From Bacteroidales bacterium (lineage in GTDB: Bacteria > Bacteroidota > Bacteroidia > Bacteroidales > UBA932): a stretch of 45,323 nucleotides of DNA. The translations under genes were made by a program, and so were the position numbers. The notes beneath the pieces were generated by a model. That model ran no database searches and was not told where the DNA came from. It worked only from the letters and a program-made list of their open reading frames with translations. The stretch covers positions 1 to 45,323 of the forward strand of contig JAGBAO010000016.1 of the NCBI GenBank assembly GCA_017938925.1, read 5' to 3'. Below, one piece after another: positions 1 to 45,323 of this stretch; within the stretch, counting starts at the first letter, position 1, and each line of letters starts with the position of its first letter.

Positions 1-1
1 A

Positions 2-60
2 TGGATCCGCAAGGCGAAGAAGTTCTCGCTCTACGATGACCAGCCTTATCGAATGAAATA
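2..60 (+). CDS. C-terminal tail of an unidentified protein (partial)
   Basis: An open frame enters from the left edge and gives 19 residues rich in lysine and aromatic residues, ending YRMK before a TAG stop. The next gene has its own promoter downstream, so this looks like the end of a preceding gene. The visible part is too short to identify, and no terminator hairpin is obvious behind it. Confidence 0.5.
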
Positions 61-102
61 GTCCTGCGAACGGGTTCAGACTGAAATATTTTAAGGAAAG
101 GG

Positions 103-132
103 TTGCAGATTGAAGAAAAATAATTATCTTTG
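103..132 (+). promoter_or_regulatory. Promoter of rpmE2
   Basis: TTG at 103-105, a 19-base spacer, then TATCTTTG at 125-132. This matches the Bacteroidetes sigma-ABfr -33/-7 consensus (TTG and TAnnTTTG). The start codon lies 36 bases past the -7 box, giving a short leader that contains the palindrome TTAGTTAACTAA. Confidence 0.75.
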
Positions 133-168
133 CGCCGCAAAATTAGTTAACTAAATTTTTATAACGTT

Positions 169-417
169 ATGAAAAAAGGTATACATCCCGAAACCTACCG
201 TCTTGTAGCTTTCAAGGATATGTCAAACGATGAGGTCTTCATCACACGCTCTTGCGCTAATACAAAGGAGACCATCGAAATCGAGGGTGTTGAGTACCCT
301 GTGGTCAAGCTTGAGATCTCGAACACATCTCACCCATTCTACACTGGTAAGATGAAGCTCGTCGATACAGCTGGTCGCGTTGACAAGTTCTATCAGAGAT
401 ACGCAAAGAAGAAGTAA
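169..417 (+). CDS. rpmE2: 50S ribosomal protein L31, type B
   Basis: This 82-residue basic protein is a component of the large ribosomal subunit at the intersubunit bridge. It starts MKKGIHPETY and has the SHPFYTGK and DKFYQRY segments typical of type B L31. Only one cysteine is present, so it lacks the zinc-binding CxxC pairs of type A L31. That is the usual form in Bacteroidetes. It stands alone, with a consensus promoter 36 bases upstream and a hairpin terminator 25 bases downstream, so it is very probably a single-gene transcript. Length matches the family. Confidence 0.96.
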   Translation: MKKGIHPETYRLVAFKDMSNDEVFITRSCANTKETIEIEGVEYPVVKLEISNTSHPFYTGKMKLVDTAGRVDKFYQRYAKKK

Positions 418-441
418 TTCTTCCAAGACATATGGTACAAG

Positions 442-474
442 ATCGGTTCACAGGATACTGTGGACCGATTTTTT
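442..474 (+). terminator. Rho-independent terminator after rpmE2
   Basis: A 12-base stem, ATCGGTTCACAG (442-453) paired with CTGTGGACCGAT (458-469) with one G-T pair, a 4-base loop, and a run of T ending at 474. It overlaps the stop codon of the convergent pseudouridine synthase gene. Confidence 0.85.
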
Positions 475-2221
475 ATGCCTTGAATTCAATGGTTTCTTCC
501 GTGATTGGATGGATGAAGCTTATTTCCTGTGCATGCAGGCGGAGGCGTGATGAGTGGAAGGCTCCGCCGTAGAGAAGGTCGCCGACAATCGGGCGTCCAA
601 GGCCGAGGTGGTGGGCTGAGTGGATGCGGAGCTGATGGGTGCGGCCTGTGACGGGGTGGAAGAGGACCTCTGTTGTGCCGTCCTGGTTTATACGAAGGAC
701 TTCGTATTCGGTAAGAGCCTGTTTTCCCTGGATCAGGTCCACCTTCTGGCGGGGGCGTTCGTCGTAGTCAGGAGCAAGCGGAAGGTCTATGGTGCCCGTC
801 GTGCCTGGCATCAACGTGAGTTTTCCGGGGCAGAGGAGGGCCCTGTAGGTCTTCTTGACTGTTCTTTCCTCGAACTGCCTGCGAAGATTCGCTGCGGCAT
901 GTCCAGTCTTAGCGAAGATCAGCAGACCGGAAGTGTCCATGTCAAGACGGTGCACTGCGTGAATCTCGTGTGCCCCTAAGGCACGTTTCTGAAGCCATTC
1001 CTGGGCGGATTCCCGTCCGTCCAGTCCAGGTACAGATGGCATCCCGGACGGTTTGTCCACAACAAGTATGGCTTCATCCTCATATATCACGTCCGGAATC
1101 AGGGATCTTCCTTCAGACGAAGGTTGCTGAGGCCGGTGCATCCTGTCATCCAGGCCGCTCTCGGTGGAATCATCAGGGTCAGCATCGCCGGGAAGCTCCA
1201 GCCCCTTGAGCATATATTTAAGTAACGGTCCGCATTTGCTGGTGCAGGAAGGGTAGAAGTGCCCGGCAGTGCGTACGGCTGTGTCCGGGGACTTTCCGTA
1301 CCAGAATTCTCCCATTGCGACAGGCTCCATTCCGTGTCTGAATGCATGGTTCAGCAGTTTCGGGGCCGCACAGTCACCGGTGCCTCCGGGTGGAATGAGT
1401 CCGTCAGCTGCAAATATGTCCAGGATCGAACTCTCTTCGCCGAGTGCGTTCATCACCTTATACTGTCTGAATATCCATTTCTGCAGCTCCTCTGACATGG
1501 CGGCGCGCTGCTGCTTCATTGTTCTGATCTTCTCCTCCATCTCGTTCACCTCTGCCTCCATAGGCCCGATGACCTCTTTCCATCTGTCCTTGGCGCGTTT
1601 GTATTCGGCGTTTTCATGCTGGCTCTCGCGCACGAACCTTTCCGTGTACACCAGTGTCTCGCGCCCGTCTGCGTCCCATTCCTTCAGTATGAGTTTCCTT
1701 TCTTTCTTGAGTCTGGACTTCCTTTCCTGAAGTGCGGTGATCTCCTTGTCGCGCTCGGCCTTCCTTTCTTCCAGGTTTATCCGCTTGAACCCAAGGTCGC
1801 TCATCTCCAGGGAAATCTGTCCGTTCAGTGCAGAAATCTCGGCTTCCCGTTCCTTGAAATATCCTGTCGGGTCCAGAAGATCGTAGATAGGCGGCACGAA
1901 TCCCTCCACGGTGCTTTGCCCTCCGACAGAGCCTGAAAACGCTGCCAGAAAGCAGTATGGACCATTCTCCTGATTACTGCTCACTCCATTCCCGGCGTCC
2001 GGACGAGGTTCAGGGCAGGGGATGGTACAACAGCCGTTTTCCGAAGTCCCTCTGCACACCAGCACCCCCAACATCTTTCCCTCAGAAAATCCGCGGCACA
2101 CCTCTTCAGGCAGCATGCCTCCCGAAATCAGACGGTCCAGATGCTCCATGACTGACTCCGCCGCTCTCCTCACAAGGGGATGCGGCTCGTATCTGAACGG
2201 GTTTGTGAACGGCTGGTTCAA
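473..2221 (-). CDS. RluA-family pseudouridine synthase with long N-terminal extension
   Basis: A 582-residue protein that likely isomerises uridine to pseudouridine in rRNA or tRNA. The C-terminal ~210 residues are the RluA catalytic domain, with VDKPSGMPSVPG near 380 and HRLDMDTSG, in which Asp427 is the expected catalytic residue. The N-terminal ~370 residues are unlike E. coli RluA. They include a charged coiled-coil region (about 120-250) and a segment with GDCAAPKLL and FYPSCTSKCGP whose cysteines might bind metal. Similar long forms are known in Bacteroidales. The start chosen is TTG inside the TTGA overlap with the nth stop; the next in-frame ATG is 24 codons later. It is the last gene of the ftsE-nth-rluA set. 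The exact RNA target cannot be read from sequence. Confidence 0.88.
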   Translation of the reverse strand: MNQPFTNPFRYEPHPLVRRAAESVMEHLDRLISGGMLPEEVCRGFSEGKMLGVLVCRGTSENGCCTIPCPEPRPDAGNGVSSNQENGPYCFLAAFSGSVGGQSTVEGFVPPIYDLLDPTGYFKEREAEISALNGQISLEMSDLGFKRINLEERKAERDKEITALQERKSRLKKERKLILKEWDADGRETLVYTERFVRESQHENAEYKRAKDRWKEVIGPMEAEVNEMEEKIRTMKQQRAAMSEELQKWIFRQYKVMNALGEESSILDIFAADGLIPPGGTGDCAAPKLLNHAFRHGMEPVAMGEFWYGKSPDTAVRTAGHFYPSCTSKCGPLLKYMLKGLELPGDADPDDSTESGLDDRMHRPQQPSSEGRSLIPDVIYEDEAILVVDKPSGMPSVPGLDGRESAQEWLQKRALGAHEIHAVHRLDMDTSGLLIFAKTGHAAANLRRQFEERTVKKTYRALLCPGKLTLMPGTTGTIDLPLAPDYDERPRQKVDLIQGKQALTEYEVLRINQDGTTEVLFHPVTGRTHQLRIHSAHHLGLGRPIVGDLLYGGAFHSSRLRLHAQEISFIHPITEETIEFKA

Positions 2222-2862
2222 ATCTTGACGTTGTTAAGGATATATTCCCTGCAGAACTCGCTGAGACCGCATTCCTGGCACTTTGGCTTGCGCGCCGTGC
2301 ATACGTACCTTCCGTGCAGGATGAGCCAGTGGTGGGCCTTTCCGCGAAGCTGAGGGGCAAATCCTGCCGTGAGGTCGCGTTCCACAGCCTCCACCGTGCC
2401 TCCATCCGAAAGTCCGATCCTGCGGGAAACCCTGAACACATGGGTGTCCACGGCTATGACAGGCTTGTCGTATATGACTGATGCTATGACGTTTGCTGTC
2501 TTGCGTCCCACTCCTGGCAGAGTCTCCAGTTCATGGATTTCAGAGGGGACCTCGCCTGAGAAGTCGGAAACCAGCTTGGAAGCCATTCCGATCAGGTGGC
2601 GTGCCTTGTTGTTGGGGAACGATATGGATTTGATGAGCTCGTACACTTCCTCGAATGAAGCGGACGCCAGGTCGGCGGGCTGGGGGAAGCGTGCGAATAT
2701 CTGCGGTGTGTGCATGTTCACCCTCTTGTCCGTGCACTGGGCCGAAAGGATCACGGCAATGAGCAGGTGAAAAGGGGAGTCGTAGTGAAGTTCGGTCTCG
2801 GCAGTCTCCATGTTGGCCGAGAACCATTCCGTGACTTTGTGGAAGAGGTCTGCCGTGCTCAT
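2218..2862 (-). CDS. nth: Endonuclease III (DNA glycosylase/AP lyase)
   Basis: A 214-residue base-excision repair enzyme that removes oxidised pyrimidines and cleaves the abasic site. The helix-hairpin-helix LPGVGRKTANV holds the catalytic lysine, and VDTHVFRV holds the catalytic aspartate. Four cysteines near the C-terminus (about 188, 195, 198 and 204, spaced C-x6-C-x2-C-x5-C) form the [4Fe-4S] site. Length is normal for the family. The ATG overlaps the ftsE stop by one base (TGATG), and the 3' end overlaps the pseudouridine synthase start by four bases, so translation is probably coupled. Confidence 0.97.
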   Translation of the reverse strand: MSTADLFHKVTEWFSANMETAETELHYDSPFHLLIAVILSAQCTDKRVNMHTPQIFARFPQPADLASASFEEVYELIKSISFPNNKARHLIGMASKLVSDFSGEVPSEIHELETLPGVGRKTANVIASVIYDKPVIAVDTHVFRVSRRIGLSDGGTVEAVERDLTAGFAPQLRGKAHHWLILHGRYVCTARKPKCQECGLSEFCREYILNNVKI

Positions 2863-3575
2863 CAGATGGTCAGTTCAAGGTCTATCACGTCTTCTTCCTT
2901 CTGCTCGATGCAGGTCTCGTCACGGCACACCATCACGCGTCCGGGATATTTCTCGAATATCTGTCTGTTGTGTGTCACCATGACTATTGCAGTGCCCTTT
3001 TCGCGGTTGATTCCGGTGAGAAGCTTCATGATGCCGTCTGCGGTCTCGTTGTCGAGGTTTCCCGTAGGCTCGTCGGCGATGATCACCTGAGGATCATTGA
3101 GAAGCGAACGCGCGATTGCAATTCGCTGCTGCTCGCCTCCGGAAAGCTGGTGAGGCATCTTGTGGGCCTTTCTTTCCATTCCCACCGCTTCGAGGACAGT
3201 CTTGATCCTGGACTGCATTTCGGCCTCTGATTTCCAGCCGGTGGCGCGAAGCACGAAGAGAAGGTTCTCCTCCACACTTCTGTCCATCAGGAGCTGGAAA
3301 TCCTGGAACACAACTCCCATCTTGCGTCTGAGGAACGGAATGTCCTTTTCGCGGATATCCACGAGGTCATAGCCGCATGAAGAGCCTGAGCCCTTGTGGA
3401 GCGGATTCTCCGCTATGATTGTCCTTATTATGGAGGTCTTTCCGGTTCCGACTTTTCCGACTATATAGACGAAGTCTCCGGGGTAAACGTCCATGTCCAG
3501 ACCATATATGACCGTAGCCTCGCCGTTGATGATGTCGGCACCCTTGAATGAAATGATGGGATTCCTGTCTTCCAT
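2862..3575 (-). CDS. ftsE: FtsE-like ABC transporter ATP-binding protein
   Basis: A 237-residue ATPase of the FtsE/LolD group. FtsE pairs with the membrane protein FtsX to control peptidoglycan hydrolases at the division site. The Walker A is GKVGTGKTS (about 40-48), the Q-loop is VFQDFQLL, the signature is LSGGEQQR, the Walker B runs into DEPTGNLD, and the switch histidine is in MVTHN. The C-terminus is rich in acidic residues. The start is the ATG at 3573-3575; a TTG two codons upstream is less likely. No ftsX lies beside it, which is common in Bacteroidetes. A -7 box lies about 25 bases upstream. A LolD or MacB-type ATPase is the alternative. Confidence 0.85.
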   Translation of the reverse strand: MEDRNPIISFKGADIINGEATVIYGLDMDVYPGDFVYIVGKVGTGKTSIIRTIIAENPLHKGSGSSCGYDLVDIREKDIPFLRRKMGVVFQDFQLLMDRSVEENLLFVLRATGWKSEAEMQSRIKTVLEAVGMERKAHKMPHQLSGGEQQRIAIARSLLNDPQVIIADEPTGNLDNETADGIMKLLTGINREKGTAIVMVTHNRQIFEKYPGRVMVCRDETCIEQKEEDVIDLELTI

Positions 3576-3600
3576 GTGCAAAAATTAAGTTTCAAACATA

Positions 3601-3608
3601 CAAATATA
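3601..3608 (-). promoter_or_regulatory. -7 box for ftsE-nth-rluA
   Basis: Reads TATATTTG on the minus strand, 25 bases before the ftsE ATG. No convincing -33 TTG lies at the expected distance. It is back to back with a plus-strand box at 3622-3629. Confidence 0.55.
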
Positions 3609-3621
3609 GTGGAAAAATGGT

Positions 3622-3629
3622 TAAATTTG
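3622..3629 (+). promoter_or_regulatory. -7 box for the TPR protein gene
   Basis: TAAATTTG, 20 bases before the ATG at 3650, within the divergent region shared with ftsE. The -33 element is weak. Confidence 0.45.
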
Positions 3630-3649
3630 CCACTTTGGTCATAAACTGA

Positions 3650-6646
3650 ATGAATAAGATGATATATAGACGTTTGTTGCTGGCGGCAGCGGTCCTTTTC
3701 ATGGATTTCATGGCTGTGGTTCCTGCTCAGGAATCAAGGCATTTCAGGGATGCCGTGAGACTGTATGACTATGGCATGTACAGCCGTTCAAGGCTTTATT
3801 TCGACGGGGCGGAAGAAAAGATGATGTCCTCCGACCCTCAGGGATATCAGGTGCTGTGTGATGTACGACAGGGTGTGCCCGGGTATGAAAGGGATATGAA
3901 CAGTTTCATAGCTGCCAATCCACAGTCTTCTCTGATTTCGCATATAAGATATGCTCATGCTCTGAATCTTTTTGATTCTCAGGATTATATGTCTGCAGGA
4001 AGGCTTATGGACGAAATCAGGGTCAAGCATCTGCCGAAGTCTCAGAGGACTGAATTTATCTTCAAGAAGGCCTATTGCGAGATGGAGAACGGTAACATGC
4101 ATTCCGCTCTGGAAGGATTCAAGGAGGTGGAAGCCATGAAGATGTCAGACTATACCGCTCCGTCACGCTATGCGATCGGCTACATCAGCTACGACCTCAA
4201 GAACTTCGAGGAGGCGATCGGCTGGTTTGAGAAGGCTTCCAAGGACGCAAGGTTTGCAGATGTTTCCGAATATTATATCATGGAGTGCCGCTTCATGCTC
4301 GGTGACCATAAGTATGTGACTGCTCACGGTGACGATCTTTACGGAAGGATCCCTCAGGAGCGTCGTCCTCATCTTGCTCGAATAATCTCCGAGTCATGGC
4401 TTGTCCTGGGTGATGCTCAGCAGGCGCGCAAGTACATGGAACTCAATACGATGGAAGGAGGACAGCCGTCAGGAAGGGCAGACTGGTTCTACCGTGGTTC
4501 CGTCCTGTATGCCGTCAAGGACTACAAAGGTGCGATCGACAATTTCAGCATGATGGGTGAGCGAAGGGACTCGATCGGGCAGATCGCCAGCTACCAGCTC
4601 GGCTACAGCTATATCCAGACCAGGAACAAGGTGGCGGCTCTCGATGCGTTCCGCGAGGCTTCGGTCCTGGAATATGATGAGGATATAGCCGAGGATGCAT
4701 ATTTCAACTACGCAAAGCTCGCCTTCGACCTTAACAGCGACCCGTCCGTCTTCCAGGACTATCTCAGGAAATACTCTGATATGGACAAAGGGGAGAGGAT
4801 ATATGGCTATATAGCTGTCGCAGCCCTGCATAACCGTGATTATGCCGGTGCGGTCGAGGCCTATGACAAGATAGACTATCTGGACGGCGACATGAAGAAC
4901 AACTACATGAAGGCCAATTATCTGAGAGCGCAGCAGCTCATTTCCCGAGGCTCGTACAGAAAGGCTGTTCCATGCCTTAAGGCTGCCGCCTACTATTCGG
5001 AGAGGAACACCAGATTCAATCAGCTGTCCCGTTTCTGGCTCGCTGAGTCATATTACAGGAACGACCAGTATTCGGAGGCAAGGGAGGTGTTCACTGACCT
5101 CTACAACACCTCAGCCCTTTACGGCATGCCAGAGTCCGCTCTGATTTCCTACAACATAGCATACTGCCACTACAAGAAGGCCGAATACGCTGCCGCAGAA
5201 AAGTGGTTTGCGGAGTATCTTGCGGGCAGTGCGGTCAGATACCGCAAGGATGCCCTTGAAAGAAAGGCCGACTGTCATTTTATGGAGAAGGACTATAAGA
5301 GTGCCTGCGAGACATATGACATGGTCCTGAAGGGATATTTCGATGTGAATGACATCTATCCTTACTATCAGTCGGCTGTGTCCCATGGTCTGCTGAAGGA
5401 GACTGAGATGAAGATAAAACTGCTGTCTAACGTGCTTGAAGCATCGCCTGAGTCAGATTTTTATGCTGAGGCTATGTATGAGCTGGGACGCTCCTATGCC
5501 GTAAAGGAGGATGATGAGAACGCCTTCATGTGCTTCAACAGGATTGCGGAGTCGGTCAAGGACAGCACCTTCGTGGCAAAGGCATATATCGAGATGGGCT
5601 CGATCTCTCGCAACCAGTCTCAGTTCAATGAAGCTTTGGGATACTATAAGACCGTGGTCGAGCAGATGCCTCTGTCCGGATATGCAGAGGATGCTCTGGC
5701 TGCCATAGAGTCCATCTATCAGACCCGTAACGAACCCGAGGAATATATCGCATATATCGAGACCATAGGCAAGGGAGCTACCAAGACTGCCGACGAGAAG
5801 GAGACCATGATCTTCAACTCTGCAGAGCAGATCTTCCTGTCTGAGAACTATCAGAAGGCCCTTGTGGCACTCCAGTCATACATGGAAAAGTATCCTGACG
5901 GACAGTATTCCTATAAGGCTGATTTCTATATGGCTGAGTCATACAAGAGTCTCGGCAAGCTGGAGCAGGCATGCGACAGCTACAGAAAGGTGATTTCGGA
6001 CGGTCAGGGATCCTTTGTGGAGCTTTCGATGCTGAACTTTGCCAACATTTCCTACAAGCTTGAACGCTGGGAAGAGGCCTATGGAGGATATTCTTCGCTG
6101 CGTTCTGCTGCTCTTCTTGAGAACAATGCCTTCGCCGCCCTCAAGGGAATGATGCGCTCTGCATACAGAGGGCATGACTGGAAGAATGCGATATCGAACG
6201 CTGACAGTCTGCTTGTGGATTCCCGTTCAGATGCTGATCTGAAGACGGAGTCCGAATATGTGAAGGCCAAGTCTTATCTTGCCACAAGCCGCCGAAATGA
6301 AGCGTATGAGATTCTCGAAAGGCTTGCTTCTGACTTGAACAGCTCATATGGAGCTGAAGCTGCCTATATGGTCATAGTCGACAGATATGACAAGGGTGAG
6401 TTTGACAAGGTCGAGGAGAAGGTCTATGACTTTGCTGATGCAGGTTCTTCGCAGACCTACTGGCTGGCCAGGAGTTTTGTGGTTCTTGGCGACTCTTTTG
6501 TGGAGCGTGGAGAGCTCAAACAGGCCAAGGCAACCTTCGAAAGCGTGCGTGACGGCTACACTCCGCAGTCTGAAGACGATGATGTGCTTGAAAATATAAA
6601 CCTCAGACTTTCCAAGTTGGAAGAGCTTATAAATGAGGGTATTTAA
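3650..6646 (+). CDS. Exported tetratricopeptide-repeat protein
   Basis: A 998-residue protein with an N-terminal signal peptide (basic MIYRR, a hydrophobic stretch to about residue 24, predicted cleavage near VPAQ). The rest is a continuous array of degenerate TPR helical pairs, with recurrent phrases such as A..YDLKNFEEAIGWFEKA, YYRNDQYSEAREVF and YSYKADFYMAESYKSLGKL. TPR arrays are protein-interaction scaffolds, and this one should face the periplasm or outer membrane. The gene is followed after 14 bases by a beta-barrel protein gene, so the two probably form an envelope complex. The partner or cargo is not identifiable. It has no lipobox cysteine, unlike the TPR lipoprotein PorW/SprE of type 9 secretion. 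Confidence 0.85.
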   Translation: MNKMIYRRLLLAAAVLFMDFMAVVPAQESRHFRDAVRLYDYGMYSRSRLYFDGAEEKMMSSDPQGYQVLCDVRQGVPGYERDMNSFIAANPQSSLISHIRYAHALNLFDSQDYMSAGRLMDEIRVKHLPKSQRTEFIFKKAYCEMENGNMHSALEGFKEVEAMKMSDYTAPSRYAIGYISYDLKNFEEAIGWFEKASKDARFADVSEYYIMECRFMLGDHKYVTAHGDDLYGRIPQERRPHLARIISESWLVLGDAQQARKYMELNTMEGGQPSGRADWFYRGSVLYAVKDYKGAIDNFSMMGERRDSIGQIASYQLGYSYIQTRNKVAALDAFREASVLEYDEDIAEDAYFNYAKLAFDLNSDPSVFQDYLRKYSDMDKGERIYGYIAVAALHNRDYAGAVEAYDKIDYLDGDMKNNYMKANYLRAQQLISRGSYRKAVPCLKAAAYYSERNTRFNQLSRFWLAESYYRNDQYSEAREVFTDLYNTSALYGMPESALISYNIAYCHYKKAEYAAAEKWFAEYLAGSAVRYRKDALERKADCHFMEKDYKSACETYDMVLKGYFDVNDIYPYYQSAVSHGLLKETEMKIKLLSNVLEASPESDFYAEAMYELGRSYAVKEDDENAFMCFNRIAESVKDSTFVAKAYIEMGSISRNQSQFNEALGYYKTVVEQMPLSGYAEDALAAIESIYQTRNEPEEYIAYIETIGKGATKTADEKETMIFNSAEQIFLSENYQKALVALQSYMEKYPDGQYSYKADFYMAESYKSLGKLEQACDSYRKVISDGQGSFVELSMLNFANISYKLERWEEAYGGYSSLRSAALLENNAFAALKGMMRSAYRGHDWKNAISNADSLLVDSRSDADLKTESEYVKAKSYLATSRRNEAYEILERLASDLNSSYGAEAAYMVIVDRYDKGEFDKVEEKVYDFADAGSSQTYWLARSFVVLGDSFVERGELKQAKATFESVRDGYTPQSEDDDVLENINLRLSKLEELINEGI

Positions 6647-6660
6647 TAAGATTGTTACGT

Positions 6661-8409
6661 ATGGGAAACAAATGTGTTATATTGGCGTTTTCGGCCGTTT
6701 TGACCTTACCTTCTTTCCTTGGAGCACAGAATCTCGACCCTACCGTCGAGGTGACCCGCGAATATGAGGGAAAGCTGATGGAAACTCACAAGCCGTCCAT
6801 GGAAATGGCTGTTCCGGATTCGGTTATGCACTTTGCTCTGGACTTCGATTATTCTGTTTTCGAGAATCCGTACAAGGGCTCATATGATTTCAATCCCTAT
6901 CTTCTTTCCATGCGTCCGTCTTCGACCGACAGAGGGGAGAAGGACCTGTATCTGAGGGCAGGTATAGGATATCAGCTCAAGCCGGAAGTTGATTTCGTGT
7001 GGTCGCCCGGATTCAGGAACAAGGGATTCAATATGGATGTGTATGCCCTTCACAGATCTTTCCTTGGAAATTACTGGAATATTCTCCCTGTGGAGTCCCC
7101 GGATGGCGAGGTGGTGCTTCAGCGCAAAGGTAATGATGAGGACGGAAAGACCTGGGCGGGCATTGATCTGCTGACAAAGGCAGGAGTCGACTGCAGATAT
7201 GATGCTGCAGGTCTGGCTGTGGATTTCGGTGCCGGATATTACGGACTTTATCAGAAGGACCGTGCATGGAAGAGGGGATACAACGCTCTGGATCTGAGGC
7301 TGGGCTTTGCTACCAAGCCGGAGACAGCTCAGAGTACGGTCTATGATGTCAAGGCTGCTTACAGATTCGGTCAGGACCGCCTCAATGGGACTGCCGGTCT
7401 GTCGGAGCATATATTCGATTTCGATCTGGCATTCGGTCCCGTGCTGACCGGAGTCCATAGGCTCAGATTTGATCTGGGCGTGGATATGGCTTCATATTCC
7501 AAGGTATTTGTTTCTGCCATAGGCGAAGTGTCTGTAGTGCCGCATTATGTGTTCGGCAAGGACCGTCTTCATCTGGATGTGGGTCTGCGTCTTGCCAAAC
7601 TGATCCGTTCCAAGGAGATGAGCGGGATGTTTGCGGCTAAGGAGCAGATCGTTTATCCTGATGTTACTTTCTCGTATGCTCTGCTGCCTCAGTCACTGAA
7701 GTTCTATCTTGCTGCAAAGGGAGGGAATACGATAGACACATATTCTTCCATAATCGAAAGTAATCATCACGTTACATATGCAAGTGCGCCTGCTCTGCTC
7801 GACTGCACGGTGGAAAAGGTGAGGGCCTATGCCGGCTTTGACGGACGCATATCATCGGTTTTCAGTTATAATGTCAAGGGAGGTTATGTGTATTACGGCA
7901 ATGCCATGCTTGATGCCGTTGTGCTGGATGCAGTGCCATATGCTTCTGTGCGTTATGCTCCGTATCAGAAATGGTTTGTCGCTATGGACTGGCTCCTGAA
8001 GACGGAGAGGGTGCGTCTGGATGGTTCGCTCTCGTACGATCATGCATGGGGCGAACTCTTCGATACGGGATATGCCGGGGTGGCGGTGCTGAAACCGGCT
8101 GCTCTGACCGGCGATGTGTCGTTCGAGTATAACTGGAACAGAAGGGTGTTTGCAGGTGTGGACTGCTCGTTCTCGACTGCCCGCAAAGGCGGTTTCGGCA
8201 TGCCTGGGCTGGGTTCTGACCAGGTTCCTCTGTCAATGTTGAAAGTTCCCGGATATGCCGATCTGGGGTTCTTTGCCGAGTATGCAACTGCAAGGGGACT
8301 GGCATTCTGGGTGCGTGCCGGAAACCTCCTGAATATGACTGTTCAGAGAAATCCTCTTTATGCCGAAAGAGGTGTCAATTTTACGCTTGGAATCTGCTTA
8401 AGTTTGTAA
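6661..8409 (+). CDS. Predicted outer-membrane beta-barrel protein
   Basis: A 582-residue protein with a clear signal peptide (MGNKCVILAFSAVLTLPSFL, cleavage probably after GA at about residue 22). The rest has alternating aromatic and polar strands typical of outer-membrane barrels. The C-terminus contains NLLNMTVQRNPLYAERG and ends in strand-like LGICLSL. This resembles the distal barrel of TonB-dependent receptors, but no plug domain or TonB box is evident. ATG 6661 is preferred over a TTG at 6652 because it begins the signal peptide. It is co-directional with the TPR gene, 14 bases away. Ligand unknown. Confidence 0.75.
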   Translation: MGNKCVILAFSAVLTLPSFLGAQNLDPTVEVTREYEGKLMETHKPSMEMAVPDSVMHFALDFDYSVFENPYKGSYDFNPYLLSMRPSSTDRGEKDLYLRAGIGYQLKPEVDFVWSPGFRNKGFNMDVYALHRSFLGNYWNILPVESPDGEVVLQRKGNDEDGKTWAGIDLLTKAGVDCRYDAAGLAVDFGAGYYGLYQKDRAWKRGYNALDLRLGFATKPETAQSTVYDVKAAYRFGQDRLNGTAGLSEHIFDFDLAFGPVLTGVHRLRFDLGVDMASYSKVFVSAIGEVSVVPHYVFGKDRLHLDVGLRLAKLIRSKEMSGMFAAKEQIVYPDVTFSYALLPQSLKFYLAAKGGNTIDTYSSIIESNHHVTYASAPALLDCTVEKVRAYAGFDGRISSVFSYNVKGGYVYYGNAMLDAVVLDAVPYASVRYAPYQKWFVAMDWLLKTERVRLDGSLSYDHAWGELFDTGYAGVAVLKPAALTGDVSFEYNWNRRVFAGVDCSFSTARKGGFGMPGLGSDQVPLSMLKVPGYADLGFFAEYATARGLAFWVRAGNLLNMTVQRNPLYAERGVNFTLGICLSL

Positions 8410-10455
<2,046 letters not shown>

Positions 10456-10500
10456 CGGCTGATATACACGTCATAAAGTGTCCCCGCTTATAATCCGGAT

Positions 10501-12540
10501 ATGGAGAAGATATATTTTCCGAAACGTTTCAGGGTCTATATCCCTTTGATCTGCTTGTTTGTGCTGCTGGTCTTCCTGATGCCTCGCGCATCGAAGTTCC
10601 ACTATGACTACAGGAAAGGATCTCCCTGGATGTATGAGACGCTGATAGCGCAGTTTGATTTTCCGGTTCTGAAGACTGACCAGCAGCTTCAGCAGGAAAA
10701 GGAAACCGCCGGCTCAAGTGTGACACCCTATTTCAGAACCGACCAGACTGCCCGGACCAGGTCCATTGCGGCAGTCTCGTCTGTTGATTCACCAGCGTGT
10801 CCAGGGCTTGGAGTACTGCTCTCTTCCGCTCTTTCCGATGTCTATGGAAAGGGAATCCTGGCACCTTCGGCAACTCTTGGGGATGATGTCGCGAGCCGCT
10901 CAGCTTCAGGTCTGATCTATGTGCAGAAAGACAGGAGGGCAACGAAAGTGCCTGTTACCGAGGTCTATACACCTGAAACTGCATTGCTGAAGATTGCTGC
11001 AGATGTCGCGTCAGCATATCCTGCCTGCAATGTGGATTCCCTGTTCAAAGCCACGGGTATTGCTGCCATGATCATTCCTGATCTTGTCTATGATCAGCAG
11101 ACCACTGATCTTGTTCACGAAGAGAGCATGGATTTCATCTCGCCTACCATGGGTGTGGTCAAGACAGGCCAGGTCATAGTCTCCAACGGAGAGATAGTCA
11201 CCGCCGAGATCGAGCAGCTTCTGGATTCATATAAGGCAGAGTACGACGCAAGTGTGGGTTACAACGGCTCTGAAGCCCTGCTCTGGCTTGGAAACATACT
11301 CATAGCATTCTTCATGGTGCTGGTGCTTTTCCTGGCCATATATTACTGTAACTATGCAATCTTCGAGCAGTACAACAAGTATCTGTACTTGCTGATGATC
11401 TTCATATTGGCGTCTGTGGCTTCGTCACTTGTGGCAAGGACAGATCCGTCCCTGTTCTATCTGATGCCGTTCACGCTGATATCACTCTATATGCTTGCTT
11501 TCTTCAGCAAGAGGGTGGTGTTCTCGGTCTATTTCATCTCGCTGCTTCCGATGCTGGTCTTCGCTCCGAACGGAATGGAACTGTTCGTGATGTATCTTGT
11601 CGCAGGTGCAGTGGGAATGCTGGTGTTCGGATTCTTCAACAGAGGCTGGCTCCAGTTTGTTACAGCACTGATAGTCTTTGCGGTGATGACCCTTGTGTGG
11701 GGCGCCTTCCGTTTGATTGAGGGTCCAGGTGGTCTGTCTGACTATCACACTGTTATCGATATGCTGCTCGGCTCTCTCATGTCTGTTGCAGGATATCCTC
11801 TGATCTTCCTCTTCGAGAAGATCTTCAAGCTGGTCTCGACCACCAAGCTTGTCGAACTCAGCGACACCAGCAACAAGCTGCTCAGAGAGCTTGCGGACAA
11901 GGCTCCAGGAACCTTCCAGCACTCTCTTCAGGTGATGAATCTTGCTGATGCGGCAGCCCGCTCGATAGGTGCAAATGTGCCTCTGATCCGCGCAGGAGCC
12001 CTTTACCATGACATAGGCAAGATCGCCAATCCTCAGTGTTTCACAGAGAACGAGAACCCGGGAGTGCGTTACCATGAAGGACTCACTCCGAAGGAAAGCG
12101 CTCAGGAAATCATCAGACATGTCTCGGACGGAATGGCCATGGCTGAAAAGCACGGACTTCCGCAGGAGCTGAAGGATTTCATAATCACGCATCACGGCAC
12201 TTCCAACACCGGTTATTTCTACACCAAGTATCTGAATGACGGAGGTGATCCGGAGGATGTTGCGGATTTCTACTATAATGGCGTGAAGCCGGCTACAAAG
12301 GAGCAGGTGATTCTGATGATATGCGACGCGGTCGAGGCGGCATCCCGAAGCCTGAAGGACTATTCTGCAGAGAACATTTCCCGGCTTGTGGACCGAATCA
12401 TTGATGGAAAATCCTCTTCAGGGCAGTTTACGGAGGCAGATATCTCACTTCGTGAAATCAACAACGTCAAGGAGGTGCTGAAGTCTTACCTTCAGCAGAT
12501 GTACCACTCGAGAGTGGCTTATCCAAAGCGCAGGAGGTGA
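10501..12540 (+). CDS. PgpH-like HD-domain membrane phosphodiesterase (probable c-di-AMP hydrolase)
   Basis: A 679-residue membrane protein. Order: an N-terminal membrane anchor (about 13-28), an extracytoplasmic 7TMR-HDED region (about 35-250), a block of seven or so membrane helices (about 258-440), then a cytoplasmic HD domain. HD residues visible are His474 in TFQHSLQ, His503-Asp504 in YHDIGK, the histidine pair in ITHHGT, and Asp in CDAVEAASRS. In Firmicutes, PgpH with this architecture hydrolyses cyclic di-AMP and is inhibited by (p)ppGpp. The same substrate here is inferred. It follows gyrB by 45 bases with no terminator between. The 3' end is followed directly by the tig promoter. Confidence 0.88.
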   Translation: MEKIYFPKRFRVYIPLICLFVLLVFLMPRASKFHYDYRKGSPWMYETLIAQFDFPVLKTDQQLQQEKETAGSSVTPYFRTDQTARTRSIAAVSSVDSPACPGLGVLLSSALSDVYGKGILAPSATLGDDVASRSASGLIYVQKDRRATKVPVTEVYTPETALLKIAADVASAYPACNVDSLFKATGIAAMIIPDLVYDQQTTDLVHEESMDFISPTMGVVKTGQVIVSNGEIVTAEIEQLLDSYKAEYDASVGYNGSEALLWLGNILIAFFMVLVLFLAIYYCNYAIFEQYNKYLYLLMIFILASVASSLVARTDPSLFYLMPFTLISLYMLAFFSKRVVFSVYFISLLPMLVFAPNGMELFVMYLVAGAVGMLVFGFFNRGWLQFVTALIVFAVMTLVWGAFRLIEGPGGLSDYHTVIDMLLGSLMSVAGYPLIFLFEKIFKLVSTTKLVELSDTSNKLLRELADKAPGTFQHSLQVMNLADAAARSIGANVPLIRAGALYHDIGKIANPQCFTENENPGVRYHEGLTPKESAQEIIRHVSDGMAMAEKHGLPQELKDFIITHHGTSNTGYFYTKYLNDGGDPEDVADFYYNGVKPATKEQVILMICDAVEAASRSLKDYSAENISRLVDRIIDGKSSSGQFTEADISLREINNVKEVLKSYLQQMYHSRVAYPKRRR

Positions 12541-12544
12541 TATT

Positions 12545-12574
12545 TTGAAGTCTCGCATATTTTGATTACTTTTG
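12545..12574 (+). promoter_or_regulatory. Promoter of tig
   Basis: TTG at 12545-12547, a 19-base spacer, then TACTTTTG at 12567-12574, an exact fit to the -33/-7 consensus. The leader is about 60 bases and contains a GC-rich hairpin, GCGCA (12586-12590) with TGCGC (12597-12601). Confidence 0.7.
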
Positions 12575-12640
12575 CAGGCTTTTTCGCGCACGCGTATGCG
12601 CTCGGGCATAAAACCGAAATAAGATTAAAGAATTACAGAT

Positions 12641-13957
12641 ATGAAAATTGAACAGAACAGAATTGACGATCTCAATCTCGAACTGACCCTCTCAGTATCA
12701 AATGAGGATTATGCAGAAGCAAGAAAGAAGAAGCTTAATGATTTCAGAAAGAAGGCTGAGATCAAGGGTTTTCGCAAGGGAATGGTACCTATGTCTCTCG
12801 TTGAGAAGATGTATGGTCCTCAGGCACTCGCAGATTCAGTTAATGATGTGATCGCTGAAGGAATCAACAACTTCATCCGTGAGAACAACCTCAAGGTTCT
12901 CGGTGAGCCGCTCCCAAGCGAGGACAATCCTCAGAACGAGTGGGTGAACGGAAACGATTTCACATTCAAGTTCGACCTTGCTCAGAATCCAGAGATTTCA
13001 TTCGAACTCTCAAAGGAGGACGAGATCGTATATTACACAATCACTGCAACAGAGGCAGCGAAGAAGGAAATGAAGGAGAACATCCTGAAGCAGTACGGCT
13101 CACTCGAAGAGGGTAAGAAGGCTAAGGCTGACGATTTCATCATCGTTGACTTCGAGCAGGGTGAGAACAAGGTAGAGGGTACATATGTGGCTCTCCGCAG
13201 TGTTGCTGAGGCAGCAAAGGCTGAGTTCGTAGGCGTCAAGGCCGGTGATGTGAAGGATATCAATGTTGTCGAGGCCTTTGAGAACGAGACTGACCGTGCA
13301 GCCATGCTCAAGGTAAGCAAGGAGGAGGTCGCTTCACTCGAACCGGTATGGAAGATGACTGTGAAGAACGTGAAGACATTCGTCAATGCACCTCTCACTC
13401 AGGAGACTTTCGACAAGGTGTTCGGAGAGGGTGTGGTGAAGTCCGAGGAGGAGTTCACTGCCAAGGTTGAGGAAAGACTTCGTGCTGAGTATGCTCAGGA
13501 GGCTGATTTCCGTTTCAACAAGGATGCAAGGGCATACCTTGTGGAGAAGGCGAACGTAGCTGTAGCCGAGAAGTTCCTCAAGAGATGGATCTATGTGATC
13601 AACGAGGGCAAGTTCACTATGGAGGACATCGAGAAGGATTGGGATCTGTTCATCGTTGACTACAAGTGGCAGATGATCCGCAGCTACCTCATGGAGAAAT
13701 ATGGCGTGAAGATCGAGGAGGCTGACCTTCTTGCAAGCGCCAAGGGATTCGCTGCATACCAGTTCGCAATGTATGGAATGAACAATGTTCCTGAGGAGCA
13801 GCTTGAGGCATTCGCCAAGAACATCCTTACACAGGAGGAGCAGGGCCGCAGGATTCTCGATCAGGTAGAGAACGAGAAGACCATCGCTGCCGTGCGTGAG
13901 GTCGTGACTCTCAAGAAGAAGAAGATCTCAGTCGAGAAGTTCCGCGAGTTGAAATAA
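12641..13957 (+). CDS. tig: Trigger factor chaperone
   Basis: A 438-residue ribosome-associated chaperone that receives nascent chains at the exit tunnel. The N-terminal ribosome-binding domain carries the signature GFRKGMVP near residue 43-50. A middle region occupies the position of the FKBP-like domain but is divergent, as usual in Bacteroidetes. The helical C-terminal arms contain QEEQGRRILDQVENEKT. Codon use is biased to the A-rich codons of highly expressed genes. It has its own consensus promoter and ends in a rho-independent terminator, just upstream of clpP-clpX, the conserved tig-clpP-clpX order. Confidence 0.95.
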   Translation: MKIEQNRIDDLNLELTLSVSNEDYAEARKKKLNDFRKKAEIKGFRKGMVPMSLVEKMYGPQALADSVNDVIAEGINNFIRENNLKVLGEPLPSEDNPQNEWVNGNDFTFKFDLAQNPEISFELSKEDEIVYYTITATEAAKKEMKENILKQYGSLEEGKKAKADDFIIVDFEQGENKVEGTYVALRSVAEAAKAEFVGVKAGDVKDINVVEAFENETDRAAMLKVSKEEVASLEPVWKMTVKNVKTFVNAPLTQETFDKVFGEGVVKSEEEFTAKVEERLRAEYAQEADFRFNKDARAYLVEKANVAVAEKFLKRWIYVINEGKFTMEDIEKDWDLFIVDYKWQMIRSYLMEKYGVKIEEADLLASAKGFAAYQFAMYGMNNVPEEQLEAFAKNILTQEEQGRRILDQVENEKTIAAVREVVTLKKKKISVEKFRELK

Positions 13958-13969
13958 TTTGACTTAGAG

Positions 13970-13995
13970 GCCGGCTCGCAAGAGTCGGCTTTTTT
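13970..13995 (+). terminator. Terminator after tig
   Basis: GCCGGCTC (13970-13977) pairs with GAGTCGGC (13982-13989) across a GCAA loop, followed by six T. It sits between tig and clpP and probably limits read-through. Confidence 0.85.
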
Positions 13996-14006
13996 AATAC
14001 AGACAT

Positions 14007-14675
14007 ATGAACAAGGAATTCAATAAATACGCCTGTCTCGAGCATGGAATAAGCTCGATGACAATGCACAGGTACGAGTCTGTGCTTGACGGATATATCA
14101 ACCCTACGATTCTTGAGGAGAGAAAGCTCAATGTGGCTTCAATGGATGTCTTCAGCCGTCTGATGATGGACAGGATCATCTTCCTTGGTGTTCCTATCGA
14201 TGATGACGTTGCCAATATCGTGACAGCACAGCTCCTGTTCCTCGCTTCAAGCGACAATCAGGGCGATATCTCCTTGTATATCAACACTCCAGGCGGTCAG
14301 GTCTCTTCAGGTCTGAGCATATACGACACGATGCAGATCATTCAGCCTGATGTAGCAACGATCTGTACAGGTATGGCAGCTTCCATGGGTTCTGTGCTTC
14401 TTTGTGCAGGTGCTCCGGGAAAGAGGACAGCTCTTCAGCACTCTCGTGTGATGATTCATCAGCCGCTCGGAGGTGCACGTGGCCAGGCGTCCGACATTCT
14501 GATTGCAGCTCAGGAGATAGAGAAGACAAAGAAGGAGCTCTATACCATCATCTCGGAGCATTCCGGACAGCCGCTTGAGAAGATCTATGCAGACGGAGAC
14601 CGTGATTTCTGGATGACATCGCAGGAGGCGAAGGAATATGGTATGATAGACGAGATCCTCACAAAGAAGAAGTAG
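14007..14675 (+). CDS. clpP: ATP-dependent Clp protease proteolytic subunit
   Basis: A 222-residue serine protease subunit that forms a tetradecameric barrel. The catalytic triad is visible: Ser126 in GMAASMGS, His151 in RVMIHQP (25 residues later, the same spacing as E. coli), and Asp200 in DRDFWM. The oxyanion strand [11 protein letters not shown] is present. The N-terminal stretch of about 20 residues may include a short propeptide. The stop is separated from the clpX ATG by a single base, so the two are co-transcribed and translationally coupled. Confidence 0.97.
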
Positions 14676-14676
14676 T

Positions 14677-15891
14677 ATGTCAAAGAAGAACAATAACGGC
14701 AGGTACTGCATGTTCTGCGGAAGGAGTGAGGCTGAGGTGTCGCTTCTGCTTCAGGGCATGGATGCATGCATATGTGCTGACTGCGTGAGGCTGGCAGAGG
14801 ACTATCTCAAGGATTTCGAGAGGGAGACCGCTTCGGCTGCAAAGCCTGGTAAGATCGAGAGTTCGCACAAGCCGAAGGATATCCATGCCTATCTGGATCA
14901 GTATGTGATCGGTCAGGACAGGGCGAAGAAACTTCTGTCGGTTGCCGTGTATAACCACTACAAGAGACTCAACAATAATCTTGAGGACGGGGGAGACCTC
15001 GAACTTGAGAAGTCCAATGTTCTTATGGTGGGACCTACTGGTACGGGCAAGACCTTGCTGGCCAAGACTATAGCTAAGCTCCTCAACGTTCCGTTCACTA
15101 TTGTTGATGCCACTGTGCTGACTGAGGCCGGTTATGTAGGAGAGGATGTCGAGAGCATCCTGACAAGGCTCCTTCAGGAGGCGGATTTCGACGTGGCAAA
15201 GGCAGAGAGGGGAATCGTGTTCATAGACGAGATCGACAAGATCGCCCGCAAGAGCGACAACCCGTCCATTACCCGAGACGTGTCAGGAGAGGGAGTGCAG
15301 CAGGCCATGCTGAAGCTCCTTGAGGGAAGCGTCGTGAACGTTCCGCCAAAGGGTGGCCGCAAGCATCCCGAACAGGAGTTCCTGCATGTGAACACCCAGA
15401 ACATCCTGTTCATCTGCGGTGGCGCATTCGAAGGAATCGAGCGCAGGATAGCCCAGAGACTCAATACTCAGGTGATCGGTTTCGGTGCGGAAAGCAAACA
15501 GAGAATAGATAAGGAAAACCTTCTGCAATATGTTGAGGCACAAGATCTTCGCGCATATGGACTCATCCCGGAGATCATCGGACGTCTCCCTGTCATCACG
15601 TATCTTGACCACCTCGACAGAGAGTCTCTGAAGAGGATCCTGACAGAGCCGAAGAACGCTCTCATGAAGCAGTATGAGAAGATGTTCGAACTTGACGGAA
15701 TCAAGCTTGTAGTCGAGCCGGCTGTCCTTGACTTGATTGTTGACACCGCGATAGAGAACAAGCTCGGAGCCCGTGGCCTCCGCTCCATCTGCGAGGCCAT
15801 CATGACAGACGCCATGTACGAAGCTCCGTCTTCCAGCAAAAAGACCTTCAAGCTCACTCTCAAATACGCTCAGGAACGTCTGACCAAGTAA
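14677..15891 (+). CDS. clpX: ATP-dependent Clp protease ATP-binding subunit ClpX
   Basis: A 404-residue AAA+ unfoldase that feeds substrates to ClpP. The N-terminal zinc-binding domain has Cys11, Cys14, Cys33 and Cys36 (C-x2-C-x18-C-x2-C, as in E. coli). The Walker A is GPTGTGKT (119-126), the Walker B is VFIDEIDK, the pore loop includes GYVGEDVES, and the ClpP-docking loop is VIGFGAE. The arginine-containing sensor is in GARGLRS. Length is standard. It ends 30 bases before a 15-base-pair perfect terminator. Confidence 0.98.
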
Positions 15892-15921
15892 TTGTAGCGA
15901 AGATGTTTTATATTGTAATAT

Positions 15922-15959
15922 CAAAATCGCCTTGCACGTCATAATGCAAGGCGATTTTG
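15922..15959 (+). terminator. Strong terminator after clpX
   Basis: CAAAATCGCCTTGCA (15922-15936) and TGCAAGGCGATTTTG (15945-15959) form a perfect 15-base-pair stem with an 8-base loop. A- and T-rich flanks allow it to act in both directions. It separates the core clp genes from the accessory gene downstream. Confidence 0.9.
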
Positions 15960-16053
15960 TATAAAGAAAAAGCAAAAATCATAAAAAAAAGAAAAATGTG
16001 ACGAGTGTACTTGGATATTGTCTGGCAGATTGAGAACTTCGGCATAAAAAGTC

Positions 16054-16926
16054 ATGGAAGAATTGTTGCAGAAAGAGTCGGGTGCTCCTCTCGCTGAAGA
16101 TCAAAGTGGAACAGGCGAAATAGTCGTCTATCAGCCTGATGATATTACAAGGCTGGAGGTGAGAGTATTGAATGACAGTGTATGGCTAAATCGTGCGCAA
16201 ATGGCATCGCTTTTTGGAAGAGATGTCAAGACAATAGGTAAGCATATAGCCAATGCTCTGAGAGAAGAGTTGAGAAGTGTTTCAACTGTCGCAAATTTTG
16301 CGACAGTTCAGAGGGAGGGCTCCAGAATGGTGGAACGGCAGATGGAATACTATAATCTGGATATGGTTCTTTCAGTTGGGTATCGTGTTAAATCTGAAAG
16401 GGGAATACTATTCCGTCGTTGGGCAAATGAACTCCTTAAAGGATATTTATTCAGAGGTTATTCTCTTCCTGATAGGGTATGTCGAATCGAAAGACGGCTT
16501 GATGAACAAGAGAAGAAAATCGATTTCTTTGTGCGCACATCACTTCCTCCCGTTGAAGGGATTTTCTATGACGGACAGATCTTTGATGCATATGTCTTTG
16601 TTGCCGACTTGATCCGCTCTGCCAGACAGAGTATTGTGCTGATAGATAATTATATAGATGATAGTGTTCTGATAATGCTTTCTAAACGCACGACAGGTGT
16701 ATCTGCAGAGATACGCACTTGTCGTCTGCCACAGACATTGCTTCTGGATGTGCAGAAGCACAATGCCCAGTATGCACCGATAACCCTTAAGCAGGTTAAA
16801 AATATCCATGATCGTTTCCTGATTGTTGATGATACTGTGTACCATATAGGTGCCTCCCTCAAGGACCTTGGCAGAAAATTGTTCGCTTTCTCTAAAATGT
16901 CCATCCCTGTGCAGTGTTTATTCTGA
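16054..16926 (+). CDS. RhuM/virulence-protein-family DNA-binding protein with PLD-like C-terminus
   Basis: A 290-residue accessory protein. The N-terminal half carries the RhuM family signature: a winged-helix-like segment with QMASLFGRDVKTIGKHI, then YYNLDMVLSVGYRVKSERG and FRRWANELLKGYL. The C-terminal half resembles a phospholipase D-like domain with one HxR variant of the HKD motif (His252, Arg254, Asp259 in IHDRFLIVDD), followed by GASLKDLGRKLFAFSKM. Homologues normally continue past that point; this one ends after about seven unrelated residues, so the 3' end may be truncated. The gene is visibly more AT-rich than its neighbours, suggesting transfer. Such proteins are scattered near mobile elements and defence loci; biochemical role unknown. 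Confidence 0.75.
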   Translation: MEELLQKESGAPLAEDQSGTGEIVVYQPDDITRLEVRVLNDSVWLNRAQMASLFGRDVKTIGKHIANALREELRSVSTVANFATVQREGSRMVERQMEYYNLDMVLSVGYRVKSERGILFRRWANELLKGYLFRGYSLPDRVCRIERRLDEQEKKIDFFVRTSLPPVEGIFYDGQIFDAYVFVADLIRSARQSIVLIDNYIDDSVLIMLSKRTTGVSAEIRTCRLPQTLLLDVQKHNAQYAPITLKQVKNIHDRFLIVDDTVYHIGASLKDLGRKLFAFSKMSIPVQCLF

Positions 16927-16944
16927 TTTCTGATTTATAATTGT

Positions 16945-16952
16945 TATATTTG
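16945..16952 (+). promoter_or_regulatory. -7 box for the dipeptidase gene
   Basis: TATATTTG, 53 bases before the ATG at 17006. No clear TTG at the standard -33 distance. The leader contains three copies of GTCAGA within 25 bases. Confidence 0.45.
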
Positions 16953-17005
16953 TAGGATGTCAGACGTGTCAGACAGTCAGTTAGATAAAGAAACAACATA
17001 AAGAT

Positions 17006-18352
17006 ATGAAACAATACATTGAAGCTAACAAGGAAAGGTTCTTTGAGGAACTGTTTTCCATTCTTAGGATTCCGTCTGTGAGTTCGCTGGAGCAGCATAA
17101 GCCAGACATGCAGCGCTGTGCAGAGAGACTGGTTGAACTCCTGATGGAGGCGGGAGCTGATGAGGCGGCGGTCTATCCGACAACAGGTCATCCTGTCGTT
17201 TTCGGTCAGAAACTTGTAGAACCGTCTCTTCCGACTGTTCTCGTATATGGACATTATGACGTGCAGCCTGTGGACCCTATCGAACTCTGGCATTCGGATC
17301 CGTTCGAACCGGAGATCCGCGACGGAGCCATTTATGCCCGTGGTGCAAACGATGACAAGGGTCAGCTCTTCATGCACATCAAGGCATTCGAGTTCATGGT
17401 CCGTCAGGGCACTCTCAAGCATAACGTGAAGTTCATCCTCGAAGGAGAGGAGGAGATCGGAAGTCCGTCTCTTGCTGCCTGGGCCAAGGAGAACAAGGAG
17501 CGTCTTGCAGCAGACATCATCCTGGTGTCTGACACCACAATGATTTCAGAATCAGTTCCTTCGATAAACTGCGGAATGCGTGGCCTCTCGTATGTGGAGG
17601 TCAAGGTGACCGGTCCGAACAAGGACCTTCATTCCGGCCATTACGGTGGAGCTGTAGCGAACCCTATCAATGTTCTCTGCGATATGATCTCGTCTCTGAT
17701 TGACAAGGACGGGCACATCACTGTCAAGGGATTCTACGATGATGTCGTGGTCCTCTCAGACGAGGACCGTGCAAAGCTGTCCCGCGCTCCGTTCGATCTT
17801 AAGGAGTATAAGGAGTTCCTCGATATAGATGAGGTCAAGGGAGAGGCAGGATACAGCACTCTTGAGCGCACTGGAATCCGTCCATGTCTTGACGTGAACG
17901 GCATATGGGGCGGATACACCGGTGAGGGCGCCAAGACAGTCCTTCCATCGGTTGCCCATGCCAAGATCTCGATGCGTCTGGTTCCGAACCAGGACAGCGC
18001 GACCATCACAAGACTGTTCAGTGAGCATTTCAAGGCCATTGCGCCTGATTATGTGAAGGTGGAGGTGATTCCGCATCACGGAGGTGACGGCTTCCTGATT
18101 CCGATCTCCTCTCCAGCATACAAGGCTGCCGAGAAGGCCATGACCGAGGTCTATGGAGTCGAGCCTGTCCCTTCACGCGGTGGCGGATCCATTCCTATCC
18201 TTGCAGACCTCCAGCGCATCCTCGGCATAGACCCGCTCCTGATGGGCTTCGGTCTGGAGCGCGACACCATCCACTCACCGAACGAAAGCTACCTCCTGAA
18301 ACAGCTCTTCGCCGGAATGGAATCCATCGCATTATTCTATAAATATTATTAG
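17006..18352 (+). CDS. M20-family metallo-dipeptidase
   Basis: A 448-residue cytosolic zinc peptidase of the carnosinase/CNDP-like M20 group. Expected metal ligands and catalytic residues are seen: His in GHYDVQPV, Asp bridging the metals in ANDDKGQ, the Glu pair in EGEEEIGSPS, Asp in LVSDTTM, and a C-terminal His in HSPNE. A lid/dimerisation domain lies between. Length matches the family, and no signal peptide is seen. It probably cleaves small peptides imported or produced during proteolysis. The gene has its own -7 box and is followed by a palindrome and pyrF. Confidence 0.92.
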   Translation: MKQYIEANKERFFEELFSILRIPSVSSLEQHKPDMQRCAERLVELLMEAGADEAAVYPTTGHPVVFGQKLVEPSLPTVLVYGHYDVQPVDPIELWHSDPFEPEIRDGAIYARGANDDKGQLFMHIKAFEFMVRQGTLKHNVKFILEGEEEIGSPSLAAWAKENKERLAADIILVSDTTMISESVPSINCGMRGLSYVEVKVTGPNKDLHSGHYGGAVANPINVLCDMISSLIDKDGHITVKGFYDDVVVLSDEDRAKLSRAPFDLKEYKEFLDIDEVKGEAGYSTLERTGIRPCLDVNGIWGGYTGEGAKTVLPSVAHAKISMRLVPNQDSATITRLFSEHFKAIAPDYVKVEVIPHHGGDGFLIPISSPAYKAAEKAMTEVYGVEPVPSRGGGSIPILADLQRILGIDPLLMGFGLERDTIHSPNESYLLKQLFAGMESIALFYKYY

Positions 18353-18364
18353 TAATAAGGTGGA

Positions 18365-18382
18365 AGTGTCTGGCCAGACACT
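18365..18382. repeat. 18-base perfect palindrome between dipeptidase gene and pyrF
   Basis: AGTGTCTGGCCAGACACT, extended by GTGG and CCAC flanks with one bulged base. No T-run follows, so it is not a standard terminator. It lies 28 bases before the pyrF start and may be an operator or a leader hairpin. Confidence 0.6.
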
Positions 18383-18409
18383 CCACATCAGAGGTAAAAA
18401 TTCTATCTT

Positions 18410-19255
18410 ATGAACAGAAAAGACCTATACAATCAGATACAGGCCAAGAAGAGCATGCTCTGCGTGGGCCTGGACGTGGATTTCGACAAGATGCCGGAGC
18501 ATGTGAAGGCCCTGGCGGCAAGCGGTGAACTCGCCATAAAGGGAGAACTCTTCAAGGGAAAGGCACGCTCCATCGTGGAGTTCAACAAGGCGATAGTCGA
18601 TGCCACTGCTCCTCACTGCGTGGCATACAAGCCGAATCTGGCATTCTATGAGTGTTATGGAATCGACGGAATGCGCGCTCTCGATGCTACAGTGGATTAC
18701 ATCAGGAGCAAGTATCCTGAGATCTTCCTCATCGCTGACGCAAAGAGAGGAGATATCGGCAACACGGCCAAGATGTATGCGAAGGCATTCTTTGAGGAGA
18801 TGGATTTCGATGCAGTGACCATCGCTCCGTACATGGGTGCAGACAGCGTGACTCCTTTCCTTGAATATAAGGACAAGTGGGCCATAGTTCTTGCTCTCAC
18901 ATCAAATGCATCAGCATACCAGTTCCAGACAGCTCAGAAAGATGGAAAGCCTCTTTATCAGGCAGTCATGGAGGAAATGATGGAGATATCGACTCCGGAC
19001 AACATGATGTTCGTGGTGGGAGCCACCAAGGCGGACAAGCTTGAGGAGCTCCGCAGCTTCTGTCCTGACAACTTCTTCCTTGTGCCGGGTGTCGGCGCCC
19101 AGGGAGGTTCAGCAGAAGAGGTGATAGCCCACGGAGCCAACGACCACGGTGGCCTTCTGATCAACTCATCCCGCGGCATCCTCTTCGCAGACCACACAGA
19201 AAACTACGCAGCCGTCGCCGCCGAAGTAGCAGCACGCACCGCAAATCTCGGATAG
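18410..19255 (+). CDS. pyrF: Orotidine 5'-phosphate decarboxylase (type 2)
   Basis: A 281-residue enzyme that decarboxylates OMP to UMP, the last step of pyrimidine synthesis. The catalytic Lys/Asp set lies in DAKRGDIGNTAKMYA; the phosphate-binding end is VPGVGAQGGSAEEV and LINSSRGI. The length (about 280 rather than 230) and the sequence LCVGLDVDFDKMP place it in subfamily 2, usual in Bacteroidetes and actinobacteria. It follows the dipeptidase gene by 57 bases including an 18-base palindrome. The end nearly touches the convergent hypothetical gene. Confidence 0.96.
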   Translation: MNRKDLYNQIQAKKSMLCVGLDVDFDKMPEHVKALAASGELAIKGELFKGKARSIVEFNKAIVDATAPHCVAYKPNLAFYECYGIDGMRALDATVDYIRSKYPEIFLIADAKRGDIGNTAKMYAKAFFEEMDFDAVTIAPYMGADSVTPFLEYKDKWAIVLALTSNASAYQFQTAQKDGKPLYQAVMEEMMEISTPDNMMFVVGATKADKLEELRSFCPDNFFLVPGVGAQGGSAEEVIAHGANDHGGLLINSSRGILFADHTENYAAVAAEVAARTANLG

Positions 19256-19257
19256 CT

Positions 19258-19893
19258 CTAAAGCGCCTGAAGAAAGAACTGCTTGCACATTCTGCGGCTT
19301 ATGTCGTGGGATGTGCAGGTTGTTTTATGGTCGAGGCGGTCGACCTGGGTGAGGTCGCATACATAGAGCCTGTCTATCAGGGAGAGGTACATCTTGGAGT
19401 ATTTCACGTCCAGGTGACGCTGGAGGTCGCTGGCGTATTCCATAGTGAGGATGACCTCGTCGTGGCTGAGGTCGTCCTTGCAGAAGATGTACAGACCGAA
19501 TTCCTTGAAGTCACCGTAGAAGCCTGAGCCGACCTTCTCGATCTTGCTGGCTATGATACGGCGGAGGGGGAGGGCGAGTGCCCAGTATTCATATTCGAGA
19601 TGACCTATGTACTTTCCGTCCTGAAGTCCGTAGCCGTATCCGCTTCGGAGAATCTCTCCCATCTCCTCACGGTCACTTTCCTGCACTTCCAGTCCGGCCA
19701 TTTCCTTGAGCATTTCCCGGGCCACATCCTTGCGTGGCTCCATCGCGCGCGTCACCTCGATCCCGAGCGACCTGTCCTCCATCTGGAGATCTGGCCTGTC
19801 CTCGTTTATCAGGGCGGCGTACTCCTGCCCCAGAAGAGTCATAAGACTGATCCGGGCATAACGCTCAAAGAAGCATGTGTCAAATTTTCGCAT
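19258..19893 (-). CDS. Hypothetical protein, possible PD-(D/E)XK-like fold
   Basis: A 211-residue protein without a signal peptide or membrane helix. It is not recognised as a known family. Near the N-terminus, PDLQ (Asp34) is followed by GIEVT (Glu45), a spacing reminiscent of the D...ExK core of restriction-like nucleases, but with Thr in place of Lys; this is weak. The middle holds GYGYGLQDGKYIGHLEYEYW and a strand-rich GSGFYGDFKEFGLYIFCKDD. The start overlaps the 3' end of sdaA by 14 bases, so it is probably expressed with it. It is convergent with pyrF, with two bases between stops. Confidence 0.6.
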   Translation of the reverse strand: MRKFDTCFFERYARISLMTLLGQEYAALINEDRPDLQMEDRSLGIEVTRAMEPRKDVAREMLKEMAGLEVQESDREEMGEILRSGYGYGLQDGKYIGHLEYEYWALALPLRRIIASKIEKVGSGFYGDFKEFGLYIFCKDDLSHDEVILTMEYASDLQRHLDVKYSKMYLSLIDRLYVCDLTQVDRLDHKTTCTSHDISRRMCKQFFLQAL

Positions 19894-21151
19894 TCCTTTC
19901 GATTATCTTTGCCAGTCCTCCTGTGCTTGTCTCCTTATAGAGCGACGGAAGATCCTTTCCTGTCTCCTTCATGACCTGTACCACATGATCGAATGACACG
20001 CGGTGGAGTCCGTCAGTGAAAAGGGCATATATTCCGGCATCCATCGCACGGGCCGCTGCATAGGCGTTTCTCTCGATGCATGGAATCTGTACGAGTCCGC
20101 ACACAGGGTCGCATGTCAGTCCCAGATGATGCTCAAGACCCATTTCGGCCGCATATTCGATCTGTGACGGACTTCCGCCCATGAGCTGGGCCACAGCGGC
20201 TGCTGCCATGGCGCAGGCCACTCCGACCTCACCCTGACAGCCTACCTCAGCTCCTGACACAGATGCATTCTCCTTGACGATGCAGCCGATCAGACCCGCA
20301 GTGGCAAGTGCCCTGAGGATTCGTGTCTGGCTGAATCCGTATCTTGTCTTCATGTGGTAGAGCACGCTCGGGAGAACTCCGCAGGATCCGCAGGTCGGTG
20401 CAGTCACGATGGTTCCTCCGCTGGCGTTCTCCTCGCTGACTGCAAGTGCATAGGCGAACACAAGGCCGCGGGTCTTGAATGTGTCTCCCTGACCGAATGC
20501 CCTCACGTGATAGCTCAGTGCCTTTCTTCGCAGATTGAGAGGACCAGGAAGAGCGCCTTCCTGTTCGATGCCTCTTTCCACAGCCTCCTGCATAACCTTC
20601 CACACGAGTTCCATGTGCTCCCAGAAGCCTGGCTTCTTCCCTTCCACCTGGTCTACATATTCCCAATAGCCCTTTCCGGTGGAGTTGCACCAGTCCATGA
20701 CCTCGGTGAGGGTGGTCATTTCGTATGGAGCATCGGTGTCCTCGCTTTCAAGAGGGTGTTCCATGCATATGATGTCACCTCCGCCGATGCTGTAATAAGT
20801 CCATCTGTCGAACTCGTCACCGTCGAAATTGACGGCGGCGATCTTCATTCCGTTAGGGTGCAGCTGCAGATTTTCCTCTGGCTTCCATTCGATCTCCACA
20901 TCGCCCGGCCTTCTGATCTTGCACTCCAGCGTCTCCCTGTCGGTAGGATGCCAGGTGGAGTAGGCTTCCTGAATGGCTATGTCGGTGAGGTGACCCTTGC
21001 CTGTGGCAGCAAGCGAGCCATAGAGGGTCACATGGAGGTGGTCCTCCTCAGGGTGATGCTCCAGATAGTGTCTCACTGCCTTGAAAGGTCCCATCGTGTG
21101 GCTGCTTGATGGACCTTTTCCGATCTTGTATATGTCTCTTACAGATTTCAT
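19880..21151 (-). CDS. sdaA: L-serine ammonia-lyase (iron-sulfur serine dehydratase)
   Basis: A 423-residue single-chain L-serine dehydratase that converts serine to pyruvate and ammonia. The N-terminal (beta-type) domain opens with IGKGPSSSHTMGP, the substrate-binding loop. The C-terminal (alpha-type) domain has TAPTCGSCGVLPS and CDPVCGLVQIPCIERN, whose cysteines hold the [4Fe-4S] cluster. The start is ATG at 21149-21151; a GTG six codons upstream lies almost on the -7 box (21171-21178) and is unlikely. It is followed by an overlapping hypothetical gene. Confidence 0.95.
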   Translation of the reverse strand: MKSVRDIYKIGKGPSSSHTMGPFKAVRHYLEHHPEEDHLHVTLYGSLAATGKGHLTDIAIQEAYSTWHPTDRETLECKIRRPGDVEIEWKPEENLQLHPNGMKIAAVNFDGDEFDRWTYYSIGGGDIICMEHPLESEDTDAPYEMTTLTEVMDWCNSTGKGYWEYVDQVEGKKPGFWEHMELVWKVMQEAVERGIEQEGALPGPLNLRRKALSYHVRAFGQGDTFKTRGLVFAYALAVSEENASGGTIVTAPTCGSCGVLPSVLYHMKTRYGFSQTRILRALATAGLIGCIVKENASVSGAEVGCQGEVGVACAMAAAAVAQLMGGSPSQIEYAAEMGLEHHLGLTCDPVCGLVQIPCIERNAYAAARAMDAGIYALFTDGLHRVSFDHVVQVMKETGKDLPSLYKETSTGGLAKIIERNAKI

Positions 21152-21170
21152 GACTTCACGTTTAAACACA

Positions 21171-21178
21171 CAAATATA
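21171..21178 (-). promoter_or_regulatory. -7 box for sdaA
   Basis: TATATTTG on the minus strand, 19 bases before the chosen ATG. Its position argues against the upstream GTG start. Confidence 0.6.
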
Positions 21179-21237
21179 AAGGTTTTAACTCAAAAGAGGG
21201 CATAAATCTTGCCCTGATGTGCCGTAAAACGGACATA

Positions 21238-21996
21238 ATGCGTAGAAGTATATACATATATATGATAATGGCTCTTCTGATTCCGACCCTGGCGGCCGCC
21301 CAGAAGATGGCAGACCGTGATTATCCGGTCATTCCGATCCATGCAAGGCAAGAACATGGCATGCATCCGGACGACTCCTTCCCCCGTATCCTGCCCATAG
21401 TGCTCCCTCCGGACATATTCATCCCATCCGATCGCCTTTTCGGCTTCACCCCCTGGAATTCGGCACCGATCACCCGTCCGACGGTCATATATCATCCGAA
21501 GGACGGATTCACAGGAAGCATAGGTTTCGGACAGTACATGCTCCAGCATCCAGACAAGTTCTTCTCCACCCTGGAAGGATATAATTCCATCAATGTGCCT
21601 CAGCTTTTCCTGACAAGGCAGATGATCCTTGGCAACACCTTCAGACTTGGACGCAATGTGTATTACCTTTCCGGAATCATGTACGGAGCCCAGATGGGAG
21701 TGATGGGTAACAACTGGGGAATGGGAACCAGAGAGGGATTCATCTGGAATCCGAACAGCCTGGTCTCGATAGTGATATGGACCCAGCAGTTCCAGTCAGT
21801 CAGCGTCTATACACCGGTGATCATCCCCGACAAGGACGGCAGCGGTGCGGCAATAACAATGCCTGCAACTCCCGAGGTATTCTCCTTTGGAGTGCAGGCA
21901 AACTTTGTGGCGGGGGAATTCATAATAGGAGTAGGCACCTCTGTGGCTCCTGTTCCGTTCCAGAAGAGGAAGCACTCCGAATTCCGCTATAAGTAG
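21238..21996 (+). CDS. Exported hypothetical protein, possibly a small outer-membrane barrel
   Basis: A 252-residue protein that begins with a signal peptide (MRRSIYIYMIMALLIPTLAA, cleavage near AAQ). The mature part starts with a proline-rich stretch (about 60 residues) and then alternates aromatic and small residues, such as MYGAQMGVMGNNWGMGT and VFSFGVQANFVAGEFIIGVG, compatible with beta strands of a barrel. No family is recognised. The start could be seven codons earlier at 21217, but ATG 21238 starts the signal peptide cleanly. Its stop overlaps the convergent DPP IV gene by 10 bases. Confidence 0.65.
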   Translation: MRRSIYIYMIMALLIPTLAAAQKMADRDYPVIPIHARQEHGMHPDDSFPRILPIVLPPDIFIPSDRLFGFTPWNSAPITRPTVIYHPKDGFTGSIGFGQYMLQHPDKFFSTLEGYNSINVPQLFLTRQMILGNTFRLGRNVYYLSGIMYGAQMGVMGNNWGMGTREGFIWNPNSLVSIVIWTQQFQSVSVYTPVIIPDKDGSGAAITMPATPEVFSFGVQANFVAGEFIIGVGTSVAPVPFQKRKHSEFRYK

Positions 21997-23981
21997 TCTT
22001 CGAAATACATCGAGATCTTGTCGTGCAGATGCACCCTGTCCTTTCCGCTGACATTGTGTTCGTGGCAAGGATAAGGGAAATAGTCAACCTGGACGTTGTT
22101 CTTCACGCATTCGCGTACGAAGCTCAGGCTGTGCTCCCAAAGAACGACTGGGTCGATAGCTCCCTGGCATATAAGCAGCTTTCCCTTCAGGTCCTTGGCC
22201 TTGTTGATGAGGCTGGTCAGGGCATATCCCTCAGGATTGACGTCAGGATGGTCCATATATCTTTCTCCGTACATCACCTCGTACCATTTCCAGTCGATCA
22301 CCGGACCTCCTGCGACAGCTACCTTGAAGATCTCCGGGTAGTTGGTGATCAGAGATATTGTCATGAATCCGCCGTAGCTCCAGCCGTGCACTCCTATCCT
22401 GTCCTTATCTACGTAAGGCAGCTGCATGAGCATCTTCACGCCTTCCATCTGGTCAGCCATCTCAGCCTGACCGCACTGCCTGTGGATAGCCTTCTCGAAT
22501 TCTGCTCCACGGTTCTGTGTGCCGCGGTTGTCCTGGACATAGACCAGATAGCCTCTCTGAGCCATGTACATCTCCCATCTGCGAAGTTCGCCGGTGAAGG
22601 TGTTGCGGACCATCTGCGAGTGCGGACCTCCATATACATAGACGATCACAGGATATTTCCTTGATGGGTCGAAGTCCTTAGGCTTGATGAGGCGGTAGTA
22701 GTTGTCGAACCTTCCGTCCGCACTCTTTACGGTGCCGAGGGTGATTTCGGTATATGCATGGTCCAGAGTCGGGTCGGCGGCGGTTAGAATGTTGCGCACC
22801 GTCTTGCCGTCAGATGTGCAGAGGTCTGTCACACGCGGAGTGGTCAGACTGCTCCAGGAGTCGGTGAAATGACGGCAGTCCGGACTCATCCGGATCTCAT
22901 GCCAGCCGGTCTCATGCGTCAGCCTTTCCGGCTTTCCGAACTTCCATCCGGCAGCATTCTTCTTCACCCTGATCCTGAACAGGTGGTTCTCGACAGGGGA
23001 GACCTCGGCAGAGGTGTACCATACATATTTACCGTCGTTCGCGACATATGCCACGTCTGCATCGGTGCAGGTCAGGCGCTGCATCCCGCCCTCCATGTTG
23101 CAGAGATAAAGGTTGCGGAATCCGTCACGGTTGTCAGTGCGGTAGATGAAGGTGTCGTTGCTGCCCTTGAGGAACCACACGGGATCCTGCGGCTCGACGT
23201 ACCGGTCGTTGTCTTCTGTCAGTATCGTCCTGATGAAATCTCCTGTAGCTGCATCATAGGCATTGAGTCTCAGGTGCTTCTGGCTTCTGTCAAGAACCTG
23301 GATGAGGACCTTGGATGCGTCGGGAGTCCAGGTGATGTTGGTCAGATATCTGTCATATCCGAAGTCTTCGGCCTTGACATACACTGTCTTGCCGCTTGCC
23401 AGATCATATATTCCCAGCTGAACGTTCTCCGAATCCATTCCGGCCATAGGGTATTTGATCTCCCTGAGCGAGCCTGTCCTTGTGGTGATGTCCAGGAGCG
23501 GGAAGGTGGTCACCCTGCTCTCGTCCTTGCGGTAGAAGGCAAGGCGTGTGCTGTCCGGTGCCCAGAATATGCCGTCCTCAATGCTGAACTCGTTCCTGCT
23601 GACGAACTGGCCGTAGGTGATCTGCGGGTCCTCGCTGACAGCGACCGGAACTTTCGATCCGTCTTTCCTGCTCAGATACAGGCTCTGTCCTTCCGTAAAG
23701 GCCTTCAGTGCCGGTGCAGACGCCTTATAGGCACTTGTGTCGCCGGTCGCAATGTCATATGTCACCCATCTGCCGTCCATCAGGACAGTCAGGTGCCCGT
23801 TTCCGTCCCATCGCTCCCATAGCCTTGCAGGAGAGAGCTCACGTGACAATATCGTCTCTTCCATGGTGAGAATCTTTCCTGATGCGTCGTTTGCTGGTCT
23901 TACTGAGAAACCACCCGGAATCTCCTGTGCACCGAGAATCCCGGAAAGGCACAGTCCCAATATCAAAGTCCTAATCTTCAT
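21987..23981 (-). CDS. Dipeptidyl peptidase IV (S9 family), exported
   Basis: A 664-residue secreted serine peptidase that removes X-Pro dipeptides from peptide N-termini. It has a signal peptide (MKIRTLILGLCLSGILGAQ). An eight-bladed propeller follows to about residue 410, including the DPP IV substrate-site pair in SRNEFSIEDG. The alpha/beta hydrolase domain has the nucleophile Ser535 in GWSYGG, Asp610 in AIDPVV and His about 642 in HEHNVSG. VYGGPH and YVQDNRGT are also DPP IV hallmarks. Length is a little under the usual 710-730. It probably serves peptide nutrition in the periplasm. It has its own -7 box. Confidence 0.94.
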   Translation of the reverse strand: MKIRTLILGLCLSGILGAQEIPGGFSVRPANDASGKILTMEETILSRELSPARLWERWDGNGHLTVLMDGRWVTYDIATGDTSAYKASAPALKAFTEGQSLYLSRKDGSKVPVAVSEDPQITYGQFVSRNEFSIEDGIFWAPDSTRLAFYRKDESRVTTFPLLDITTRTGSLREIKYPMAGMDSENVQLGIYDLASGKTVYVKAEDFGYDRYLTNITWTPDASKVLIQVLDRSQKHLRLNAYDAATGDFIRTILTEDNDRYVEPQDPVWFLKGSNDTFIYRTDNRDGFRNLYLCNMEGGMQRLTCTDADVAYVANDGKYVWYTSAEVSPVENHLFRIRVKKNAAGWKFGKPERLTHETGWHEIRMSPDCRHFTDSWSSLTTPRVTDLCTSDGKTVRNILTAADPTLDHAYTEITLGTVKSADGRFDNYYRLIKPKDFDPSRKYPVIVYVYGGPHSQMVRNTFTGELRRWEMYMAQRGYLVYVQDNRGTQNRGAEFEKAIHRQCGQAEMADQMEGVKMLMQLPYVDKDRIGVHGWSYGGFMTISLITNYPEIFKVAVAGGPVIDWKWYEVMYGERYMDHPDVNPEGYALTSLINKAKDLKGKLLICQGAIDPVVLWEHSLSFVRECVKNNVQVDYFPYPCHEHNVSGKDRVHLHDKISMYFEDYL

Positions 23982-24029
23982 CCTCTCAAAAATTTTATGT
24001 AAGTTATCCTCTCATATAGTTTATAAGAG

Positions 24030-24037
24030 CAAATATA
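24030..24037 (-). promoter_or_regulatory. -7 box for DPP IV
   Basis: TATATTTG on the minus strand, 48 bases before the DPP IV ATG and directly after the stop of the upstream small gene. Confidence 0.55.
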
Positions 24038-24041
24038 ACCA

Positions 24042-24416
24042 TTATTCCAGGATTCCAGCACAGTGCAGCAAGGCAATGAACGGGCTCTGCTGACGTTTTA
24101 TATAAGGCTTGACATTTCCAGTATTGATTTCATCCCATCCTCTGACCGTGTCATATGCCGCTATGAAGTCTTTTCCGGTCAGATATTCTCCTCTCTCTGC
24201 CCTTTTTGTTCCAGGTGTTCCTCCTTTCAGGAATAGGCAGCTTCCCACGAAAGTGGCATCGAAGGTTTTTCCGGTCACGGTTGTAATCTCCTTATGACCT
24301 TTCACATATTCCACCACGACTTCCCAGGCCATGGCTCCGTCAAAATCTTTAAATTCGTTCCTTATCTTCATAAAAACACAAGAATTGGTTGTGAAATCCT
24401 CCTCAAATGTAAGCAT
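24042..24416 (-). CDS. Small hypothetical protein
   Basis: A 124-residue cytosolic-looking protein with no recognised domain. It contains the glycine-rich stretch FVGSCLFLKGGTPGTKRAERG, then DFIAAYDTVRGWDEINTG and ends KPYIKRQQSPFIALLHCAGILE. The predicted mix of strands and helices suggests a compact alpha/beta domain. The start could be ATG at 24416 or an internal ATG 15 codons later (MKIRNEF). It lies upstream of, and in the same direction as, DPP IV, and divergent from the fucosidase. Confidence 0.5.
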   Translation of the reverse strand: MLTFEEDFTTNSCVFMKIRNEFKDFDGAMAWEVVVEYVKGHKEITTVTGKTFDATFVGSCLFLKGGTPGTKRAERGEYLTGKDFIAAYDTVRGWDEINTGNVKPYIKRQQSPFIALLHCAGILE

Positions 24417-24474
24417 AAGTTGCCAAATAGGAAAATATATAAATAATGTCTATATTAGCAGAAAATACCTGCTT

Positions 24475-26529
24475 ATGAAAAGACTTGCGGCAGCATTGCT
24501 CGCTTTTGCTGCTATCTTCCAGATAATCAGCGCTGAAAACAAGGGATTTGAAAGATGGAATTCTGACAAGTATTCCATGTTCATACATTTCGGCCTTTAC
24601 TCCCATCTTGGCGGGGTGTGGGATGGGGAGCCTGTGCGCAGGGGATACAGCGAACAGATCCAGTCCTTTGCCGGAATCTTTTCAGACTGGTATGCCAGGA
24701 CGGCATATGACTTTGAACCGGTCAGCTTCAATGCGGACAGCATCGCCGTTCTGGCCAAGGAAGCCGGAATGCGCTCGATAGTGTTCACTTCCAAGCATCA
24801 CGACGGCTTCTGCATGTATGACACAGAAACAACTTCATACAACAGCATGGATATGCTAGGCCGGGGGCGCGACTTCGTGCGGGAACTCTCCGAGGCATGT
24901 AGCAGACACGGGCTGAATTTCGGTCTCTACTTCTCGCTGATTGACTGGAATTTCCCTCATGCCTATCCTATTTCCAGCCACAATGCCGATTTCGTGACCC
25001 CTGAGCATCATGAGTTCAGCAAGTCCCAGGTGAAGGAACTGCTGACCGGTTATGGCCCGATTTCCGAACTGTGGTTCGATATGGGTTCTCTTGAGCCGTG
25101 GCAGAGTCAGGAGCTGTATGACCTTGTGAAGTCTCTCCAGCCGGATTGCATGGTGAGCGGACGTCTCGGCAACGATGTCTATGATTTTGCTGTCATGGCG
25201 GACAACAAGCTGCCTCAGACTGCCCTCCATGCGCCTTGGCAGAGTGCGGCGTCAATGTTCCCCGAGACCTGGAGCTACCGAAGCTGGCAGGAAAGAGGAG
25301 AGGTCGTGGACAAGGTTGCAGAGAAGCTCCGGACATTGATCGACGTCGTGTCAAGAGGAGGAAACTATCTTCTGAACATAGGCCCTGCGGCCGATGGTAG
25401 CGTCGTTCCGTTTGAAAAGGAAGTGCTTCTGCATATAGGAAAGTGGCTTGAAGAGAACGGAGAGGCCATATATGGTACATCCGCTTCACCATATCGTGAG
25501 GAATATGAGTGGGGAAAAATTACCATGAAAGGGGAGAGGCTATATCTGCTGCTTACCGGTACATGCCCCGCAGATGGTCATATAATCCTGTCCATGAACG
25601 GAAGACTAAGAGAGTCCCGTGGTGCCAAGGCATATCTATACAGAGGTAAATGTCATGTGCAGGTCACTCCGGACATGTACTGCGACCCGACAGATGTGCA
25701 TGTTGTGGAACTGGTCTTTGACAGCCCCGTTGAAGTGCTGGCAGGATATGCTCCTCTCAGCCAGAACGAGACTCTCTCCTGGGCGAACTCCCAGCCGGAA
25801 TACAGCTATTCATGCTTTGACTACTACAGCAACTACCGCAGCACGGTTTCTTATGCATGGACTGTGGATGTGCACAAGCCGGCAGACGAGATAGAACTCA
25901 TTTACACGCCTGATGAAGAGGGACGAAATATACTCCTTGAGGTTGATGGGGCTGATATTCCATTGACTCTTACAGCTACAGACTCGATTCAGTTGTCATC
26001 TGCGCCCCAGTTGCATGGTTTTGGCTATCAGAGGATCCGCGGCGGGGTGTTTGACGGCCCGGCTTCCTGGGATGGAATCTCTGCGGCATCATTCGAGCCG
26101 TCAGATTCATTGATAGAGAGGCCTGTCATGCCTTTCTCCAACCATCTGATGATGGCTTCTGTGCAGGTTCCTGCGTCGGGGATGTATGTGCTGGATGTGA
26201 CTGCTGGCAATGGCATGGAGGTGGTTGTGAACAGGAGAACGCAGGCCAAGCATCTTAACCCGTACCGGACCGTTTGTAGGGCTGAGAAGCTGCTGGTGGA
26301 TCTTTCGGAAGGGGAGAACAGGATTATGGTAAGAGGTTATAACCGTTTTGAGAATGCTCTCTCGCTGGGTATGGCGGCATCTGAAGATCAGACCGTTCTC
26401 AGCATGAGGGTCAAACTCCCGGCCGCATTGCGAAAGGGACATAGAAATATAAAGGTCAGTGCAGCAGACAGCGTAAGCACTCATGCTGATTGTCGCCTGC
26501 ACAACCTTAGGATAAGATTGGACAGATAA
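24475..26529 (+). CDS. Alpha-L-fucosidase (GH29), exported
   Basis: A 684-residue secreted glycosidase that removes alpha-linked fucose from glycans such as mucin or milk oligosaccharides. It has a signal peptide (MKRLAAALLAFAAIFQIISA). The GH29 barrel (about 22-345) shows MFIHFGLYSHLGG, VFTSKHHDGFC and ELWFDMGS with the nucleophile Asp202, then GNYLLNIGPAADG. C-terminal beta-sandwich domains follow to residue 684. The start is the ATG at the signal peptide; the frame is open 48 codons further upstream but has no better start. No SusC/SusD genes accompany it, so it is not in a typical polysaccharide utilisation locus here. Confidence 0.92.
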   Translation: MKRLAAALLAFAAIFQIISAENKGFERWNSDKYSMFIHFGLYSHLGGVWDGEPVRRGYSEQIQSFAGIFSDWYARTAYDFEPVSFNADSIAVLAKEAGMRSIVFTSKHHDGFCMYDTETTSYNSMDMLGRGRDFVRELSEACSRHGLNFGLYFSLIDWNFPHAYPISSHNADFVTPEHHEFSKSQVKELLTGYGPISELWFDMGSLEPWQSQELYDLVKSLQPDCMVSGRLGNDVYDFAVMADNKLPQTALHAPWQSAASMFPETWSYRSWQERGEVVDKVAEKLRTLIDVVSRGGNYLLNIGPAADGSVVPFEKEVLLHIGKWLEENGEAIYGTSASPYREEYEWGKITMKGERLYLLLTGTCPADGHIILSMNGRLRESRGAKAYLYRGKCHVQVTPDMYCDPTDVHVVELVFDSPVEVLAGYAPLSQNETLSWANSQPEYSYSCFDYYSNYRSTVSYAWTVDVHKPADEIELIYTPDEEGRNILLEVDGADIPLTLTATDSIQLSSAPQLHGFGYQRIRGGVFDGPASWDGISAASFEPSDSLIERPVMPFSNHLMMASVQVPASGMYVLDVTAGNGMEVVVNRRTQAKHLNPYRTVCRAEKLLVDLSEGENRIMVRGYNRFENALSLGMAASEDQTVLSMRVKLPAALRKGHRNIKVSAADSVSTHADCRLHNLRIRLDR

Positions 26530-26543
26530 AATAATATACTATT

Positions 26544-27005
26544 ATGGAAAGAACATTGGTTATTTTGAAGCCCGGCTGCCTTCAGAGAGGACTGGTCGGC
26601 GAAGTGATTTCAAGATTTGAGAAACGTGGTCTCAAGCTTGTGGCAATGAAGATGGTGCAGCTGGATGAGGAGATCCTGAAGGTGCATTATGCTCATCTTC
26701 TGGACAAGCCATTCTTCCCATGGCTTCGTGACGGAATGATGGCTGCGCCGGTGATTCTCTGCTGCTGGGAGGGATATAGCGCAGTTCAGGTGGTACGTGA
26801 CATGGCTGGTGCTACAAAGGCGAGCAAGGCTGTTCCAGGCACGATCCGCGGCGATTTCAGCCTCAGCGCGCAGGAGAATGTCGTGCACACGTCTGACTCT
26901 CCGGAAAATGCAGAGATCGAACTCAGGCGTTTCTTCAAGGATGAGGACTACTGCGACTACAGTTCGCCTCTCGATCCGTTCAAGTACGCTCCTGACGAAT
27001 ATTAG
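26544..27005 (+). CDS. ndk: Nucleoside diphosphate kinase
   Basis: A 153-residue enzyme that transfers phosphate from ATP to nucleoside diphosphates through a phosphohistidine. The N-terminal ERTLVILKPGCLQRGLVGEV and the motif GTIRGDFSL are present; the catalytic His115 lies in NVVHTSDSPENAEIEL. The family consensus there is HGSDS; here it is HTSDS, as in the longer NDK forms of Bacteroidetes. The gene starts 14 bases after the fucosidase stop, and its end converges on gpsA with five bases between. Confidence 0.97.
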   Translation: MERTLVILKPGCLQRGLVGEVISRFEKRGLKLVAMKMVQLDEEILKVHYAHLLDKPFFPWLRDGMMAAPVILCCWEGYSAVQVVRDMAGATKASKAVPGTIRGDFSLSAQENVVHTSDSPENAEIELRRFFKDEDYCDYSSPLDPFKYAPDEY

Positions 27006-27010
27006 GATTC

Positions 27011-28015
27011 CTATAAAAGCGAAGTCAGTTCCTTCATTCTTCTGCGAGGACTGGCTTTCTTGTAGAGCACATCATATACCATGTCGGCGATAGGCATGTA
27101 TATGTTGTGCTTTTCGTTTACATGTTTTATGCAGGCTGCTGCATAATATCCTTCTGCCACCATGGTCATTTCGTTCAGGGCACTCTTCACGGTGCAGCCA
27201 TGACCTATCAGCTGTCCCAGTCGTCGGTTTCTGCTGAAATTCGAATATGAGGTCACGAGAAGGTCGCCCAGATAGGCCGAGTCGGTCGTATCCCTTTCGA
27301 AAGGGTAACTTTCATTTATGAAGCGTGTCAGTTCCTTCGCCCCGGCTGCAGTGAGTACTGCACGGAAGTTGTCACCATATCCAAGTCCGTAAGCCAGTCC
27401 GCCCGCAAGGGCATAGATGTTCTTGAGGATACCTGCATATTCGATGCCGTAGATGTCTTCCGAATAGTTTATCCTGACGCTGTCGGTCGCGAACATCTCT
27501 CCGATCTTCTTTGCATTTTCTGCAGCCTTGCATGCCACAGTCAGATATGAGAGTCTGTCGCGTGAGACCTCTTCAGCATGGGACGGTCCGGAAATGACCC
27601 CCAGATTGCTGTATGGGAGGTTGAACGCCTCATTGAAGTATTCGGTGATGGTGATGTACTGGTCTGGAATTATTCCCTTTGTTGCGGAAAGGATGAATTT
27701 GCCGTCCAGCGGCTCCGTCAGTTCTGCCAGATATGTCTTTAAAAATGCAGACGGAGCTGCGACAAGGATGATTTCGCAGTTTCTGACCACTTCGTTCAGG
27801 TCAGATGTGGCATGGATGAACTTCGTGTCGAAATCCAGATCGCTGAGGTATTTCACATTCCTGCCTTCGCTCATCAGCCCTTCCAGCACTTCTTCGTTCC
27901 GGATGTGCCACCATATTTCCTTGTTGTTCTTTTCCAGGGTGTGGACCAGGGCAGTCGCCCAGCTTCCATATCCTATGACTCCGCATCTGGAGTTATCGCT
28001 TATCCTGTATGACAT
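27011..28015 (-). CDS. gpsA: Glycerol-3-phosphate dehydrogenase [NAD(P)+]
   Basis: A 334-residue cytosolic enzyme that reduces dihydroxyacetone phosphate to sn-glycerol-3-phosphate for phospholipid synthesis. The Rossmann motif is GYGSWATALVHTL (GxGxxxA form). SATKGIIPD, VISGPSHAEEV and the catalytic lysine in AGILKNIYALAGG follow. The C-terminal helical domain contains DLLVTSYSNFSRNRRLG. Length is normal. It is convergent with ndk. Upstream is a 177-base gap with a hairpin but no clear consensus promoter. Confidence 0.96.
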   Translation of the reverse strand: MSYRISDNSRCGVIGYGSWATALVHTLEKNNKEIWWHIRNEEVLEGLMSEGRNVKYLSDLDFDTKFIHATSDLNEVVRNCEIILVAAPSAFLKTYLAELTEPLDGKFILSATKGIIPDQYITITEYFNEAFNLPYSNLGVISGPSHAEEVSRDRLSYLTVACKAAENAKKIGEMFATDSVRINYSEDIYGIEYAGILKNIYALAGGLAYGLGYGDNFRAVLTAAGAKELTRFINESYPFERDTTDSAYLGDLLVTSYSNFSRNRRLGQLIGHGCTVKSALNEMTMVAEGYYAAACIKHVNEKHNIYMPIADMVYDVLYKKASPRRRMKELTSLL

Positions 28016-28115
28016 GATCTTCCTATTGAATTCCCTGCGAAATTATGAATTATTCCGCTTTGTTCAAAATATGCATGTCTGCGGTATTTTTAAAACAGGC
28101 CGACTCGGATGATCT

Positions 28116-28151
28116 GAACCCCGAAAGTTAGACAAAAAACTTTCGGGGTTC
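28116..28151 (-). terminator. Hairpin at the end of the V-ATPase operon
   Basis: GAACCCCGAAAGTT (28116-28129) pairs perfectly with AACTTTCGGGGTTC (28138-28151). It lies 41 bases beyond the atpK stop on the minus strand. No T-run follows, though T residues fill the loop on the minus strand. Probable terminator or mRNA-stabilising hairpin. Confidence 0.65.
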
Positions 28152-28192
28152 ACATCATTTCAACCAACCTTTTTCTGCTTTATGATCTTCTT

Positions 28193-28660
<468 letters not shown>

Positions 28661-28663
28661 TTA

Positions 28664-30508
28664 TTAATTATTTTTTTCTTTTGTCAAAGGATTGTATTCT
28701 TTTCCCTTTCCTTCATATCCTGCATTCTTGAAATACTCGACGAAGGTGAGTCGAAGAGGATGTACGAATGCTCCCAGGCAGGACATTGCAAGATTGAGTG
28801 AATGTCCGAAAAGGAGTATAAGAGCGAATGGCAGGAAGTTGATTACTGAGATTCCGTCTCCGACGATGATGCCGCCCAGGATGTTGAATGCCTGTCCGAG
28901 CATACCTCCAGCAAGTCCCAGAGCATAGAGTCGGATGTAACTGAGTACATCTCCGAGGATTCCCGTTACCATATTGTATGTGTCCCAGAGTCCAGAACCG
29001 ATATTCGAAAGCGGATTCTTGCCTGGCGTATTGAATATATATATGCCAAGGGCAGATACCACTCCGATAACGATCACGATCCATTTGATGACATCAGGTG
29101 ATACCAGTTTCGCCATTCCAAGTGCAGCTGTCGCAATTCCGCCTACGATAAGCAGAAGCCATCCCCATACACTGACGGTCTCTCTGAAACCGAATCTCTT
29201 AGTGTAGCCGATCGCCTTTACGGTCATTGCAAGACAGATATGGAAGATACCGATACCGAGTGCAAGAATCATCTGTGCCGGGAAGCCGGCTATGGTTCCT
29301 GTAATCATTATCTTCTTCATTGCCTGAGGATACCATTCTGCTGCAGAAAGATCGATTCCGAATGCAGTTCCCAAAACTAGACCGATAGCGAATGTACCGG
29401 CTCCCAGGATTGAAATGATCGGACCGATGTTCTTGAGCATAGCGATATTGATCCATTTCTTCGCAACAGCAATTCCAAGAAGTATCAGTATGAGGCCATA
29501 TCCTGCGTCTCCCATACACATTGCAAAGAAGAGCAGATAGAATGGAGCGACAATAGGTGTTGGGTCGAACTCTGTATAAACAGGAGCACCATACATCTCT
29601 GTAAACACCTCAAACTGACGTGTGAACCAATTGTTCTTCAGTTTGATAGGCGGATTGTCCTCCAGAACGGCCTCTTCCTTGAGGTAGAGTACTCCCATAT
29701 TGTCAAATGCCTCGACAAGCTCGGCGTCATTCTCGACAGGAGCAAATCCTGTGAATACAGTAACGAGGTTCTCTGCGGCACCCTGTCCGACCTCTTTTGC
29801 AAGGTAACGGTCGAGTTCGACAAGGTCATTGTTGCAGGATTCCTTTATAGCCGGGATATAATCCTTCGCATTGAGAAGTCCCGCCTTGCACCCGATCATC
29901 TCAGCCTTGATTTCTGCAAGTTCGGCTGATGCTTCTGTATAAGTTCCTTCCGGAGCAGCGGTTTCGTTGATAGGGAAGCTATATGCCTCACCCTTTGGAG
30001 CTACAGTTACGAACCATACCTTTTTTCCGTCGTTTGAAACGACCTGAAGAGGGTAGAGTTCACCCCAGGTCTCGTCGAACTTCTTGGCATCTACGCTGTA
30101 ATAGCGTACAATGTATCCGAGATCAGCGAGTCCGTCTACTGCTTTTTTATCATATTCTCCCCAAGGACGTCTTGTATTAAGCTGTTTTTCAGCATTTGCA
30201 TTAGCAATGTGAAGTTCGGCGAGTCTGGTCCTGCACTCTTCAATAAAGTCCACAGGGTCACCTTCTACATTTACAGTGGCCTTTGCAATTGCTTCAGCAT
30301 CAGCATCTTTTGAGTAGTCTATGCCCTCAAGGAATTCCAGAGTCTTTCTCGCTCTTTCTGCCTTGTGGAACATAATGGAAGAGTCGGAATCAACAGGTTT
30401 TTCAGAACGGCTGATATCCACGACTCCAAGCTCCTGAAGCTGCTCCAGGAAACCCTCCTTCTCCTCGGTCATGAGGATGAAGGAATATTTTGTCATCTTA
30501 GTTATCAT
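28664..30508 (-). CDS. atpI: V-type ATPase subunit I (membrane stator)
   Basis: A 614-residue stator subunit equivalent to eukaryotic subunit a. The N-terminal soluble half (to about residue 315) has alternating alpha/beta and coiled-coil segments for binding the peripheral stalk. The C-terminal half has seven or eight membrane helices, with the essential arginine in DVLSYIRLYALGLAGG. The chosen start MITKMTKYSF is an ATG overlapping the atpD 3' end by 11 bases. An upstream TTG gives ten extra residues and is less likely, and a later ATG at 30496 is possible. Confidence 0.92.
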   Translation of the reverse strand: MITKMTKYSFILMTEEKEGFLEQLQELGVVDISRSEKPVDSDSSIMFHKAERARKTLEFLEGIDYSKDADAEAIAKATVNVEGDPVDFIEECRTRLAELHIANANAEKQLNTRRPWGEYDKKAVDGLADLGYIVRYYSVDAKKFDETWGELYPLQVVSNDGKKVWFVTVAPKGEAYSFPINETAAPEGTYTEASAELAEIKAEMIGCKAGLLNAKDYIPAIKESCNNDLVELDRYLAKEVGQGAAENLVTVFTGFAPVENDAELVEAFDNMGVLYLKEEAVLEDNPPIKLKNNWFTRQFEVFTEMYGAPVYTEFDPTPIVAPFYLLFFAMCMGDAGYGLILILLGIAVAKKWINIAMLKNIGPIISILGAGTFAIGLVLGTAFGIDLSAAEWYPQAMKKIMITGTIAGFPAQMILALGIGIFHICLAMTVKAIGYTKRFGFRETVSVWGWLLLIVGGIATAALGMAKLVSPDVIKWIVIVIGVVSALGIYIFNTPGKNPLSNIGSGLWDTYNMVTGILGDVLSYIRLYALGLAGGMLGQAFNILGGIIVGDGISVINFLPFALILLFGHSLNLAMSCLGAFVHPLRLTFVEYFKNAGYEGKGKEYNPLTKEKNN

Positions 30509-31115
30509 TGTTCTGTTCCTCCTCTTCTTCAATAGCATGTCTGCTCTTCACGATCTTGGAAGCTGCCTTGGAGAGGTTCTCCTCGTCTTCCATATATCGT
30601 TTGATCTTTCTGATTGCCTCCTGATATCCGGGGATCTGCACCTTCTCGTAAAGGTTCACCTTCTGAGTGGTCTTCTTTCTCTGGAAATCGAGGATACGGG
30701 CCTTCTCCAGATACACCTCGGATTCTATTCCGAGCCTTGAGAGCTCCTTGAGTATTGCAACTCCGTCCGCATACCATGCAGGGCAGTTGAAGGCGTTGAA
30801 CTCGTGGATCTCGTATTTGATCTCTCCAAGGGCAGGGGTCTTCACTCCCGCCACCTTCACCGTGTAGAGGTCCACATCAGTGATTGAGATCAGATTAGGC
30901 TGGAATTCGTTCCAGAGGGCTGCGAGATAGTCGTATCTCTTCAGGGCGGCATCAAGATCTTCAATAAGCTTCTCCGACTGGTCCTTGGCCTTCTTCACCT
31001 CAAGACGCAGTGCCGATTCCTTGTTCTTCAACGTCGGAAGGGCATTCTTTCGCATCTTGAGCTGCTTGTTCAAGTTGTTCAGAGATGTCTTATTATATTG
31101 AAATTTAATTGCCAT
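30498..31115 (-). CDS. atpD: V-type ATPase subunit D (central stalk)
   Basis: A 205-residue long coiled-coil protein that forms the rotor shaft through the A3B3 head. The N-terminal helix starts KFQYNKTSLNNLNKQLKMRKNALP and the C-terminal helix runs from about 140 to the acidic tail EEEEEQNN. The short middle segment is family-typical. It lies two bases after atpB, and its end overlaps atpI. Confidence 0.92.
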   Translation of the reverse strand: MAIKFQYNKTSLNNLNKQLKMRKNALPTLKNKESALRLEVKKAKDQSEKLIEDLDAALKRYDYLAALWNEFQPNLISITDVDLYTVKVAGVKTPALGEIKYEIHEFNAFNCPAWYADGVAILKELSRLGIESEVYLEKARILDFQRKKTTQKVNLYEKVQIPGYQEAIRKIKRYMEDEENLSKAASKIVKSRHAIEEEEEQNNDN

Positions 31116-31117
31116 AA

Positions 31118-32440
31118 TTAATTACCTTTCCAGTAAGTGTCGATAAGCTCCTGCTTGATACCGGTCTCAGCCTTGGTGAAGTATGTGCCGAAGAGCTCCC
31201 ATGCGGTGTCAAGCATGTCGTCGATCTTGAGGTTGACGTCAATCGCAAGGAGTCTTGTGGCATATGCCTTCGCATAGTCAAGGCAGCGGAGGTCGTAGTC
31301 GCTGAGGTCGAAACCGTTCTCGAGCTTTGTCTTTGCGTTCTGGGCATCGGCATAAAGACGTACGGATGCGTTCATCACCTGACCGTGGTCCTTACGTGTC
31401 TTCTTACCCTGCACGAGCTGCTTCAGACGTGAAAGCGAACGGAACGGGTCGATGATGACCTTTCCTGAATCCGGGTCGGTACGGAGGAAGAGCTGTCCCT
31501 CTGTGATATATCCTGTGTTGTCCGGAATCGCGTGGGTGATGTCTCCGTCGTTGAGGGTGGTCACTGCGATGATGGTGATCGAACCTCCGTCAGGAAGCTG
31601 CACGGCCTTCTCGTAGATCTTCGCAAGGTCCGAGTAGAGCGAACCCGGCATGGAGTCCTTTGAAGGAATCTGGTCCATACGGTTCGACACGATGGAGAGC
31701 GCGTCGGCGTAGAGCGTCATGTCGGTAAGGAGCACGAGCACCTTCTCGTTCTTCTCCACTGCGAAGTACTCTGCTGCTGCGAGAGCCATGTCCGGAATAA
31801 GGAGACGCTCCACAGGAGGCTGCTCGGTGGTGTTCACGAACGAGATGATCTTGTCCAGGGCACCTGCCGCCTCGAATTCGTGCTTGAAGTAGAGGTAGTC
31901 GTCGTTTGAAAGACCCATACCTCCGAGGATGATCTTGTCCACATCCGCACGAAGAGCCACCTGAGCCATTACATTGTTATATGGCTGGTCTGGGTCTGCG
32001 AAGAAAGGAATCTTCTGTCCTGAGACGAGGGTGTTGTTGAGGTCGATACCCGCGATACCTGTAGGAATCAGCTGTGAAGGCTGCTTTCTCTTGTATGGGT
32101 TCACAGATGGGCCTCCGATCTCCACTGTCTTTCCTTCCACTGCGGGACCGCCGTCGATAGGCTCTCCGTATGCGTTGAAGAAACGTCCTGCGAGCTCGTC
32201 GCTGACGTTCAGGGTAGGAGCTCCTCCGAGGAACACAACCTCAGCATCGGTAGGAATACCCTCTGTACCTGAGAAGATCTGGAGTGTCACGAGGTCGCCC
32301 TTGGTCTTAACCACCTGAGCAAGGCGGCCGTCTACGAGTGCGAGCTCGTCGTTGGATACACCTGTAGCCTTGAGCGCTACGGTAGCCTTTGTGATGGCCT
32401 CCAACTTAGTGTATATTTTCTGAAATGCCTTATTTGCCAT
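31118..32440 (-). CDS. atpB: V-type ATPase subunit B (non-catalytic head)
   Basis: A 440-residue subunit of the A3B3 head. It contributes an arginine to the catalytic interface and has no working P-loop, consistent with PFFADPDQPYNNVMAQVALRA where a Walker A would be in the A subunit. Markers include GRFFNAYGEPIDGGP, PSNDE-like NPYKRKQPSQLIPTGI, and SIVSNRMDQIPSKDSMPGSLYSDLAKIYE. Its start overlaps the end of atpA by 11 bases. Confidence 0.95.
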   Translation of the reverse strand: MANKAFQKIYTKLEAITKATVALKATGVSNDELALVDGRLAQVVKTKGDLVTLQIFSGTEGIPTDAEVVFLGGAPTLNVSDELAGRFFNAYGEPIDGGPAVEGKTVEIGGPSVNPYKRKQPSQLIPTGIAGIDLNNTLVSGQKIPFFADPDQPYNNVMAQVALRADVDKIILGGMGLSNDDYLYFKHEFEAAGALDKIISFVNTTEQPPVERLLIPDMALAAAEYFAVEKNEKVLVLLTDMTLYADALSIVSNRMDQIPSKDSMPGSLYSDLAKIYEKAVQLPDGGSITIIAVTTLNDGDITHAIPDNTGYITEGQLFLRTDPDSGKVIIDPFRSLSRLKQLVQGKKTRKDHGQVMNASVRLYADAQNAKTKLENGFDLSDYDLRCLDYAKAYATRLLAIDVNLKIDDMLDTAWELFGTYFTKAETGIKQELIDTYWKGN

Positions 32441-34181
32441 TGCTTAGAAGATTATTGAGTTTTTCCTGATATTCGTTGAATCTGTCGCTCTTGAACTCAG
32501 AGTAGTTCATCTGCCTGAGGGCGTTGATGAGCTCCTTGAAGTAATTGCGGCACTCCTCGAAGTCCTCGAATGTGAAGTCGCGCTCGCAGATTCCCATTAC
32601 GATTTCGAGCATGTATTTCTGTCTCTCGATAGGGCAGAGTGCGTCTATATCGTCGAATGCGTCCTGCTGGAGGATAACGAAGTCGAGGAGTTCTGACTTC
32701 CAGAAGATCTCGTGGTAGCTCATAGGCACGCCGTCGTCACCGAGGATGTTGATCTGGTCGTTGGCCTCCTTACCCTTGCGGACGATGTTCTTTGCCTTCT
32801 CGACCATCTCCACCCAGCCCGGCATGATGGTCTCGTTGAGGTACTCGCGGATTTCAGGATACTCCAGATACTTTGAATATGAGTCGATCGGGTTCACGGC
32901 AGGGTAGCGCTTCTGGTCGGCACGGTTCTGCTCGAGAGCGTAGAAGCAGCGGGCTGCCTTCTTTGTGGACTCTGTAACAGGCTCCTTGAGGTTACCTCCG
33001 GCCGGAGACACTGTTCCGATGAAGGTCACGGCACCGGTCTGTCCGTTGTTCAGGATGACCATGCCGGCACGTGCATAGAAGTTCGAGATGATGGCCGAGA
33101 GGTCCACTGGGAATGCATCTGCTCCCGGAAGCTCCTCCATACGGTTGGACATCTCACGCAGTGCCTGTGCCCAGCGTGAAGTCGAGTCAGCAAGCAGAAG
33201 GACCTTAAGACCCATTGCGCGGTAGTACTCGCAGATGGTCATGGCAGTATATACGGATGCCTCACGGGCAGCCACCGGCATGTTTGATGTGTTGCAGATG
33301 ATGGTTGTACGCTCCATCAGGTGGCGTCCTGTGTGCGGGTCGATGAGCTCAGGGAACTCGGCGAAGATCTCCACGACCTCGTTCGCACGCTCTCCGCAGG
33401 CTGCCATCACGATGACATCAGCGTCGCCCTGCTTGGCGATTGCATGCTGGAGCACTGTCTTTCCACAGCCGAACGGACCAGGGATGAAGCCTGTACCGCC
33501 TTCCGCGATAGGGTTGAGAGTGTCGATCGCACGCACTCCGGTCTCCATGATCTTTGATGGCCTTGGCTTTTCCTTGTAGCCCTTGACAGCCACCTTCACC
33601 GGCCATTTCTGCCACATGGTCACTTCCACATCCTCTCCTTCTGCGTTGGTGAGGACTGCAACCACCTTGTCGATATTGTACTGGCCAGCCTCTGCCACTG
33701 ACTTCACGGTGTATTCGCCCTTGAATGCGAAAGGAACCATGATCTTGTGAGGAAGCCATCCTTCCTTCACTTCTCCGAGCCAGTCCGCTGCGACCACCTT
33801 GTCGCCCGGCTTTGCCAGAGGTGTGAAATCCCAGAGCTTCTCGTGGTTGAGAGGGTCTGTGTATTCTCCTCTCTTGAGGAACACTCCTGTCATTGTGGTG
33901 AGGTCGTTCTGGAGTCCGTCGTAGCTGTTTGAAAGCAGACCCGGACCGAGGGTGGCCTCGAGCATCTTGTCCTCGAACTCCACATGATCACCGTTCTTGA
34001 GTCCACGGGTGCTCTCGAACACCTGCACAGCGGCGTTCTTTCCGTTCACCTTGATGACCTCGGACATGAGCCTGGTGTCTCCGACCGTGATGTAGCAGAT
34101 CTCATTCTGCGACACCGGTCCGTCCACTTCCACTGTCACGAGGTTGGAAACGATACCCGTAACCTTTCCTGTTGTCTTCAT
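32430..34181 (-). CDS. atpA: V-type ATPase subunit A (catalytic head)
   Basis: A 583-residue catalytic subunit of the rotary ATPase. The Walker A is GPFGCGKTV with Lys241. ACGERANEVVE is the catalytic glutamate region, and LADSTSRWAQALREMSNRMEELPG is the Walker B region. The V-type non-homologous insert lies between about 110 and 190. Length is near the family average. The ATG lies 16 bases after the DUF2764 stop, and the 3' end overlaps atpB. The standard V/A-type A subunit name is used; it is not the F-type atpA. Confidence 0.97.
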   Translation of the reverse strand: MKTTGKVTGIVSNLVTVEVDGPVSQNEICYITVGDTRLMSEVIKVNGKNAAVQVFESTRGLKNGDHVEFEDKMLEATLGPGLLSNSYDGLQNDLTTMTGVFLKRGEYTDPLNHEKLWDFTPLAKPGDKVVAADWLGEVKEGWLPHKIMVPFAFKGEYTVKSVAEAGQYNIDKVVAVLTNAEGEDVEVTMWQKWPVKVAVKGYKEKPRPSKIMETGVRAIDTLNPIAEGGTGFIPGPFGCGKTVLQHAIAKQGDADVIVMAACGERANEVVEIFAEFPELIDPHTGRHLMERTTIICNTSNMPVAAREASVYTAMTICEYYRAMGLKVLLLADSTSRWAQALREMSNRMEELPGADAFPVDLSAIISNFYARAGMVILNNGQTGAVTFIGTVSPAGGNLKEPVTESTKKAARCFYALEQNRADQKRYPAVNPIDSYSKYLEYPEIREYLNETIMPGWVEMVEKAKNIVRKGKEANDQINILGDDGVPMSYHEIFWKSELLDFVILQQDAFDDIDALCPIERQKYMLEIVMGICERDFTFEDFEECRNYFKELINALRQMNYSEFKSDRFNEYQEKLNNLLSNGK

Positions 34182-34197
34182 ATTTGTTATAATTTAA

Positions 34198-34830
34198 TTA
34201 TTTTTCATTGTATTCCACACCTTTGAAGGTGCCGCGGATCTCATCCACGAGTCTCTTGAACATCTCACGTCCGGTCTGCTCGTCGAGCTGGAGCCATCTG
34301 CGGATGATCATCATCTTCACGACCACCCCGAGAATCCTGTCGAAGTTCAGATAGTCGAAAAGGGTGAGCTCGTCGATCTTGTCCCAGTAGAGGTCGTCGA
34401 TGCCTCTCTCGCGGGCGAGAATGTCACTGCCTTCGAGAATGGCCTGCAGTCGTGCCGCCTCCTTGAACTCCGGTTCTTCGATCTCGATGCCCATCTCGTC
34501 CGCATCGGGATCTGTCAGCGAGAGGACATCCTTGAGAGGGTCCCTGCCGAGAGCCTGGTTCAGATAGCGGACCTTGGCGTTGCGCACGTTGAGGTCGAAC
34601 TGGAAGAAGTCCCTGATGAACGCGTTGCCGTGCCCCAGAGCCTCCTTGTAGAACTCCTGTCCGATCTTCTCCTTGTCGAATCCGTCCTCGATCAGACGGA
34701 CAGTCTCCTGGTCCTTGGCAGAGAGAAGTTCCTTCACCTGGCAGAGGTATTCCTCCAGGCTCTTGTCTCCTTGCCTCCAGTCAGGTGTGAAATCGGGAAG
34801 ACCGGCTATTATATATATGTAGTTGTTCAT
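34198..34830 (-). CDS. DUF2764 protein of the V-ATPase operon
   Basis: A 210-residue, mostly helical, acidic cytosolic protein of the DUF2764 family, found in the V-ATPase operons of Bacteroidetes, spirochaetes and chlamydiae between subunits E and A. It opens with NNYIYIIAGLPDF. It contains FFQFDLNVRNAKVRYLNQALG and FDRILGVVVKMMIIRRWLQLD. Subunit C (the socket between rotor ring and shaft) is missing from this operon, and the size, helical content and gene position make DUF2764 a candidate replacement. That is inference. The ATG overlaps the atpE stop by one base (TAATG). Confidence 0.85.
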   Translation of the reverse strand: MNNYIYIIAGLPDFTPDWRQGDKSLEEYLCQVKELLSAKDQETVRLIEDGFDKEKIGQEFYKEALGHGNAFIRDFFQFDLNVRNAKVRYLNQALGRDPLKDVLSLTDPDADEMGIEIEEPEFKEAARLQAILEGSDILARERGIDDLYWDKIDELTLFDYLNFDRILGVVVKMMIIRRWLQLDEQTGREMFKRLVDEIRGTFKGVEYNEK

Positions 34831-35435
34831 TATCCGAAGAGAAGTTTCTTTGTTGTCGGTCTGAGATACTCTGAAATGAGTTCTGTGAATGTCTCGTCAG
34901 TGAAGCTGATGAAATAACCTCCCTCCTTAGGACCGATCTGGAAGCCTCCGCTCACCTTCTTTGAGAATGTAGCTTCGACACCAGCTCCGAGAGTCTTCGA
35001 GAGTTCGTTTGTCACGAATGGCTCGAGTTCCTTCTTCAGTGCCCCAGGGAGAACCACTGCGAGTTCGACCGGACCGTCTGTGGTGAACTTCTCTGCCACA
35101 GCCTTGATGAGCTCCTTCACATAGTCAGCTGATGAAAGCGTCTTCTTCACGGCCTCGTCGGTCATCTTGCCCACGATGAGTGTCTCGATGTCCTTCTTTG
35201 TTGCGGCAAGGCTCTGAGCCGCTGCCATCCTGACGTCAGAAGCAGTCTTGGTCTTGAGGTCTTCAGCCTGTTTCTGAGCCGCTGCAACGATCTGGGCAGC
35301 TTCCGCCTGTGCCTTGGCTACGATCTCCTCAGCCTGCACCTTTGCCTTCGCAAGAAGTTCCTCTCCTTCCTGCTTTCCTTTCGACAGACCCTCATTATAA
35401 AGTCTGTCAGTGAGTTCCTGCAATTTGTTCTGCAT
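34830..35435 (-). CDS. atpE: V-type ATPase subunit E (peripheral stalk)
   Basis: A 201-residue stator subunit. The N-terminal half is a long alanine- and glutamate-rich coiled coil (KQEGEELLAKAKVQAEEIV, then repeated AQ/AE heptads to about residue 80). The C-terminal globular part binds the top of the A3B3 head. Subunit E normally pairs with a G/H subunit, and none is present in the operon. It is the first gene, with a consensus promoter about 50 bases upstream. Confidence 0.88.
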   Translation of the reverse strand: MQNKLQELTDRLYNEGLSKGKQEGEELLAKAKVQAEEIVAKAQAEAAQIVAAAQKQAEDLKTKTASDVRMAAAQSLAATKKDIETLIVGKMTDEAVKKTLSSADYVKELIKAVAEKFTTDGPVELAVVLPGALKKELEPFVTNELSKTLGAGVEATFSKKVSGGFQIGPKEGGYFISFTDETFTELISEYLRPTTKKLLFG

Positions 35436-35488
35436 AGTGTTTATATTATGTTTTTGTGTATTTGATTACTATTTACATCTCAATCTTG

Positions 35489-35519
35489 CAAATTTAATAA
35501 TAAATCGTTCATAAAGCAA
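35489..35519 (-). promoter_or_regulatory. Promoter of the V-ATPase operon
   Basis: On the minus strand TTG (35519-35517), a 20-base spacer, then TAAATTTG (35496-35489). The leader to the atpE ATG is about 45 bases. Confidence 0.65.
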
Positions 35520-35646
35520 CCCATATACGTGCAATTTTGAATATATGTGGATGTGCTGAATGCCTGTTGATGTGTTTCTCCTGCATCAGGGCAGTGTTTT
35601 TTGTTTTGATGACCAGCCTAATTTATCGTATGCCAAGATGAGGCGC

Positions 35647-35676
35647 TTGAATTATTGGCAAAACTCCATAACTTTA
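35647..35676 (+). promoter_or_regulatory. Putative promoter of the AraC-type regulator
   Basis: TTG at 35647-35649, a 19-base spacer, then TAACTTTA at 35669-35676, one base off the TAnnTTTG consensus. The ATG at 35693 leaves a leader of about ten bases. The rest of the 257-base gap 35436-35692 holds only this and the V-ATPase promoter. Confidence 0.4.
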
Positions 35677-35692
35677 CAAAAATGCAATTTAT

Positions 35693-36814
35693 ATGTCTGA
35701 CATACTTGAATTTGGCATGGGACCGACCTGGGAGGCTGTCGCTCATTTCGTGCATGGAGGAGTGACGGTCTTCTTCATTGTGTGGTCCTGGCTGCTGTGG
35801 CCTTTGAGAAAACAGAGCAACATGATGTTCATGCTTTTCCTGAATATGCTGTATTTCGCTTTCTGCAATGTCAAGGATCTGATATTCCTTGTGGACGGCT
35901 ATTGGGAGAGCCTTTACTGGTCGGGAATCTCCGTGACCATCGACCTTCTGTATGTCCCGATTGTATCCAATTTCTTCATCGAAGTCGTCTCGCCTGGATG
36001 GGTGAACAAGCGAAGACTCCTTGTGCCGATGGCCTTCCAGGCGTTGTTCGTGCCGCTCTTCATCATCTTCCCGACTGAAACTGTCTATAACATAGCTATC
36101 GCATCCGCATATCTGGGAGGTGTGGTCGCATTCATCCTGGTGTGCTTCCTGATGGTGCGTCACCGCAGGTTCATCCGTGACAATTATTCCTATACAGAGC
36201 ATATTGATGCGACCTGGTCCATCAACTGCGTCATCCTCATGTTCCTGTGCCTGACCCTTTATATGTTAGCCTTCACTAATGAAACCTGGCTGAGTGGGGC
36301 TGTCTTCCAGCTGATGTGCGTAGGAGCATGGCTGTATCTTTATACGCTTTCCCGCAGACATTCTGTGGTAAATCTGCCTCCGTTCACCATCTTCGCATTC
36401 CCTTGGGTCAAGCAGGGGAACGGTCACGTTGAGGAGGAGTCCGTGACTCCGGATGTGTATGAATCGATTGCGGCTCATCTTGAAGCATGCATGACCGAAA
36501 AGAAGCTGTATCTGAATCCCAGGCTTACTCTTCAGGATGCGGCCACTGAAATAGGAACCAACAGGACATATCTGTCGAACTATCTGAACAATGTCCTGAA
36601 TATGACGTTTTATGAATATATCAACAACTACAGGGTGAGCGAAGCGTGCATAATCATTGATTCGGCTGATGCCGAGAGCCGAAAGACCATGTTCGAGATT
36701 GCGGAAATGTCCGGGTTCAACAGCATTTCGACTTTCAATCGTGCCTTTGCAAAGGTTACAGGATTTACTCCGACCCAATATGCTGTCAGACAGAGGCAGG
36801 ACGTGTCAAAGTGA
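35693..36814 (+). CDS. Membrane-anchored AraC-family transcriptional regulator
   Basis: A 373-residue protein with about six or seven membrane helices in the first 220 residues, then a cytosolic AraC/XylS DNA-binding domain (about 265-368). The two helix-turn-helix motifs are LTLQDAATEIGTNRTYLSNYLNN and MFEIAEMSGFNSISTFNRAFAKVTGFTP. No ligand-binding cupin or periplasmic domain is seen, so the signal is probably sensed in or at the membrane. Such integral-membrane AraC proteins are common in Bacteroidetes. It is divergent from the V-ATPase operon, so control of that operon is possible but unproven. Confidence 0.87.
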   Translation: MSDILEFGMGPTWEAVAHFVHGGVTVFFIVWSWLLWPLRKQSNMMFMLFLNMLYFAFCNVKDLIFLVDGYWESLYWSGISVTIDLLYVPIVSNFFIEVVSPGWVNKRRLLVPMAFQALFVPLFIIFPTETVYNIAIASAYLGGVVAFILVCFLMVRHRRFIRDNYSYTEHIDATWSINCVILMFLCLTLYMLAFTNETWLSGAVFQLMCVGAWLYLYTLSRRHSVVNLPPFTIFAFPWVKQGNGHVEEESVTPDVYESIAAHLEACMTEKKLYLNPRLTLQDAATEIGTNRTYLSNYLNNVLNMTFYEYINNYRVSEACIIIDSADAESRKTMFEIAEMSGFNSISTFNRAFAKVTGFTPTQYAVRQRQDVSK

Positions 36815-36912
36815 TCATTCTTAATTGCATAAGGATTGCTTTTATCTACAAATCAGATATAGCATGAATATCAAATTCTACTCAAAGGCAGCATCCTATC
36901 ATTTCTACGTCA

Positions 36913-36938
36913 AAGGGAGTGCTCAGAAGCACTCCCTT
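36913..36938. terminator. Bidirectional terminator between araC-type gene and metF
   Basis: AAGGGAGTGCT (36913-36923) pairs perfectly with AGCACTCCCTT (36928-36938) around a CAGA loop. TTAATATTT follows on the plus strand. On the minus strand the stem overlaps the metF stop codon. Confidence 0.75.
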
Positions 36939-37882
36939 AATATTTCGGTGATATTCCGGGATTTACCCATTGTATAGAAATGAACCGCCGGAACTCCGTG
37001 CGCGATGAGGTCCTTGCACTGCATCGTGCACCATTCGGTCCCGATCCTGTATAATGCTTCCTTGCTGTCCTTTGCCTTTGTCATCTCCCGGGTGAGTTCC
37101 ACTGGAATGTCGAGGGAAAAGGCCTCGGGGATGACGCTCAGCTGCTTGAATGTTGAGAGAGGCTTCAGTCCCGGAATGATAGGGACGCTTATGCCGGCTG
37201 CGCGGCATTTCTCTACGAAATCATAGTAGACCTTGTTGTCGAAGAACATCTGCGTGATGATGTAGTCGGCGCCGGCGTCCACCTTTCTTTTAAGGTTGGC
37301 TATGTCGGTCTCTATGTTGGGAGCCTCGAAGTGCTTTTCCGGATATGCTCCCACTCCTATGCAGAAGAATCTGTCATCGGCCTCAAGTCCTCTGCTTCTT
37401 CTGTATGTGCTGCTTCCCTGGTAGCTTCTTATGCCTTCAACCAGTTCGCTTGCATATCTGTAGCCGCCCGGAGTGGGGGAGAACCGCTTTTCTCCAGAGA
37501 TGCAGTCTCCCCTCAGGGCAACGATGTTGTTGATTCCAAGAAAGGCGAGATTGTCCAGCTTGCTTTCGATCTCTTCCGCAGTGCTACCTCCGCAGATCAG
37601 GTGGGGAACCACCTCCACGTCATATCTTGACATGATGGCTGCGCAGACGGTCGTCTCGCTGATCCTGTTCCGGATGAGGTGGCGGGTGAAGCTCCCGTCA
37701 GCCTCCTGCCTGAATTCGAATTCGTCCCTATGGCTGGTGACATTGATATACCTCGGGCTGAACTCCATGAAAGGCTCTATGCTTTCCAGAAGTTCATCCT
37801 TGGTGAGTCCTCTCAGTGGAGGAACTATTTCCAGTGAAGGGAAGGCCTTTTTGCTGCCTGCCAGAATCTCGCTTACTTTCAT
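36923..37882 (-). CDS. metF: Methylenetetrahydrofolate reductase
   Basis: A 319-residue flavoprotein that reduces 5,10-methylene-THF to 5-methyl-THF for methionine synthesis. Family marks are SLEIVPPLRG near the N-terminus, RGDCI (the usual LRGD), ADYIITQMFFDNKVY and PIIPGLKPLST. The start is the ATG at 37880-37882; a TTG two codons upstream is not needed. The ORF begins 10 bases after the DUF2147 gene stop, so the two are probably co-transcribed. The stop lies inside the terminator stem. Confidence 0.95.
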   Translation of the reverse strand: MKVSEILAGSKKAFPSLEIVPPLRGLTKDELLESIEPFMEFSPRYINVTSHRDEFEFRQEADGSFTRHLIRNRISETTVCAAIMSRYDVEVVPHLICGGSTAEEIESKLDNLAFLGINNIVALRGDCISGEKRFSPTPGGYRYASELVEGIRSYQGSSTYRRSRGLEADDRFFCIGVGAYPEKHFEAPNIETDIANLKRKVDAGADYIITQMFFDNKVYYDFVEKCRAAGISVPIIPGLKPLSTFKQLSVIPEAFSLDIPVELTREMTKAKDSKEALYRIGTEWCTMQCKDLIAHGVPAVHFYTMGKSRNITEILRECF

Positions 37883-37892
37883 TATCAATCAG

Positions 37893-38318
37893 TTATTTGA
37901 CGCGGAACCAGTCCATTGTCCTGCCGAGAAGACCTCTCTTGTCGAGGGAACCGCGCACCTTGAGAGTGTCGCCTTCAACCTTCATCGAGCAGTTGTAGGT
38001 CTTTCCGTTACCCGGATCGTAGATGGAACCTCCGGAGTATTCGCCGCCTTTCTGCTTGAGTCCGCTGAGCATGTTCAGACCGATCAGCTGACGCGAACGG
38101 AGCTTTGCATCAGGATTGTTGCTGTCGACCGCAGGTGAACCGTCGGCTTCAGTAGGGTTCTTGAGCCATACGATCTTTCCGTTGAACACATCACCCTCCT
38201 GATATACCTCTACGATTGCAGAGCCGTCCTCGAGTTTCCACTTGCCGACGACGTCCTGTGCAAAGACTGCGGCGAGCGGTGCGAGCATGAAGATCATGCT
38301 GATAAAAAATCTTTTCAT
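37893..38318 (-). CDS. DUF2147 exported protein
   Basis: A 141-residue protein with a signal peptide (MKRFFISMIFMLAPLAAVFAQ). It carries the DUF2147 pattern: VVGKWKLEDGSAIVEVYQ, GKIVWLKNP, LIGLNMLSGLK, GSIYDPGNGKTYNCSM and GDTLKVRGSL, ending TMDWFRV. DUF2147 proteins are small lipocalin-like beta barrels of unknown function in the periplasm or outer membrane. It lies immediately upstream of metF and divergent from trpS, with overlapping palindromic promoters. Confidence 0.9.
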   Translation of the reverse strand: MKRFFISMIFMLAPLAAVFAQDVVGKWKLEDGSAIVEVYQEGDVFNGKIVWLKNPTEADGSPAVDSNNPDAKLRSRQLIGLNMLSGLKQKGGEYSGGSIYDPGNGKTYNCSMKVEGDTLKVRGSLDKRGLLGRTMDWFRVK

Positions 38319-38346
38319 CTTTTTGTCTGGTTTTAGTTAACGCCTG

Positions 38347-38354
38347 CAAATATA
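38347..38354 (-). promoter_or_regulatory. -7 box for DUF2147-metF
   Basis: TATATTTG on the minus strand, 29 bases before the DUF2147 ATG. It lies within a compound inverted repeat shared with the trpS promoter. Confidence 0.55.
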
Positions 38355-38365
38355 CAAATTTTGTA

Positions 38366-38373
38366 TATCTTTG
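38366..38373 (+). promoter_or_regulatory. -7 box for trpS
   Basis: TATCTTTG, 37 bases before the trpS ATG, divergent from the DUF2147 box. Confidence 0.5.
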
Positions 38374-38410
38374 TAAGATATTTGCAAACCGAAAGAAAAA
38401 CTCAGAAGAT

Positions 38411-39526
38411 ATGGGAAAAGTGATATTGACAGGTGACCGTCCGACCGGAAAGCTCCATCTCGGACATTATGTGGGATCGCTCAAGAGAAGGGTGGAACTT
38501 CAGAATTCAGGAGAGTTCGAGAAGATCTTCATCATGATTGCAGACGCCCAGGCCCTTACGGACAACGCCGACAATCCGGAGAAGATCCGTCAGAACATCA
38601 TAGAGGTCGCCCTGGACTATCTTGCAGCGGGGCTTGATCCTGAAAAGGTGACCATCTTCATCCAGTCACAGGTTCCGGAGCTATGCGAGCTTGCATTCTA
38701 TTATATGAATCTCGTGACAGTCCAGCGTCTTCAGCGCAACCCGACCGTCAAGCAGGAGATCCAGCTCAGAGGGTTCTGCGATGGGGATGATGATGATAAC
38801 CAGAACAAGAAGGGAACCCCTGTAGGTTTCTTCACCTATCCTATCAGTCAGGCATCAGACATCACTGCCTTCAAGGCGACTACGGTTCCAGTAGGCGTGG
38901 ACCAGGCTCCGATGATCGAGCAGACCCGTGAGATTGTCCATAAATTCAATTCCGTTTATGGAGAGACGCTGGTCACCCCTGAGATGATGCTTCCTGAGAA
39001 CGCCACCTGCTGCCGTCTTCCGGGCACTGATGGAAAGGCGAAGATGAGCAAGTCGCTCGGAAACTGCATCTATCTTTCAGACAGTTCGAAGGAGATCAAG
39101 AAGAAGGTCAACAGCATGTACACCGACCCTGAGCATCTTCAGATCACTGATCCGGGTCATGTGGAAGGAAATGTGGTCTTCACCTATCTCGACGCATTCT
39201 GCACCGACGAGCATTTCGCAAAGTTCCTTCCGGAATATGAAAATCTCGACCAGATGAAGGACCACTATCGCCGGGGCGGACTCGGAGACGGCACCTGCAA
39301 GAAGTTCCTCTTCAACATCATGGAGGATTTCCTCCAGCCTATGAGGGAGCGCAGGGCCGAGTATGAGAGAAATATCCCGCATGTGTATGACATCCTGCGC
39401 AAGGGTTCCGAAACTGCTCGCGAAGAGGCTGCAAAAACCCTCGCCCAGGTGCGCAAGGCTATGAAGATCGACTATTTTGACGATGCAGAACTCATTGCCG
39501 AGCACACTGCAAGATACAAGGCGTAA
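38411..39526 (+). CDS. trpS: Tryptophanyl-tRNA synthetase
   Basis: A 371-residue class I synthetase that charges tRNA-Trp. The HIGH-type motif is in GKLHLGHY (His16-His19), and the KMSKS motif is exact at 211-215 (AKMSKSLGN). Trp-binding elements are TGDRPTG and GVDQAPMIEQTRE. An acidic insert near residue 118-128 (GDDDDNQNKKG) lengthens it beyond the usual 330; this longer form occurs in several phyla. The stop is four bases from the convergent STAND NTPase stop. Confidence 0.95.
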   Translation: MGKVILTGDRPTGKLHLGHYVGSLKRRVELQNSGEFEKIFIMIADAQALTDNADNPEKIRQNIIEVALDYLAAGLDPEKVTIFIQSQVPELCELAFYYMNLVTVQRLQRNPTVKQEIQLRGFCDGDDDDNQNKKGTPVGFFTYPISQASDITAFKATTVPVGVDQAPMIEQTREIVHKFNSVYGETLVTPEMMLPENATCCRLPGTDGKAKMSKSLGNCIYLSDSSKEIKKKVNSMYTDPEHLQITDPGHVEGNVVFTYLDAFCTDEHFAKFLPEYENLDQMKDHYRRGGLGDGTCKKFLFNIMEDFLQPMRERRAEYERNIPHVYDILRKGSETAREEAAKTLAQVRKAMKIDYFDDAELIAEHTARYKA

Positions 39527-39530
39527 ATAT

Positions 39531-42500
39531 CTATAGATTCACTTTGAAGAGGTGCTTGAAAAGTACTCTGACGACCTTGTCAAACCATTCGTAGCTGTCC
39601 TTTGACTCCGGTGCGAGGCACATGGCTTCGTAGGCGAACTCATCGACTGCCTCCTCGTGTATCAGCGACCAGATAAGGAAGTTTCCGAACTTATGCGTAA
39701 ACAGGTCTGATAGTCTTTCTCCTCCCGGGTTGTAGCTCAGGAGTTCGTCCTTATATTTAGGAATTCCAGGGAACGGAAGGCCTGAAAGGTCTTTCTTAAG
39801 GAAGGCGTTCACCTCGTCCGGGAAATAGTTCTTGGCGGTTCCGAGCACCTTTCCTATCAGAGTCACTATATCCTCGCTGAATTCGTCAAGTATCTGCTGA
39901 CTGTCAATCCTGCAGATTACATCGAGCAGAAGGTCCAGGGCTGTGTGGATGTACCCGGAGTCCGTGACAAGTTCGGATATGTTGTCGATCAGATGCACAA
40001 GCAGCTGGGTGTCACGCCCTTCCACTGCTTGCTGCAGAAGTCTTCTGAAGAGCGGGGCATTGGCCGAATGCGGGTCTCTTGCGTCTCCGTGACGGCAAGC
40101 CCATACCATTGCATACCATGTCATCACGTTCCTCTTGTACAGCTGGCGCGGATTGGCCTTGTGGCTGTTCCTTCCCTTGAAATATCCCTTGCATCTGAGG
40201 GTCCAGTCCTCGCACCACTGCGAGAGCATCTCCCATGCGTATTCAGGGAATGTGTCCATCTTGAGTCCCAGCTGGTAGAGTACATAGATCAGTGACATCT
40301 GGGAGTAGTCGAACCACTCTGTGTCATCTATGCCGCCTTCCCTGAAGTTCTTCAGAACAGGATACACGTCGTCCCAAGAGCAGATTCCCATGATGATCAG
40401 GATCCTCTCAAGAGCGAAGTATGTGAAGCTGTCGCCGGAGCGGTAGGCTGATATAACCTTGTCCTGGAAAGGCCTGAAATCTGGAGCCTCCTCCCTCGGA
40501 GCCGGCGCATCTGCCGCAAAGTAGCGCGAGTGCTGGAAGATGAAGCTCATCGCTGTCTTGAGGTCCTCCCTGCACCATGAGCCGTCCCGGCTTGTAAGCG
40601 GAATCACGGAGTCTTCCCAGAATGACTGGTATTCGATGACATTGTTCACATAGTCCGACTGGAAGGTGATCTGCTTCCTGAGGACCATCTGGAAGAACGG
40701 CAGCAGGATCCTGATGAGTGAGTAGTTGAGGGTGATGTGCCTGAAGACTTCTATCGTCTCTCCAAGCATTCCCGCAACCCTGGACCTGTCATTATCGTCT
40801 CCGGATATCAGTGCATCGATGATCAGCAGCACGTTGAGCCTTGTGCCGATCTCCAGGTCGCTCATGATGGCTTTCCTCCTTCGCTCGCCGAAAGGCATGG
40901 CCAGAAGAGGAGTTGAGCATATTTCCCTGTACATCCTGTTGACGATCTGCTCCGAAAGGTTCTCCTTGAGAGGGGTTCCGCTGAGAGTGCATTTCTTCTT
41001 TGAAACGTAGTATGCATACATGCACACGTCGTTCTTCACTTCTGTCACAGGGTCCAGCATCAGCTTCCACAGCAGATTGAACGGATCCTGCGAGTATATC
41101 TTCTCATTGTGGTAGTCGGTGAGCATGATACCGTTGAGCAGAGTCACCGATGCCAGCGAACGCTGCCTGATGAGCGGCGAGATGACCATGGAAAGTTCCT
41201 TGTGTCTTGCGATGGTGACATCGTCAGCCTTATTGGCTTCAATGGTCCTGGTCACGGCGTTATATTCAGGAATGACTGCCCTGCAGTCCTCTCCGGTCCT
41301 TTCTATGAGCTCTCCCAGAAGTGAGAATATCTCGGTCTCGTAGTTCTCCCTCACCATGACGTTCATCACGTCCGTTGCCAGTGACATGATCTCGAACCCG
41401 CTTTCCTCAAGGCTGGAGAGTGCGATGACCGTGTCCGGCTTTCCTGTGGCCAGATAGTCCATTATGAGCACGTTGCGCATTGCCCCCATGAAGACTTCAT
41501 TGGCGCTGGCCTGTCCTATGGTGGATGTGAATGTCTCGGCGCTGATGTTCTCTCCCGTTCTTGAGTTCCTTTCGAAGAAGAGCAGAGCCAGCATATATTC
41601 CAGGAATCTTTCGTAGATGAAGAGGATCTTTTCGTTATCGACAAGCCTGAGGACTGGTCTCTCCGGCTTGTTGAGCAGTTCCGCGAATGCCACGCTGTAT
41701 CCGTCTTTCTTGAAGATCAGGACAGCGGCCTTGTGCAGAGGAGAGTCCGGGTTGTCATGAGCGGCCTGAAGGTCGGTCATGGTTATGGAATCTGTCGCGT
41801 TTCCGCACAGGTATGAGTCGAGGATATGCCCGGCGATTTCTCGTATGATCTCCACTTGCCTGTGTCCGGCATATGAAACGGATATGTCCTGAACCATCTT
41901 GTGGAAGAGGGCAAGCGAGGTGAATTCCCTCATGGCCTGAGGAAAGTCCTGGCCGAGGTAGTTCGTGCAGGCCATCTTCAGCACCAGCGGGTCCTTCATC
42001 CTGATGGTGACTCCTCTTGGCAGGAGGTCGAACGGTGTCTTCATCTGGAAGAGGTCACCGTAGATATGATAGGCCTTCCTCACCTCCATGTCTGTGAATC
42101 CCTTGACTGCCGTGTTCTCTTCCTCGCCGGAATTATAGAACAGTGACTGGTCCTGTCTTGCCGCTTCCGGCATGATAAGGTTCTTCCATGTGTAGTTGCG
42201 GCAGGTAAAGAGAATCTTGAACTGTCCGTATCCCGGTTCGATGAATGTCTTGTAAAGATCCCTGTACAGCATCAGAGGACCTTCGGTGTCACTGGTGAGC
42301 CCCGGGTATTCTATACATTCGTTGATTGCGTCAATGAGTATGAGCACCTTCCTGTTCCTGGACCTTGCCGCATTTGCCAGTGACTGCACCAGACCGGCGA
42401 CGGGTTTGTGCATGGACCACCCGAAGGTGCTTTTGAGTCTGTTCTCCAGCGTGATGTCCGCAAATTCGGAGCCGGAGAATATCATCACTCCCTCGTCAGA

Positions 42501-43574
42501 TTCCGGGAATGTCTCTGTCCAGTAGCATAGCTGGGTGGTCTTTCCCTGACCGGCTTCTCCCAGAAGAGGGAAGATTACTGAACCAGACTCAAGGAAACCC
42601 TTCAGTTCCGTTGTCAGGCTTTCCCTTTCCACGAAAAGTTCCCGGTTGTACTTCTTCTCGGCATAGATCCTGGTCAGGAATGAGGAGGTGTTTCCGTTCA
42701 GCAATGCGCTCCATTGTTCCCAGTTGAGGGTCCTGCTGATGTCGAAGGACGGCAGGAGCTCCTGCATCCAGGCATCAAATTCATCATTCAGACTGTCTGT
42801 CGTCTGTGAAAGGGCCTCTTCGTTGGATGATATGTACGCCACCAGCTCGTCCTTGAGGGTCTGGAATACATAGATATGTCCTTTTCCGTTGCAGTGTATC
42901 AGAGGGTAGAGGTCTATGTGACGGCTGCCTTCACATATATAATAATGTCCTTCCTTCAGAGTCTCGTCCTGCCCGTCCGGTTTCGGACTGTGTCCGTTCA
43001 GCAGCAGCGTCTCTCCGCCTGGCATTGCGGTCTTGAACTGCATTCTTCCCAAAGGCATGAGGGCCTGGACGAATTCCAGGAAACGGTCATGGATGCCTGC
43101 GGCGACCTCCCTGTATATCTCCTGTGAGAGTGTGGTTCCGTGTCCTTTGTAGTCGTTCCTGATCTTTACGATGCTCTGTTCGCCCTTTCTCCCCAGGATT
43201 AAATGCTTCTTAGGCGATATGACCTTGGACAGGGACTGCACGAATTCGTTGTCCGGCAATGAGACCGCAGCCAGGCCGGCGAGCGGGGTCAGTATGTCAT
43301 TCGCCCAGTCTCCGAAGGACAGTGGGCGCTTGTTGTCTATCTTTCCTATTGCCTTGACCACTGAAGGATGGTCTCTGAATTCCCCGCCTTCGGCCTTCAG
43401 CAGGCCCAGAAGGACTATCGAAAGGAACTGGCATGATGTCTCGAAGAAGTCGAGCATATAGTTCATGGCTCCCGACCAGTTTCCCTTTTCCGCTTCGCAG
43501 ATGTATCCCTGCATCGGATGGGCAAGGGAATAGGGCAGGGAGTTGGTGCCTTCGGCAAGGATTTCAGTCCTCAT
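39531..43574 (-). CDS. STAND/NACHT-type NTPase with HEPN-like N-terminus and helical repeats
   Basis: A 1347-residue cytosolic protein. Residues ~15-175 are a helical domain with R139-N-x4-H145 (IRNDYKGHG), the R-x4-6-H form of HEPN RNases. Residues ~185-270 are a strand-rich domain (HYYICEGSRHIDLYPLIHC). The NTPase core has the Walker A GEAGQGKTT (Lys345), Walker B LILIDAINE (Asp415, Glu419) and a sensor arginine in TCRNYTW (Arg459). From ~560 to the end it is helical solenoid, probably the sensing part. This order, effector-NTPase-sensor, is that of antiphage STAND proteins (Avs, bacterial NACHT), though other STAND regulators exist. It is divergent from a two-helix membrane protein gene. 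Base composition is like its neighbours, so transfer is not recent. Confidence 0.7.
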   Translation of the reverse strand: MRTEILAEGTNSLPYSLAHPMQGYICEAEKGNWSGAMNYMLDFFETSCQFLSIVLLGLLKAEGGEFRDHPSVVKAIGKIDNKRPLSFGDWANDILTPLAGLAAVSLPDNEFVQSLSKVISPKKHLILGRKGEQSIVKIRNDYKGHGTTLSQEIYREVAAGIHDRFLEFVQALMPLGRMQFKTAMPGGETLLLNGHSPKPDGQDETLKEGHYYICEGSRHIDLYPLIHCNGKGHIYVFQTLKDELVAYISSNEEALSQTTDSLNDEFDAWMQELLPSFDISRTLNWEQWSALLNGNTSSFLTRIYAEKKYNRELFVERESLTTELKGFLESGSVIFPLLGEAGQGKTTQLCYWTETFPESDEGVMIFSGSEFADITLENRLKSTFGWSMHKPVAGLVQSLANAARSRNRKVLILIDAINECIEYPGLTSDTEGPLMLYRDLYKTFIEPGYGQFKILFTCRNYTWKNLIMPEAARQDQSLFYNSGEEENTAVKGFTDMEVRKAYHIYGDLFQMKTPFDLLPRGVTIRMKDPLVLKMACTNYLGQDFPQAMREFTSLALFHKMVQDISVSYAGHRQVEIIREIAGHILDSYLCGNATDSITMTDLQAAHDNPDSPLHKAAVLIFKKDGYSVAFAELLNKPERPVLRLVDNEKILFIYERFLEYMLALLFFERNSRTGENISAETFTSTIGQASANEVFMGAMRNVLIMDYLATGKPDTVIALSSLEESGFEIMSLATDVMNVMVRENYETEIFSLLGELIERTGEDCRAVIPEYNAVTRTIEANKADDVTIARHKELSMVISPLIRQRSLASVTLLNGIMLTDYHNEKIYSQDPFNLLWKLMLDPVTEVKNDVCMYAYYVSKKKCTLSGTPLKENLSEQIVNRMYREICSTPLLAMPFGERRRKAIMSDLEIGTRLNVLLIIDALISGDDNDRSRVAGMLGETIEVFRHITLNYSLIRILLPFFQMVLRKQITFQSDYVNNVIEYQSFWEDSVIPLTSRDGSWCREDLKTAMSFIFQHSRYFAADAPAPREEAPDFRPFQDKVISAYRSGDSFTYFALERILIIMGICSWDDVYPVLKNFREGGIDDTEWFDYSQMSLIYVLYQLGLKMDTFPEYAWEMLSQWCEDWTLRCKGYFKGRNSHKANPRQLYKRNVMTWYAMVWACRHGDARDPHSANAPLFRRLLQQAVEGRDTQLLVHLIDNISELVTDSGYIHTALDLLLDVICRIDSQQILDEFSEDIVTLIGKVLGTAKNYFPDEVNAFLKKDLSGLPFPGIPKYKDELLSYNPGGERLSDLFTHKFGNFLIWSLIHEEAVDEFAYEAMCLAPESKDSYEWFDKVVRVLFKHLFKVNL

Positions 43575-43599
43575 AATGAATGTTTTATGTTATGATAAG

Positions 43600-43607
43600 C
43601 AAATTTA
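43600..43607 (-). promoter_or_regulatory. -7 box for the STAND NTPase
   Basis: TAAATTTG on the minus strand, 25 bases before the NTPase ATG. It faces a matching plus-strand box 11 bases away. Confidence 0.45.
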
Positions 43608-43618
43608 TAAATAATAAT

Positions 43619-43626
43619 TAAATTTG
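43619..43626 (+). promoter_or_regulatory. -7 box for the two-helix membrane protein
   Basis: TAAATTTG, 15 bases before the ATG at 43642, implying a leader of under ten bases. The promoters of the two genes overlap. Confidence 0.45.
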
Positions 43627-43641
43627 TGAAAATTTACGCAG

Positions 43642-44862
43642 ATGCAGTATAGAGACATTGCTTTCCTTTGCGGATATTTCTCCGTGAAGAATGGAAATCC
43701 GAACGATATATTCGCCTCTCAGGGAGGCTTCTGGACCAGGGTGGAATATCAGGGAGAGGAACTGGCGTGGGCCAGGGATTTCTATTATCCTGAGTTTGCC
43801 GAATTCATGATGTGCGAGGTTTCTGCCTATTCCCATTCGTGTGACAGCGAAATCCCGCTCAAGCTCAGGGATGGCAGGGAGCATAAGGTGCATCTGGATG
43901 AGTTATGTGCCTATGTCTTCCCGTTCGGAATAGTGATCATTACCGTAAAGGTCAGTCAGCAGGCCGAGAGGATTCAGGATATCCTTGATGCGCTCTTCAT
44001 GATGCGCGGCATATGTTCGGCGGATAAGTCATTGATGCCGGAATATGTGTCGTCAGTTCTTGATCCGCTCTCTGTTCTGAATCACGCGGCCGGCAATCCG
44101 CTTGACTACAGGTATCTGATGGAGTGCGGAAACAAGTTCAGGATATTCCACATGATCCTGTGTGGGGACAGACCAGCCGATGAGACCGCTTTCGATGCCC
44201 TTCTGTATGGAGGAGGTACCCTGCTGGAGTACAAGGACGACGATCCGAAGGGATTCTCACGGCAGTATTATGAGAACATCATGTCCGGAAGCCGGGTGTC
44301 GGTGTTCAACAACTGGAAGGCTTTGTCGCTGCTGGATACGTTCACTATCGTCGCCCATGGCGTGCAGAAGGAGATGCTGAATCTGTGGTGCAGCGAGTAT
44401 TTCGGCAAGCTGTATCTTTATGCTCTCTACAGGAAATTCTTCCTGTTCCGCATCTACGGCGACTTCCGTTCGGGAGCCAAGGAAATCTCCAAAGTGCGCA
44501 AGGATCTTACTCGGTTCGAGAATGACCATACCTTCCCGAAGGTATCATACAACTTCCTTCCGGAGACTCTGATGGATGCAATGGAAAAGGGGCTCGACGT
44601 GCAGACTGAGACCGTCAAGGTGGCAGAGATGATCGAACGCGAGAATGCCCGCAGGGAGGCCGAGACCGGCGACAAGATGAATCTTTTCCTGGGAGTGATC
44701 ACCTGTCTGACCCTCTTCTCCGCAATATGGGATTTCGCCTGCCTGATGGATGGCGCATTCGAATTCAGTACAAACATCGGTACAGCTACCGGAATAAGGG
44801 CCTGCGCTATGCTCCTGATATCCGTCATCTGCATATCAGCCTTCTTCGTCAGGAGAAAGTAA
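43642..44862 (+). CDS. Uncharacterised protein with C-terminal two-helix membrane anchor
   Basis: A 406-residue protein with no signal peptide. A soluble part of about 340 residues begins with YRDIAFLCGYFSVKNGNP and contains AYVFPFGIVIITVKVS, a strand that starts a helical stretch (ERIQDILDALFMMRG). A long helical region at about 270-340 leads to two membrane helices at ~346-369 and ~385-403, ending in FFVRRK. The layout (soluble domain, long helix, two membrane helices) is like CorA-type or pore-forming effectors, but the CorA GMN motif is absent and I do not recognise the family. It shares a 67-base divergent promoter region with the STAND NTPase, so co-function is likely. A terminator follows directly. 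Confidence 0.65.
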   Translation: MQYRDIAFLCGYFSVKNGNPNDIFASQGGFWTRVEYQGEELAWARDFYYPEFAEFMMCEVSAYSHSCDSEIPLKLRDGREHKVHLDELCAYVFPFGIVIITVKVSQQAERIQDILDALFMMRGICSADKSLMPEYVSSVLDPLSVLNHAAGNPLDYRYLMECGNKFRIFHMILCGDRPADETAFDALLYGGGTLLEYKDDDPKGFSRQYYENIMSGSRVSVFNNWKALSLLDTFTIVAHGVQKEMLNLWCSEYFGKLYLYALYRKFFLFRIYGDFRSGAKEISKVRKDLTRFENDHTFPKVSYNFLPETLMDAMEKGLDVQTETVKVAEMIERENARREAETGDKMNLFLGVITCLTLFSAIWDFACLMDGAFEFSTNIGTATGIRACAMLLISVICISAFFVRRK

Positions 44863-44865
44863 ATG

Positions 44866-44904
44866 AAGAACCCCGGAAATCTTTGGATTTTCGGGGTTCT
44901 TTTT
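44866..44904 (+). terminator. Terminator after the two-helix membrane protein gene
   Basis: AAGAACCCCGGAAATC (44866-44881) pairs with GATTTTCGGGGTTCTT (44886-44901), with one G-T pair, around a TTTG loop, ending in five T. It closes the two-gene module on the right. Confidence 0.88.
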
Positions 44905-44924
44905 ACCTGGATGTGAGACTCATC

Positions 44925-45224
44925 CTACCTCTCGTACTCTACTTTCGCACGCACTTCCGCGATGGTCTTCACGTATTCTATTACGTTGTCCCTCATGGTG
45001 TCTGCCTTGTAGGCTGCAAGAGCTTCCCAGCTTTCAAAGTCTGCAATCATGACTGCATCGTATGAGGTCTTTCCCTCATTTCTGTTGATGCCGATTTCAA
45101 TGGCTGTCAGACCAGGCACGAGTCCCAGGAGGGACTCATATTTTTCCTTGACATCTTCAGCGAGTTCCTTCGGAGTCTTGCCATCTGATGGCTTGAACTT
45201 CCACATTACACAATATCTTACCAT
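44925..45224 (-). CDS. Dabb-family (stress-responsive alpha/beta barrel) protein
   Basis: A 99-residue protein of the Dabb/dimeric ferredoxin-like barrel family. It has MVRYCVMWKFKP at the N-terminus, LVPGLTAIEIGINRNE in the middle and SYDAVMIADFESWEALAAYKADT, the usual order of strand, helix and strand. Members form dimers, and some act on small aromatic or stress-related compounds; the role here is unknown. The start is ATG at 45222-45224, where the domain begins. An open extension of 23 codons upstream lacks family similarity. The last ~100 bases of the window contain no other gene. Confidence 0.85.
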   Translation of the reverse strand: MVRYCVMWKFKPSDGKTPKELAEDVKEKYESLLGLVPGLTAIEIGINRNEGKTSYDAVMIADFESWEALAAYKADTMRDNVIEYVKTIAEVRAKVEYER

Positions 45225-45323
45225 ATCACTCCAATGTTTAGTGTTAAAATCATATTTGACCACTAATTTAAGAACTATCTTCGACACTACCAAATAAATC
45301 GAAAAAAATACCTTCCTTCGTTC

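Follow-up and report, generated by a model that had tools for sequence, protein, structure and literature searches.

Several of the parts assembled in the locus described here are familiar from other prokaryotic systems. Avs2 (AVAST) proteins combine an N-terminal region with a STAND NTPase and a large C-terminal half, and bacterial fusions of HEPN and STAND domains have been described (Anantharaman et al., 2013; PMC3710099, available text). In type III-B CRISPR systems the genes for a CorA-family membrane protein and a phosphodiesterase adjoin; according to the available text of the same report, both are required for immunity in B. fragilis, where the phosphodiesterase NrN degrades SAM-AMP (PMC10600005). 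Some type III CorA proteins are associated with, or fused to, a Csm6-2 effector (PMC11229360, available text), and the need of CRISPR-associated CorA for a phosphodiesterase is presented as an open point in the accessible parts of two reports (PMC10600005, PMC12255297). DS-8, from the DefensePredictor study, pairs a NACHT protein with phosphodiesterase-type chemistry (PMC13092281, available text).

The locus lies in a 45,323-nucleotide stretch of DNA from a Bacteroidales bacterium (the window) and belongs to a small and rare three-gene set of gut Bacteroidales, encoding P1 (a STAND protein), P2 (a CorA-like membrane protein) and a GDPD. It thus unites three parts known separately, namely a HEPN-STAND receptor, a CorA-like membrane effector and a phosphodiesterase. 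P1 shares its overall layout with Avs2 but differs in its HEPN-like N-terminus and its linked CorA-like and GDPD genes; such linked genes also set it apart from the HEPN-STAND proteins of Anantharaman et al. (2013), the strings ‘cora’ and ‘glycerophosph’ occurring 0 times in the available text of PMC3710099. Compared with the CorA/NrN system, the cassette has a STAND protein instead of the Cas10 complex and a GDPD instead of NrN or DEDD, and P2, unlike the type III-B CorA, is without the GMN motif. In DS-8, by contrast, the metallophosphatase lies inside the NACHT protein, and the available text of PMC13092281 contains neither ‘cora’ nor ‘gdpd’ (0 occurrences each). A search of the open-access literature, covering the opening parts of abstracts, found no treatment of a cassette of STAND, CorA-like and GDPD genes.

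Our preferred reading, to which we assign a probability of about 0.5, is that of an immune-type cassette, of the abortive-infection type, that is rare and has probably spread by horizontal sharing, with an RNase and a pore as its outputs. Judged from its parts, its rarity and its apparent transfer, defence against phage would be its most likely job. What the sequences themselves show is the gene families or resemblances, how the genes are linked, the motifs they carry, their patchy distribution and the lack of a GDPD gene in the window; the phage trigger, the arrest of the cell and the order of events are what we infer from these. The cassette would also offer a simpler system for asking why CRISPR-associated CorA needs a phosphodiesterase.

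The STAND protein P1 and its HEPN-like domain

The features of the locus are as follows.

39531..43574, minus strand: P1, HEPN-STAND protein, 1347 aa (ORF call and homologue alignment)
43041..43574, minus strand: P1 residues 1-178, all-helical HEPN-like domain, predicted ribonuclease (model and structural matches)
43140..43160, minus strand: R139-N140-x4-H145, HEPN-type Rx4-6H motif (homologue alignment)
42789..43040, minus strand: P1 residues 179-262, small beta domain, role unassigned (structure model)
41955..42575, minus strand: P1 residues 334-540, STAND NTPase core (profile matches and invariant motifs)
42537-42560, minus strand: P1 Walker A, GEAGQGKT, residues 339-346 (motif)
42318-42344, minus strand: P1 Walker B, LIDAINE (motif)
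39534..41477, minus strand: P1 residues 700-1347, presumed sensor half (conserved in the alignment)
43575..43641, no strand: divergent intergenic promoter region, 67 bases (between the P1 and P2 ORFs)
43619-43626, plus strand, and 43600-43607, minus strand: TAnnTTTG boxes (with counterparts at corresponding positions of L007 and L008)
43642..44862, plus strand: P2, CorA-like membrane protein, 406 aa (ORF, profiles, model and hhalign)
44599..44760, plus strand: P2 residues 320-373, long stalk helix running into TM1 (model and hydropathy)
44782..44856, plus strand: P2 residues 381-405, TM2 (model and hydropathy)
39509..39537, no strand: junction without the GDPD and two further genes of relatives, 2.49 kb (blastn against L007 and L008; gene order)

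An original prediction made from the window had described two ORFs diverging from a 67-base gap, one of them for a STAND/NACHT protein, and the ORF coordinates and the motif residues, invariant in 26 of 26 sequences, agree with it. Both P1 and P2 are conserved proteins and not chance frames, P1 relatives being encoded at 23 contig loci. Within the intergenic region each gene is faced by a TAnnTTTG box, 15 and 25 bases from the start codon, which we take to be of the Bacteroides promoter consensus type. P1 carries the features by which STAND NTPases are recognized, that is, Walker A, Walker B with the acidic residue that follows it and a sensor arginine: G344, K345, T346, D415, N418, E419 and R459 (the sensor arginine) are the same in all 26 aligned homologues, these being the 23 rows of the P1 alignment (from which L007, L022, L026 and L027 were left out, one as a duplicate and three as partial) together with L059-L061. 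The STAND part of the earlier assignment therefore holds, whereas P1 scored 16.1 bits against Pfam NACHT PF05729, below the curated cut-off of 26.7, and because of this score it is filed as STAND-class by its motifs and not as NACHT. Avs2 models match the NTPase (PADLOC best E 8.6e-8, NCBIfam 3e-7), but P1 was rejected as an Avs2, the NCBIfam equivalog giving 28.7 bits against a cut-off of 1000 over residues 336-553 only. Other searches gave nothing to build on: the P1 sequence against the PDB yielded nothing useful (best E 0.046), of the P2 and P1 profiles set against the PDB one gave no match and the other three chance-like ones (best E 0.027), and neither a Pfam scan of the P1 N-terminal region nor a PHROGs search was informative.

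The original prediction had overlooked the N-terminal domain, just as it had not recognized P2 as CorA-like or noted the GDPD gene that relatives carry next to P1 wherever that side is visible. The domain contains the Rx4-6H motif, with a polar residue after the arginine, that characterizes the HEPN superfamily (PMC3710099, available text), and R139, N140 and H145 do not vary among the 26 aligned homologues. Its model (pLDDT 87.6, pTM 0.81) matches HEPN structures at modest Z; these structural matches are weak, and rows 3, 4, 6 and 8 of the first 14 in the VIA structural list are other helical proteins. Taken with the motif, the model points to a predicted ribonuclease that is probably of the HEPN type. 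In the reading that we prefer, the C-terminal half of P1 would sense something made in infection, the NTPase would then oligomerize, by analogy, and the HEPN domain would, as predicted, cut RNA.

The CorA-like protein P2 and its relatives

That the membrane protein ends in two helices was confirmed by hydropathy, which places its C-terminal hydrophobic segments at about 347-370 and 379-406, and by the model of P2; a third stretch above the same hydropathy threshold, residues 87-106, is a strand in the model. The CorA-MIT architecture of an N domain, a long stalk helix running into TM1, a short loop and TM2 is present in P2. The defining mark of CorA-MIT transporters is a GMN motif after TM1. 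It occurs in five of seven CorA-profile proteins of the order and in none of the 22 P2 members, which form the rows of the P2 alignment, nor in any of six further P2 relatives, and because it is missing we name P2 CorA-like only. Among the same 22 members Pfam CorA gave no family match at E <= 0.01, while PADLOC CorA models match 15 at E <= 0.01 (best 2.5e-6), the match of the window's own P2 covering its C-terminal part only; a search of the window's genome with the PADLOC CorA profiles gave no match at 1e-5. P2 aligns from end to end with seven proteins of the order picked up by the PADLOC CorA profile, and a single hhalign comparison with this set, from which the wrongly framed L089 and the partial L092 were left out, gave a probability of 51% (E 2.3e-5), against 0.0-0.1% for three unrelated controls.

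As a CorA-like membrane protein, P2 could open a pore. The original prediction had offered the membrane protein as a second effector or a regulator; as P1 carries a predicted effector of its own, the HEPN domain, we retain P2 as the second output and refine its identity to CorA-like. Under our preferred reading P2, probably as an oligomer, would break the membrane barrier.

Relatives of P2 were found in 7 of 295 genomes of the order, three with P1 and four with a TPR-SpoIIE phosphatase-type protein encoded upstream. The latter accounts for all four P2 loci without P1 (L053, L054, L055 and L056), the unit consisting of the phosphatase-type protein, the P2 relative and then an unnamed protein of about 200 aa (L054 6006-9833); in L055 the TPR-SpoIIE protein and the P2 relative are fused in one protein of 1043 aa. 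The TPR-SpoIIE identity comes from Pfam at three loci and from similarity at the fourth. With either P1 or a TPR-SpoIIE protein beside it, the CorA-like protein serves at least two unrelated inputs, which suggests that CorA-like effectors are a plug-in output for unrelated sensors. A further protein of roughly 200 aa, P5, was considered as a part of the cassette and rejected, since among the loci compared it lies near P1 in L059 and L060 only and otherwise in the four TPR-SpoIIE-P2 loci.

Linkage of the three genes and apparent loss of the GDPD gene

A pattern scan of an 84,980-species genome collection found 23 contig loci with P1 relatives, and with G086, G021, G381, G287 and G484 these make up 28 loci beyond the window, among which no pair shares near-identical DNA (>= 97% over 800 bases). 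In this count L003 (G065) and L007 stand for one locus, and L006 and L045 belong to L004 (G086); L035, L036, L037, L039, L040 and L046-L048 are uncounted as repeats of counted loci or GDPD matches only, and L001, L002, L034 and L038 as the window itself. P1 is present in 4 of 101 genomes of the genus and 4 of 393 of the order, the window's own included in each case, so that it is rare and not a core gene of the genus.

P1 and P2 lie close together at 24 of the 28 other loci, as the original prediction would have it; at the remainder P2 was elsewhere (one), not found (one) or contig-limited (two). Among the 23 contig loci, 20 have P2 beside P1 or just past the GDPD gene. In L026 it is on the contig bearing the other end of P1, in the genome of L023 it is on a separate contig with no P1 or GDPD within the surrounding 14 kb, and a search of the genome of L009 found none. 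P2 is also present at G086, G381 and G287; the G021 contig is too short to show it, and G484 has no P2 in about 8 kb upstream, its other side being cut by the contig end. Seventeen of the 24 arrangements are divergent, four run P1-GDPD-P2, two have P2 upstream on the same strand and one has it downstream on the other strand, and this variation argues for linkage beyond a frozen gene order. Protein distances are correlated between P1 and P2 (0.96, 20 loci), P1 and GDPD (0.97, 15 loci) and P2 and GDPD (0.93, 15 loci), with shuffled maxima of 0.37-0.56, although shared descent alone could yield such correlations.

The two-gene module originally proposed has to give way to a larger unit, as a GDPD gene follows P1 at every other locus where that side is visible (27/27): all 23 contig loci, G086, G381, G287 and G021, in the last of which the first part of the gene is seen before the contig ends. 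G484, whose contig ends before the GDPD position, falls outside this count. The P1 and GDPD ORFs often overlap or nearly touch; in L024 they are 70 bases apart. The catalytic set of a GDPD is H, E, D, H, E and K. The corresponding H6, E34, D36, H49, E107 and K109 are kept in all 18 rows of the GDPD alignment, and the GDPD of L007, the only one tested, scored 122.7 bits against Pfam GDPD PF03009 (cut-off 23.6). At least 30 residues precede the catalytic start in 11 of the 18, and several show hydrophobic stretches or a lipobox there (the latter in four, by simple pattern), while the GDPDs of L003 and L008, the nearest to the window, lack such an N-terminal leader. These leaders suggest export, perhaps with a place at the envelope in most versions. 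In the immune-type cassette the GDPD would be an accessory phosphodiesterase that limits or supports the membrane effect.

The leaders also bear on a different account, one of signalling. Here P1, once activated, would produce or set free a small ligand, for instance a nucleotide conjugate or a product of HEPN cleavage; this ligand would open the CorA-like channel and would be destroyed by the GDPD as SAM-AMP is by NrN. Such signalling would fit the joint need for CorA and phosphodiesterase in B. fragilis type III-B (PMC10600005, available text), the association or fusion of type III CorA with Csm6-2 (PMC11229360, available text), the full-length alignment of P2 with the seven CorA-profile proteins (hhalign 51%, E 2.3e-5) and the presence of P2 relatives behind a different input, the TPR-SpoIIE phosphatase-type protein. 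However, profile scans recognized no cyclase or other signal-making domain in P1, and the 11 of 18 GDPDs with leaders hint at export, away from a cytosolic signal; for these two reasons we keep the account at a lower probability and think it quite unlikely. The specific proposition that an NLR-like STAND receptor signals to a CorA-family channel through a diffusible ligand, the GDPD setting the lifetime of the signal, we regard as distinctly improbable. If true, it would mean that the CorA-plus-phosphodiesterase output of type III CRISPR is wired here to a CRISPR-independent sensor, and in other Bacteroidales to a TPR-SpoIIE phosphatase.

In the window P1 and P2 are kept as open frames and the GDPD gene is missing. 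No GDPD gene was found in the window, and its genome (about 92% complete) holds distant GDPDs only (best 1.9e-23), against matches at 1e-100 or better in the genus genomes with P1. By blastn against L007 and L008, whose P1 proteins are 82 and 84% identical to the window's, 2.49 kb is missing between the P1 stop and trpS, a stretch that in these relatives holds the GDPD gene and two others, encoding a protein of 100 aa and a member of Pfam Cons_hypoth698. The third gene has apparently been lost from the window's genome, which would then be a naturally occurring deletion of the phosphodiesterase gene; an assembly error in the draft genome may also account for the missing 2.49 kb. GDPDs of this subfamily occur in G031 and G090, where no P1 was found, and we count this against the cassette reading. 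L057 (12-4045) has a GDPD of the cassette type, which shares 60% identity with the one in L004, behind a fimbrillin-like gene and an unknown gene, and a search of that genome for P1 found none.

The incomplete loci also bear on the possibility that the genes are a selfish unit of toxin-antitoxin-like character, the HEPN toxin being held in check by P2 or the GDPD. HEPN domains are frequent toxins (PMC3710099, available text) and the occurrence of the cassette is patchy, as this would lead one to expect; yet P1 is an open frame with no P2 found in the genome of L009 and with no GDPD in the window, so neither partner alone looks like an essential antitoxin, and we judge this explanation very unlikely.

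Probable mobility and surroundings

P1, the GDPD and P2 recur while their flanks mostly differ (23 loci: L004, L007 and L009-L029), the widest other cluster of flanking genes covering six loci and the remaining clusters two to four. L007 and L008 carry the three-gene cassette at the window's site, and in the sister genomes G038 and G026, where a search found no P1, an ORF that is TetR-like by eye stands in its place between the Dabb gene and the next gene. Identity to the window's P1 is 82, 52 and 45% within the one genus and up to 53% in other lineages, a spread that points to transfer. The recurrence amid changing flanks, the TetR-like site and these identities together suggest gain and loss as a unit, and the cassette is probably shared horizontally. 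Searches of limited collections gave no match to P1 among phages, plasmids and viral contigs, nor to P2 among viral contigs. As originally described, the locus sits between trpS and a Dabb gene, and the other genes of the window look housekeeping-like by eye.

This setting, the want of a phage or plasmid match and the nature of the GDPDs, which belong to a commonplace family of lipid-related enzymes and at these loci often begin with a hydrophobic leader, would suit an envelope or lipid stress module in which P1 senses membrane damage, P2 moves ions and the GDPD recycles glycerophosphodiesters. Against it stand the HEPN motif, the divergence within the genus and a distribution over 4 of 101 genomes of the genus and 4 of 393 of the order, none of which suits a housekeeping stress response, and we consider such a module rather unlikely.

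Among the matches listed for the 31 window proteins, which cover 25 of 31 families, the PADLOC candidates PDC-S05 (best 1.5e-118), PDC-S23 and mad3 have one match each. Ten of the larger window proteins were excluded as the PDC-S05 match, and one of these ten matches IetA at 7.4e-11; the protein at 16054-16923, presumably RhuM-like as judged by eye, may be the PDC-S05 match. A protein kinase-AAA ATPase gene lies upstream of P1 on the same strand in L020 (3904-5943) and L025 (3931-5946), and a PP2C phosphatase gene lies beside P2 in L016 (409-1083), a hint of phospho-control of the CorA-like protein; both were rejected as parts of the cassette, not being general. In L020 a further GDPD-like copy follows P2 (12100-12870).
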